Shown here piece after piece: positions 1 to 64,000 of a stretch of DNA of 64,000 nucleotides. The position numbers and the translations under genes were made by a program. Positions within the stretch are counted from its first letter, which is position 1, and each line of letters begins with the position of its first letter. The notes under the pieces are model-generated. The model made no database searches. It was not told the origin of the DNA and saw only the letters and a list, made by a program, of their open reading frames with translations. This stretch comes from Loxodes magnus (taxonomy: Eukaryota > Ciliophora > Karyorelictea > Loxodida > Loxodidae), in the NCBI GenBank assembly GCA_946699065.1, contig CAMPDV010000917.1:1-64000 (forward strand). Direction: 5' to 3'.

Positions 1-3000
1 AAACTGAAATTACTCTTCTTTTCTTACTTTTTTTACTTTACTTTTAAAACAACTACTTACTCTTTATAACTCTTATCAAAGCTTCAACACTTAAAAACTG
101 AAATTACTCTTCTTTTCTTACTTTTTTTACTTTACTTTTAAAACAACTACTTACTCTTTATAACTCTTATCAAAGCTTCAACACTTAAAAACTGAAATTA
201 CTCTTCTTTTCTTACTTTTTTTACTTTACTTTTAAAACAACTACTTACTCTTTATAACTCTTATCAAAGCTTCAACACTTAAAAACTGAAATTACTCTTC
301 TTTTCTTACTTTTTTTACTTTACTTTTAAAACAACTACTTACTCTTTATAACTCTTATCAAAGCTTCAACACTTAAAAACTGAAATTACTCTTCTTTTCT
401 TACTTTTTTTACTTTACTTTTAAAACAACTACTTACTCTTTATAACTCTTATCAAAGCTTCAACACTTAAAAACTGAAATTACTCTTCTTTTCTTACTTT
501 TTTTACTTTACTTTTAAAACAACTACTTACTCTTTATAACTCTTATCAAAGCTTCAACACTTAAAAACTGAAATTACTCTTCTTTTCTTACTTTTTTTAC
601 TTTACTTTTAAAACAACTACTTACTCTTTATAACTCTTATCAAAGCTTCAACACTTAAAAACTGAAATTACTCTTCTTTTCTTACTTTTTTTACTTTACT
701 TTTAAAACAACTACTTACTCTTTATAACTCTTATCAAAGCTTCAACACTTAAAAACTGAAATTACTCTTCTTTTCTTACTTTTTTTACTTTACTTTTAAA
801 ACAACTACTTACTCTTTATAACTCTTATCAAAGCTTCAACACTTAAAAACTGAAATTACTCTTCTTTTCTTACTTTTTTTACTTTACTTTTAAAACAACT
901 ACTTACTCTTTATAACTCTTATCAAAGCTTCAACACTTAAAAACTGAAATTACTCTTCTTTTCTTACTTTTTTTACTTTACTTTTAAAACAACTACTTAC
1001 TCTTTATAACTCTTATCAAAGCTTCAACACTTAAAAACTGAAATTACTCTTCTTTTCTTACTTTTTTTACTTTACTTTTAAAACAACTACTTACTCTTTA
1101 TAACTCTTATCAAAGCTTCAACACTTAAAAACTGAAATTACTCTTCTTTTCTTACTTTTTTTACTTTACTTTTAAAACAACTACTTACTCTTTATAACTC
1201 TTATCAAAGCTTCAACACTTAAAAACTGAAATTACTCTTCTTTTCTTACTTTTTTTACTTTACTTTTAAAACAACTACTTACTCTTTATAACTCTTATCA
1301 AAGCTTCAACACTTAAAAACTGAAATTACTCTTCTTTTCTTACTTTTTTTACTTTACTTTTAAAACAACTACTTACTCTTTATAACTCTTATCAAAGCTT
1401 CAACACTTAAAAACTGAAATTACTCTTCTTTTCTTACTTTTTTTACTTTACTTTTAAAACAACTACTTACTCTTTATAACTCTTATCAAAGCTTCAACAC
1501 TTAAAAACTGAAATTACTCTTCTTTTCTTACTTTTTTTACTTTACTTTTAAAACAACTACTTACTCTTTATAACTCTTATCAAAGCTTCAACACTTAAAA
1601 ACTGAAATTACTCTTCTTTTCTTACTTTTTTTACTTTACTTTTAAAACAACTACTTACTCTTTATAACTCTTATCAAAGCTTCAACACTTAAAAACTGAA
1701 ATTACTCTTCTTTTCTTACTTTTTTTACTTTACTTTTAAAACAACTACTTACTCTTTATAACTCTTATCAAAGCTTCAACACTTAAAAACTGAAATTACT
1801 CTTCTTTTCTTACTTTTTTTACTTTACTTTTAAAACAACTACTTACTCTTTATAACTCTTATCAAAGCTTCAACACTTAAAAACTGAAATTACTCTTCTT
1901 TTCTTACTTTTTTTACTTTACTTTTAAAACAACTACTTACTCTTTATAACTCTTATCAAAGCTTCAACACTTAAAAACTGAAATTACTCTTCTTTTCTTA
2001 CTTTTTTTACTTTACTTTTAAAACAACTACTTACTCTTTATAACTCTTATCAAAGCTTCAACACTTAAAAACTGAAATTACTCTTCTTTTCTTACTTTTT
2101 TTACTTTACTTTTAAAACAACTACTTACTCTTTATAACTCTTATCAAAGCTTCAACACTTAAAAACTGAAATTACTCTTCTTTTCTTACTTTTTTTACTT
2201 TACTTTTAAAACAACTACTTACTCTTTATAACTCTTATCAAAGCTTCAACACTTAAAAACTGAAATTACTCTTCTTTTCTTACTTTTTTTACTTTACTTT
2301 TAAAACAACTACTTACTCTTTATAACTCTTATCAAAGCTTCAACACTTAAAAACTGAAATTACTCTTCTTTTCTTACTTTTTTTACTTTACTTTTAAAAC
2401 AACTACTTACTCTTTATAACTCTTATCAAAGCTTCAACACTTAAAAACTGAAATTACTCTTCTTTTCTTACTTTTTTTACTTTACTTTTAAAACAACTAC
2501 TTACTCTTTATAACTCTTATCAAAGCTTCAACACTTAAAAACTGAAATTACTCTTCTTTTCTTACTTTTTTTACTTTACTTTTAAAACAACTACTTACTC
2601 TTTATAACTCTTATCAAAGCTTCAACACTTAAAAACTGAAATTACTCTTCTTTTCTTACTTTTTTTACTTTACTTTTAAAACAACTACTTACTCTTTATA
2701 ACTCTTATCAAAGCTTCAACACTTAAAAACTGAAATTACTCTTCTTTTCTTACTTTTTTTACTTTACTTTTAAAACAACTACTTACTCTTTATAACTCTT
2801 ATCAAAGCTTCAACACTTAAAAACTGAAATTACTCTTCTTTTCTTACTTTTTTTACTTTACTTTTAAAACAACTACTTACTCTTTATAACTCTTATCAAA
2901 GCTTCAACACTTAAAAACTGAAATTACTCTTCTTTTCTTACTTTTTTTACTTTACTTTTAAAACAACTACTTACTCTTTATAACTCTTATCAAAGCTTCA

Positions 3001-3324
3001 ACACTTAAAAACTGAAATTACTCTTCTTTTCTTACTTTTTTTACTTTACTTTTAAAACAACTACTTACTCTTTATAACTCTTATCAAAGCTTCAACACTT
3101 AAAAACTGAAATTACTCTTCTTTTCTTACTTTTTTTACTTTACTTTTAAAACAACTACTTACTCTTTATAACTCTTATCAAAGCTTCAACACTTAAAAAC
3201 TGAAATTACTCTTCTTTTCTTACTTTTTTTACTTTACTTTTAAAACAACTACTTACTCTTTATAACTCTTATCAAAGCTTCAACACTTAAAAACTGAAAT
3301 TACTCTTCTTTTCTTACTTTTTTT
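1..3324. repeat. 94-bp satellite array, 35 identical copies
   Basis: The unit repeats with a period of exactly 94 bp: the AAACTGAAATTAC start recurs at 1, 95, 189 and so on to 3291. I see no differences between copies until the last partial unit breaks up near 3325. The window begins inside the array, so its full length is unknown. The T/C-rich plus strand has no coding frame, since 94 is not a multiple of 3. Perfect identity over 3.3 kb implies very recent amplification or strong homogenisation. A centromeric, subtelomeric or other structural role is possible but nothing here proves it. Confidence 0.97.
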
Positions 3325-5340
3325 CTTCACTTTACTTAGAAATCGTATCTTGCTTATTTATTCAAACTTTTTATATTTGAGATTTTGCAATTTCATAAAA
3401 AAGCTTAGCAACATTATTTTTTTTTACTTTTCTTTTTCGCTTTTCTAAGAAGACTTATTTACTTCATCTTTTCAAAATTTTGTTATTTATTATTTAAAAT
3501 TTTCTTAGTGTTCTCTAGTCTTTTTATTACTTTTCATAATTCTCTTTTTCACATATTCATATCACTTTATTTTAACTGATGTTCTGTTTTTTTTGCCCTT
3601 TTATTTTTCTTCACTACTCTCATAATTCAATTAATTTTTAGCTGATTTTTTTTTAATACTTTCAAATTATTCATTAATTTGTTTTTTATATTAATTTGTT
3701 TCTTTTCTTCAATTTTCTATTTTTTTTCATATTTGTCTTTTCTTTCTTTCTTTTTTTTTCTAAATTTATTTTGTAAAAATTCTTCGTTTTATTTTTATCT
3801 TTTTTTCTATATAAGTGCATTTTTTAGTTTTTTTATTTACAAAAATATATTAAATTTTTTTAAATCAAATCACTTTTTTTCTTTTTTATTTCAACTAATG
3901 TTTTTTTTAACTTATCAGATTTATCTTTTTAAATACAGAATATCACATGAATTGTTTTTTTAGATATATTAACTCTTTTTTTAAACTTTGTAAATTTTTT
4001 TTAATTAAATGTTACTATTTTTTTTTAAGTTTTTTTTTTCTGCGTTTTCTAGAGCTATAAATAACCTTTTTAATTTATCAAAAAAATTTTTTAATATTTG
4101 TTATAAATTACTCCATTACTTGTTTACTATTTTTTCAAATTGTTTTTTATCCAAAGTCTTATCTTGTTATTCGTCCCAACTTCTCCTGAAGTTCTAAACT
4201 CTTACGTCAAAAAGGCATTTTCACTTTTTATCATTTTGAAAACATTTTTGTTTCTTTCAGATATCTTTTCATTCATTAAATGAATAAAAATTCGTTTTTA
4301 AAGCTCTTGTTTAAAAGTATTTTAAAGTTTATTCCTTCCAAAAAAAGTTTTGTAGTGTAAAAAGCTGTTTAAAAAAACAAAATTATATCTTTCACAATTT
4401 AAAGCTGAACATTATCTTTTTCTCTTTTATTAACTTTAAAAATAAAATAAAAATTTCATTACCCAAATAAAAAAATTTATCACGACCCAATTCAAAAAAA
4501 ATTAGCACAACCTAAAATCAAAACATTTCGAAACCAAAATCGTAAATTTTATCTGCAATTTTTTTATTACCATTTTTTCTCAAAACCCTTTTATATTTTG
4601 AAAATTTTTTTGAAAATTTTTTTGAAAATTTATACCATTCTGACCTTTATTCATCCCGATTTCCCTCAGTTTGTTCCGTCCGAAAAAAGTTTTGCAGTGT
4701 AAAAAGCTGAGCAAAAAAACAAAATTAAATTTTTCACGATTTAACGCTTTAAATACTCTTATTCGCCTTTCATTTAACTCTTAAAATTAAAAAAAATACC
4801 AAAACCCAATTCTTAAAATTTTTATCACGAACCAAAATCGAAAATTTTTAAATCAAAAAAACAAAAGCTTGCAAAACCAAAATCAAAAATCAAAACTTTC
4901 AAATCCCAATTAAAAATTTTCAAAACTAAAACTAAAATTTTCAAAACCAATATCGAAACCAATATCTAAATTTTCAAAACCAATATCGAAATTTTCAAAA
5001 CCAATATCAAAAGTTTTCAAATCCAATATCAAAAAATTTCAAAACCAAATCCAAAAAATTTTTTTATTCCCATTTTTTAAAAACCCTTTTTTACTTTAAA
5101 ATTTTTTCTTAAAAAAATTTATTCCTTTCTGACCTTCTACTTATCCCGAAATCCCCCAGCTTGTTCCGTCCCAACTCAGCCCTATAGTGTAAAACGCTGA
5201 GCAAAAAAGTCTTTGACGTTTTTCGCCATTTTCAGGCTTCTATCTAATGAAATCTCAATCTGCTGCCCATTTATTATATAGTTTACAAAATTTTACCTAT
5301 CGTAAAAACACATTATGCTCACTTGCATATAGTAAAAATG
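3325..5340. repeat. T-rich then diverged long-repeat region
   Basis: No gene is supported. 3325-4200 is very T-rich. Three diverged copies of one module follow, centred near 4325-4400, 4670-4760 and 5155-5225. Each carries a TTCCGTCC-like start, then GTGTAAAAAGCTGAGCAAAAAA or a variant. The second and third are preceded by similar CATTTTTT...CCCTTTT and CTGACCTT...TCCCG blocks about 490 bp apart. Between 4900 and 5060 a short TTTTCAAAACCAATATC motif recurs. Small open frames at 3679-4197 are low-complexity Phe/Leu strings and are not called. Confidence 0.6.
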
Positions 5341-5384
5341 ATTATAACGAACGTAACTAAATTTTATACAAAACAAATTGCAAC

Positions 5385-5725
5385 AGCACATAACTCAAAA
5401 AAAAAACTAGTACTATACTAAAAATTTAAAAATTTTTTTGCTCTAGTACATACTTCAAAAATTTTCTAAACACTAGAAAATTTAAACATTTTTAACTCTA
5501 GTACATAACTCAAAAAATTTGCTAACGACGATAAATTTAAAATTTTTTAACTCTAGTTATGTACTTAAAAAAATTTTCTAAACACTTAAAAAAATTTAAT
5601 ACTTTTTACTCTAGTACATACTCCAAAAATTTTCTAAACACTTAAAAAATTAAAAATTTTTTAGCTCTAGTACATAACTCAAAAAAATTTTGCTAACACT
5701 AGAAAAAATTAAAAGTTTACTCTAA
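5385..5725. repeat. imperfect tandem repeat, about 60 bp x 5-6
   Basis: A CTCTAGTACATAACTCAAAA core recurs with small changes, each followed by a TTTT(C/G)CTAA(A/C)AC stretch and an A/T run. Copies are diverged and differ in length. No coding or RNA signal was seen. It lies about 250 bp downstream of the end of the WD40 tail on the minus strand. Confidence 0.7.
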
Positions 5726-5974
5726 CACTTTATTTTAAATTAAAATTAAAATTAAAACTTTATTGAAAAAATAACTAAGTTCAAAAAAAAGACTTAAGAA
5801 AAAAATATTAAGTCTTAAAACTTTTTTACTTATACTAATGTAAACAATAAGAAAAAATAATTAATTAGAATACAGACTTAGAAAATTCAAATTCTTAAAT
5901 GTATAAAATTAAATAGTTTAAATAGTTTAAAATCAAACAGATCACTTGATGTATCTCTACTTGTCCTCCACACT

Positions 5975-6745
5975 CATTATAGTATTAGCCATTATGCAAT
6001 TCTAAAATGATAAGCCATAGTCTGCATATACCTTGTTCCAGTCAGTTTACTAAATAATTGTTGATAGATTTGAACTTACCTGTTACTAGTTATTAGTATC
6101 TATTCCATTCAATATCCTTCCTATATTCCATCTTCGAATGTTGTAGTCTTTTGATTAAGGTTAACTTCAATAACTTCCATTACTTGATACCAACCATTAA
6201 TTGTCACTAGATAATGATAAACTACCCACAGTGTCCGTATGACCCAATAATGTACAGATACACTATCCATTATTGATATTTCAGATTCTTATACTCTTGT
6301 CATAAGATCCAGATAAGATATACTTGTTGTTATTCGAGAATATTACCGAAAAGACAGAATCAGTATGTCCCGATAAATTTTGGTACATTGTTATGTTCTT
6401 GAGTTCCATAAACGAATAGTTTCGTCATGAGATCCAGATCATGATTTAAGCGGAATCACTAGATATAGCCACAGATAATACATATCTAGTGTGACCACTC
6501 ATGGTCTTACAGGTACCTGTCTTGATGTCCCATAGTCTCACCGTCTTATCTACACTTCCCGATACGATGAACTCTGAATCACTGGATATAGCCACAGATC
6601 GTACAGAATCTAGTGTGACCACTCATGGTCTTACAGGTACCTGTCTTGACGTCCCATAGTCTCACCGTCTAATCTGCACTTCCCGATACGATGAACTCTG
6701 AATCACTGAACATAGCCACAGATCATACAGAACTAGTGTGACCAC
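5975..6745 (-). pseudogene. frameshifted WD40 tail of the RING/WD40 gene
   Basis: Reading down the minus strand, at least five more WD40 units follow the gene's first blade. They have a 126-bp-like period and phrases such as [25 protein letters not shown] and DETIRLWN. Keeping them in one frame requires single-base corrections near 6847, 6613, 6442 and 6385. The first two cancel each other. None coincides with a plausible GT...AG intron. TGA sits at the blade Trp in SIRI-W-NINNG and at the V-W-SVAMF position, which fits TGA=Trp rather than random stops. The tail is either decayed or affected by assembly indels; the nearly intact 5' half argues against a high error rate. Confidence 0.75.
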
Positions 6746-8275
6746 TCATGGTCTTACAGGTACCTGTCTTGATATTGTAAAGTCTAAGAGTAGTGTCATC
6801 ACTTCCCGATACGATGAACTCTGAATCACTGGATATAGCCACAGATATACAGAATTAGTGTGACCACTCATGGTCTTACAGGTACCTGTCTTGATATTGT
6901 AAAGTCTAAGAGTATTGTCAAGGGAAGCAGATACTATTAAGTTAGCATCTGGAGAGATGGCCACGGAAGTGACTGAGTCTGAGTGACCAGTGAGTATGTG
7001 AGGGTGTTCAGTGATTATGGAAGAGAGATTAGTGTTGGATAGGTCGCAGTTAATAAATTTGGTGTTTCTTAGATTGGTTGATGAGAGATTTGAGTTAGCG
7101 AAATTACAGTTGGTGAAGGTTGTGTCCGATAAATTAGAGTTAGTTAATTCAGTGTTCTGGAAGTTTTGATTGGTGAACGCGAAGTTCATGTAGTTTAAGA
7201 TTGTTAGGGTGTTTGAAGCTACTTATGCTACTCCTTATTGAGATTTACATAACTGGATTATCTAACTCAACTTTTAATGTATTTATTAATCTGCCACTTA
7301 TGATAGATGTAACAGAATTTAAACCTAATCAGTTAATCCTGGTTTGCTTAGAGGACCTTGCTTTAACATTACTAAATTTACATTCTCTTGCTTTAATTGA
7401 TTCAACAACTGCTTTAGTTTTTCAAACGTTAGATTTGTGAAATCCTAGATTATAAACTTGCTCATATTTTATTACTCTTGTTTTTATATTTAGATCTAAA
7501 CTTCAGGCTATATTGTAATGCTTGCTGCTTAACAAATCTCATTCACTACGTTGACTTGCTTGAAATAGTTTTGAATTAGCATCTCTGCCTCATTTAAATT
7601 TAATTACTAGCCGTTAGAATTCTAATTTAAATAACTACATACTTTGAACATACATGATTGAACAATAATTCCTAAATTTTGGATATTCATTTGCTAACTC
7701 TAACTACTTTTCAATTCATCAATCTCACGCTAGATTGAATTAAATTCTTATTGCCCTAGTTTTTATTAGTATTAACCTGTTGATTATTATTAAAATTCAC
7801 TTGCAGCTTACAACTTAGACAAACGTTTCAGTAAATTCTTGATCTTATTATTAGTAACAGCAATCTAATCAGTTAAACTCTTGAGTATCTACTGATGCGA
7901 TATGGCCTATATACTCTACATAAATTATGAGCTGCCTTAAACAACTTCTTTTATTTCATTATGGTAATTTTATTTCAAGACTTAATATCCTTACAACCAT
8001 TGGTACTACTCTTGAAGCTTTACTTAATCAACAATTTAAATCTATTAATGTCTTGATATTTACTACTACACTTGCTGTTAAACTACATATCCTTATAACT
8101 ATTCAGGCTGAATGTAGTAAACTTTGTTGTGTTATAAACACTTAATTTCTTTATAAAATTAATAAACCGTTTTAAGACAAATTAAACATGAAATACAACC
8201 ACAAGGTAATTGCTTAGACACTCTCTCGTCTTAATCGAATTGCTTTTTACAGTTAGGACACTGATTGTTATCCAT
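6746..8275 (-). CDS. RING finger/coiled-coil/pentapeptide/WD40 protein
   Basis: Probable E3 ubiquitin ligase scaffold. The start is ATG at 8275, beginning MDNNQCPNC. A RING-like zinc site is visible: C6, C9, C25, C27, C30, C33, C46, H49, with the third pair as PCGC instead of PCGH. A Gln-rich coiled-coil region follows (roughly 60-340), using many TAA/TAG codons as Gln. A conserved linker (VASNTLTILNYMNF) leads into pentapeptide-like repeats (about 365-415, of the TNSNLSDTTF type). The first WD40 blade is HILTGHSDSVTSVAISPD...LRLYNIKTGTC. As read, the frame gives 509 aa and ends at TGA 6746-6748, but only after a one-base slip near 6847 in the second blade. The natural protein should run on through the WD40 units below 6746. 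No GT...AG intron is needed in the 1.4 kb of good frame. RING and WD40 domains together suggest substrate-recognising ubiquitylation; that function is inferred. Confidence 0.85.
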
Positions 8276-8870
8276 TTATAAAGATTAAAAAACAATTTAG
8301 TATATAGAAACTAATTATATTGAAATAAAGATTGATAAAGTATTTTTATTATTTAAAAATTAAATTTAAAATTTAAAAATTTAAATTAACGAAATATTTA
8401 AATATTTTTAAAGGAAAGAAAATTAAACAAATGTAATAAAAAAAACCTAAAAAATAACAAATTAAAAATTCAAACTAGAAAAAAATGAATTTTCTGCAAA
8501 TCTTTTAGCTTTGAAAAAAATGTAATTATATAATATTAAAAAATTATTATAATAATGACTATACATTAAACATTTTAGTATGATGGTTAAAAAAAATATA
8601 CAAGTGATTTTGAAGAATGAACAAATCATAACTAAAAAAAATTAGAAATTAATTAATCTAAAACAAATTTAGACAGTTATTCCACGAAAAAAATGATTAA
8701 AAAAAATATATATAAGAATTTAAAAAAAATGACTTAAGAAATAAAAAAATGGTGGACAAACTAAAATTATTTTTATTTAGCTCATAAAAAATAAGAGTAA
8801 GCATTAAACATCTATAATTACATCCACATCATCTTAAAAATAATTTTTTTAATAAATAATAAATATGGTT
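8276..8870. other. AT-rich spacer, nothing recognised
   Basis: This is the upstream region of the RING/WD40 gene. It is A-rich on the plus strand, with no repeat, RNA gene or convincing coding composition. It presumably contains the gene's promoter, but no element can be named. Confidence 0.5.
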
Positions 8871-11120
8871 ATAGAGAACGTAGCACCTAGTTGGTACGCA
8901 GCTCTTTCCATATCTCAATATATATCCGTTTCTTCAAGTAAGCATTCAGGTAATAGAAATTCTTCTCTTATTAGTTACATATGTTCAACATTTTCCTAAA
9001 TGTTAAATCTTGTTCTTCTGTCTTCTATCTATCTACGTTTTATTGATTCTTTATTGCAAGCTTAATTTATTTTTTCTTACATATCTTACTAATTTTAATT
9101 TCTATTTATTTTCTTCTTGATCAAGATTTTATAAACTCATAAAAATTATCCAAATCTTGCTATATAGTCTTTTCCTATTTCTTTTGTTCATTCAATTTTC
9201 TTTTCTAAGTATACTTTTTTTCTTTTTTATAATATATCTTTGATATAATCTTTTATTATCAAGTCAGTTTTAGCTCTTTTTTACTCTTCTTAGGTTCTAA
9301 TGAATTTTTCGAATTTTGCCGTACCTCATATTATATCAAATAATTCCATTCCTTATCTCTCTACTCCTGTTGTTCTAAGATTTCAGATATATTATTATCT
9401 TTCTTCTTTGTATTCTGAATAGTTTTCTATGATATGCCTTTCGTTTTCTCTTGCCTCATTACAAAAAGGGCTTTTACTTGTCATAACTATGTGTCTTTCT
9501 TTTAAACAATCCTGGCTCCCATTACATCTCGTTCTTATTCTAAATATGTATCATTCTTCTTCTTTTCTATTTTTATTATATCTCAAGTAGTTGGGTGATC
9601 CTACTGCATATTCATCAAATCATGTTTTTCTATACCGTAATGTTATTATCATTTACTCCATTCTTTCTCTATCTTTTCTACGTATACTTTATATTCTTAA
9701 ACTGCACGATTAATGATTCTTCCCTTTTTAATTACTTTTACCATCATCTATAAATATTTTTGTCCTCAATTCTTAATTCTAATTTTATTGCCATGCAATA
9801 TTATTCAAATATAAAGTTCTCTTCTTTACAAAAATCGAACAATGAGTCTTTTGTTTTTCCTTTATTTCCTATTAATTAGCCTCTTAATCTCAACGCTTTT
9901 TGTCATAGGCAATGTTTAAATTTCATAAACTGCAATTCGTGTTCTAACATCTCCCTTTGCACTTAAAAAAGGACATCTATGATTGTTCATAAAGATCTTC
10001 TCTATATTATTTCTAAATTTAAACTTTAAACTTAAAGAGTTTTTATACATCTATAACTGCAAGAATTGCTTCCTTCAATTATAGACATTAGTAAATTTTT
10101 TTAATTACTTTTAATTATAATCTTGATCTTAACAATTTTAAATTACTTTAGTTTAATCTCATCTTTTATTTCTTCCTTTTATGCTTTTTCCATTTCTAAT
10201 AATTCTAGTCTTCTTGACATAAGTTTCTTGTGAAATATTTTTTAATCTAAATATCCTAAATAAGACTTATGAAAGGAGTTCATAAAACCTTAATCATATA
10301 ATATAAGTCATCTTAAATCATAATTTCCAATCTTTTACAATAGTAAATATCTTATATTAGAATAGTATATACATTTAAAAATGTGCTCGAATGTATCATA
10401 CTCTCCACACATACGGTAGGAATATCTATAGGATAGTGATGATCTTAAAGATCTTTTCGAAAGCTAAGGATTGGGTTCTAAATTAAATATAACGATAATT
10501 TCTTGTCTAAATTCTTTGTTCAACTTAGTGTAAGTAATTACTAGAAATTGATTAAGATTACTAAACTGCTCAGTATAAATTTTAGCTTTTTCATTTTCTT
10601 AAACTTTTGAGTATCTGTTTTATAGAAATATTTTCTATATTATCTCTAATTGCTCCATTACTTATTTTCCTAGAAATTATTTGCAATATGGGATCACTTC
10701 TGCCTCATAACTGAAAATTGAGCTTAGGAAAGTTTTTAACAATATTTTTGAATTATATGGTGTTAATCCCTTATTCATTGTTATTTTTCTCGGTATTCAT
10801 GTTTACATCTTTTATGCTGCTACTAGTCTATTCTCCATTTGCTTGTCAAAACTGATGTTTTATTTTATTATATGACCTAGGTATAAAAGTTCGTTTCTCT
10901 TTTGATCCTTTAACTGTCCATCTCGATAATTTATCCAGAATATTGTTCATCAAAATATTATTTTAATAGCTAAATAAAATAAGACCCTCATCGCTAGTAA
11001 ATTTACTATCTTCAATTTGAATCTCAGAATTTTATATATTGAATATTTGGCCACTTTAATTTGCTATATTATTCGAGATTTTTAATTTCTCAAATCATAT
11101 TTCACTTTAATTGATAAAAA
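8871..11120 (-). mobile_element. decayed non-LTR (LINE) retrotransposon, RT and C-terminal part
   Basis: On the minus strand the fragments run in LINE order. A damaged catalytic box reads TSDEGLILFS (expected YADDGLILF) near 10990, followed by NILDKLSRWT. Then comes LGHIIKQNISFDKQMENRL, the usual post-palm block. Near 9900 is GDVRTRIAVYEIQTLPM. Near 9450-9560 are YIFRIRTRCNGSQDCLKERH and SPFCNEARENERHIIENYSEYKEER-type residues, the Zn-binding C-terminal C..C...H...C box with first and last Cys altered. Family knowledge: this CCHC box closes the ORF2 of many LINEs. Several frameshifts are present and TGA occurs at two probable Trp sites (EEE-W-YIF, RKT-W-FDE). The element ends at the 3'-tail motif at 8872. 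The 5' part (ORF1, endonuclease) was not found. It is a dead copy. Confidence 0.75.
8872..8912 (-). repeat. LINE 3'-tail hairpin motif, copy 1
   Basis: Minus-strand reading: GAGCTGCGTACCAACTAGG then TGCTACG...TATAACCATATTTATT. It sits exactly at the 3' end of the decayed LINE. ACC pairs with GGT around a 4-5 base loop, and the flanking GCG/CGC can extend the stem. Related copies are at 16787, 16898 and 37164. Confidence 0.7.
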
Positions 11121-11539
11121 ATTAATTACTATCTTTAGGTGAAAAATGTTCTATTACCACTGAAGATATCCCTAATAACGAATATTAAGTTGATTTAATA
11201 AAATTGCGACTTGTTTAATTGCAATTAGTCCCTTAAAGAATTTTTTTTAATAAATTACTAAGTTTGTAAGATTTAGGTAATTCAAACTAATAAAAATTTA
11301 AGGTGATTATGATTATAAAAAGAGAATGGGTTTATCTTTTTTAATAAAACACATAGTTAAGCTTGAATCTTGCAATGAACATCCATATCCTTATGAATGA
11401 TTGACTTAAAGCTTCCTTCTCACCCTCCTCTGAAAATTTCACATTGATTTAAGCAAGTAGAATAGTTCAAGCAATCAAGAAGGTAATCATGTTAAAGAAT
11501 ATATAATGTGTGATCTTCATTTTCGCTTGCTTAGTAAAT
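11121..11539. other. AT-rich DNA with possible further LINE remnants
   Basis: This may hold the more eroded upstream part of the LINE, but I could not align it to any RT block. No other feature was seen. Confidence 0.35.
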
Positions 11540-11650
11540 AGTCTCAGTACCCTATAGTTGAAAAACAGACAAGAAAAGAGAAGAGAAGACAAGGAAGAAG
11601 AGGCATCAAGTAGCATTAATGGTGAAAGATGCCAGATACTAAGGTCTCTT
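11540..11650 (+). repeat. dispersed repeat family B, copy 1
   Basis: Shares GAGGCATCAAGTAG...GATGCCAGATACTAAGG with copies at 17020 and 29683, plus the upstream purine-rich AGAGAAGAGAAGACAAG block. It has higher G+C than its surroundings. One frame reads EASSSINGERCQILR, matching the other copies at the peptide level, so this is likely a fragment of a mobile-element coding region or a SINE-like element. Confidence 0.75.
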
Positions 11651-14600
11651 AGGGTAACTCTTCTTAAGCAAGCTAAATTTTTATTTAAGTTTAATAAAAT
11701 TACTTAGACTTTATTTAAAAAAGTGAAAGAGAGTCTCTATCATTTAATACTGAAATATTAAACGCATTTATTATGAAATTTGAATAACTTGCTGGCATTT
11801 TTAATCATTATATAATTGAACTTTAGGAAGAGTTCTTTTCAGTATTCATTGAATCATTCTAAGCATTTATTTCTTTATTATCTTCCTGTCAGTATTCTGC
11901 ATAATATAAATGGACTTTGTCAAATTTTGCCAGGAGAAAACTTTGGATAAATTTAGATTAATAGTTGAAAAAATTATGATAGAGAAAATAGATTTTTTTT
12001 AAAGGAATCTTATTTAAAGAAATAAAATTAAATGCAGAGAGGAGGCAAACAAGTAATAAATATAGCTAAAGATATGATTCTTAATGAGGCAATAAAATTT
12101 ATTTTATAAATTAATATATCTCTACTTTTCAAGCAACTGCTATTTTAATTTCACTCTTTAGCTTCCCATTTTCTGTTTTTTCAGCAAAGTAAATTTCTTT
12201 ATTCTTTTAAAAAAATTAATAAAATTAGTTATTTTAAGCTTTTAGCAAATATATCTATTCATAATTTATCTTAATAAATTTGATATTAATGTATAAAGCA
12301 TAATATATAAGCTTTATGTATAAATCGATATATTCATTATTATAATTAAGTTGATTATCAATTATTGATATTTAAGTGAGTTATAATCCTAAGTTACTAA
12401 CATTTTTTAAACAATTTTATTAATTTAACCTTCTTTTAACTTAGCTTTTTACCTATTTTTACTCAGAGTGATTGAGTAAAAGTTAAGAGAGCATATTAAA
12501 TTATGATAAAATTACTTATGAACCATATAGATAATATTGACATTTCCTAACATCGAAAGATTAAATAAATAATCCAAGTGCGCTATCCTAAATTTGTTTT
12601 ATTAAGCTAATTTCCTAGAGGTATTTTAAAGTGTAATCATTTTCGAAATTATTAAATAGATTACTAAGATAATAGTGACTATAATCTAAGTTCTTCTTAA
12701 TTTATTTCACTTTTTATTCCTTTAAATTTGTTTCTTCATTATTACAAGGAGTATTTTAAAGCTTTTATTTGCTTTTAGTTATTTAAAAATAAAATAATTT
12801 AGAACCAATATTCTTAAAGTTTTATTTTAACTTTCAAATTAGTATGAATGATATTTGCTTATTTAAATACCCTAGAAAGCAGAAATTTCAGGATAATTAT
12901 AAATTTAGGTAAAATAGACAAACATCACAATTTTCTAATTAATTGCTTCTCGTACATATCAACCTTTAAAATTAAAAATTAATTTAAGAATGAAATAAAT
13001 AAGAAAATTTTGAAGAATAATTATTAAATGAGAATGATATTTAATTTTTGAAATGCTAGAAATAGTTATCCATATAAGATTTTATATTAAATAGAAATTA
13101 AAATTTCTAAATTATTTGTTTCTTATTTTTTAGTCATCTTCCTTTATTTATTTCTTAGTGAATTGCTAACACCAAGATGCTCTTATTGATTCCCTTTAAA
13201 AATTAATTTTATTAAATAAAAATAAGGTTCTAAGTTTATTTAAAAGAATTCGAATAGCTTTGCTTATAATTCATAATTAAGTTAAAATCAGATTAAACCC
13301 ATTATAAAATCTGAAGAAAATCCAAGAAAAAGATACTAAATGAGAAATTTTAAAATACATTAATCATAATATTTCCATAGAAAATAAAAGTATTTTTATA
13401 AAAACTACATTTTATAGTTATTTACTCTAAGAGTAAAAGAATATGAATGTACTTTACAAAATTTTATAATAATTAAAGGATATCAATATATTTTATGTAC
13501 AAATGAGATTTATTTAATTTCTACATTTAGCTATATTTATTTTAAAATTAATTTCCTAATTAAATAATAAATTTTTCAAATATTTAGAATATTTCTTAAA
13601 TATTTTAAAGAATCAGTTAATAAATCTAAGAAAATTAGGATTTAAAATAACTTTTAAGTTCTAGGTAAATTCTTATTATTTAATAACAAATTGTCTACAA
13701 CTTAATATTAAAGTAAAGCTTTGAACGAAATAAAATAAATTTAAATTAAGATTATGAGTAGCAAATATTTAGCACTTTAACCTCAGAGAGATAGTTTAAA
13801 TTTGCTTCAAACTAAAAAATTATTACCACAATAAATCTATTCTAATCTTATGTTCCTAGTAAAATTTGAATCATTATATAACTAAATCTAAAGAGAGATT
13901 TTATATATAAATTATTTAAATATATTTTTCATCTTTCTAGAATTTAAGAATAAAAACTATTAAAAAGAAAATAGATGTAAAAATGTAAAACTAAAATTAA
14001 AAAAATTGTATTCTAGCTTGAAATAAAACAAACTTAAGCTTTATATGTGGAATCAAAGAAAATTGATAAAAAAATAATATAAAAAAAATAATAATATACG
14101 AATTAAGATAGAGAATACTAGTATTTTTTATTTTGGAATAAAAATAATCGTAAGATAATAGACTTTTTATATATGATTAATTATTAATTTAGCAAAAAAT
14201 TAAAAGTGTATATAAGCGATTAATAATAGAAGGAAATAATTCATTTATTATAATTATTATGAAGAGTACTTAATTTATTTAAAAGCATCATGATAAAGCA
14301 ATTCTAAAGTTAAGTTTTATAATCAAAAAGCAAGTAAAATTTATTAAGAATTGTCTAAATTAAATTTTTTTAATTTTAAGGCTATTAAAATTTTGGATTT
14401 TATCAAGTCTTTCTAAATAATTATATCTTTAACCCTTTATTTTTATTTAATTTTAAAATAAGAGTGTATACATTTAAATAATTTATTTACATCTTTAGTT
14501 GGTGATTCTTTATTTTAAGTCTATTTTATTTGCAATGCTTTTTATTTTTAGTAGAGAAATGAGTTTATATGCTTAAAGGTATTTAATAATTTATGAGCAT

Positions 14601-16786
14601 CAATTATTTAATTTAGATATTTTTCTTAATAATTAATTGAATTTTAAAACTATATTATAACTTTCCTAGTTAATAAATTTAAGTGTATAAGCAACTTTAA
14701 TTTAGCTTTTTTCCTTCAAATTAGTTATTTTAAATCATTATGTTCATATTATTTAATTAAAAAATAACTTGAAATCTTTTTACTTTCCTTAAGAGCAGAA
14801 GATAAAATTTTATAAGCACGGAAAATATAGACGAAATTGTTCTAAATAAGTAAAAGTTAGCTACCAGTTCCTCAAGCATCGATTAAATGGATAGAAAAAT
14901 ACCACATTTTAAAAGAAACAACAAATATCTATAACTTAAAATTTGAAAATCTTATCATTAAATTAAATTATTTTTATGTTCCTAGCTAATTTAATTTAGG
15001 ATTTTAAAAGAGCTATTGCAATAATTTTTTCCAAACTGAAAGTTAAAAAATTCGAATAATACTAAAATTTATTTTTTAAATAAAGTTCCAGCACCGCCTC
15101 GTAATTGTTAACCAGAAAAAAAATTAAGTTTCTGATAATTATTTTAAATTGAAATCTGAGAAGAAAAATTTTAAAATTTCCATATTAATATGCGATTTTT
15201 AGAGTCATAGTACGCTGAACTTTAAGATGTTTGATTACACCTAAAATAAGAAAATATCTTAAATAAGAAAAATAGAAAAATCTTTAATCAAAGAAATGTA
15301 TTTTAGTTATTAATGATGAATTAAAAATAAGAAAAAACATAAAAAATTTAATAAAAGCACCAAATTTTATTTTAAAACAAAAAACTCAATTAAAATTAAT
15401 TAAAAGCTATACTAAAGAATATATAAAGTAATTTAATGAAGAATATATTAAAATCATTTAATTCTAAAAAATAAATGTTTAGAAAAGAGATTTTTAACTG
15501 AAATGTTTTATAAGCCTCGAGAAAAAGATCAAGCACTACCATGAAATATTAATCATAATTATTTATTATTTTTGGCTCGCAAAATAAAAAAAATTCATAC
15601 TCTAGTAAAATATTTCAAAGCATGCTAATAAATGTTGATAAATTTATATTTAAGTCAGAATTTATTTAATATTTTATTTATAATGATGTTTTAAATTTTT
15701 AATAAGAGATATATACTTAATAAATTTATGGTTTAGTTCTTATAAATGTAAATTATAAAATTAAGATAGATTTTTTAATCTATTATAGTTATCTATTTGA
15801 AACAACCAATTAATTAGATAGAGTTCTATAAAAATTTTAAAAATATTAAATGATTTTTAATAGTAATGTCTTTAAAAATTAAAAATTAATTTTATTTAAA
15901 ATAAAATTATAGTAGAAAAATATGAAGAGAAGAAGGTGAAATTTTGATTCTAAAAATGATTATCTCCAATATTAATTTATAAATTTGCGTTAAGGTAGAT
16001 AATTCAGTGCTATTAATTATTATGTAACTTAATGCAAAAGGATATTAAAATTTTAATTTATAATAATTGCTAAAGATATTATATATTTCATTCACAATAT
16101 AGTAAAATAGTTAAAAATTAAGTTAATTTAACATTTTTTAAATTTTCTTTAATTTGGAATTAAAATAAGATCAAAAAGTTATTTAAATTTAAGCCTTAAA
16201 GCTGAAAATCAATTTATATTAAGGCATATATTCTAAAAATAAGTATCGAAAATGAGTAATCTATCAAACATTTATAATTAAATTTGACTTATAAGTATTA
16301 CATAATTTATAAAACTAAACTTATTGAAATTCAGAATACATTCATAATTATCATTATTTCCAACATTATTCTAATTTTAAATAAAAATCATTCAATAAAC
16401 TAAGGCTTTCTAATAGATTTGTGCATAAATTAAATTTAGTCAATAAATTCTTAAAATTATTAAAAATTTAGACTTTAAATTGATTTGTTAAATCTTAATC
16501 AAATATTTCTAAATAAAAAGATGATGAAAATCTTGATATTAAATAACTAAATTAATTTAAGAACTAAACAATTCTAATAAAAGCAACGAATTTTATATAA
16601 ACAGTTTAAGTTTCTATTCAAGTATATCTCTTTCATAAATTTTTAATTAAATTTAGATACTTTGTTTAAATAATAAGTAGGTTAGAATAATCTTTATGTT
16701 TAAGAATTAAAAGCTTAATATAAAAAATTAGGTCTTTAAATTAAATAGAGTAATAAAATATCTTCTCATTAAAAAAAAACTTTGAT
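11651..16786. other. 5.1 kb AT-rich tract, no gene recognised
   Basis: About 85% A+T with no G/C-rich islands and no recognised motif, repeat or RNA gene. I cannot exclude highly eroded elements or genes lost to view because the code has no unconditional stop. Confidence 0.5.
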
Positions 16787-16818
16787 TAAACTGCGCGTAG
16801 CACCTTAATGGAGCGCAG
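16787..16818 (-). repeat. LINE 3'-tail hairpin motif, copy 2
   Basis: Minus-strand reading GTGCTGCGCTCCATTAAGG then TGCTACGCGCAG, followed by an A/T-rich tail. Same layout as the 8872 motif: a G/C stem enclosing a short AT loop. Confidence 0.65.
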
Positions 16819-16897
16819 CACTATGTAATAATTATAATAGTGTGATTATATATATCTTATTATTTTAAATTTAGTTAAATAAATAATAAACAAATGA

Positions 16898-16934
16898 GAT
16901 TATGGTGCGCGTAACACCTCAATGGTGCGCAGTT
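16898..16934 (-). repeat. LINE 3'-tail hairpin motif, copy 3
   Basis: Minus-strand reading GAACTGCGCACCATTGAGG then TGTTACGCGC, with TAATCTCATTTGTTTATT following as in the other copies. Here CACC...GGTG pair perfectly around ATTGA. It lies only about 85 bp downstream (minus sense) of family B copy 2, so a family B element may end with this same tail. Confidence 0.7.
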
Positions 16935-17019
16935 CTTTAATAAAGATTTTTAAAGTTAAAAAAATTCCTTGCGGAAGTCTTCCACAGTGCTAGCATTCTC
17001 TTGTGAATTTTTTCTTTAT

Positions 17020-17205
17020 AGGGCTGCGATCGGCATGCTATCCTTAGTATCTGGCATCTTTCATCATTAATTCTACTTGATGCCTCTTCGATTTTGTCTT
17101 GTCTTCTCTTCTCTTGGCTGGTTCTTTACCTATGGGGTACTTCCTGGTACCAGAGTTTAAGTCAGTTTCAGTTGGAGGATTGCTCCTCCCTATTTATTTA
17201 TATAT
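17020..17205 (-). repeat. dispersed repeat family B, copy 2
   Basis: Minus-strand sense runs from GGAGGAGCAATCCTCCAACT through GGTACCAGGAAGTACC and GAGGCATCAAGTAGAATTAA to GATGCCAGATACTAAGG. One frame preserves EASSRINDERCQILR. The G+C is far above the flanks. An inverted GGAGGA...TCCTCC repeat marks the 5' side. Confidence 0.8.
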
Positions 17206-20200
17206 AATATTTCTGACACGAATCTTTTAACAAGAAATTAATAAAAAAATTCATAAAATTAAATCGAAGGAAAATTAAAATTTTGGAGAATCTCACGTAA
17301 AGTAATTTCCTCAAATCCATTAATGGTATCTTTATTTCTTAATATCAGATAAAAATAGTATTTAGCAACTATTTAAAGATAGAAGTAGAAAGTACGTTTG
17401 CTTTCCAAGGAATTTATATTTTTAAAAATGTAGGAATATCCTTAAAGTAAAAAATAATTTAAATTTAGAATAAAATGATCTAAAAATAATTTATTTAAGA
17501 TGAAATTCTTATAAATATTCTATTAAATTAAAATTATAGCTAAAAATAATCGATTTAATTTATTGAAGAATACTTTCAAATTTCGTGAAAACAAACTATG
17601 ATTAAGTATAATGCTTTATGAGAAAAAATTAATTTAAATTAATAAATTAATTTATTTAAAAATAATTGAACTATATTTATATTACTTAATATATAAATAA
17701 AGCAAAAGATAGAAAAATAAATCTATGAAAGAAAAAGATATATAACTTATAAATTGATTACTAAATAAAATTTAAAAATTGATAATAAAACATATAAAAT
17801 AATTATTTTAGACAAAGCAATTTTAAATGAATATATAAAGAAAAATAATATACCTCAATAGTTTATTTAATAAAATTTTATTAAGAATTAATTTTAAATG
17901 ATTGAAATTTAACAATTTAATATTAGCTATTTTCTTTTTTAATATTAAAGCAAATTTTATTTTATTTTTCATATATTATTTATTAAAAAAGAAAGCCAAT
18001 TATAGTAGTTATTTTAGTTGGAATTGTCAGAAATTTATTTAGTAGTCAATGTAAGAACAATCTAGATGATTTCAGAAGCTCTTAGATAATAAATTTACAG
18101 GTAAGTTTATTAGAAAAATTCCATAAGAGATAATAGAAATATATTTAAGATTAAATTATTGTTTTATACATTTTTAAATAAGAAAAGTTAGAACTATAAT
18201 AAAATATTTTTATAATTAATAAATTATTATATTTTTTATTTAAAAATGAGATAATATAAATTCTAAATCTAATTATATTTCTAAAATTACTAATTTTCTA
18301 AAATTATATTTTTTAAGATTTCGAATTATTCTAAACATACAAAATATATTAAAAACAGATAGGAAATTTAATTATGGATAGCTATTAATTATAAGGAAAC
18401 TTTATTTTTTCCATTATTTTTTGATAAAATTAAAATATAAGCTTTCTACAGAAGCATTAAGCAAAAAAAATTTAGCAATTCTTTTATAAAATAAATTAGA
18501 TTTTAGTTTATAGGACATAAAGATTTATTTCTAAAGCTTTTTTTCATAGATATTTTAAAACTTAGTTTAAATAAGTTTTATTAATTAATTCTAAGCTTTA
18601 CTTATGTCAACTTTTCAAAATCTTTTAAATCATCGAACTTAAACTTTTAATGATTAAATACTCAAATTTAATACTATTTGCTAGATTTGAATCATAGAGA
18701 GAAATATTTCATATCTTTAAACTTAAAAATATATTATAATAAATCTAATTCTGATTTAAGGACTTAGCATTAAATAATTATTATATAGCTAAGAGTAAGA
18801 ATAGATTTGTCTGCTTATGCTAAAATTTTAATTTTTGTTGTTTTCTCTTAAAATTTAAGAATAAGAAAATATTTAAAAAAAGTAAAAAAACAAATCTAAA
18901 TAAGAAATAAAGATTAATAAAATGTTTCTATGTTTTAGCTTTAAATAAAGTAAGCCTAATGTTTATGTATAGAGTTAAGATTAATTGAAAGAAAATTATT
19001 ATTAAAGAAATATAATTTTATTCTAATAAAGTTAGATCTTATTAGTCTTTTAACTTTGAAATAAAAATAATTTAAGATTTAGAGTTTCTGAAGTTAGGAA
19101 TTTTATTAATTTAATAAAATTATAAATGCAAAATAAAAAGAATGAGATTAGTAATGAAGGAAAATTAACCATATCATATAGTTGTTTTAAAGAATAAAGA
19201 TATTAATTAAAAATATTAAGAAGAAACAGTCCTATAGTTAATTATATGTATTAGAAAGATATAACCAACTATATTATAAAATTTTTTAATCTCTTTTTTA
19301 GATTTTTAAGTTATAGCAATTAATATAATTAGCAGTTATTTTAAAATAATGATGTGTTTAACTCTTGATTAAGACTCTATTTAATATACAAGCTTATTAG
19401 ATTAAATTATTTCTAAAATCTATTAAATATTAATGCTTTTGGTACTTTTAGTAATTAATCTTTAGCAATAAATAATTTTATTTAAATTTAGGTTAATTAT
19501 CTATTTACTAAGAAAACTACATTATAAATTTCCTATTTAATTATTTAAGTCTGCAAGTAATTTATCTTTAATATCTATACTTATATTAGTTCTTTTTGGA
19601 TGCTAAGTTCATATTAATTAGCTTCAATGATATGCAGAAATAACTCTACTTATTTAAAGAATAATAGATAAATTAAGTTTTGCGTAGAAGAAATTAAAGC
19701 AAAAAAATTACTAGATTTAAAGAAAAGTAGATGACAGATATTCAAGAAGGAAAAGCTCTTAAATAAAAAATTGATTCTAAAATGAGGATGCTTAATTTTA
19801 ATCGTATTAGCAACTAACTATATAATAAAGATTTTAGATTTCTCATTAAAAATCTTGAATAATTTTATTTACCTAGATTGGCTAAAGAAATTTCAAAGGG
19901 GACAGTACAAAAATTTTATGTAATTACATAACTCAAAGAATTGAATAGAAACTTATTTCTAAGAACATGAGAATTAACACTACCATTTGTTAGCTAAAAA
20001 TAAAAGCCAAGCATAAGAAAAATATTTTGAATTTAAAATTTGGTATAAATAAGAAAAAAAGTCATAATAAATGTTCTTTAATTTGATTTTCAAGCTCAAA
20101 GATTGCTGGGTTTATTGATGAGAGACTGCAAGTAAGTAAATCTTAAATTAAAACGAGAAAAGAACGATGTTTGCATAAAGAATCAAATATCTCTTAAGAA

Positions 20201-21239
20201 ATTATATACTTTAAAAGAATAAAAAATTAAATTGTTATAAAATCTGAAATAATCAAACATTTTCATTTTACTAGGAAAAAAATAGAAAAAATAGAAAAAA
20301 ATTATAAAGAAAGTGAAAAAAATTAACTGGAAAATTATGCGTAAAATTACATCTACAACCTCTGAAGTAAAGCCTAAAAATAGATAAAGTCAGTATTGTA
20401 TTAAGAGTTCTTAATTTACTACAACTTAATAAATATGTTGTGATTTTCTAGTTAAGAGTTTCTGAAAGCATTACATAAATTAATAGAAACAAAAATAAAA
20501 TTATTTAAGATTAATTTCACAAGAGAGAAAATTTAACTACCTTTGGATTACGCAATAAAATTAAAATCTTTAATCTATCAAATATGGTTAAAATAAAATA
20601 ATAGGATGGAAAATATTATATAGTATAAAAGTGCAATAAATTTTATACTAAATTGAAAGAAAATATTAAATAAATTACAAAGTACAAGTAAAGGATATAA
20701 AGATCGAAAACATAAAACTAAGATAGTAAAAATTCTTTCGCTATTCATAGAAGTATCTCTGCAAAAGATTTAAAAGTTTCTAGCGAAAAATTTTAAATGT
20801 AAAAAAAGTAATAAGATACAATTAATATTTAAGGAAAAATACTGAAAGAATGTAAAGAAATAGCAAGAAAATTATAGATAATATACTAAAATAATCTTAG
20901 GGAAAAAAGACTAAACTGAAGATAAAAGCAGATATTATAAAAGAATAATACAAAGATTAATAACAATTTTTTAAATCATTAAATTTTATTAAACAACTGG
21001 ATAACTCTAGAGGTAGGTGGGAAAGAGGTCGAAATATCTCTGAAGATATCAATTTTTAATTTAACTTTTATATATATAAACTCCTATTTTTTAATGTTAT
21101 TGAAATATTTTTTTAATTAATTTTCAAAAATATTATAAATAGACAAATTTAAAGATAGGAAAAAATATAATTCTAATTTTCGATTATTTTGCTTGAAAAT
21201 AAAATGTTATTTATAATAATAATAGCAATTAATATTTCC
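17206..21239. other. 4 kb AT-rich tract, no gene recognised
   Basis: Uniformly AT-rich with no recognised motif or repeat. Nothing can be called. Confidence 0.5.
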
Positions 21240-22010
21240 CTTTATTAGGAGATTCCAACTCCATCTGGATAGCAGTAGTTCATGTACCTTGCTGTTTAAT
21301 ATTAAGTTCTTGATATATATTTTCGAAACAGGGTGCTCTAATTTCTTCAGGTTTTCCTTCAAAATCCTTCTTGCTTCACTGCATCCTACTTTCTTACGAT
21401 TGATTTTTTTCTCTAGTGTAATGTTCCAGCTTGCATGCAGAACATTCAGTTCATTTATTTAAGTTTTTTCTTTTACAGAAATCATGCTTTTTTTCTTTCT
21501 TGTTCTTTTTTCAGTAGTATTTGTTTCAATAAATTCTTTATCTCTGTTTAAATTTTTTGTAATTGTTGTAAAGGTGATAGTGACTTCTTCAGCAATAGAA
21601 TTTTACTTAGTTGGTTTAGTTACTTTTTATTGATGGCTAAGAATTATTTTTGCTCAGCAGCTAAATTTCGTTCTTACTGTCTTATATTAAAGAGTTTTAA
21701 GTTTTCCAGATTTTAATCTTGCTCTTCTAATTAGGTATTTACTCTAGTCGTATTAGATGGTTCAAAATTTATCCATTTATCTTCCTTAGGTCATCAGCCT
21801 CTATCCATTTTATTCAAATTATTACTCCAGTATCAGAATGAGTTTTTTATTCAAAATCTTGAGCATACAATTTCCTAAAGATTGACAATAATCAACATAT
21901 TTTGAGCAATTTTCACTCACTCCCTCCAAAGTTCAATTCTCGTACTTCCTGTGCCTGTCTATTCCCTATTGCTTCATTGACTTCTCAGCCGAATTTCAAG
22001 GGTAATTTCT
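21240..22010 (-). pseudogene. unknown coding relic
   Basis: A higher-G+C block whose minus strand reads as natural protein in segments that change frame. In order these include IGNRQAQEVRELNFGGSE, FEQKTHSDTGVIIWIKWIEA, KEDKWINFEPSNTTRVNTQL, NIRQQERNLAAEQKQFL and, nearest 21240, NELNVLHASWNITLEKKINR and KIYIKNLILNSKVHELLLS. Gln codons TAA/TAG are frequent. I do not recognise the family. Shifts between segments are not all explained by GT...AG introns, so it is probably broken. Position among repeats suggests a transposon relic, but this is a guess. Confidence 0.5.
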
Positions 22011-23689
22011 TTTTTCCTTTTCAAAATTTATAAATTATTGTAGTTGATTTTTTAAGACATCGTGTGATTAAAAATTAACACTTCTTGCTTTCTCTAATAC
22101 TTTTAGATAATTATAAAAAGGCATTTCTTGAAGTTTACTATCATTTTTTTCAGAAAGTAAGTCATCAAAAAAATATTTAAAAAATAATAATAATATTACT
22201 AAGAAATTTATTAAATAAACTATTATTCATTTGTTAATAAGCATTATATTTGTTTTGCTTGCTTTAAAAATTTATAAAATAAATTTGGAAGCAAGTTTAA
22301 CTTAATATTTTTAAATATTTTGATTATAGTACACTATTTAATTAACTTAATACTATTTTAAATAAATATTTTAAATCTAAAGAGATTAAATTTAAATAAT
22401 TTTCAACTATATGCTTTTAACAGTTATTTATAATATATTTATAAGCGTTTAATCAATTATTGAAATGCATATTATTTCAATATTTTTAAATTTTCTTATA
22501 TTTGCACTTTTGTAATTTAAATTTTTTATTTATAATTTATTTTTCGCTAAAATAAGGTTTAAAGTAGTAGAAATAAAATTACAATTATAAATATTTCAGC
22601 GTGAAAAATAAAAGAAAAGCGTTTTTAATTATTTAGTTTTAATATTTAATAATGTTGACATCCATTAATTTGACTCTAGTTTACTTGATTTCTTTATTCA
22701 TTGACTAGCCACCTAATATTTTTATCATTATATTAAACTCTTTTAGATCAAAACAACATTTTTATTTTTCTTGTAATTATCTTAGTAAATTTTTAATTTC
22801 AATATAATTATTGGAAGTCAAAAGAATTTATTGACTAAAAATATTTTATTTTAAATAAGTTCAGAATTAAATTTTTTTTTAATTTATAAATGTATATTTA
22901 ATCCTCAATTAATTTAGATTTAAAATATAAAATGTATAAGCAAAATTTCTCTGTATATATTCTCAGATAAATAAATACATTTTTATTCCAATTTTTCTTA
23001 TTGTTATATCTTTTATGAAACTGCGATTTGTTTGTATTCAAATAAAAGTGCTTAATGTTTTAACACATTCTAGTAACTTAGAAAATACTGATTTTTATGT
23101 ATCTTCACTAATATATCTTGCTTTATTTATTATAAATCTTTAAAAAAAGCAATAATGAGGTAATTTTAATGTAATTTTTTTCCTAATTATGGCTTAAATT
23201 TTTTTTTAATTGAAAATATAAAAATTAAATTTTTCAAATTGGTAGTATAATAAAAAAATAAAAAAAGAGTATTCAACAATTTTTTTAAATAAGAAAAGAA
23301 AAAGTTAAAAAACATTATAATAAACTTAAATATACAAATTTCTAGGAATTTAAATTTAATAAACTTTTATGATAAAAATTAAAAAAAATGTAAACGTTTA
23401 TGAATTTAATTTAGTCATTAGTTAATCATATTGTAAGAATAAAATTATAAATTAATTTATTGACTTAAAATATAAGATAAGAATAAATAATATAATAATC
23501 TAATTACATTTTTTCTTTAGAACTAAAAGTTATAATCTTTTAAATAATAATAATTATGATAAAATAATATTTTAAATATTTTGAGTTTGATTTTAATAAA
23601 ATATTTTATTTTATTTTAATAATTTTAAATTTTAAAATTAAATTAAAAAATAAGAGAAATTCTATTATAGCTAAAATAATTTGCTCTTT
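22011..23689. other. AT-rich tract, nothing recognised
   Basis: No motif, repeat or island of higher G+C was seen between the two minus-strand coding relics. Confidence 0.45.
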
Positions 23690-24330
23690 TTAGATACTTT
23701 TATCGCTCTCAAATCTTCCCAAAAGTATGAAACCAAATGGATTAATAGAAATGTTCTAAAGGGGTTTTTAATAAGTTCTGAATCTCAAAAATCTAAAATT
23801 TCTTAGAACTTTTCTCTGTAGGTTTCTTCTTGATTTTTTTTGTATATTCTTGCCCTTTTGCTTCACAGTGATTCAGACTTTTTCCTTGCTTAATATAAAA
23901 TACATGACCTTCCCGTATAATTACTAGAAAAATTTAATTATTTTAAATTTTTAAGAATTTTCCTTAAAATTATGATCAGGTACAACTCTTTTCTTTTTCT
24001 TCTAAAGCTCCCTTTTAACTATTTAGATTTTATTAAACACTTCATTTGCTTTAGTACGTTACTTAGATTTTTTTTATGAATATTCTACATAATTACATTT
24101 TTATGATAATTTTTATTTGCTAAATCTAGCAGAATAGTCATTTAAATTTTAAAGAAAACTTAATTTTACTTAATTTGATTGTTTAAACTGTCATAAGCGT
24201 TCTAAATATCCTCCTAAAATTATAGGTTTTTGTTTATTGTTTTTTAATATCTTCCTTTAAGTTAAGCTCAGCTTAACAAATTGTTTTAGTTATTTTTTCT
24301 GCTTTTTCATAATCTTTTGTTTATAAATTT
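23690..24330 (-). pseudogene. unknown coding relic
   Basis: Minus-strand segments with natural protein composition: KAEKITKTICQAELNLKED, TILLDLANKNYHKNVIMQN, LSNVLKQMKCLIKSKQLKG, VIIREGHVFYIKQGKSLNHC and KSSKKFQIFEIQNLLKTPLE, ending near HTFGKI-TGA. Frame changes occur between them. It is in the same orientation as the 21.2 kb relic and could be part of one larger decayed element. The family is not recognised. Confidence 0.45.
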
Positions 24331-25647
24331 TAGAATTTATTTTTAATAAGAGAAATAAAATGAAGCAAATTACAGTATAATATATGTATAAAATAAACAT
24401 AATCTAACTAACATTTTTTCACATTTTTTCTAATAACTCAGAAGGATTTTCTCATAAGTATCAAAGATAAATTGTAAATATTAACTAATTAGCTAATTAT
24501 AAATAACAATCAATAATTAAAAATACATTGAAAATATCAAAATTTTTTTTTAATATATGAATTGAAAATTAGGAAATTGTATAAAATATATTTAATTAAA
24601 ATTTTTAAAATTAAGGAAAATTTGAACGAAGAATGTTTGCTCATTTTAAAACGGGATAAAGAACTAAATTATCTCATATCTAGATGATTAAATTTACAAA
24701 GTTAATAAAAAAATAAATAATAAGTTAATATATTTTTCCAAAAACAGAAACAAAAATAAAAATAATTTTATACTTTTTAAGTCAAACTTTATTATTTTTT
24801 AATTTTAATGCAATATATAAATATTTTATACTACTTAAAACAAATTTTTTAGATAGTTTTATTTAGAACTAGTAATTTTTTCTAATAATAAAGCAAAAAA
24901 ATTTATTTTTTATTTAAATAAGTGGATTAAAAATTTATTCTTTAAAAACAATAAAATCAAAGATGATAAAAATTTCGATATAGAAAACTGTATGCAATGA
25001 TTTAAATTAATTCTTAATTAATTAATTTAAAAAATTTATTCTCTTTATTATTTTTATTATTTTTAAAATTAATTTAATAGCTTTTTATAATTTTTTATAA
25101 CTAATTTTTTAAATATTTTTGAAAGTTTTTTGCTAAACTTTTTATTTTTATTTCGTTTTGGTTAAGAGAATTTATTATTAAAAATAAAAAATTTAAATCC
25201 TCCATCTTTTTATTTACGATTTTATCTTAACAAATAAATGCAAAACAAGGTTTAAATAATTAGGAAAAAGAATGCTTTTAACTGTATTAAAATAAAATAT
25301 TAAAAAGAATATTTAAGGAAATTAAAAATTAATGTTTTAATATTTAAATTAGGTTTTTATAAAGAATTTAAAGGAAAAACAAAAAATTTTAAACTTATAA
25401 AAATTTATTTTTTTATTTATTTTTCTTTTATAAATAAAAAAAAATGATGTTTTTGAGTTTACTTATTAATAAAAAAACATTAAGCACTAAAAAAAATGAT
25501 TTAAAAAAATTTGAAAATCCTTCAAAATATGCAAAAATTTTAAATTTAATTTGATTCAAATAATATGAAAAAACCTCAAAGTAGTAAAATTTCATATAAA
25601 ATTATAATAAAAATATATAAATAAAGTTACATTTAAAAAATAAAAAA
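24331..25647. other. AT-rich tract, nothing recognised
   Basis: Very AT-rich; it contains the upstream region of the gene starting at 25648. No promoter element can be named. Confidence 0.45.
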
Positions 25648-26521
25648 ATGGAAGGATTCAAAAGAGGTTTCTACACCACCTCCAAAAAGTTGGAGAGGAA
25701 ACCTGAATCCAATCTTGGATAGTCTTCTTACCCTTAACCCTAACCTTTTTCTTAATTCTAACAACCTGAAGAGGAACGGAAAAAAGCTCAGAAGACAACA
25801 CATGAGATAACTCCAACCTTAGAAGAGAAGCCCAGAAAGCAAATGAAGTCTGCTCTGCACCAGGAGGTCTCAAAGTTCAATCCTTCTGGTCAGATGAGCA
25901 TGGAACAGCTCATCCAAGTGATACTAAACCTCCAGGAAGAGGTTAGGAAACTGAGAAAGGACAATGAGAAACTGATGGAAAAACTCAACCTAGCGGAAGG
26001 AATAGAATCCAGACTTATGTCCTATGAAAGAGAACTAAGCGCTTTCTGAAACATATCTTAAGACCAGAGTAGCTAATCCTAAAATTAGCTTCAGAAACAA
26101 TCTGATATGAGTATTAGACTGTAAATACTAGAAAAGAAATTAGATGAACAAAGGGGAGATCCAATGATGATTGAAAGACCAATAGGAAGACTAAGGTTAA
26201 AATCCAAAAAGTAGTGAAGAAATTTTAATACTGCAATTCGACAGAAAACTTATGAAGACGCTGCAAGGAATTCCAAAATTTCAAGACGTAGTACTGGAAT
26301 AAATAAAGAACCATAAAAGCACAGTAGAGGAAGAAAAAGCAAATGTAGTAGAGACAAATAAGAGAAAGATTATACTTAAATGAATAAGGATACATTTACA
26401 AGAGAAAATTTAATTAGAAATCAGGCTAGATCCGGAAATGACAAGAGTAATGGGAGGAGAGAGGAGTAGAGACATCTAAAACTTTATTTTTAGCACTGGA
26501 GCAATCTGGTGTCCAGTATGA
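25648..26521 (+). CDS. spliced coiled-coil protein of a repeated element
   Basis: The start is ATG 25648 (MEGFKRGFYTTSKKLERK). The N-terminus is Pro/Gln-rich; then comes a strong coiled coil with the heptad-like NLQEEVRKLRKDNEKLMEKL. The exon runs through a TGA at 26047-26049, which reads as Trp in ERELSAF-W-NISQDQ. A 16-nt GT...AG segment at 26196-26211 must be removed to join GRL to SSEEILILQFDRKLMKTLQ; 548 nt plus 310 nt then gives 285 aa. A second TGA reads as Trp in ILK-W-IRIHL. The end is taken as TGA 26519-26521, after TGAIWCPV. G+C is far above the flanks. A diverged copy of the C-terminal third lies at 56095-56260 on the other strand, so this is repetitive. It may be an ORF1-like protein of a mobile element. 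If TGA were only a stop, the product would be a 133-aa fragment. Confidence 0.6.
26196..26211 (+). other. predicted 16-nt micro-intron
   Basis: The sequence is GTTAAAATCCAAAAAG. Removing it changes frame so that two well-composed coding segments join as RLSSEEILI. It has canonical GT and AG ends. Confidence 0.65.
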
Positions 26522-27840
26522 AGAGGTGAAAATCCTCGAAAATTGCTAAACTTAATTTATCCTATTATTATTTAAATTTACTAAAAATGTCTATACTATA
26601 TTATTTATAATAATAAAAAGTTTGAATTTTGGAGCTCTCTCTCAATTTTTCTACTCTTGTATTAAATTTTATTCTAAATCTTTTTTTACAGTTAATGTGT
26701 TGATTTAATTTCACTTTTTTAAAATAGAAGTTTTTTTTCAAACATATCTTTTTACTCAATGATTTATATTCTTATTCTGAGCAGTTTTTTATGAAAAATC
26801 TTGATTCTAAGGTCAATTTTCTTGAGCTACTGAATATTTGTAAAATTTTCATTTAAATATTTTTGGTTATAGGTTAAGTGCTTTAATAAATCACAATTTT
26901 TTAAGTCTTTAAATTCTTCAATTAACTCTTTCAAGACCTCACATACTGGAATAGGTTTAAAAGTATCAAGGTCTCCGCAAGAACATGTTTTAGAGTTTTA
27001 AATGTTATAATGCCTTTACAGCAAATCATATTAGAAGTTATAGGAAAATGTTCTAAGCTTATAAATCGATAAAATTTCTCTTACCATATGTTTGTTAAGA
27101 TTAGAATAAGTGTAAATTGGGAATTATGAGGAGTTATCGTCAATTTCATCTAAACATAAGCATTCTGTAGGCATTAAGTTCATTCTTCTTATTGAATCTT
27201 AATAAAATTTTTGTCTTATTTTATTTTAAACTAATCGTAGGAATTATTTGCTTTCTTTAACATCCAAATAATCAATTTAAAAATGCTAGGATAGTTTCTA
27301 AAATAATTAAGATTACTGTTTTATTTTGAGTTTATTAAGTATAAAAACAAAATAGATTTAATAATATTATATTAAATTTAGTACTGATCTTTTACATATT
27401 TATCTATTCTTATTTTAAACATTTAAACTAATTTCTTTTAGTTTTTTTAATTTTCTTTATTATAAAAGATTAATTAAAATAAATTATTCCTAGAATTGTA
27501 TATACTGTTTTACCCCAGAGCTTTATTACGAATAGATAGAAAAGCTTTAAAATAAATATTAGTCTTATTATATGATTATATTATAAGTATATTGTTTCTT
27601 TTAAAAATATTCTATTTACATTATTTAATTTAACTTTTTAGTCAATAATACTCCAACAAATATTTGCTTTTTTTAATTAAAATATCAATTTGATCCTTAA
27701 ATATAGATTAATATATTCTCCTCTCAAAGAATTTACTTAGAAACATAAAGAAAAGGCGGAGAATTAAAAGGAGAAAGATTAAAAAAAAGTTAAAGTTCAT
27801 CGCAAGAAGTTAATTAATTAATTTCAACTAAAAAAGTTTT
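26522..27840. other. AT-rich tract, nothing recognised
   Basis: Moderately T-rich between 26560 and 27600, without an identifiable gene or repeat. Confidence 0.45.
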
Positions 27841-28130
27841 TGGACCGGAAACTCCTTTCCGATTGCACGACCCGACGCTCTCTTTTTATGGAATAACGGG
27901 GATATCCTGTTATGCTCCAGACACAGCTGCTAAGGAGCTCCATCGCTATGAGCAGCCAGGCTTCAAGCCCCTACCAAGAGCGGATAATCTCAAAGACAGC
28001 GTTCCCTTCAGAAAATGACTCTGACCAGGGACTTTCTCAGCGACAGGAAAGAAACTTGTTCCTAGCCATAAAACCAGAAAGTGTTGTCACGAAGGTCATT
28101 CTCAGCTCCCACCATATTTTCAATTATATC
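27841..28130 (+). repeat. dispersed repeat family A, copy 1 (best preserved)
   Basis: About 290 bp with G+C near 48% in an AT-rich setting. It starts GGACCGGAAACTCCTTTCC, with a short self-complementary GGAAA...TTTCC. The middle contains GGCTTCAAGCCCC, resembling a tRNA-type B box (GGTTCAANNCC). Copies are at 34080, 62768 and 63415. Two readings are possible: a SINE-like pol III element, or a coding fragment. Across copies 1-3, one frame (HRYEQPGFKP...RADNL) is largely preserved, and several differences are synonymous under TAA/TAG=Gln (for example GAG CAG versus GAA TAA). An overlapping frame (SSPYQERIIS...) is also open. Confidence 0.8.
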
Positions 28131-29682
28131 ACCGCAAGAAGTTAAATTTAGGATTTTATCTTTAGAGAGAACGAAAAGCAAAGATGTTCAAAAACTTTAA
28201 AGTCAGCTAAACTGAATTTAAAAATTAATCTAAAAGCTTTTAAAAAATTGAATTAAAAGAAAATATCAGAAATTTAAGTACGATATTGACGACTATATTA
28301 ATGAATAAATAATAATACATCCCCAGCTAATCTAAAATAACTTAGTATCAGAGACATTTTATTACCAATAGATTGATTTTTTAAATGAAAATGTATAATT
28401 ATAGAAAATGACTAAGCTAATTTCATTTTTTTTAAGAATAAAAATGATGAAAAGACTAACAAAATTTTCAAATAAGAATTAATTGGATAAAATATTTTAA
28501 ATAATTCCAGAAAAATAAATCGAAAACTACTGTCTCTAGATTGAGAAAGATTTTGTTTAAAAATATATAAGATAAAGATAAGATAATTAAAGCGATATCA
28601 TCATTATTAATTAAAATTAAAATGATTTGAAAATATACTAATAGCTTTCACATTTTAATTTAAGGTACAAAAATAATCTTTTTAATTGATTAACTCAGAA
28701 AATTCAAAATATTTTTAGATGAATTTTATAATTATTTCATATAGTGAAATTTTAAGATTTAAAAATTAAATAATATTGATAGTCAATTATTAAGAAAACT
28801 ATTTTATTTAAGCAAATGATGCTACTTTTTTTACAAGGATATATATTTTAGTATTATTTACTTCTTTTAATAAAAAAATGGCGTGAGTAACATTTAGATC
28901 TGTCTTAATATATCACTAAACTTTGGGAGATTGTTAGTTGGATTTGAGATCTTGAAGAGAAAGTATCTGAGTGCCTATCTGTCCTTGGTAAAGCTTAAAT
29001 CTATAGATATGGAGTATGTAGTCCCTGATTGTAGAAATAATCAACAGAATATCCCCGTTATGTACATTAAAAGACACTAAAGAATAAACAGAAAGCGAAG
29101 TTATGCTGCTTTAAACATTCAAAGTTAATCATTATCTTCATTATTCTTTCAATCTGATCTCCTCCTTATTTTTAACTCTTCTTTTACGCCTTTCTAATTA
29201 TAAACATCTCAATTTCTCTTAATATACATATTTGGAAAAATAATTTGTATAATTTTAAATATTACAGTTAGTTCATGAAAGGAGTTCATATAATGTCTGT
29301 AATATAGTATTAGACATCCTAAACCATATGTCAAAATTGTGGAAATGCAATAGTATAATATTAGAATATTATATGCATTTTTATTTATGTTCAATATTTA
29401 AAATTTCTTACGAAAGAAAAAGGAATTATTAATAGATTTATAGCCCTCTTTAAGATTATTGCGAAAATTATAAGATTTAAATGTAATTTATTATACTGAT
29501 CATTCATTATTTATACCTCAGTTAAAAAATACAGCCCGGCATTTTTACCAAATAAAATTAGAAAGGTAAAAATTAATAAGAATCTAAAGAGAAAAAGCAG
29601 AAACATCAAAACCGTGGAAGAGAATGTCCACACTTCAAAAGTAATAAGAAATTCCAGTGTTATCATGTAAGTCTCGTTTTCT
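28131..29682. other. AT-rich tract, nothing firm
   Basis: A slightly G+C-richer patch near 28900-29110 was inspected and could not be assigned. Confidence 0.4.
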
Positions 29683-29874
29683 ATAGGGCTTGATCGGAAT
29701 GCTCCCACCTTAGTATCTGACATCTTTCATCAATAACGTTACTTGATGCCTCTTTATTCTTTGTCTTCTTTCTTGACTCCTACCAAGATTCTTGTTTGGT
29801 TCTTCGCCCATGGATACTTTCTGGTACCAGATCTTAAGTCAATGTCAGTTGGAGGATCGCTCCTATTTATTTAT
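29683..29874 (-). repeat. dispersed repeat family B, copy 3
   Basis: Minus-strand sense has GGAGCGATCCTCCAACTGAC, GGTACCAGAAAGTATCCATG, GAGGCATCAAGTAACG and GATGTCAGATACTAAGG. One frame reads EASSNVIDERCQILRW, agreeing with copies 1 and 2. Confidence 0.8.
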
Positions 29875-32217
29875 AAAATAAAAATATTAAAAGATGCAAA
29901 ATGTTCTATACTTTAATCTAAGAGCTAAATTAGAACAAACTTGATTATTGATTTAAAATAAATTATTTTAGCTATTTAGCTTATACTTGTTTTTTACTTT
30001 TTGTAGCAACTTATTAATTTTAAATTTCCTAATATTATTTGCTATATGTACTCATTCTTTAAATCTGGTATGTTTGTGATTAATGTTAAAAAAGGAATTT
30101 AATTTCATAGATGTAAATTAGATTAAATTTATTTTACTTGATAGTATTAAGTTGTTAATAGATAATTTGGAAATAACCGAGAAACTTAAATTTTTACATG
30201 CAAAATGCTTATTAAATGACATTATTTTAAGGATCTAAATTATTCTCAAAATTAATTTATCAAAGTAGTTAAAAAATTCCTTAAAAAAGAAATTTTAATA
30301 TATATATATTATAAAATAATTATAGGAATATTAAAAAAGAAATTAGTTTTAAAGCTTTTCATAGTTCTAATGTATATTTAATTAAAAAATGAAATAAATT
30401 TATCAAGCTATACTTTTTATTTTTCAATCATTTTTATAGAAATTTTAGATTTTATTTATTATTTTATTTCAATTCAAACCTTTTTTCTATTTTTAATTCA
30501 GCATTATTTTTATCCAGTCTTTTACTTATCTCCTTTTATTTGTTTAAAACTTACTTCTTTTATAACAATTTCTTTTGGTTATTAATTTATTTTATTAAAT
30601 ATGTCAAATAGTTTACCGAGATTTGCTAGTGTCAATAAAAGTAATCTTTATTTTTCAATTTTGTTGCCTCTTTCTAAGCTATGCCGTTTAATAAAATCCG
30701 CTTTTGAAACTTATTTATTGAAATTTTTTAGATTTTATTGTTGTCTTTATATTTTCTCTTTATTAGTAGATCCTTATTTTTTATATCTGTTATAATTTAG
30801 ATATTTTTGCTTCTTCATACTTAAAAACAAGTTAATTAATTTCTCATATCCTGAATCTTATTAAATGAACGTTCTTTTCTTTTAATCTCTAAGTTTTTTT
30901 AGATTAGCGCTTGTTCCGCTAATTACTTCTAAGTAAATTAACCAGTTAAAATTATCCTAACTTCTGGCACATATTCAAATTTTTTTAAAATCATTTTTTT
31001 TATAAATAGATATCTTATTCCTGGAGAGTAATTTCTATTTCTATTTCTTTTTTATTTTTATTTTTATTTCTCTATTTAAATATATCTTTCCTTCCTTCTT
31101 TTTATAAACTAAAGATGGAATATGATTAAGATAAGAATTACTTATAAATTTGTTAGTTCTTAGAAAAATTTGCGAGTACTAGAACGAAATTAATTTAGTT
31201 GGAAAATTCTTTTATGATTAACAAGTATGAAATTTGTTCAAATTTCTGATTTCTCTAGATATTCGAAATTCAGCAATATTATTAGACTAAAGTACTTTAT
31301 CTTCTTTCAACTTTTCGAAATGTCAATTAGTAAATACAACATTTTAAAATATTTAGAGTACAAACTTTACAATACTTACGTAAGATAAATAAGAGAAAGC
31401 ATCTGAATTATATCCGGAGGGGAACATTAACTTTTAAAGAGATATATTCTCTATATTTCTTACTTATATATTATATACTAAGTAAACTTAGGATTTATAG
31501 AAATAATAATAATTATTATTCAAGCTTATGAAGAAATAATATTCTAGATTTATAGGAAATATTGTAAATTTAAATAAATTATTTCAAGCATTTTATCTTA
31601 GTTTCTTATATATAAATTAAATCCTAAGCTTTATATATCATTTTTATAATTTGTAACATTAATACTTTAAACCTCATTTTAGAGATAACTAGATACGTAG
31701 CAAGGTTAATAACTTTATTAAGTAAACTACTTTTTTATTTAGACATAACTTTAAAGTTTATTATTCTTTATTTTTTTGATTATGAAACTGGAGGTTTATT
31801 GATATATAATAGTTTGTAGAGAAATTTGATACTCACTTAATTAATAGACAGATAAGATATGATAAACACTTTATGATAGATTTATAAGTATTAATAGGAA
31901 ATGAAATGATTATATTTATTCTTTTAATTCTTAATCTAAAGTTATTATATAACTTATACATGCTAAAATACCTATTTACTATTTTAAGTATTATTGATAT
32001 AACACTTCTTTAGAATTATAGAGATTCTTCATATAATTTATTTTAATATGAAAGTTATATTCAATAGGTTTAAAAGGATTATTATATTAAAATTAAATTG
32101 AAGACAAGAGTTTAAAGGAATTATTTTAGGAGATTAAATATGACTTATATTTGATTAAAGGAAAACAAATATAGTGAAGTCTAAAATAATATTTCGCTAA
32201 AAAGCATTAAAAAAATT
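29875..32217. other. AT-rich tract, nothing recognised
   Basis: T-rich on the plus strand between 30400 and 31100; no motif supports a gene on either strand. Confidence 0.45.
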
Positions 32218-32345
32218 TAAAACTGTTAAACGCTGGGTGAAAAACGCAAAACTTTTTTAATTTTATGATGTATTTTAATAAAGAAAATAAATGTAATAAA
32301 TTAAAAAAAAACCTAAAATAAGTAAGTTTTAATTTTCGACAAAAG
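32218..32345 (+). repeat. repeat family D, copy 1
   Basis: AACTGTTAAACGCTGGGTG followed by AAAAACGCAAA and an AT tail, matched over about 125 bp by 38473-38600 in the same orientation. Function unknown. Confidence 0.65.
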
Positions 32346-32649
32346 TTAAAAAAAAAAAAAAAATTATAAAAAGCACATAGAAAAAAGAAATTTTAAGTAA
32401 TAGCCAAGCATAAAAATATTATGTTTCAATTTAAAAAAATTAAAAGAAATTAAAAATAATATTAAATAATAATAGCCAAAATATTAAAATATTAAACAAT
32501 CAAATTTTAAAATAAAAATAACAAAAAACTTAAAAATTTTAATTAAAAAAAAATGTAAAAAGATATTTAAAAATCTAGATAGAAAAATTTGCAAAATTAA
32601 AAGCAAGCAATAAAAAGTAGAAAATTAAGTTAAAAAAATAATCTAAAAA

Positions 32650-33095
32650 TTAATCACTTATGATTCAAGAAATTCAAACAGAATTCTTGAAGATAAGATT
32701 ATAATGATAAGCTTATGAGAGAAGTAATAAATAGACAAAGAAAAAGCATAATTGAGAAAAACTGAATTTTTCATTGAAGGACAGAAGATTTGAATATTGG
32801 AAGATATGATTTTTCAGAAGCGCTTTAGAGAGAAGTTTTAACAAGATATGGAAAAGTATAGATAAGGTAAACTGGATTCATTTGATTACAGAAAGAAACT
32901 AAAAGATTTGAAGGATAGACCTTAGTTTAAAGATATTTAAGAAGTAAGAAATATATCAGAAATATGAATATCTAAGTAAAAAATGAATTTTTCATCGAAA
33001 TTCAGGAGATTTGAATAATTAAAGATGTGATTTTAAACCGTAGCTTAAGAGAGAGAAGTTTAAAGATGATAAGGAAAAAAGCATAGGTATTCAAA
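32650..33095 (+). pseudogene. Lys/Gln-rich coiled-coil coding fragment with internal repeat
   Basis: One plus frame reads as a charged helical protein: ILEDKIIMISL, then KEKAQLRKTEFFIEGQK, ILEDMIFQKRFREKFQQDME and LKDLKDRPQFKDIQEVRN. The ILED(K/M)I unit recurs about 115 bp apart, and a third DNA-level copy of the EFFIE segment starts near 32981 in another frame, so the region is a degenerate tandem duplication. TGA falls at possible Trp sites. No start, end or family can be fixed. Confidence 0.4.
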
Positions 33096-34079
33096 CTTTT
33101 TCTCTTGATTAGTTCTAATCTTAAAATTCAAAGAATAAGAAACTGTTGTGTATTATCACTTCTACAAAACTTGTAATTTTATTCACTTGAGATTTTAGAA
33201 ATGAAACTTATTGTCGAATTTTTATAATTAATGAGTATATCTACGTCAATTTATGAGAATCCTAATCCTTTATCAATCAATTAAATTTCTAATTTTCTTC
33301 TTCTTTGCAAATTTTTTCGATAAAATCTCGCTAAACTCTCAAAATGGAGTAAGTAATAATCTTTAATTAAGAGTCTTAGATTAGAGCTATAAAAATTATT
33401 AATTTAATGTTTAATAGCTTTAGGATTTTAACCACGATATAATTTTACAAAGCAACAATTAACTTTAAAAATAATAGCTTTATTAAATAAAAAATATTAT
33501 GATAATTTAAAAATGGCACCTAAGAAATAGATTTCTTCCATAAAATCCAGAATATCTTAGCTAGATACTGCAGATGAACTATACTTTTGTAGTTAGAGAT
33601 AAAAAAACTAAAAACAGTAAGTGATCTAAGCCGATAAACTGAGAATTTGATGATATCCATTAATCTACTTATAAATGAAAATAAAATTATAAGGCAAGAA
33701 ATAAACTGGATTACTCTATCTTAATAAATATTGCTGTAAATTAATGCAATTTAAAATAGCCTAAAAAAGATGCAAATTTAAAGATATTTTGGATTGTAGT
33801 AAACCTAACTAAATGAAGAAAATAATCCAAGATAATTGATCAATATCTTTTCACCGAAATTTTAAAATTTTAGTTGAAAAATAATGAGGTGCTGATACTG
33901 CAAATTTAAAGGGAATATGGTAAGATAATGCTTTGAATTTCTCTAAAAAAAGCGTAAATAGGAAAAATTATTTACATAATATGTTTGAGATATATTGATC
34001 ATCGAACGGAAAACTCTAAAGTGTTGTAATAAACTTTATACTATATAACTAAATTAATAATTTTAACTAAAAGAATTTT
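33096..34079. other. AT-rich tract, nothing recognised
   Basis: No supported feature. Confidence 0.45.
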
Positions 34080-34350
34080 GGGAACTGAAACTCCTTTTCA
34101 GTTATACTATCCGATGCTCTTTTTTAGGAATACTGGGAATATCCTAATGTGTTCCAGACACAGCTGCAAGGAAAATCCATCGCTATGAGCAGCCAGGCTT
34201 CAAGCCCATACCAAGAGCGGATAATCTAGAAGATAGCGTTCCCTTGAGAAAATTACTCTGGCCAGTGATTTTCTCATCGACAAGGTAGGAACTTTTACTA
34301 GCCAGAAAGTTTAGTCAAGAAAGTCAATCTCAACTCCCACAATCTTTTAA
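34080..34350 (+). repeat. dispersed repeat family A, copy 2
   Basis: Diverged copy of the 27841 element. GAGCAGCCAGGCTTCAAGCC and the CCAAGAGCGGATAATCTA block are intact, while the 3' third has several substitutions and small deletions. The frame HRYEQPGFKPIPRADNLEDS is kept. Confidence 0.8.
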
Positions 34351-36792
34351 ATTATATTATATAATTAAATAATTCTCTAAAGCTTTCTTTCTTATTTTTT
34401 TTGGTGTGGAAGTTATGCTAAATTTTTAAATCTGAAAGAAAGATTGTTAAATTTTTTTTATAGTCCTTAATGAAATAACTGTTTTAACTGAGGTAAAAAT
34501 AAGCAAAGCATGTAAAAAAATTATGAATGGCGAACTGGAAAATAATAAAATTAAACTGCTTATAATTGAAAAGAGCAAAAATAATAGCTTTTTTATAATT
34601 TAATTCTTTTTGTTAAAAGCAGAAAGATTATATTTCATGCTACTTAAATAAAAATTCTAAATATTTTTTGTTTTTAGTCAATAAAAAATCTGAAATCCAG
34701 CATTCTAGCTTAATATTTATAGAATAAAGTGTCTATTAAAGTTAAGAATAGATTAAAAAATTTAATAAAAATCTCAAGTGATTATATAATTACTAAAATA
34801 TAATATTTTTGTACAATTAAAGAACAGCGAGAGTAAGATTTTGAATTATCTGATTTTATTTCTAATTTTAGATAGATCACTAGGTGAATCAAAGATCTTG
34901 GAGGGAATGCTTATGAAAGATTTTTCGGTCTTGAAGTGGATATAATTAATGAATATGCCCTTGAAGCATTAAAAAATAATTTTAATAAAATTTTATTTAA
35001 ATTTAAAAATAATTTATAGATTTTATATTAAAATTTTAATATTAAAATTAATATTAAAATTTTAATTTTGCTTAAGAACCAATTTCGGAATCAAGAAAGC
35101 CTTAAATACAACACATAATAACCTCACTAGAATCTATGCTTGAGAATTGATCTTCTCCTCCTAATTTGTAGATAATGCAAAGTCATCATCGAATCTGCAA
35201 TCCATTGTAAATATTGCGAAATATTAGACTCCAAGCCTCTTTATCTAAATCTCAAATTTCAAAAATAGTTAAGAAAGCACACCACCATACACCAATCAAA
35301 AGGTACAATTAACCAAAATAATTACTTGAATTTAACTGCTTGTATCATTCCCCTTTTTTTCAATATTTAATTATAACATTTTTGATATTATACTAAATTA
35401 TTCTATTAAAGTTAGCTTTTTGAGATTAAATTATTATTAAAAAAATACGAATCTAACGTGTAAACTTAATTATCTTAAATATTTATATGTAAACCAGAGA
35501 AAGTCTTAGAATTTATTTTTGCAAATAAATAAATTATTTTTTATATAAGTGATTAAGAAATTACCTCCTTAATAAATAAAATTTTATACAATATTCTATT
35601 TATTTTATTAATACTGCATACAAATTTTTTACTTACTTTGGTTTTTCTTACGATTTAGATATTTTTTGTGATTTAAACAAAATTAAAAAATTTAAATTGC
35701 TAAATTTCTGCTAAAATGTTAATAAAAATTTGTTTAATTAAATATATATTATTATGCTAATATAATTAGTATAATTAATATTTTTAATTCATAAAATAAT
35801 AATAATTTCATAATGATAATGAAAAAGAGGATTTGAAATTTAAAAGTTTTAATTTAAGATTAAACAAAAAATTTTTGTAATGATCTTACATGTTTCACTC
35901 ACTTATTTCTATTATTAAAATTAACTTGAGATGATATTAATAATTTCAACTTAATTTTTTTATAACATCTACTAGATTTTTTAATTTCTTAATATTTAAT
36001 ATAAATTAATAAATTTAATTATTTAAATTTTTTTTTAATTTTAGTCTTTTATATTTTTTAAGCTTATAATTTAATTTTTTAAGAATATTTTAAATTAAAT
36101 TAAATTAAATTAAATTAAATTAATTTAAATTAAGTTAGATTCTCCTTTCTGCTTTAATGGACCTACAGAATGGTTAAATTTTTTGTTTCTCTCTACGATA
36201 CTACCTAAATAATACTTACTTTTCCTCAAAAAAGGCAAGAAAGGATGAGATCAGAATGGAATATTTCGCCCCTGAAGCTGAAAGTTTCCAAACAATGTCG
36301 GAGTTCAGTATTAACTACGCATCTCCACTTACTTGATTGCAAACAACGGGGTTCACATTCAATTTCCATCTTTTTTCCATCTTTTTTCCATTTTTTTATA
36401 TAACTTTAGATAATTAATTAATAATTATTTTATACTTATTTTTTATTAATTTTTTTAACTTAATTTATATATTTATCATTTATACCACTTATCATTTTTG
36501 AAAGCTATTAAGTTTAATTAGTATACTAATAGTATTTTTTCTAATTTAATAAAAATTTATTTCAAAAATTCATATAATTTAAACATTTTTTTTGTTATTT
36601 TAATTTTTGCAAAAGCCTTGAATAAAATTAAATTTTTAATAAGAATAATAGAAGAATGCGAGCTTAGTCATCAGAATAAAACTAACAGAAGTAAATAAAA
36701 AAATGCGGTTAATTACGATCCAACTAAAGCTGCATAAGCAATAGTTTAAACTATAATATCATAATTATGAATTTACTTTTTTTAATGAATAT
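34351..36792. other. AT-rich tract with two unassigned G+C-richer islands
   Basis: Islands at about 35080-35350 and 36130-36370 stand out in base composition but show no recognised motif. The second could encode protein on either strand. A (AAATT)n-like run lies at 36093-36125. Confidence 0.4.
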
Positions 36793-37035
36793 ATGAATGT
36801 CGGTGGTCAGAAAAACTAGTATGTAATCTGGTGCAGTGTATTCTGCAGTGTATACTGTATTGCGAGTAATCACGCACTATATATCACCTGGGGAAAGGTG
36901 GAAAAGCTCGGAAGAAACAAATCTAACTTACCCAGGGGTCCTCGCTAGCAGTATGTACATTTGACTAACGGACCTTCTAATGGCTTAATTACTAATTCTT
37001 ATTTTGATCTTATTCAAGAAGATTCGAGCATTTGA
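36793..37035 (+). CDS. small unknown ORF upstream of a LINE-type 3' tail
   Basis: ATG 36793 to TGA 37033-37035, 80 aa, one TAG read as Gln near the start and one later. It contains a Cys/Trp-rich N-terminal stretch (YVIWCSVFCSVYCIASNHAL) and then a polar part (KLGRNKSNLPRGP, HLTNGPSNGLITNS). The DNA is G+C-richer than the surroundings. The LINE-like tail motif lies 130 bp downstream in the same orientation, so this may be the 3' coding end of a mobile element. Family not recognised. Confidence 0.4.
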
Positions 37036-37163
37036 TTCAAGATTTGAGAATAATCTTTAATAAACAGATTCTAATTTGGAGAAGCTTAACATGACTTATT
37101 GGATGGTTAGAATGACTACAGGAAGCACGAGAAAACTTTCTTTTAATATTAATATTGAAAGAA

Positions 37164-37200
37164 ATGGGCGCCATCTAGGTGCTACACGCTCTATAATCAT
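37164..37200 (+). repeat. LINE 3'-tail hairpin motif, copy 4
   Basis: GGGCGCCATCTAGGTGCTAC then ACGCTCTATAATCATATTAT. This matches the minus-strand reading of copy 1, including the TATAATCATATT trailer. It is the only copy in plus orientation. Confidence 0.65.
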
Positions 37201-40200
37201 ATTATTTATTTGATATTTTAAAGCCATAAAGGCTACCGTAACAATTTTCGTCATAATATTACTACAATTGACATCAAAATTAGTTCCAATTTATCACATT
37301 CACTGTCAGAGAAATTTCTTAAGCCATAGTTATGAGTTAATCGGAACTTAAAAATTTTCAAAATAATAATCGTGATAGCACTTTAACTTTATATTAATAG
37401 ATTAATTTGAATCTTGTTCTAAATTTTTTCACTTTCTTAGTTTTCCAGTGCCATTACTGTAAATTTTCGAGTTTTAGTTTTTTTTTTTAAACCAAAGATT
37501 TTTGATTATTTCACTTTAGGCATTTTTTCTTTTCTTTACTTCGTGGGTGAGTTTTTCAAGTATTTGGATGGCTATTTATGACTCATTTCTTGGTTCTATT
37601 CTCTATTGATATACTTTTGATAATTTTTTAGATGCGAATTATATCAATATTAGTTTCCTCTTTTACATTAAAAAAAATTATAGTGAAATTTTATCACGTT
37701 TATTCAGAATTCATTAAACTATTACATATAAGAAGGAGTAAATATAAAAAGATCTAAAAATAATTTCTTAACATATTGGATTATTTTGATAATTTTTTTA
37801 AGAATTTCATTTCTCATTAAACAGACTTCTGATAATTAAAAAATATGTTTTTTAAGAAGAGTCTAGATATAGCAAAGGAGAATAAAAAAAATTTCTATCA
37901 TTTCTTAACATAAATTATTTTATAAAAAATTATTGAAGTTTTAAGTTTTAACTTTATGAATATAAAATAATTTTTCCATTAATTAAATATATTTTATTTT
38001 TTATTATAAAATAAGAGACTTATTATTCAATAGTATCTCTAACTTTTTATTTAAGATTCTAATTTTTTATGTTTTTCATTAAATATTTCGATTTTTTTTT
38101 TATTTTTAGATACAAATTTTATATTTTTAAACTTTTCTCTCAAAGATTATACAATAAAAGTGCATTTTATTATTTAAAAAGGTTTAAATGATGTTTAGAA
38201 TTTCTTTCAAATTTCTTGATTTTATATTTTTTTTATAATTAGCATCAAGTTTAAAAGTAGGATTATAAAGAAATTTTATGAAGACCGTGCTTTAGATTAA
38301 ATTTATATCAAATTATTTTTTCTTATTTCTTAATATCTTAAATTAATCTTTTCCTGCGTATATTTTTCTTTAAGTTGAATATATCTTTTATTAAACTAAA
38401 ATTAATTTTTTCTATTATATTAAATATTTTCTTTTTTTATTCGTTTTAAAAATAAAAAAAAGGGGAAAAATTTAAACCTGTTAAACGCAGGATGAAAAAC
38501 GTAAAGCATTTATAATTTTATATTATATTTCATTTAATAAAATAAAATAAATACATTTTAATAAAACCAATCTAAAGAAAAAAAGTTTTAATATTTCTAC
38601 AAAAAAAGTTTAAAAAAATTAAAAATTAAAAAATAAATTAAAAATAAACTATAAAAATAAATCGTATATAATAGTAAAGCCAAAAAAAACAATATATAAG
38701 ATAAAAATATTTTAAACGAAAATTTTAATGAAATAATAAAAAAAATACAAAAATACAAAACATGGAATTTATAATCTTATATTGAAAAAATTGTATGTCT
38801 AAATTAAAAAATTAAAACAAAATTAATAGAAAGATTGAAATAAAACGAATAAAAATGGCTAAAATCTTAAATTTTAAACAAGCAAACTTCAAAAATGTAA
38901 AAAAGATAAAAAAGTAAACATAAAAACTTTATTAACAAATCTAAAAAAAATACTCTCAAAATAAAAATAAGAATTAAATAGAAATATCAAGTCAAAAAAA
39001 ATGAAAAAAATGGAAAAAAAAATCTAAAAATGAATCAATGAAAATCCCGAAATTTAAAAAGTAATTATTGAAGACTACAATATAAAGAAAAGTAAATAGT
39101 AATAGTTTGAAGTAGACATAAGAATAAAATTAAGGAAAACTGAATGAAAACTTAAAAAAAGAACATTCAAAAATTTTAGAAAAATTTAATAAAGAGTTTA
39201 AGAGAGAAATTGAAAGTTAAAAAAATAAAAATTTTAAATTTCATATACTGTTCTCATTCAAAGTACAAGTAAATCAAGAATACTTTAATTTAAAATTATA
39301 ACATGCAAAAAAAGAGATCTTACAAATAAAAGAAAAAATTATATTTAAGTAAAACAGAAAAAAAGAACTCAAAAAAAAAGAGATCAAAATACAGAAAAAC
39401 TAACTCTAAAAAGAAATCAGAAACATGAAGAAAAAAAGCAAAACTTAAAAATATCAAAACATTAAAAAAATTAAAAAGAAAATAATACCTTAAATATAAA
39501 TGAGATTGTTAAAGAAAAAAAAAGAAACAAATTTTTATTATAAAAAAGAACATATATTAAAAAAAGATAAAAAAAAAATTGCAGAAATGAAGAATATGAG
39601 TCTGCGATATCTTTCGTTAAAAACGAAAACAAAACAGAAAAAAAAAGTTAGTTGTTTAAAAAGTCGATATCAAAAAAGTCTTAAAAAAAAGCACTAAAAG
39701 AAAAAAAAACAAAAAAGACAAAACTTATAAAATTATGTAAAAGCTGAAGAAGACAAAAAACATTGATAATTCAAAGATAAAAAATAAAAAAATAGGAAAA
39801 AAAAGAATATAAGCCAGAAGAAATCTTATGAAATAAATAAGCCAAGATTAAAAAAAAATAGAAAAAGGCTGCTTAAATAAAAAGACATAAAGCTTAGTTA
39901 GAGCAAGCTAAAATAAATGAAAAGCAACCCAAAGCTTAAAAAAAGAAAACTTGCAATATTTTAAGGCCTGAAGTAAGCAAAGCTTATTGAGTACTAAGAA
40001 TATTTTTATAAAAGAGCGGAAAATTTTTTTTGGTATTGTTATTCTGATTTTTTTAAATATAAATTTAAAAGAAGAAGCATAATCATCATGTTTTTTCCCT
40101 TTTTTTTTAATTTGATTTTTTATTTCTTAACTCTTTTAATTTTAAAAAAAATATCTTTACAATAATCTTTTCTTTTTATTTTTTCTTATTTTTCTGGCAC

Positions 40201-40860
40201 TTCCTTTTTTTCAGTTTTTATTATTCTTAAAATATTTCGATATTTTTTACATATTTTATACTTCGATTAAAAAACTAGCAGTTTTTAGTTTTAACATGTT
40301 TTTTTTCATTAATTTTTTTACAATTCTTATATTTGCATTTTATTTTATTTGAATTTTTTGATGACTCCTTTTTTTTTCTATTTTTAATTTTTAAAAACAT
40401 TCAATTAAAATTTATTTAATATCTTTTAAAAATATTGTCTGTATTGAAGTGTTTAATTTTTTTTTAAATCTAAATTATAAAGAAGCATGCTTCAGATTAT
40501 ATTTCTTCTTTGAGGTATTTTTAACTTATGATATTACACTACAGTCTTCTTAAAATACAACCCTTTTATTTAGATTTAAATTTAAATTTTTTTCTTCATC
40601 AAAATTTCCTTTACAAAACAGCACAAAATGACTTTTACCCTCCAGCCATCAAAACTTTGCTTAGTAAGCTGAATTTACTTTTTTATATTGAATATCTTTT
40701 TCTACAGTTTGATCTAAATTTCTTTGTTTTTTTCCTTTATTATAAGAATCATTTTAAACACCTAACTCTTAAGTTTTATTTGCTATACTTATTAGTTTAA
40801 TTTTGTAAACTTTTTAGTTGCGCATTTTCTCTTCACTTAATCTTAACTTTTCTTTTTTTA
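37201..40860. other. AT-rich tract with strong A-rich section and family D copy 2
   Basis: 38473-38600 matches the family D copy at 32218. 38600-39960 is extremely A-rich on the plus strand (poly-Lys/Asn in any frame), and 40000-40860 is T-rich. A minus-strand stretch near 40560-40680 (GKSHFVLFCKGNFDEEKN) resembles a TPR helix pair and may be the downstream end of the TPR relic. No other feature. Confidence 0.4.
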
Positions 40861-41595
40861 TCACTCTATTCTTTGGTTATTTCAGGTAGGGCATACATTT
40901 TCTGATATCTATCAGGTTAGTTGTTCCAATTTGTCACAAGTTATTTTCTGCAATTTCTCTAGAATTTCTTATCAGAATCAAATTTCTTTTGTCCATTTTC
41001 GAACCTCTTAATTCCCATTTTTTTACTGCAAGAACTTCTTTATCATTTTTTCTGTTTTTCTTTCTTTTATTGACGGACTTTATTGAGACTCTTTTCGATG
41101 AAATTTAAGATTCGTGTTTAGATAGTTTCCTTTATGGAAATTTATAATTCTTCTTGATTCTTATTTTTGGTTTGAAGACAAAGACCTTTATAATAATAAG
41201 CATCTGCGTATTTATTATCAAGTTAAATGGTTGATTGAAAAATTACATTTCTTCACGATAATTTCCTAATTTTTAGAGGGAAAAACCTTTATTTTTAAGT
41301 TGATTGGATTGGCATTGCTTAGTTTTATAGCTTAGTTAAAACTTTCATTGGTTTCATTTGTTTTTCCTAATTTTTTCAGATCAACTACTTTATTATATGA
41401 GCACTTACATTATTAGATCCTGCTTGAGATCTATATTGTAGCTCTAGGGGGCTTCGTTGCATTTTTCTAACTTTTAAAGTACAATTTCTTTTTAAAATGA
41501 AAATTTGCTTTTTTAGGGTCTATTATAATAGCTATATCAAAATATTCGATAGCTTCAATACTCTTTCCTGCTTTTCCAAATTAAATTCCTTATTG
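40861..41595 (-). pseudogene. TPR-repeat protein relic
   Basis: Reading down the minus strand, at least four tetratricopeptide units are visible: FGKAGKSIEAIEYFDIAII, TNESFNQAIKLSNANPINLK, NKGFSLQKLGNYREEMQFF and KYADAYYYKGLCLQTKNKN. The A-Y-KG and L-A-I spacing is that of the 34-residue TPR. Units lie in different frames and the shifts (for example before KYADAYYY) have no GT...AG segment to explain them, so the copy is probably broken. TPR proteins act as protein-interaction scaffolds; no specific partner can be named. Confidence 0.7.
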
Positions 41596-42949
41596 ATATA
41601 TTATTACACTTGAAATTTTATACAATGACAAAGTCAAGTATTGGCAATTGAATAGATAAAGTCAATAATGTAATTTTTAATTAAGTAATAAATATTTTAT
41701 TATAATTGATCTTTCTCAATTTAAATACCTTTTACTAGTTTATTATTTATCTAACTCTTTTAGTCTTATATAGATTTAAATTATTTACTTATGATAATTA
41801 TATTATTAAGATTTGTATAGTAGTTGTAATAGTTTACTTATAATAATACATATCTATTATATTTAAATTAATTATTGCTAATTATCTTTATCACTTATAG
41901 TTTTTATTATATAGCTACTTTTAATTTAATATCAATCTTATTTCTTTTATTCTATTTTTATTCTGTTTCCAAACTTAGAAAATGCTAGTTATCCTATTGA
42001 TTTCTATTTGTTGGTTTATTTCTTTATAACAATAAATATTTGTAAATTTATGCTACTAGTTAGAAAAGAATATCTAAGTAGCTTTCGCTCTAAAGGTAGA
42101 AATTAAAATTATAGTGCTGCTAAGATGTTAATCAATAGCCATTCCTATTTGTACTCTACATACCATGATATAGCTATTAGAACAGATAAGACTTAGCTAC
42201 TAATTCATTATTATTCTAACTTCTATCCTAGTTAGTAATCTACTAATTAAATCAATATTCATATCCAAAAAACTAAATAAATATTATGAGAATGCTAGTA
42301 AGTAGATAGAACATCTAGAATTTCTGAAAATAGGTTGAGAAAGAAGTAAATAAGTAAGGATTATTTAAAAGCTTAAAATCATAGAAGATGCTAAAGATAA
42401 CAATATATAAACATTTTAAGGTAATGCTAATATATTAGTGTCTAGCTAGTCAACTATAAACTTTTTCCTAATAGGTTGTTAATTAGAGATAGAAAGGAAT
42501 AGATCTTTAACATATGCATTTAATTTAAATATGAGTCTAGATATTGAAGTTATGATATAAAGAAAGATATATTTAAGCATTAAATGACAAGTACTTGCTT
42601 AAGAGAGAAAATAAATTAGTCTAAACTTTTAAGAACTTGTAGCTTAGTAGGAATATTTAAAGATTAAAATTGTTCTAAATTTAGTGGAGAAATTAATATA
42701 TGTTTGGTTTTAAGAACAAGTAGAAAATGTAAAGCTACTCAATAATATACTTTATAAAGCCACATTCATATCGTTAGGAGATTTGAACTTTATAGGTATC
42801 TTAGTTAAGTAATTTTTAAATTGAAGAAAAATTAAGAGAAAAAATCAAGATTTTTATAATTAATGTATCAAAAAGTCCATATTGAATTTTAGTAATCGAA
42901 GAAATTAAGTCAACAATAAGAAGAGTCTGAAATGCTTAGTCAGCAGACA
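41596..42949. other. AT-rich tract, possible 3' continuation of the next minus-strand gene
   Basis: Minus-strand composition between 42400 and 42950 is compatible with coding, but no motif fixes a frame. Confidence 0.35.
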
Positions 42950-45900
42950 TAATAAACTTACTAAAACAAGAAATAAACTTAAACGGATTTTCTTGCAAAC
43001 CTAAAAGTGCTCTTCTATTAAATTAAAGAGAGGATAGTAGAAACCCTAATATCATTAATTTTTTAAGTAAAATGATAAAAATGATTGAATGAGTCTCTGA
43101 ATTTCCTTTTTAGAATGTAGATTTAAAGGAAAATAACTAGATTAAGAAGGAACGATAATTTCTTCTTAGTTTTGCATAGTAGTTAATGTGTCGTCAGACT
43201 GATTTGTAATTTCTTTTTAATCTTCGAGTTTTCTTTTTTACTATTTTTAAGAAATAATTGTTTTGTCTCTCTATCTACTCTACTCTTTATCTACCCATCA
43301 TCATTGATATAGTCATTACTCATATATTGGTCTTTAGTTTACTGATGTATTTAAGATTCATTAACATCACGTTATGTATTATTTATTTATGCTATAAAGT
43401 AAGTCGGGCTATCTTCAGCCATAAGATAGATCTAGAAGTTACTTTTAGGATAGTTAAGTCACTTCCTTTTCTCATTTTAACCTTCCTTCATCTAATTACC
43501 ATCTTAAGGAGGATGAACTGCTTATGATATTTAGGATATAGTTTTATTCATTTGCAGTCTAAGCATCTTTTTGAGCATTATATCGCAATAAAAAGACTAT
43601 AAAGAATCAAATAGAGATAATAGAAAAACTAGCTGATAAAGAGACAAGATAGTCAAAAATAGTTTCTTCAGTGTTAAAAAACGTGAAAATGCATGAAATG
43701 GAATTTAAGAATAAAATAAAGAAGTTAAAATAATAGCCTACTAGATTTTCTTAAACTATATTAGGATCTTTAGGCAAAATACTTCCTTACAGGCATTCCT
43801 AAACCTACTAAAGCGTAAATCCAAAATCTTAGCCATAATTTTTCTATTAAGTAGCAATTACAAGGTTTACCAGAAACCATCACGAAGCAATAGTAAAATC
43901 TATATGCAAAACGAATTTTTTTTAGAGTTTGGGATTGAATCTTTGATCAAGAAACTATCATGAAAACATTAATTGTTCATTAAGATAGTTTTGGTCGCTT
44001 TAAAGAACTAAAATATAAAGCTCTATCTAAATTTTCTTTTTTCTTTGACATCACATGTAGAATTATAAATATATAAATTGAAAAATATTAAACATAAGAT
44101 TACAAATGATTAAGCAGGAACTGGATGCTTATAACTTGACTAATTTCCATTATCCTCTCTTTTTTCATTTAAATTCAGTCCTAAGTTTGATTCTTCATAA
44201 TTTTACATTTCTTCATTTCTCTCTTCCTAAATTTGATTCTCTTAATCTTGCTTATCTTCATTTTTTCCTCATTTTCTTGTTCTTCTACCTCTTATATAAC
44301 TTAAGCGAGCATGATAAGTCCTGACTAACTACAATTTACACCTATAATAGTTAGCTAGTTGGATTTTTTCTATTGAGTATGATGTTCCATTATCTCATTT
44401 GTATTCGTTGATATCTCACATTTGGCACACTACATTTGAAGGTGTTTAAGTTTGGTTATAGCTTAGAACATATTCAACTTCGATTTTCAATTTCTTCAGT
44501 TTACCCTTCTTATATAGAATCTATCTCTTCAGATATTTAATAAACAGAAAGATTTAAATAATGGATATAACTAAAATCATCCATTTCACATGAAATGTTT
44601 CTTCAAATAGAAAGATTACAAAAAAACATCCTTTAATATCATTGAGTAGCTTATAATTAGGCAGAAAAATTCCCTTTACTATCATTATTTCTCCTTTAGA
44701 GTTTCAACAGTTCAGATCATAAAAAAGAAAAGATTCGAGTCTCGTAACTCTATTTCTTTAGTAGGGATTTCTTTCTCCTTTCATAGAATAGAAGAATTAT
44801 TTAAAGATTTATCAAATTTAGATTTTAGAAGTTTTATATGTAAAAGTACTATTATTTATATAGTTAAAGGTACTTCATCTAGTTATTAGACTAGCTTATA
44901 CTTCTTGTTCAATGTTAAGCTTTTTATATTAGAACTGTTTAATTATCTACGTAAGCAAGAACGTCTAATTTTAGGATATTTGGTACTTTATTTGCTAGTT
45001 AAGACATTGGTAGATACTATCTATATAACTCTGCAGGTTTTCAGATGTTACGTTTAGTCTAACTCCTTAGTAACTTGCAACTGCTATTGCCATCTATTCT
45101 TGCTTCTCTATTTTTTAGGATAGATATCATAAGAACTATTTCATATCTAGAGGAGAAAAATTAAGAGTACTTAAATAACTAAAAGCTTTTAGTGCTAATA
45201 TTCTTAATCTAATTTAAAGGAAATTCTTGATAGAATGATCCCGTACAAAAGAACCGGTATCTTAAGGGATAATCTTCATCTAAATCAGTAGCATAATCAC
45301 ACTTTAGAGTAAATAAGATATCTCATACTTTTCCTTTTTGAGAACTCATTAAAAAATTTTCAGCTTGAGAAGCTCTGTATAGATTATTTTTGGCTAGTAC
45401 ACTTGATCACTCTTTATACTTCAAAAGTTAATATATGATAATTTCCTTACTCTAGTTCTTATGCCTTAATTTATATAAACAATTTAGTGACAAAGAAGGT
45501 AGCAGATTAGCAAAATCTACCAGAACTATGGTATCAAGAAGCTGTCTTATATATCTACACTTGAATTAGAAGCAACTCTATACATTATAAAAATTAGTTG
45601 GATTTATTTTGCTATATTCATTATTCTGTATCATTATAGTCACTGGAGATACCTTATTATTGGTTATATTTAAGTACACTTTATCAGAGGTTTATTTTCG
45701 GTTGTTGAAATAGACACATACATCAAGTTCTAAGAATGCTCATACTAGAAATTACTATCCTTATAACTTAATGGAAGATGTAAAGAAATGACACTTTTCT
45801 TCTACTTCTTTTTTGATTACCTTATTATATGAAGTCTATTTTTAGTCTATAACTTAACAATTTCATTCAAATCTTAATTCTTCACTCGGACTATCAATCA

Positions 45901-46300
45901 CTATTTTATACAATTTGCAATTATCTTACTTAAGTCATCTCTATATACTCATCACTAGAGATATAAACCTTCATCGACTTAACTAAATTAGCAAGCATAA
46001 GAATATTTAAAATCTTCATTTTACCAGAATTTTAAAATAAGAAAATTACAAATAGGGCTTCATTATGCTATCTAAGTATCTTAATTTGAATCTATAAATC
46101 TAAAACTATTTGACTTGATGTCTTTTTGATGAGTTAGAGATTCTATTAGTTAGTAATATTTTGCTTTTCTAAAGCTTTTAGGTAGATCATTAAGAGAAAA
46201 GTTATTATTATTAAAGCCTATTAATCTTGCCTCTGAGATATATTTTTGCAAAGCCTTTGGAGTTTGATATCATTTAAAATATGAGATCAGTAAAAGCATG
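42950..46300 (-). CDS. large membrane protein with REJ-like ectodomain, micro-introns
   Basis: Coherent minus-strand coding over about 3.3 kb, read as joined exons. N-terminal side near 46250: ALQKYISEARLIGFNNNNF, FRFIDSNQDTQIAQW, QVDEGLYLQWWVYRDDL. A 29-nt intron (45901-45929) then joins to MIDSPSEELRFEWNCQ. Further on, CDYATDLDEDYPLRYRFF resembles the core of REJ (polycystin/receptor for egg jelly) domains. A 16-nt intron (45066-45081) joins ARIDGNS to RVRLNVTSENLQSYIDS. A hydrophobic helix (WMILVISIIQIFLFIKYL) is followed by basic residues, then a long charged tail (NEDKQDQENQIQEERNEEM) and more hydrophobic segments. A 20-nt intron (43222-43241) joins FLKN to QKEITNQSDDT. TGA reads as Trp in several places. 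Likely surface or ciliary membrane protein. True start, end and further introns are unresolved; the region 43.5-44.1 kb is also readable on the plus strand. Confidence 0.6.
43222..43241 (-). other. predicted 20-nt micro-intron
   Basis: The sense strand starts GTAAAAAAG and ends CTCGAAG. Removal joins KQLFLKN to NQKEITNQSDDT and puts two hydrophilic segments of the same gene in one frame. Confidence 0.6.
45066..45081 (-). other. predicted 16-nt micro-intron
   Basis: The sense strand is GTTGCAAGTTACTAAG. Removal joins REARIDGNS to RVRLNVTSENLQ, which are otherwise in different frames. Confidence 0.65.
45901..45929 (-). other. predicted 29-nt micro-intron
   Basis: The sense strand begins GTAAGATAATTG and ends ATAAAATAG, a canonical ciliate-type intron. 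Removal joins WWVYRDDL to MIDSPSEELRFEW. Confidence 0.65.
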
Positions 46301-49300
46301 TAAAGTTATCTTTACTAAGTATTAAAATATCTATGTAATAAAAGCTTATTTCCAATGTAGCTTTAAACTCACTAAGGTTACTAAAGAAAAAAATCCAAAA
46401 AACTTATTTATCCAATTTAAAATAACTAAAGCAAATACCTTTTGTCATAAAAAAGAGTGCAAACTAGGATTTAAATATAAAAGCTTTCTATTCAAATTTA
46501 AATTTCATTACTACAACTTATAACAATAGATAGGGCAAAAAACATTCAACATAATTTAGTTAAATGACAATACTCTTAATATAACGAAAATCCCTAATAA
46601 ATAGGAATTAATTAACTAACTAAGCATTTCATTCACTATTTAAGCGAAAAAGAATATACTTAATTATACCATTTTTAGATCTATTTTAGTTGAAAAATTA
46701 CTAAAATAAATTTATTAAACTAGATAAACTTTTGTCTTAGCTTCTTGCTAAAAATATAATAAAATAAGCAGTTTAATAATTATTCTATTTCTTCTCTTTG
46801 AAAAGTGAATTAATGGACAATAATTAGAATCTCATATATTTTTCATTTCATCAATACAAATTATCCTTACTATACTGGCTCTATTTAAGTTAGAAACACT
46901 TACTCTAATTTTAAATTAATACTAAGAAGATTGAATTTAAAGTCTCTCTTTAGTGTTAGAATGAAAATAATAATCTTAATAACTTTTTTACTATCTGATT
47001 AAAGAGTTTGAAATATGCTTATAATATTAAATAGAGATATAAATAAAGAAAGTGCATCTATTTATACTTTTAGTTATAGTTATATAATCTCTAACTTATT
47101 TAATAACTAAAGCTATTAATTCACTTATCCCTTCATAGTTAACTATAATCCTTTTATTTATAGATACTGACTAATTTTCTTTTTATGTTTTAGAGTATAA
47201 AATGCAGGAATAATATAGCTTCTTATTTATTAAATTGGAAAATAAAGGATTATTTATACAGGCTACAATTTAGTATTAATAGATGTAAATTGTCTGTCTA
47301 ACTTGTTAGCTTAAGAGTAAGTTAAAGCTTAACCCTTTAATACACTTCTCTATTTTTAGTCTAACTTAAGCAAGTCTAAAAAATGCTTTAATGCTATTTA
47401 TTTGTAAATAATGAAGCTAGTTAATTATAGGTTAAAAGTAAGGAAATACTGAGTAAATAAAGTTCAAATGATATTAAAAAGGAATAAAGTTAAATTGTTA
47501 GCTAGAAGATATAAGTAATTTTAAATGTGATAAGTTGAGATAATTAGAACTATAGGATTGTAAGAGATATGAATAAGTATGAGTTGATTAGAGAAATATT
47601 AGGGGTGGGATAAGAATATTAGGATATAATATACCCATTACAAGTAATATTCATTAAATTAACTTCATAAGCAATTTATGATAAATAGGCTACTATTAAG
47701 AAATCCCTTATTAATTATAAAATAGTAAAGAAAGATAATTAGAACTATCATATTATTATCTTAAAATTTGTCTAGGAAAATAAGAAACTATGTTCATTAA
47801 TATTCTTAAAGAAAGACCCAATTCATTAAGGAATGGCAAAAGCTATTAGAAGAAGCTTCAAAGTAAAAACCAAATAAAAAGATTATCAATTAGATAAAGC
47901 ATTTGCTATTATAATTTTTCAACGTAACTAGTTGAATATTTCTAAAGCTTAGTAAAAAGATAAATAAGGAAAAAGAATGTAAGAAGGGACATCATATATA
48001 AAATAATTGTTTTGTGAATTATGCAATTAAGGTTTAAAACCAATTCATATAATTTTCTAGATTTTAACTAATTTAATATCTCTAATATTTAAGATACAAG
48101 TAAATAAGATTATCTACCTATCTCAAAGGTGAATAAAATTAAAAAATTTAGCTAAAGTAGAGATATAAAAATCCTTATGATTTGATAATTTTAATTAAAT
48201 AGTTTGCTATTGTATAAATATATTAATTAATTGAAGAACTCTACATTATAATTTAATGTGATTAAGTATAAGAGATATCTTTAATCTCTTAATTCCAAAG
48301 AAATTCCCAGTATAATTTTAAGAGATATTAAAAATAGGTAGAATAAGAGTCGGTATATCTTTTATAGACTGAAGATCTAAAACTTAATGAAAGTTGATGA
48401 ATTTATTTAAGATTGTAATGTTTGATGTAATTATCTTAAGCAAAAACAAATAAAAAACTAAGTATTCATATAATAAAATCCAACAGCTATATGGTTATTT
48501 TCATTATAAAATTATTTCCTTATAAATCTTATTTAGAATGGTCTGTAAAATATTTATTTATTTATGCTTCATAGAGATTAAATATTTACATACCAGTTAC
48601 TCATATAACCCTTTTATTTTAAATAAATAAATAATTAAAAAACATAAAATGGACTCTACCCTTACTTCTGTTTAAATTATCTACTTTTTATTAAATATTC
48701 CTCTCATTAATGTGACTATCTAGTTAGATAACACATGTTGATATCGGTTGTTAGTTTATGCAGTCATTATTATTAGAAAGCATCATACATTCTAAGTATG
48801 ATTTTATCTTAAGATATAAGATTTGGCATTTACTATTCATAAAAGTCTTTCTTCTAGCTGTAATCATGAGCTAACTTTTTTGTATTAGCTTCTAAATAAA
48901 TCAAATTCTCTCTTCAATCTATTAACTTTAAATTATCTTAACTTTTCATAAGGTCTCTCATCTATGAAGTATAGGCATCGACATTATATATAATTCTTCT
49001 AAATAGCAAAATAAACTAAAAAAGGCTAGCTTAGAAGAAAGGCCTTAATAAAATAAAATAATTAAGGAAGCAAAATAATCCTTTAGAAAGCTACTAATTA
49101 TACTAAAAGTATATCCTTCCTACTATAAGTAAAAGTTTTATAAATAGATAACTTTTAATAGTATACAAAAGCTATGATAGTAGCAATATTGATTGCACTA
49201 AAGTTCTAAATGATAGACTAAATAAGTATAGATAGATAGAAAGTGTTTATATTAGATGGATTCAAATGAATAAAATAATAGCTAAATGTTTACCTAAGTT

Positions 49301-49463
49301 AATATATGAATTCTTAACTTAGAAAAGCTTCTGAATAATAGCTTTAGACTAGTTAATAACTATCTAATTATTAATAACTTATTTATTTTCTTAAGGTTTT
49401 GTTTAGAATTAAACAAAAATAGATTTAAACTATTTGCTTTAATTCACTTCCATTATAATAAAT
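46301..49463. other. AT-rich tract; possible 5' part of the REJ-like gene
   Basis: Minus-strand phrases such as SNLSEFKATLEISFYYIDIL near 46300-46400 look like extracellular protein and may be upstream exons. 46500-49440 shows nothing I can name. The promoter of the plus-strand gene at 49464 should lie at its right end. Confidence 0.35.
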
Positions 49464-52400
49464 ATGGCTGAATCTAACAGGTGCAGCTCATGCTTAATCC
49501 ATTTCGACTCTTAAATACGAATTCCCGTAACTCTTCCTGATGGACATCAAGTATGCCAAATTTGTATTCTTGAAGAATACTCAAAAGAGGGTTCTAATCA
49601 GTGCCCAAAAAGAAACTGTAGAAAAGTTTCATTCGATGATCCAAAAAATGTAATAAACTAAAACAACTAATCAAGTGAAAGTAAATAAGAATTCAAATAA
49701 CTTCGACTTGAAGAAACTAAAATTGAGATATCTTATTAGCAAAAACCAAAACTAATAAAAGTCAAGATTTTAAGTGAAAATGAAGAAGAAATAAATTTAA
49801 ATGTAGAGGAAGGATAAACAATTAAATAACTGAAATAAAAAGTAGAAAGATTAGAAGGAATTGACACTGATTTTTATGAACTTTATAGAGGATAAAAGGA
49901 ATTAGATAGTTAGCATAGAATAAATAAAATGGAGAATAAAGATGAAATTTAGCTAGTCTTAAAGTTGAAAGAATGTAATTAATATAAATTTAAGGATGTG
50001 AGATAATAAGATAAAATTTAGGAAGTAAATATTAAAAATAGGAAGTAATTAATCAAAATTAGTTTTTGAGATAATGACAAAATAATATGGTGAAAGTAAG
50101 AAAATTTAAAGAAGGCTAAAATGACTTCGTCAAAAGTTTGAAATAATGTACAGGAGGTAAATTTTAAAAAAGTGTGTAATATATTTATCAAAAGTTAGTA
50201 ATACTTTAAAAACTAGAAAGTAATAAATAAAATTTAAGAATGTAATAAAATAAATAAGATTGTAACAATATAAGAAAGGGAGTAAAAACTAAATTTAGAA
50301 TGTAAAAAATAAAGAAGATTGTAAAAAAATTATGTTAAGGTGGTAATTTAACAAACCAAGAAAGTAAATTATTTAATATATAGCAAGTAAAAAAAACAAA
50401 TAAAGGAAGTAAAAATTAAAATAAGATGGTATTTCTATTAAAAATAGAATGTAAGATATTTTAAATATTTATAGATGGTAAGATATTTTAAATATTTATA
50501 GATGGTGAGATATTTTAAACATTTATAGATTGTAAGATATTTTAAATATTTATAGAATGTAAGATATTTTAAATATTTAATAGATGGTAAGATATTTTAA
50601 ATATTTATAGGGAGTAAGATGTTTTAAATATTTATAGAGAGTAAGATATTTTAAATATTTATAGGGGGTTAGATATTTTAAATATTTATAGATTTTAAGA
50701 TATTTTAAATATTTATAGGGAGTAAGATATTTTAAATATTTATAGATGGTAAGATATTTTAAATATTTATAGGGAGTAAGATATTTTAAATATTTATAGT
50801 GTGTAAGATATTTTAAACATTTATAGATGGTAAGATATTTTAAATATTTATAGATTGTAAGATATTTTAAATATTTATAGATTGTAAGATATTTTAAATA
50901 TTTATAGGGAGTAAGATATTTTAAATATTTATAGGGAGTAAGATATTTTAAACATTTATAGGAGGTTAGATATTTTAAATATTTATAGGGAGTAAGATAT
51001 TTTAAATATTTATAGTGAGTAAGATATTTTAAATATTTATAGCGAGTAAGATTTTTTAAATATTTATAGAATGTAAGATATTTTAAATATTTATAGATGG
51101 TAAGATATTTTAAATATTTATAGAATGTAAGATATTTTAAATATTTAAAGTGGGTAAGATATTTTAAATGTTTATAGAGTGTAAGATATTTTAAATATTT
51201 ATAGGGAGTAAGATATTTTAAATATTTATAGATTTTAAGATATTTTAAATATTTATAGAATGTAAGATATTTTAAATATTTATAGGAGGTAAGATTTTTT
51301 AAATATTTATAGATTTTAAGATATTTTAAATATTTATAGAATGTAAGATACTTAAATATTTATAGGGGGTTTGATATTTTAAATATTTATAGATGGTAAG
51401 ATATTTTAAATATTTATAGAGAGTAAGATATTTTAAATATTTATAGGGGGTAAGATATTTTAAATATTTATAGATTTTAAGATATTTTAAATATTTATAG
51501 GGAGTAAGATATTTTAAATATTTATAGATGGTAAGATATTTTAAATATTTATAGGGAGTAAGATATTTTAAATATTTATAGAATGTAAGATATTTTAAAT
51601 GTTTATAGATTGTAAGATATTTTAAATATTTATAGAATGTAAGATATTTTAAATATTTATAGATGGTAAGATATTTTAAATATTTATAGGGAGTAAGATA
51701 TTTTAAATGTTTATAGAGTGTAAGATATTTTAAATATTTATAGGGAGTAAGATATTTTAAATATTTATAGATTTTAAGATATTTTAAATATTTATAGAAT
51801 GTAAGATATTTTAAATATTTATAGATGGTAAGATATTTATAATATTTATAGGGAGTAAGATATTTTAAATATTTATAGTGAGTGAGATATTTTTCAAATG
51901 TTTATAGAGTGTAAGATTTTTTAAATGTTTATAGAGAGTAAGATATTTTAAATATTTATAGTTTGTAAGATATTTTAAATATTTATAGGGTGTAAGATTT
52001 TTTAAATATTTATAGGGAGTAAGATATTTTAAATATTTATAGGGAGTAAGATATTTTAAATGTTTATAGATTGTAAGATATTTTAAATATTTATAGATGG
52101 TAAGATATTTATAATATTTATAGGGAGTAAGATATTTTAAATATTTATAGTGAGTGAGATATTTTTCAAATGTTTATAGGGAGTAAGATATTTTAAATAT
52201 TTATAGAATGTATGATATTTTTTATATTTATAGGGTGTAAGATATTTTAAATATTTATAGAATGTAAGATATTTTAAATATTTAAAGTGGGTAAGATATT
52301 TTAAATGTTTATAGAATGTAAGATATTTTAAGTATTTATAGATGGTAAGATATTTTAAATATTTATAGTGAGTGAGATATTTATAATATTTATAGGGAGT

Positions 52401-53045
52401 AAGATATTTTAAATGTTTATAGAATGCAAGATATTTCAAATATTTATAGAATGTATGATATTTTTTATTCAAAGTTTGTATTTAAAAACTATTATAGTTA
52501 GTATTTTTTTATTATTATAAGAGGGTATTAAATTACCTCAGGCGGTAATAATCTACTATAGGTATCTTTTTAATTTTTGATTGTAATAAATAATTATAAG
52601 ATGGTTTTGCTTTTATTGAAGCTAGTATTTTCTTATATGAGCTTGTATTGTTTTACCTAAGTTAGTAAGAAAATTATATAGAATGTAATATTATTTTTTT
52701 TTATAGGGGGTAATGATTGATTTGAAAAGAAAGTAATTCCTAATATAATGTATTAAAGAATGTTTAAGTTATTGTTAATTTTAGATTATTTATACTAGGT
52801 AATTTTTTCTATTTTAGGATGTAAAGAATTTAATGATAAGTAAATTTTTTATTATAGAGTGTAATTTTTGATATAAGCGGAGATTGATATAACATTTGAC
52901 CACTTTAAATATTTATCTTAAATTAAAGTTTTATTATTTATTAATTTTTGACTTAATTACTTTAGTTATTTTAAAGTTACTAATCATATTAACATTATAT
53001 TTTAAGATCTTTCACACTTTTTTCACTTTATTAACGAAAAATTGA
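49464..53045 (+). CDS. RING-like/ubiquitin-like protein with ~105 micro-introns
   Basis: The first exon (49464-50024, 187 codons) begins MAESNRCSSC. A RING-like zinc site is visible: C7, C10, H28, C31, C34, C47, C52, with the usual PCGH reading PDGH. A ubiquitin-like fold spans about 97-171: a beta-strand KPKLIKVKIL, EEGQTIKQLKQKVE as the helix, ELYRGQKELD, and DEIQLVLKLKE at the Ubl end. Many TAA/TAG Gln codons are used. If unspliced, the frame stops at TGA 50067. Splicing GT...AG segments from 50025 onward keeps phase 0. It yields FLRQWQNNMVK, then KVWNNVQECLKNIGNIVKQ, then about 75 single codons rich in Gly, Asn, Met, Ile and Trp, then NFLRAVSFQFLIMLLLNGKN and a basic stretch. The end at TGA 53043-53045 is uncertain. 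RING plus Ubl suggests ubiquitin-ligase or adaptor function. The exon 1 call is strong; the spliced extension is inference. Confidence 0.6.
50025..50450 (+). other. left block of diverged micro-introns with 3-base exons
   Basis: Seventeen GT...AG segments of 16-20 nt, all different inside: 50025-50041, 50045-50062, 50096-50111, 50157-50172, 50176-50194, 50198-50216, 50220-50238, 50242-50258, 50262-50278, 50282-50298, 50302-50317, 50321-50339, 50343-50360, 50364-50383, 50387-50405, 50409-50425, 50429-50447. Spacers are exactly 3 nt except two of 33 and 45 nt, which are also multiples of three. Spacer codons from 50173 on read C L K N I G N I V K Q E M N. Interiors are A-rich. Confidence 0.85.
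50451..52452 (+). repeat. 27-bp array: 24-nt intron-like unit plus variable triplet
   Basis: About 74 copies. The constant part begins GTAAGATATTTTAAAT and ends TTTATAG, 24 nt. The remaining three bases vary: ATG, ATT, AAT, GGA, GGG, AGA, GAG, TGA, CGA, TGG, AGT, TGT, GGT, TTT. AG is kept in essentially every unit. The 5' end is GT in nearly all (GTAAG, GTGAG, GTTAG, GTATG, GTTTG), once GC, and TT in about six copies where ATT precedes. With TGA as Trp the triplets spell a Gly/Asn/Met/Ile/Trp-rich tract. Because 24 is a multiple of 3, retained units would not shift frame. Confidence 0.95.
52453..52877 (+). other. right block of diverged micro-introns with short exons
   Basis: Sixteen or so GT...AG segments, T-rich inside and unrelated to each other, 17-26 nt: 52453-52474, 52478-52497, 52501-52521, 52525-52541, 52545-52561, 52583-52600, 52604-52621, 52625-52641, 52645-52661, 52665-52681, 52685-52706, 52710-52729, 52733-52758, 52762-52784, 52799-52817, 52840-52857, 52861-52877. 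Most are 3 nt apart. One exon is 21 nt. Two are 14 and 22 nt, together 36, so phase 0 is restored. Spliced reading: F L R A V S F Q F L I M L L L N G K N. Confidence 0.85.
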
Positions 53046-53903
53046 TTCCTATTAAGGAGATGTGTGAATTAATAATTTAGGTAATATTTTGATAATAGCT
53101 TTAGTTTTTTTTCCTGATGTATTAGATTTCTTGATAATAGTTCTTTGATTTTTAAAATATGTCTAGAATTTTTGATTTTTATTCTTTCTATTTATCTTTA
53201 AAATAGCTTCAGTAATTTTTGAATAGGAAGATAATATGTAATGATCTGATCTCCTCTCTATAAAATATGTGCTTAATGAATGATGAAATACTTATCTTAA
53301 ATAATAGTAAATAAATATGTTGTTAGTTAGTTTGATTCAGCCATTCTTGTAAATGTAATAAAGTGTTAAAGTGTTACTGCGACATAATTGCTCCTATTTT
53401 TTAAATTTTTAATAGATAATTACTTAATTTATAAGCTATAAAATGTAATAACATGATTAAAGCAGATGTAAGAATTTAGCTTATTTAACATTATTATTCT
53501 TATTATAAACTACTACTTCATTATTATTCCTTTTCATTACTAATATTATATCACACTATTCATTCTATACTTTATAACCCTATTTATATTCTAATTAATA
53601 TATTAACTACTTATTTTTATAACACCTATTTATTAATATCCTCTATCTATATCTTCTATTTTATTTAATCTACTAATATTATTAGTAAGATTTCTCTAGT
53701 TTAATACTATTAAGATGTAGTGTACTCTTAAACTAATTTATTTACATATCTTATGATTAACTTCTAATTTATGTCTTAATCAGAGTTATTTATTTCTATT
53801 ATCATTTCAAATCTTAAGTACACTCAAAAATTATTTCTGTCTTATTATATACAAAATTTTAATTATTACTCTGTAGAAATCAACTAAAATCAGTTACCAA
53901 TAA
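53046..53903. other. intergenic, AT-rich
   Basis: Between two plus-strand genes. T-rich; no named element. Confidence 0.45.
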
Positions 53904-55823
53904 ATGTCGCCAACAAGTGTAATTGATAAGGACAACTCTAAAGAGGTATTTTGATTTAAAAAATGAAACATAGCATAATATAAAAGTAAATATTATAAAA
54001 AATATAAACAAGTAACAGTCTGTTCTAGCTAAGCCTTTATAAATATAATAACAAAAGATCTGTTTAATTAAATTAAAAACATTATAATTTTTTTAATATA
54101 CGCTAAGAACATTTAATTATCACTCAAGAAAATTGTATAATATAATCCATCGTAGAGTAAATTTGAGTAAGGTTTAGATTATGAAATGAAAAGTAAAATA
54201 GAATATGAAAAATAGAAATATTAAAGACTTAGTTACAGAAAGTAAACAAATATTTCTATTAGTCTAATTTCCATTACGAAGCTTTATACATAGAAAAATA
54301 TAACAAAAAAGAGGTAAAATATATAAGAAACAAATTAAACTGAGCTTTAAGATAATTAATTCATTGTTCTATAAAATATTTATTATAGATGCATCAGATT
54401 TATCTAATAAAGTATACTAATAGTTACGAAAGAAGTTAAATGATATATTTGTATTAAAAGAACAAAATAGTAAAAATAGAAATTAAATATTTTAGAAGAA
54501 CTATATTTATGGAATTTACCTATAAAGAATATAAAATTGCAAGTTGTTTCTCTATGCAAATATTTAAAAATATTAAATCTTCACTGGATAAAATTGGAAG
54601 ACTAAAACTTAGCCTTTCTGGAAAATTAAAAAAGTTTAGAAAGCATTAACATAGATTACTCAAATAATATAACAGGGTTGTTTTTATTAGATTATTATCT
54701 AAATTTGAATTTAAAAGAATTATGTACTTATAGTAGGAATCTGAACTATAATATTCTTAAGCAATATCTATAATTAAGAGGAATGCAAATTGAAAATCTA
54801 AACAAAAACTGAAATTAATAAAATTATTAATTTATCCATTTATGTCCTAACTTGAATTAAATACAATTACTTAAGCTTTTAAATTTATCTGATCCACTCT
54901 TAGATAAAATAAATACCAGCAAATTAAAAAAAGATCTACTTTGAAGAAATTTTATTATCCTCTTAAGCTTTTTATAGCTTTTTCTCTTAATAATTTCCAA
55001 GTCTTTAATTTGCTAGACTAGTTAATTGTAAGAATTTTAATTAAATAAATTTAGAAAAGTTGCTATAAAACTCACTTAAGTTGGAAGCAATAAATTAAGA
55101 AAATTTGGATTAAATAAAGAAAGAAGATTATAAATTAATAGGAATTTATTGCTATAACTTAAAAAAATAATATTACAATCAAATAATTAGGATTTGAATG
55201 AAGAATTATAAATAATATTCTAAAAATACAGAAAATGCACTTAAATATAACCTAAAATAAAATAAATTAAAAAAGAAACTTTGGTGGATATTAGAGAAAG
55301 CTGCCAATTTTTATAAAGCTTTCATTTATCTGATTGCCTTGTTAATAGTTAAAATTTAATACAAGAAATTACTCAAATATTGTAATTAAATAGACTAAGT
55401 CTTGATAACTGCAATTTATTAAATACTGATATGATTGAGATAATAAAAGTATAGTAAAGATTAGAATATTTATGCTTATAAAGAAATGAAAAAATTACAT
55501 AATAAGCTTTTCCCCTTTAAGACGAATGTAATAAAGACTTTCCAATTTATAAGATCTTAAGAAATTTAGAGCTATAAGGTTGCAAATAAATAAATTAATA
55601 ATCAATTAAAAGCTTGAAGCGAAAATATAACAAAATTAAATTAAATTAAATTATGATGATAGCTATAAACATCAAGAACGAGATGAAATAGATTTTGAGT
55701 TATGATGCTTTTTAGAATGCTAACTTAAATAAACTACTTTTTATTTTATTTTTGCAAATTTATAAATTCACCTTTCTTAAAATTAATTTTCCTTTATTTT
55801 CTTAACTTCTAATTCATATTTGA
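53904..55823 (+). CDS. leucine-rich-repeat protein
   Basis: The start is ATG 53904 (MSPTSVIDKDNSKEVFWFKK). One frame runs 640 codons to TGA 55821 if internal TGAs are Trp. The N-terminal 190 residues are basic and helical. From about residue 197 LRR phrases appear: LNILEELYLWNLPI, LKILNLHWIKLED, IQLLKLLNLSD, LQLNRLSLDNCNLLN, QRLEYLCLQRNEKIT and ILRNLELQGCKQI. The last ones have the L..L.L..C..I pattern of cysteine-containing (AMN1/FBXL-like) LRRs. About five internal TGAs occur, for example LNKN-W-NQQ. Between 54925 and 55190 a second frame (FPSLQFARLVNCKNFNQINL) also looks LRR-like, so an indel pair there cannot be excluded. At the C-terminus an ATTAA pentamer run (55634-55653) may have slipped. 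Removing one unit gives YDDSYKHQERDEIDFEL and a stop at 55703-55705. Probable substrate-binding or scaffold protein. Confidence 0.65.
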
Positions 55824-56094
55824 ATTGTAAATTTAAGCATAAGTATAAAATATTTAAAAAGTTGATAAATAAAAATGTTTTGAAAATGTATAAAGTAAGA
55901 TAATTTAAATTTGAGAAGCATAAAAATTAATTTCTTTAACTTATGATAATTAAATAATACTTTTGCTTATTATTGCTCTATTAATTAAGATAGAAATAAT
56001 AATAGGATAAGTTAAGTGCTGAAAGACGAATATTATTTAATTTAATTTAAAATTTAAAGGATAAATTAAGTTTAGCAATTATAGAGAATTTTCA
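55824..56094. other. AT-rich intergenic
   Basis: No feature recognised. Confidence 0.4.
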
Positions 56095-56260
56095 TCTCTT
56101 CATGCTGGACACCAGATTGCTTTGGTATTAAAAATAAAGTTTATAAATCTCTACTCCTCTCTCCTCCTTTTACTCTTGTCATTCCCAATTCTAACTTTAT
56201 TTCTAATCAAATTATCTCTTGTAGATGTATCCTAATTCATTTAAGTTCTATTAATTAAGA
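56095..56260 (-). repeat. second copy of the 25.6 kb element, C-terminal part
   Basis: The reverse complement matches 26370-26540: TTAAATGAATTAGGATACAT, GGAATGACAAGAGTAAAAGG, GGAGAGAGGAGTAGAGA and TCTGGTGTCCAGCATGAAGA. It retains the same in-frame TGA that reads as Trp at 26381. It is truncated on both sides. Confidence 0.8.
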
Positions 56261-56355
56261 TTTTATTACATTTTGTAATTCTATTTGTAATGTTAATAGA
56301 TTTAGACTCATGTGACACTATTAAATATTACTTAATAAGGATATTTAATATATTT

Positions 56356-57144
56356 TCATTAACTACTTGTTGTGAATAGACTACTTACAGTATCTGTCTA
56401 AAATTTGCCTTTTTTAAGAATATTTATATAATAATAATTAATTAACGTGATTTCACATATATTTGGTTCATCACGAATTAAAAATTTATTGCTAAATAAA
56501 ACAATTAACTCCAAATTTGCTTGGATCATGACAATCATAAGTCTTGATAATTTTTGATTTGTTCTTTCTAATAGTTTCCGATAGGTAGAATCCCGATAAT
56601 TTCTTATTGAATTCATAAACTGCATATTAAATAATGGAGATTCTTTGTTTAGTTTGAGTATTTTTTTCCTTCGAATTTTTCCTTCTTTATTGCAATAAAA
56701 TCTGAATATATTTACCTATTAATTTTCTATGATTCTTTTCCTTTAGTCTAAATTGGAAACAAGTTCGCATTTTATGACTGACCATTTGAATATCAACATC
56801 TAATTATTTTCCGATTGGTAATATAATTTATCATAGGTTGTTATTCCACATCCATCTGACCGTTCATCGATATCTTTTAGAGGAATATGCTTTCCATCAG
56901 CTCTGACAATTGCTTTGAATTTAGTTTTTAATTAATATATTCTGATATTTGCTGCAAACTTATTTTCAGTTTTTGTATATTTGTTCTAATCATCATGTAT
57001 TCATCTTTTTTCGAGCTTATACTTGTCTTAAAAGTTTAAAATTTCTATTGCATAATTTTGAGATCTTAAAGTATTATTTACTGATTGTAATTTGGCTGAA
57101 ATGAATCCCTTTAAGAAGAGACACTTTTTAAAGAAATGTTCCAT
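56356..57144 (-). CDS. unknown 262-aa protein with one internal TGA
   Basis: The start is ATG 57144 (MEHFFKKCLFLKGFISAKLQ) and the end is TGA 56356-56358. The only internal TGA is codon 48 (KLEKR-W-IHDDQNKYTK); no indel is needed. The composition is that of a soluble basic protein, with FKAIVRADGKHIPLKDIDER, YCNKEGKIRRKKILKLN and RDSTYRKLLERTNQKLSRLM as typical stretches. No signal peptide or membrane helix was seen and I recognise no family. If TGA were only a stop this would be a nonsense mutant. It lies downstream of and convergent with the LRR gene and next to the tRNA pair. Confidence 0.55.
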
Positions 57145-57551
57145 TTTATGCTAATAAGCTTATAAAATAGATCTTAAATATAAAAATATTTTAATTAATA
57201 TAATTATTACAAACCAGAAAACTTTAAAGCGTTATTTAATAATCAAATACATATACTTTTATGTTTGTTCAAACTTTATTCAAATTATTAAATCCTTTTA
57301 ATAAAAACTAAGAGGTTGTTATTCCTAAATAATTTAAGATAAAATAGACTTTTCTTTTTTCAAATAATTATTCAAAAATAAAACAAAAGCACTTAAATAA
57401 GTAATCTATCAGTCTCAAATTACATTAGGTATATTTTGTTCTAATTGTTTAAAACTTTTAAGATTTAGTTAATCTAAATAATTAAAATTAGATAAAGTAG
57501 TTTTCTTTATTATTAGCATGTTTAAATTAATTTCAATTCTAATAAATTAAG
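57145..57551. other. intergenic, AT-rich
   Basis: Upstream region of the minus-strand ORF and of the tRNA-Glu gene; no named element. Confidence 0.5.
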
Positions 57552-57623
57552 TCCGCATTAGTCTAGTGGTTAGGATATTCGGCTCTCACCCGAAAGACCC
57601 GGGTTCAAGCCCCGGATGCGGAA
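57552..57623 (+). tRNA. tRNA-Glu (CTC)
   Basis: 72 nt. The acceptor stem TCCGCAT pairs with ATGCGGA. The D arm is GTCTAGTGGTTAGGAT. The anticodon stem TTCGG/CCGAA encloses CTCTCAC, giving anticodon CTC. The T arm is CCGGG-TTCAAGC-CCCGG. No intron. A TTTT run at 57627 can serve as the pol III terminator. Confidence 0.97.
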
Positions 57624-57661
57624 CTATTTTGTTATTCCTTCCAATTATATAAAATTAAAAA

Positions 57662-57734
57662 CGCCCAACGTGGGGCTCGAACCCACGACCACCAGATTAA
57701 GAGTCTGACGCTCTACCGACTGAGCTAGCCGGGC
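57662..57734 (-). tRNA. tRNA-Lys (CTT)
   Basis: 73 nt. The acceptor GCCCGGC pairs with GTTGGGC (two G-U pairs). The D arm is GCTCAGTCGGTAGAGC. The anticodon stem TCAGA/TCTGG (with a mismatch-tolerant pair) encloses CTCTTAA, giving anticodon CTT. The T arm is GTGGG-TTCGAGC-CCCAC. No intron. T-rich sequence follows on the minus strand. It is convergent with tRNA-Glu, 38 bp apart. Confidence 0.97.
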
Positions 57735-58169
57735 TTTACTTTATAAAAGTGAAATAACTTAAATATTAATTAAATCTATCTAAAATTAGAAATTATTATT
57801 TAACTAAGCTGTTTATTTAATCTCCTAGGCTTTGCTTTACACACTAACAAAATTATAACTAATATTATACCTTTAAAATAATTTTATTTAAACCTTAATT
57901 ATTAAAGCTTAATTTTATAATTAAGTTAAATAACTTTTTGATTTCAAATCTTATAAAAGTTGCTAATTTAAAATTAATTAATTTCAGTTTTATCATTTTC
58001 TTTTATACTTTAAAGCTATCTTTTGTTCAGTATGACAAGGTGCTTGGAAAATAAAATAATTATAAATCCGTTTAGTAATTATTTCTGTAACTTTGTAAAT
58101 ATACCTAGTTTTTTCATCTTTTAGCTATGGAGTGAGGATGGAAATAAAATTAAATATTTGAAAACAGAA
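57735..58169. other. AT-rich intergenic
   Basis: No feature recognised. Confidence 0.45.
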
Positions 58170-58960
58170 GAAAAAATATAAACTTAAATTTATTTTATCT
58201 TTAATCAGTCTAAAAAAGCATTAAAAAAATTGTAAAATACTATGAAATAAACAATGAAGAAATAAAAGATCTTAACATAAACAATTATACTAAAGAAATC
58301 TAAAAAAAATACAAAAAAATTTTTCAAGGAAACGATATAGAGAATATAAGATATGAAAACAGCCGAAATAATTTATAGACAATATAAAAATGAGACTAAA
58401 TTAAAAAAAATTACTTATATAACAACAAACAAAGAATTAATAAAAGAATAAAAATTAATTTATAGACTAAGAACGCAATTAATATTTTTTAGAGCTGATC
58501 TATCAGAAAGACATATTGATTAAGGGTAAATACTATGCATTTGTTAGCAATAAGAAAAATTTGAACACGTCTTTGATTGATAGTATTACAGATAAATTAT
58601 ATAAGAAAACAGTCTTCAGATACAAGAAACATTATAAAATTTACACATAAACATAAATCTGAAAGAAGGAAATAATAAATATACAATAAACAATGAAACT
58701 AATAAAAAATAGAAAAAATTTAAAAGAAATGCTAGAATATAATCAAATATTAATAAATTAAGAAACAAAAAAGAATAAATAAATCCTAGAAGATATTTAT
58801 CTTAAGATTAAAAAAACATGTATAGCATAAAACAAAAACTTTAACAAATAATTTGATTTTAAGAATGATTGAGGGAAAAATAAATCCATTAGTAATATTT
58901 GAATAAAGAAGACTTAAAACAATTATTTTTAGAATGAACAAAGATACAAGAAAAAGAGAA
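58170..58960 (+). mobile_element. second LINE fragment, RT C-terminal region
   Basis: Plus-strand phrases in LINE order: IVKYYEINNEEIKDLNINNY, then a frame change, KTAEIIYRQYKNETKLKKI, QKLIYRLRTQLIFFRADLSE and GQILCICQQQEKFEHVFD. The RLRT block followed by C..C....EKFEH is the terminal zinc box seen in the 9 kb element, but the sequence differs enough to be another family or an old copy. In this copy TGA occupies the expected last Cys position. An Asn/Lys-rich tail follows. Truncated and frameshifted. Confidence 0.65.
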
Positions 58961-60503
58961 ACTAAACTAAAAAAAATCAAATCAAAACAATAATGAAGAC
59001 CTAAGAGTTTCAGAATGAGAGTGATATCATAAAAATTATTTTATTAAGCTGAAAGGCGAACATTGTTTAATTTAAAAGCCTTGATGAATTTTAAATTAAA
59101 AGCTTTTGATTTTTTTAAATAGAAAGATAGTAAAAATAAATTGCTTGACTCTTTTAAAATCAGCTGACAAAATAAAGGAATCATATGGTTATATAATTAA
59201 ATATTTTTTATTTATAAAATAATAATTTAAATTTAGTTTACTAACTAAACAGTACTGTTATTTAAGTAATAGCTCTAATAAATTTTAAATTTATACAAAA
59301 GAAAATTGTATATAAGTTAATGAAGTGAAGTTTATAACTGAGCAATTTATTAAAAAATTGAAACAAAACATGCAACTCCTGCTTTTTATCAAAGCAAGAT
59401 ATTAATTAATTTTTACTAATAGAATTTAATAAAAAATATTAAATTACAAAGTTAAAATCTTCTAAATTTAGATAGCTAGGTTGTTTCTAATTTTTTGAAG
59501 ATTGAAGATATTTATAACACTTCACCAAATAAAACCTAGATAATGAAAAAGACTGAATATGTTGATATAAAGCTTAAATTATTATTTAGCGCTAAGGTTT
59601 TATTACAAGTGAACATAATAAGAAAACTAAGATCATTAAGAAATTCCTTGTTTTTCTTATAATCTTTTAAGTTAAGATAAAATAAGCTATAAGTATCTGA
59701 TATTTTTAGTTATAATAAGCTTTCTTTGCATGAATAAATTATTAAAATCATAAAAACTTAAAACTTTTCCTTTTTTGTTTATTTTTAATTAACTAAGTCT
59801 TTTTAAATTACAAGCTCATATCATATAATATAAGTCATAATAAATAATTTAATGATAGTAAGAACTATCTACTTGTAATTTAGAAGGAAAATAAAAAATT
59901 AAATAAAATAAAAAATAATTATTAAATTAGCTTTTTATAAGATTCTTTCTTATGCTTATTTATTTAAGCATTAATTAATGCAGCTCTTTATTTTTAATCT
60001 TTTCAAAATTGGTAGCTCAGGATTCAACTAAGAAATTTAAGATTTCTATTTTTAATAATTTTAATTTACTTCAATAGAGATATTTCTTTTCTTATATTAG
60101 CCTCTCGAAACTTTTATTAAACTTAAAAGTAAAAAAAAAATTGATAAATATCATCTTCGTTATCATTTAGTTGGATCGATAAATTAGTAATATTTTATTT
60201 TTTAAGCTATTAATTAAGAATTTTATTAATTTGTTCTTTATCTTCTAATTCTTTAGTTAATTTTAATTTCTGTCAAATAGCTAGGAATTAAATTAACAGC
60301 GCAACTTTAAATTTGATATTGTTTATTTATTTTATAGAAAGGATTTTCATACCAAGTCAGAATTTATTATCAAGTTGTTGTGTCTTAGAAAAATGTGCAA
60401 AATATCATAGAAGGCTAAATAGCTTGGAGTGCTATTTAGCAAAGTACATTTGATGATTAACAAATACGAAATTTTTCAAAACTTTTGCCATTAATAGTTT
60501 AAA
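58961..60503. other. AT-rich; possible 5' part of the Kelch gene
   Basis: The Kelch frame remains plausible upstream to about 60000 (FSKLVAQDSTKKFKI near 60000-60040), but no start can be fixed. The rest shows nothing. Confidence 0.35.
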
Positions 60504-61484
60504 ATGTACTCTACTTTTCTGTATTCTTCCAATACATATCTTGCTTCAATTTTAGAAGTGGCTTATTAACGAATTCTACAGTAAAAGAAATTTCCGAAAT
60601 TTATAGGGATAATTATTAATTATTAAGTTGAATAGATAAAAGATAACTTAGTAATCATTTCTGGAGAAAGTGAATCTTCAAAAAGATTCACTATTCTTCA
60701 AATAGAAAATGACTAATATAAAACTTAAGAGTTGGAAACATTTTTTAGCAGAAGTCATCATGGAACTATATTTGATGATAAAGCTTCAATTTATTTAATA
60801 GGAGGAGAAACTACCAAATCGTATGAAGTTTTTAATATGAAAGCATTCAAGTTTACTCCTTATTTCGAAGACTTTTCAATAACACTGAGAACGTTTGGAC
60901 TTTGCTTAGTAAAAGAGGATTTCAATGCTTTTGGCAGGTTTGACTTTGATAAAAATTAAGCTTAAAATTCTATTTATTCTTATTCAAATATTGAATAGAA
61001 GTGAATATATTTATAAGTTTAATTTAAGAATAAAAGTTCATAAAGTGTTGCGTATTCAAAGAAAGAATAAAGTTGCTATATCTGATGTAGTGGTGGGGAT
61101 TTAAGAAGAACTTATGCTTATGACTTCAAATAAATAATAGATGATGGAGAAGAAATGGATGAAATTTAAGAATCTTTTTTTAATAAATTGATTAAGATCC
61201 TCTTTAATTACAATGATTTAGATTATAAGAATAAATATATAAAGCATAGTGTAAACTCAATAAAAAACAAAGCTATCATTGTATATTTTAATGCTTATTT
61301 AAAATAATTTTAACATAAAAATAAGAAAAAAAACTAATTACCCATAAATGTTTATTCTTAGTAAAGAGATAAATAAATAATGCTTAAAAGGTTAAACAAA
61401 TAGAAAATAACTACTATTACAGTTTACAAATTTAATTATAATATAGAATCTATTATTAACTAAAAATAGAGATTTAGCTACTGA
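60504..61484 (+). CDS. Kelch-repeat protein
   Basis: At least three beta-propeller blades are visible: DNLVIISGESESSKRFTILQ, then GTIFDDKASIYLIGGE followed by KSYEVFN, and CYIWCSGGDLRRTYAYDF. The hydrophobic-(G/S)G turns and following Y.(Y/F)D are Kelch hallmarks. TGA reads as Trp at QK-W-IYL, where Kelch blades carry a conserved Trp, and at YI-W-CSGG. One frame covers the whole region without indels. The C-terminal 100 residues are charged and not recognised. The end is taken at TGA 61482-61484. ATG 60504 is a conservative start; the frame stays plausible further upstream. Kelch propellers bind partner proteins, often as Cullin-3 adaptors or actin binders. Confidence 0.65.
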
Positions 61485-62767
61485 AAATATAGCTTTTATG
61501 GAGAATTTAATTAATAAAACTTATTATTATTTGAAAATTATTTTTATTTCATATTCAATTAAGTTAGTTTTTCTAGAAATGTCTTAAGCTATTAACTATT
61601 TTAATATATTAAGAATAAAAATTTCTATTTTAAATTAAAAATAAAATTTTTCGAAAATTTTTTGTTTTTATAACCTTTTTAAAGCTTTCTGCTAAAAATT
61701 AAACGTTCCTTTCAAATTTTATTTTTAATCCATCTATAAGAGAAATTTTGTGTTGCAAAATGTTTTTTTATTTTGATGAAGATAAAGTAAAATAATAGAT
61801 TTAATAAAATATTTATAATCTCTCATAAATTTATGGGTTGCTTTAAAAGAGTTTATGAGAATTTCAAAATACTTAAATATATAGTAGAAATATTAAAATA
61901 AAACAATTATGAAAATAAAGGATTAAAATAACAATAATAATAAGATAAAAAAGTTTCAATACTTTGAGTATTGGGACATAATTGCACTACTTATAGTTTA
62001 TTTCATGTGAATTATGTTAAGTATAAGAGTTTATGTAAGTTTATTATCAACCTCTAGTTAATTCTTCCTATCTCCTGTTCTTTTGTTTCTTCTATATTGA
62101 TTCTAAATTGTGTTCTCGCATTTTCATCTCTTTTTTTATTTTCATCTTTCTTCTTATTTGTTTTCACAACCATTTTAAATAAGAAAATACTAATTCTATG
62201 AGATAAGGAGGTAAAATGCTTATATGAGTATAGAAACTCTTTAAAATTTCTTTTTTATTACTCCTAAAAATAAAATTTCTTAATCATCTCTCTATTATTT
62301 TTAAGGCTAAAATGCACTTTAACCTTTCATATTATAATAGTTAAATTTTAAGTTCTTTATATGCATAATTTATCAAAATCAGCTCTTTAGCATATCATTT
62401 CTAAAACGTACTTTAAACATCAGATTGATTTAATAATAATAATAAAGCTATAGTCAGAAATTGATAAAATGATATAAGATTATATTAATTAATAAGAAGC
62501 TTATATTATTTTAGTCTCTAAGGAATATATCACTTATTAGTTTAATCTATTTAAAATCATTTAATTATATTATAATCTTTTCAGCCTTCATTAATTTTAT
62601 TAAGTATGTTCTTAATTAGCATCATATCTATTGCTATTAAAATAAACTTTAATTTATCTATTTAAAGAAGGAATTTTATTCAATTATTAGAGAAAGCAAT
62701 ACTAGCTGCTTATTTAACCTATTTAGCTTTACACCTTTAATTATAGTCTAAATAATAATTAAAAAGA
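61485..62767. other. AT-rich intergenic
   Basis: No gene, repeat or RNA recognised. Confidence 0.45.
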
Positions 62768-63052
62768 TGCTGGGAACTGAGAATGGCCTTCGTGACAACA
62801 CTTTCTGGTTTTATGGCTAGGAATAAGTTCCTTTCCTGTCGCTGAGAAAGTCCCTAATCAGAGTCATTTTCTGAAGGGAATACTATCTTTGAGATTATCC
62901 GCTCTTAGTAGGGGCTTGAAGCCTGGTTATTCATAGCGATGGAGCTCCCTGCCAGCTGTGTTTGGAACACAACAGGATATCTCCATTATTCCTTAAAAAG
63001 AGAGCTTCGGGTCGACTAATTGGAAAGGAGATTCCGATCCCAAGCTCTTGTA
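62768..63052 (-). repeat. dispersed repeat family A, copy 3
   Basis: The reverse complement aligns along its whole length with the 27841 copy, including CCAGGCTTCAAGCCCCTA and GAGCGGATAATCTCAAAGA. Most differences are C/T or G/A, and both candidate frames remain open under the TAA/TAG=Gln code. Confidence 0.85.
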
Positions 63053-63414
63053 GTTAAAATTAATTAATTAAAATTAGTCTAAATATTTTTAATAAGGCTT
63101 ATTTTAAATGCTCACAAATGAATAGCAAGATATATAGATATAATGCATTATAATTGCCACTTTAGTGCTTAAAAATTATTTAGAAGTAAAAAAGAGTAAA
63201 GACATTATAAGAATGAGTAAAAAACTAAATTAAAACTATCCTTTAAAATAATTAGATAAAGTAAATAAAGCCTTTCTTTCATAATGTTCCATTTATTAAT
63301 TAAATAGTAACTTACTAAATTTTAAATTTGCTAATTCCAAATTAAAAAAAATTATACTTTCAAGTGTAATTTAAAATTATTAACTAATTATAAACTTAAA
63401 AACTTTCTCTTTCG
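63053..63414. other. AT-rich spacer between two family A copies
   Basis: No feature recognised. Confidence 0.5.
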
Positions 63415-63700
63415 AGGGACTAGAAACTCCTTTCCAGATAGACGATCCTGGACACTCTCTTGATGCACATAACACGGATATCCTGCTGCATATTTAAATA
63501 AGCTTTTGTATGGAAGTTCCATAACTAAGAGTCACAGGTTTCAAGCCACTAGTAGGAGTATATAGCCGGATGGATTTTGTTTGCTTGTTGAGATTGATTC
63601 TAACTAAGGACCTACTCACCGAAAGGATATGAACTTGACTTTATCCATAAAAATAGAAAGTTTTATCAGAGAAGCAACATCAGTTCTCATCACCATCTTT
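63415..63700 (+). repeat. dispersed repeat family A, copy 4 (most diverged)
   Basis: Recognisable by CTAGAAACTCCTTTCCAGAT, ACACGGATATCCTGCTGCA, CACAGGTTTCAAGCCACTAG and the closing AGTTCTCATCACCATCTTTT. Inverted relative to copy 3 and about 360 bp from it. Confidence 0.7.
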
Positions 63701-64000
63701 TTAATCCTTATTTCTAACTTTCTATCATTTTATTTAAACTTGGTAATAAAAAGTACTGAAATAAAAAAGGGATATCAGAGATGCCTGAAATACTCTTAAT
63801 TAAGTTTATTGATAGATTTTCTATTTATTATCTTTCAAAATTTCATTATTTTTTATTTATTGTAAGATATTATTTCTCCTTACTTTACTTAAATTTTATA
63901 TTTTCTCCTTCTTCATCTCTCTGACTGTTTAGATTCTTAAATAGTTACTTAAAATAATCTAAAAAGTGTAAATTTCTTAGACTATTTAGTAATTATTCTT
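63701..64000. other. AT-rich end of window
   Basis: No feature recognised. Confidence 0.5.

Follow-up and report, generated by a model that had tools for sequence, protein, structure and literature searches.

The window, a 64,000-nt stretch of the genome of the ciliate Loxodes magnus, contains an exon encoding a RING finger and a ubiquitin-like domain, followed by a long array of intron-like units. This array is one member of a dispersed and very large family of copies, and the features of the locus are as follows.

49464–49974, + strand: exon 1, an ORF from ATG with a RING finger and a ubiquitin-like domain (Pfam, copy comparison)
49975–50447, + strand: 5′ outer part, 20 units including the ambiguous unit 0 (full parse)
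49975–49994, + strand: ambiguous unit 0, intron-like, GT..AG, 20 nt (parse)
49998–50447, + strand: putative 5′ outer micro-introns, 19 in the window copy, 16–25 nt, with unrelated interiors (full parse)
50090–50114, + strand: hybrid 25-nt putative intron, the product of a deletion (alignment, parse)
50451–52449, + strand: core, 74 units (full parse), a 27-bp satellite whose unit joins a putative 24-nt intron, GTAAGATATTTTAAATATTTATAG, to a 3-nt exon of variable sequence (TRF, parse)
52453–52857, + strand: 3′ outer part, 16 putative micro-introns of 17–26 nt, with one of 37 nt (full parse)
52861–52877, + strand: possible last micro-intron, GT..AG, 17 nt, ahead of the downstream region (sequence)
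48804–54150, no strand: rough limits of the homology common to more distant family copies (BLAST boundaries at several loci)

In Pfam searches, exon 1 of the window lies below both cut-offs (ubiquitin 24.8 bits, cut-off 25.4; zf-C3HC4 17.6, cut-off 21) and that of another copy, C128, lies above both (25.6 and 21.1 bits, respectively). Exon 1 gave no Pfam match to an LRR family. Across 14 copies the alignment has no gaps in this exon versus 17 in the 414 nt upstream. Read in frame, exon 1 also has an excess of conservative substitutions (P=0.003); the synonymous test by itself gives P=0.09. No sharp ends were seen near the homology limits at 48804 and 54150. A transposon with terminal repeats was rejected, since of 317 inverted pairs the 25 longest included no terminal inverted repeats at these limits. 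Pieces of rRNA beside copy L038, suspected from a motif, were absent in an Rfam search with E up to 0.01.

An earlier note on this DNA had described about 105 tandem GT..AG micro-introns behind a RING/ubiquitin-like exon, nearly all of them 3 nt apart. This description was confirmed, with a larger array than claimed. A chain search returned 104 units. A full parse, which accepts mutated donors and favours GT, AG and 3-nt spacers, returned 110; as parsed, the core has 3-nt spacers and AG acceptors in 74/74. The array also begins sooner than the start formerly placed at 50025: the stretch 49998–50021 varies in length among copies (24, 19 and 18 nt), and 49975–49994 is unit-like as well. Outer exons measure 3 nt, with longer spacers of 27 nt (50063–50089) and 21 nt (50115–50135) in the 5′ part and of 21 nt (52562–52582) and 14 nt (52785–52798) in the 3′ part; gaps of 30 nt also occur at mutated donors. 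The 14-nt spacer breaks, after 52784, the phase 0 that had been said to be kept throughout.

Coincidence as the source of the 3-nt-spaced units was ruled out by shuffles and by other spacings. GT..AG units spaced exactly 3 nt form runs of up to 15 units at the 5′ side of the core and of up to 9 at its 3′ side; in first-order Markov shuffles, 2000 per outer part, the longest run was 4, reached in 2/2000 for each. When the outer parts were tested at spacings of 0–2 and 4–12 nt, runs did not exceed 2. On the + strand, runs of at least 5 such units were not found in the remainder of the 64-kb window, and the longest on its − strand is 2.

It had been noted that the interiors of the outer units are unrelated, yet GT, AG and spacing are kept, and comparison among copies bears this out as site-specific conservation. 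The 5′ part was parsed in 52/54 sampled copies (47 full and 5 deletion copies; L072, without an anchor, and L080, at a contig end, were omitted), with 40 extra pieces hand-picked for variety from a list with 150 scored. Exon length deviates in 2/1181 exons; among the 22 introns, length has changed at least 26 times. Among the 47 full copies, variable sites are found at 6/88 GT/AG positions versus 72/230 interior positions (P=2e-6). The copy parsers favour GT, AG and exon lengths equal to the template or to 3 nt, a bias from which an alignment made by MAFFT, with no knowledge of splice sites, frees only the 5′ part. In this alignment of 53 5′ copies (L080 omitted), 30 distinct gaps fall in introns only, one in an exon only, one in both and two outside, and variable columns number 13/88 for GT/AG versus 95/232 for interiors (P=5e-6; column counts omit unit 49975–49994). 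The stretch 50136–50153, taken as exon in an earlier KVWNN.. reading, behaves as an intron because its length is 18 or 19 nt across the 47 full copies. The deletion behind the hybrid intron took three exons (12 nt of exon) and is common to 5 sampled copies; by hand count on the alignment, 63 nt are absent relative to copy C306, a multiple of 3, and the deletion therefore cannot discriminate a spliced from an unspliced reading.

The 3′ part follows the same pattern. It was parsed in 51/52 sampled copies for the first 15 exons each (L093, without an anchor, was omitted), with 40 extra pieces, again hand-picked for variety, from two lists that each hold 40 scored full-length places. None of 765 exons deviates in length, with at least 14 length changes in the introns. 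Variable GT/AG sites number 5/64 versus 66/205 in interiors for 12 copies (P=4e-5), and 7/60 versus 71/176 for the 51 copies. Unit 52861–52877 is not conserved throughout the 12 copies compared. In the downstream region, permutation tests on 12 sequences did not detect coding in any frame.

In the core of the window the donors are GT in 68 units, TT in 5 and GC in 1 (6/74 mutated), and intron length is 24 nt in 70, 26 in 2, 25 in 1 and 23 in 1. Cores of the same type were found in 18 stretches from 16 loci. In all 18 stretches, diversity along the 27 positions is highest at the three that form the exon. One unit type has expanded into a satellite, with unit numbers per locus from about 23 to about 720; copies C476 and C2440, with about 23–26 core units as judged by distance, are at the short end. 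Of the traits of spliceosomal introns, selection on the GT..AG borders is seen in the outer parts only, by copy comparison and by splice-blind alignment; length drift at fixed exon length is seen there and in the C128 core as parsed, and is absent from the pooled cores. The earlier inference that splicing is selected, drawn from GT, AG and spacing being kept while interiors drift, is supported for the outer parts in about 50 paralogous copies, one of the comparisons drawing on 44 distinct 5′ copies with template exon lengths throughout; it does not extend to young cores. The lengths of the outer units, 16–26 nt plus one of 37 nt, fit those of L. magnus introns defined by RNA-seq, for which excerpts of the published account give a mean of 19.3, a mode of 17 and 93% at or below 25 nt (PMC11441545). 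That account also cites public L. magnus RNA-seq (ENA PRJEB55324) and mentions "orphan introns" in a figure legend.

Taken together, these comparisons suggest that the units are probably spliceosomal micro-introns in the tail of a RING/ubiquitin-like multigene family, parted by 3-nt, single-codon-sized exons. On the best reading, the micro-introns would have multiplied as intron-plus-codon units and would be selected for removal. The spliceosome would remove every unit, and it would do so stepwise, since simultaneous spliceosome assembly on introns with only 3 nt between them would hardly be feasible. Each ligation would leave one more codon with the next donor directly behind it (AG|NNN|GT), a 3-nt form of recursive splicing. 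The array may grow when intron-plus-codon units undergo unequal crossing-over or slippage, and such growth would be tolerated because each gain amounts to one codon if spliced, or to 9 codons if a core unit is retained.

Unit 49975–49994 bears on the frame of the tail and on its translation. Were it spliced, introns would interrupt codons and the tail would open with TGA, because the T that closes exon 1 would meet a GA at the start of the following exon, an arrangement common to every one of 38 distinct tails (45 copies). Were it no intron, exon 1 may extend to 49997. The earlier protein reading therefore survives as one of two possible frames, the alternative applying if the unit is spliced. 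It is conceivable, though unlikely, that the array is transcribed and spliced and yet untranslated, with this TGA as a stop and the later micro-exons as 3′ UTR. The TGA in every tail speaks for this, as does the code of L. magnus, in which TGA is the sole stop according to excerpts of its description; the same excerpts state that TGA may also be read as Trp, which weakens the point (PMC11441545). Constraint on amino acids was likewise not detected in the tail, and for the 5′ part this also favours an untranslated reading. In permutation tests, synonymous and BLOSUM-based, no frame had excess synonymous or conservative changes in the 38 distinct 5′ tails (from 45/54 copies, those with all exon lengths equal to the template) and none was significant in 9, then 23, distinct 3′ tails. 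In the window, the TGA occupies what we take to be a WD40 Trp position. The exons of the 5′ tail are more variable than the intron interiors (58/110 versus 72/230 sites, P=2e-4). For the first five 3′ exons, conservation does not exceed that of their introns (variable sites 12/33 versus 27/77, P=1). Against an untranslated tail, 3′ micro-exons 5–13 are less variable than the interiors of the intervening introns (6/38 versus 59/142 sites, P=0.004), and outer exon length is kept almost without exception, which would be needless in a UTR. Furthermore, unit 49975–49994, on whose splicing the stop depends, is 20 nt long in the 52 parsed copies and 19 nt in L072, a length that barely varies, unlike most of the other 22 units.

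The core could also be treated differently from the outer parts. If splicing were confined to the outer units, the 24-nt core intron would be retained in the mRNA and read within a 9-residue repeat whose residues vary where the exon had been. In favour of this, 24 is a multiple of 3, the consensus core intron lacks TGA and 8/18 core stretches have no indels; each repeat would owe one or two hypervariable residues to the variable triplet. We nevertheless find it improbable, since units of other lengths occur: the window units of 23, 25 and 26 nt (4/74) would break the frame, and in the oldest-looking core, C128, 6/28 units are not 24 nt long, 5 of them not multiples of 3. Nor was a 3-base periodicity of the substitution fractions seen, by eye, along the 24 nt. 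In the C128 core, all 28 exons were parsed as 3 nt with introns of 18–26 nt, and mismatches affect 2/112 GT/AG positions versus 61/550 interior positions (P=0.001).

The young cores are also what gives some weight to an ordinary satellite adjoining a repeated pseudogene, in which GT and AG were inherited from one ancestral unit and are unselected. Pooled over 211 distinct units, the cores show 16 exon versus 79 intron indel operations against an expectation of 3:24, and the core of copy C894 has spacers of 2, 4 and 5 nt; exon length in young cores is without protection from indels. The homogeneity of the core and the very large copy family agree with such an origin, as does an in-frame TGA in one of the 12 listed exon-1 translations (C306). 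However, outer units with unrelated interiors would not be expected to keep GT, AG and spacing, nor to show site-specific conservation across copies, and exon 1 is free of gaps and carries conservative substitutions, so that we hold this explanation to be very doubtful. Finally, excision at the DNA level, with the units as internal eliminated sequences lost in macronuclear development, would suit a ciliate host and short, precise units, but is scarcely credible because the arrays persist in what appears to be a somatic MAC assembly, and excerpts of the L. magnus genome account report an absence of extensive elimination in this species (PMC11441545).

Returning to spliceosomal micro-introns as the favoured reading, a broader proposal can be made, to which we give roughly even chances: that this is satellite DNA living in genes as spliceosomal introns. 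The 27-bp unit would consist of a 24-nt intron that can be removed and a codon that is free to vary, and the spliceosome, moving by 3-nt recursive steps through up to several hundred introns per transcript, would build a hypervariable protein tail codon by codon. Should the junctions be confirmed, introns separated by one codon would number about 100 in a single gene, and several hundred at some loci, which would put the limits of splice-site pairing, exon size and splicing order to the test. It would also follow that introns can multiply as satellite DNA with the reading frame unharmed, and that genes can go unseen where annotation masks tandem repeats. With its numerous copies of graded age, the family lends itself to experiments on the handling of 16–26-nt introns by the spliceosome.

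GT-AG borders are common to the short introns of L. magnus and Stentor and to the units of the array. The units also resemble these introns in length range, and the excerpts of both accounts make no mention of introns separated by one codon or arrayed as satellites (PMC11441545; PMC9505925). A parallel in organization is found in the LRR genes of Tetrahymena, described in part of the published account as tandem arrays of exactly 90-bp exons with uniform intron phase and conserved leucine positions (PMC6564038). Like these, the Loxodes family is huge, partly young and of exact exon length (74/74 window core units as parsed), and its unit number varies, as it does in Tetrahymena by ectopic recombination (PMC6564038). 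In contrast, the Loxodes exons are 3 nt and the introns mostly 16–26 nt, compared with introns of about 257 bp in the group III LRR genes of T. thermophila (PMC6564038, in the same part), and the Loxodes repeat is consequently almost all intron. As far as the partial descriptions consulted go, ratchet-point recursive splicing likewise places a donor after the junction, directly there in known cases and 3 nt behind in the Loxodes units; known ratchet points subdivide long introns, whereas in Loxodes a codon would remain after every step, and the steps would number tens to hundreds. Micro-exons, which can be as short as one nucleotide, share the exon size of a few nt, and those known lie, by the same kind of description, within ordinary genes rather than in tandem arrays. 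Finally, intron gain by tandem genomic duplication and by introners, as partially described, also produces new introns through duplication; unlike in those cases, the duplicated unit in Loxodes appears to be a whole intron plus a codon, inside one gene.

The GT...AG array of the window lies directly 3' of a RING/ubiquitin-like exon (exon 1) and comprises the following parts:

49464-49974, forward strand: exon 1, a RING/ubiquitin-like open reading frame
49975-50447, forward strand: 5' outer part, beginning with the GT...AG unit 49975-49994
50451-52449, forward strand: core
52453-52857, forward strand: 3' outer part
52785-52798, forward strand: 14-nt exon ATTATTTATACTAG, within the 3' outer part

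The earlier note had described about 105 such units. Within the window a chain search and a full parse recovered this array, with a count corrected to 110 and a span from 49975 to 52857. All 74 units of the core have a 3-nt spacer and end in AG, and 68 of them begin with GT (five with TT, one with GC), as read by a parser that favours solutions with 3-nt spacers, AG and GT. In this parse the interiors of the outer units are unrelated and 16-26 nt long, with one of 37 nt. The longest runs with exact 3-nt spacing in the outer parts comprise 15 and 9 units; shuffled sequence gave a maximum of 4 (2000 shuffles for each of the two outer parts), and alternative spacings of 0-2 and 4-12 nt gave runs of 2 at most. 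Exons above 3 nt in the array of the window measure 27, 21, 21 and 14 nt. The 14-nt exon is invariant in 23/23 distinct tails (the joined micro-exons) from 51 copies while its flanking introns vary, and it could alternatively be the end of a 37-nt intron.

The array is a feature of a family and not of a single gene. The window represents bases 1-64000 of contig C917 (CAMPDV010000917.1). The assembly to which this contig belongs comprises 7843 contigs and totals 705,730,643 bases, and from its size and genetic code, including a TGA at a presumed WD40 Trp position in the window, we infer it to be the somatic (MAC) genome of L. magnus; according to passages of PMC11441545 the MAC assembly amounts to 706 Mbp, of which 231 Mbp are low-complexity tandem repeats. 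The 27-bp core is present on many contigs, exon 1 has at least 150 scored matches among 1446 first-look candidates, and the 3' outer part has at least 40 scored places of 343, 545 and 335 candidates in three queries, all of these counts being lower bounds. With 3' places paired by hand to exon-1 matches (37 of the 40 scored), the gene start and the 3' part lie 1,688 to 20,536 bases apart, which corresponds to roughly 23 to 720 core units. Homology of distant copies stops near 48804 and 54150 (window coordinates), and no terminal inverted repeats were seen at these limits among the 25 longest of 317 inverted pairs.

It had also been proposed that GT, AG and the 3-nt spacing survive while unit interiors drift. 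This is supported for the outer parts, where fewer GT/AG sites vary and exon length is kept. The 5' outer part was parsed in 52/54 copies, 47 complete and 5 sharing a deletion whose product is a hybrid intron of 25 nt; among these only 2/1181 exons deviate in length, against at least 26 length changes in the 22 introns (408 nt) 3' of the first unit. For the 3' outer part (51/52 copies parsed) the figures are 0/765 exons and at least 14 intron length changes. Variable sites number 6/88 at GT/AG vs 72/230 in interiors for the 5' outer part; for the 3' outer part they number 5/64 vs 66/205 in 12 copies and 7/60 vs 71/176 in 51. Because the parser favours GT, AG and template lengths, the 5' test was rerun on a plain, splice-blind MAFFT alignment of 53 copies (5' part only, site categories from a single copy). 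Distinct gaps were intron-only in 30 cases, exon-only in 1, across both in 1 and outside in 2, and variable columns were 13/88 for GT/AG vs 95/232 for interiors.

For the cores taken together the proposal is not supported as regards exon length. In 211 distinct units, 16 indel operations fall in exons vs 79 in introns where 3:24 is expected, which counts against exon-length protection. Degeneration of a core is clearest on contig C894, where one stretch has odd spacers (2, 4 and 5 nt). The most diverged copy, on contig C128, has a core that looks old, with parsed exons of 3 nt in 28/28, introns of 18-26 nt, and mismatches at 2/112 GT/AG positions vs 61/550 interior ones. In 18/18 core stretches from 16 loci, diversity across the 27 positions of the unit is highest at the three that form the exon, with values of about 0.2-0.8 (about 0.6 at most of them) and intron means of 0.004-0.05; the intron mean in the C128 core is 0.21. 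Directly 5' of 2284 exact consensus introns in these stretches stand 26 different triplets. Five of them (AAT, GGA, ATT, ATG and TGA) dominate, in irregular order and with duplicated blocks seen by eye. Neutral turnover of units is expected to homogenise exon and intron together; hypervariable triplets amid near-identical 24-nt introns may reflect either diversified codons or conversion limited to identical 24-nt blocks.

Sequence comparison indicates that exon 1 is coding. It has 0 gaps in 14 copies vs 17 across 414 upstream bases, and among 11 copies no frame but its own shows conservative substitutions (P=0.003); the synonymous test by itself gave P=0.09. One RING cysteine is Asp (PDGH for PCGH) in the window copy and that of contig C256, and cysteine in ten other exon-1 translations. 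Exon 1 of the copy on contig C306 contains an internal in-frame TGA, either Trp or a sign of decay.

No frame was significant in synonymous or BLOSUM tests of the tail, and coding signal was not found in any frame downstream of the array. The 5' exons vary more than intron interiors (P=2e-4), 3' micro-exons 5-13 vary less than the introns between them (6/38 vs 59/142, P=0.004), and the first five 3' exons are not less variable than introns (12/33 vs 27/77, P=1). Two tail frames are possible. With 49975-49994 kept as exon, the 3-nt exons each correspond to a complete codon, which is the reading of the earlier note; with this unit removed by splicing, introns divide the codons 1+2 and a TGA stands at the first junction, as found in 38/38 distinct tails compared. 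The length of this unit is nearly constant among copies (20 nt in 52 parsed copies, 19 in copy L072), which leans towards the whole-codon frame. According to passages of PMC11441545, UGA is the sole stop of L. magnus and may also encode Trp.

Other features of the window are as follows:

1-3333: 94-bp satellite, 35.5 copies with 99% matches, strongly asymmetric between the strands (GC skew about -0.8)
6200-8914, reverse strand: WD40-like gene whose start resembles a RING by eye; it also has pentapeptide repeats and WD40 repeats, the latter containing a tandem repeat of 123 bp, and it carries a TGA at what is presumably a WD40 Trp position
57552-57734, opposite strands: tRNA-Glu(CTC) and tRNA-Lys(CTT) genes, 37 bases between them

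The comparisons establish the architecture, the family and the selective pattern in the outer parts; splicing of the array in the cell, predicted from DNA, is unproven. The spliceosome would remove each unit, presumably stepwise along the array, since adjacent splice sites only 3 nt apart seem too near for simultaneous assembly. Growth may proceed by unequal exchange of intron-plus-codon units. Each 27-bp unit gained would add one codon if spliced, or nine if its TGA-free 24-nt intron is retained, and expansion would therefore be tolerated in either case.

Introns of L. magnus have a mean of 19.3 nt and a mode of 17 nt, and 93% are at most 25 nt (passages of PMC11441545). The component parts are already known. 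Among the titles, abstract starts and passages compared, no gene with such organisation and no tandem satellite in which a single codon separates the introns was found, and we consider the architecture itself categorically new. The nearest known system in these sources is the LRR family of Tetrahymena, to which exons of 90 bp belong.
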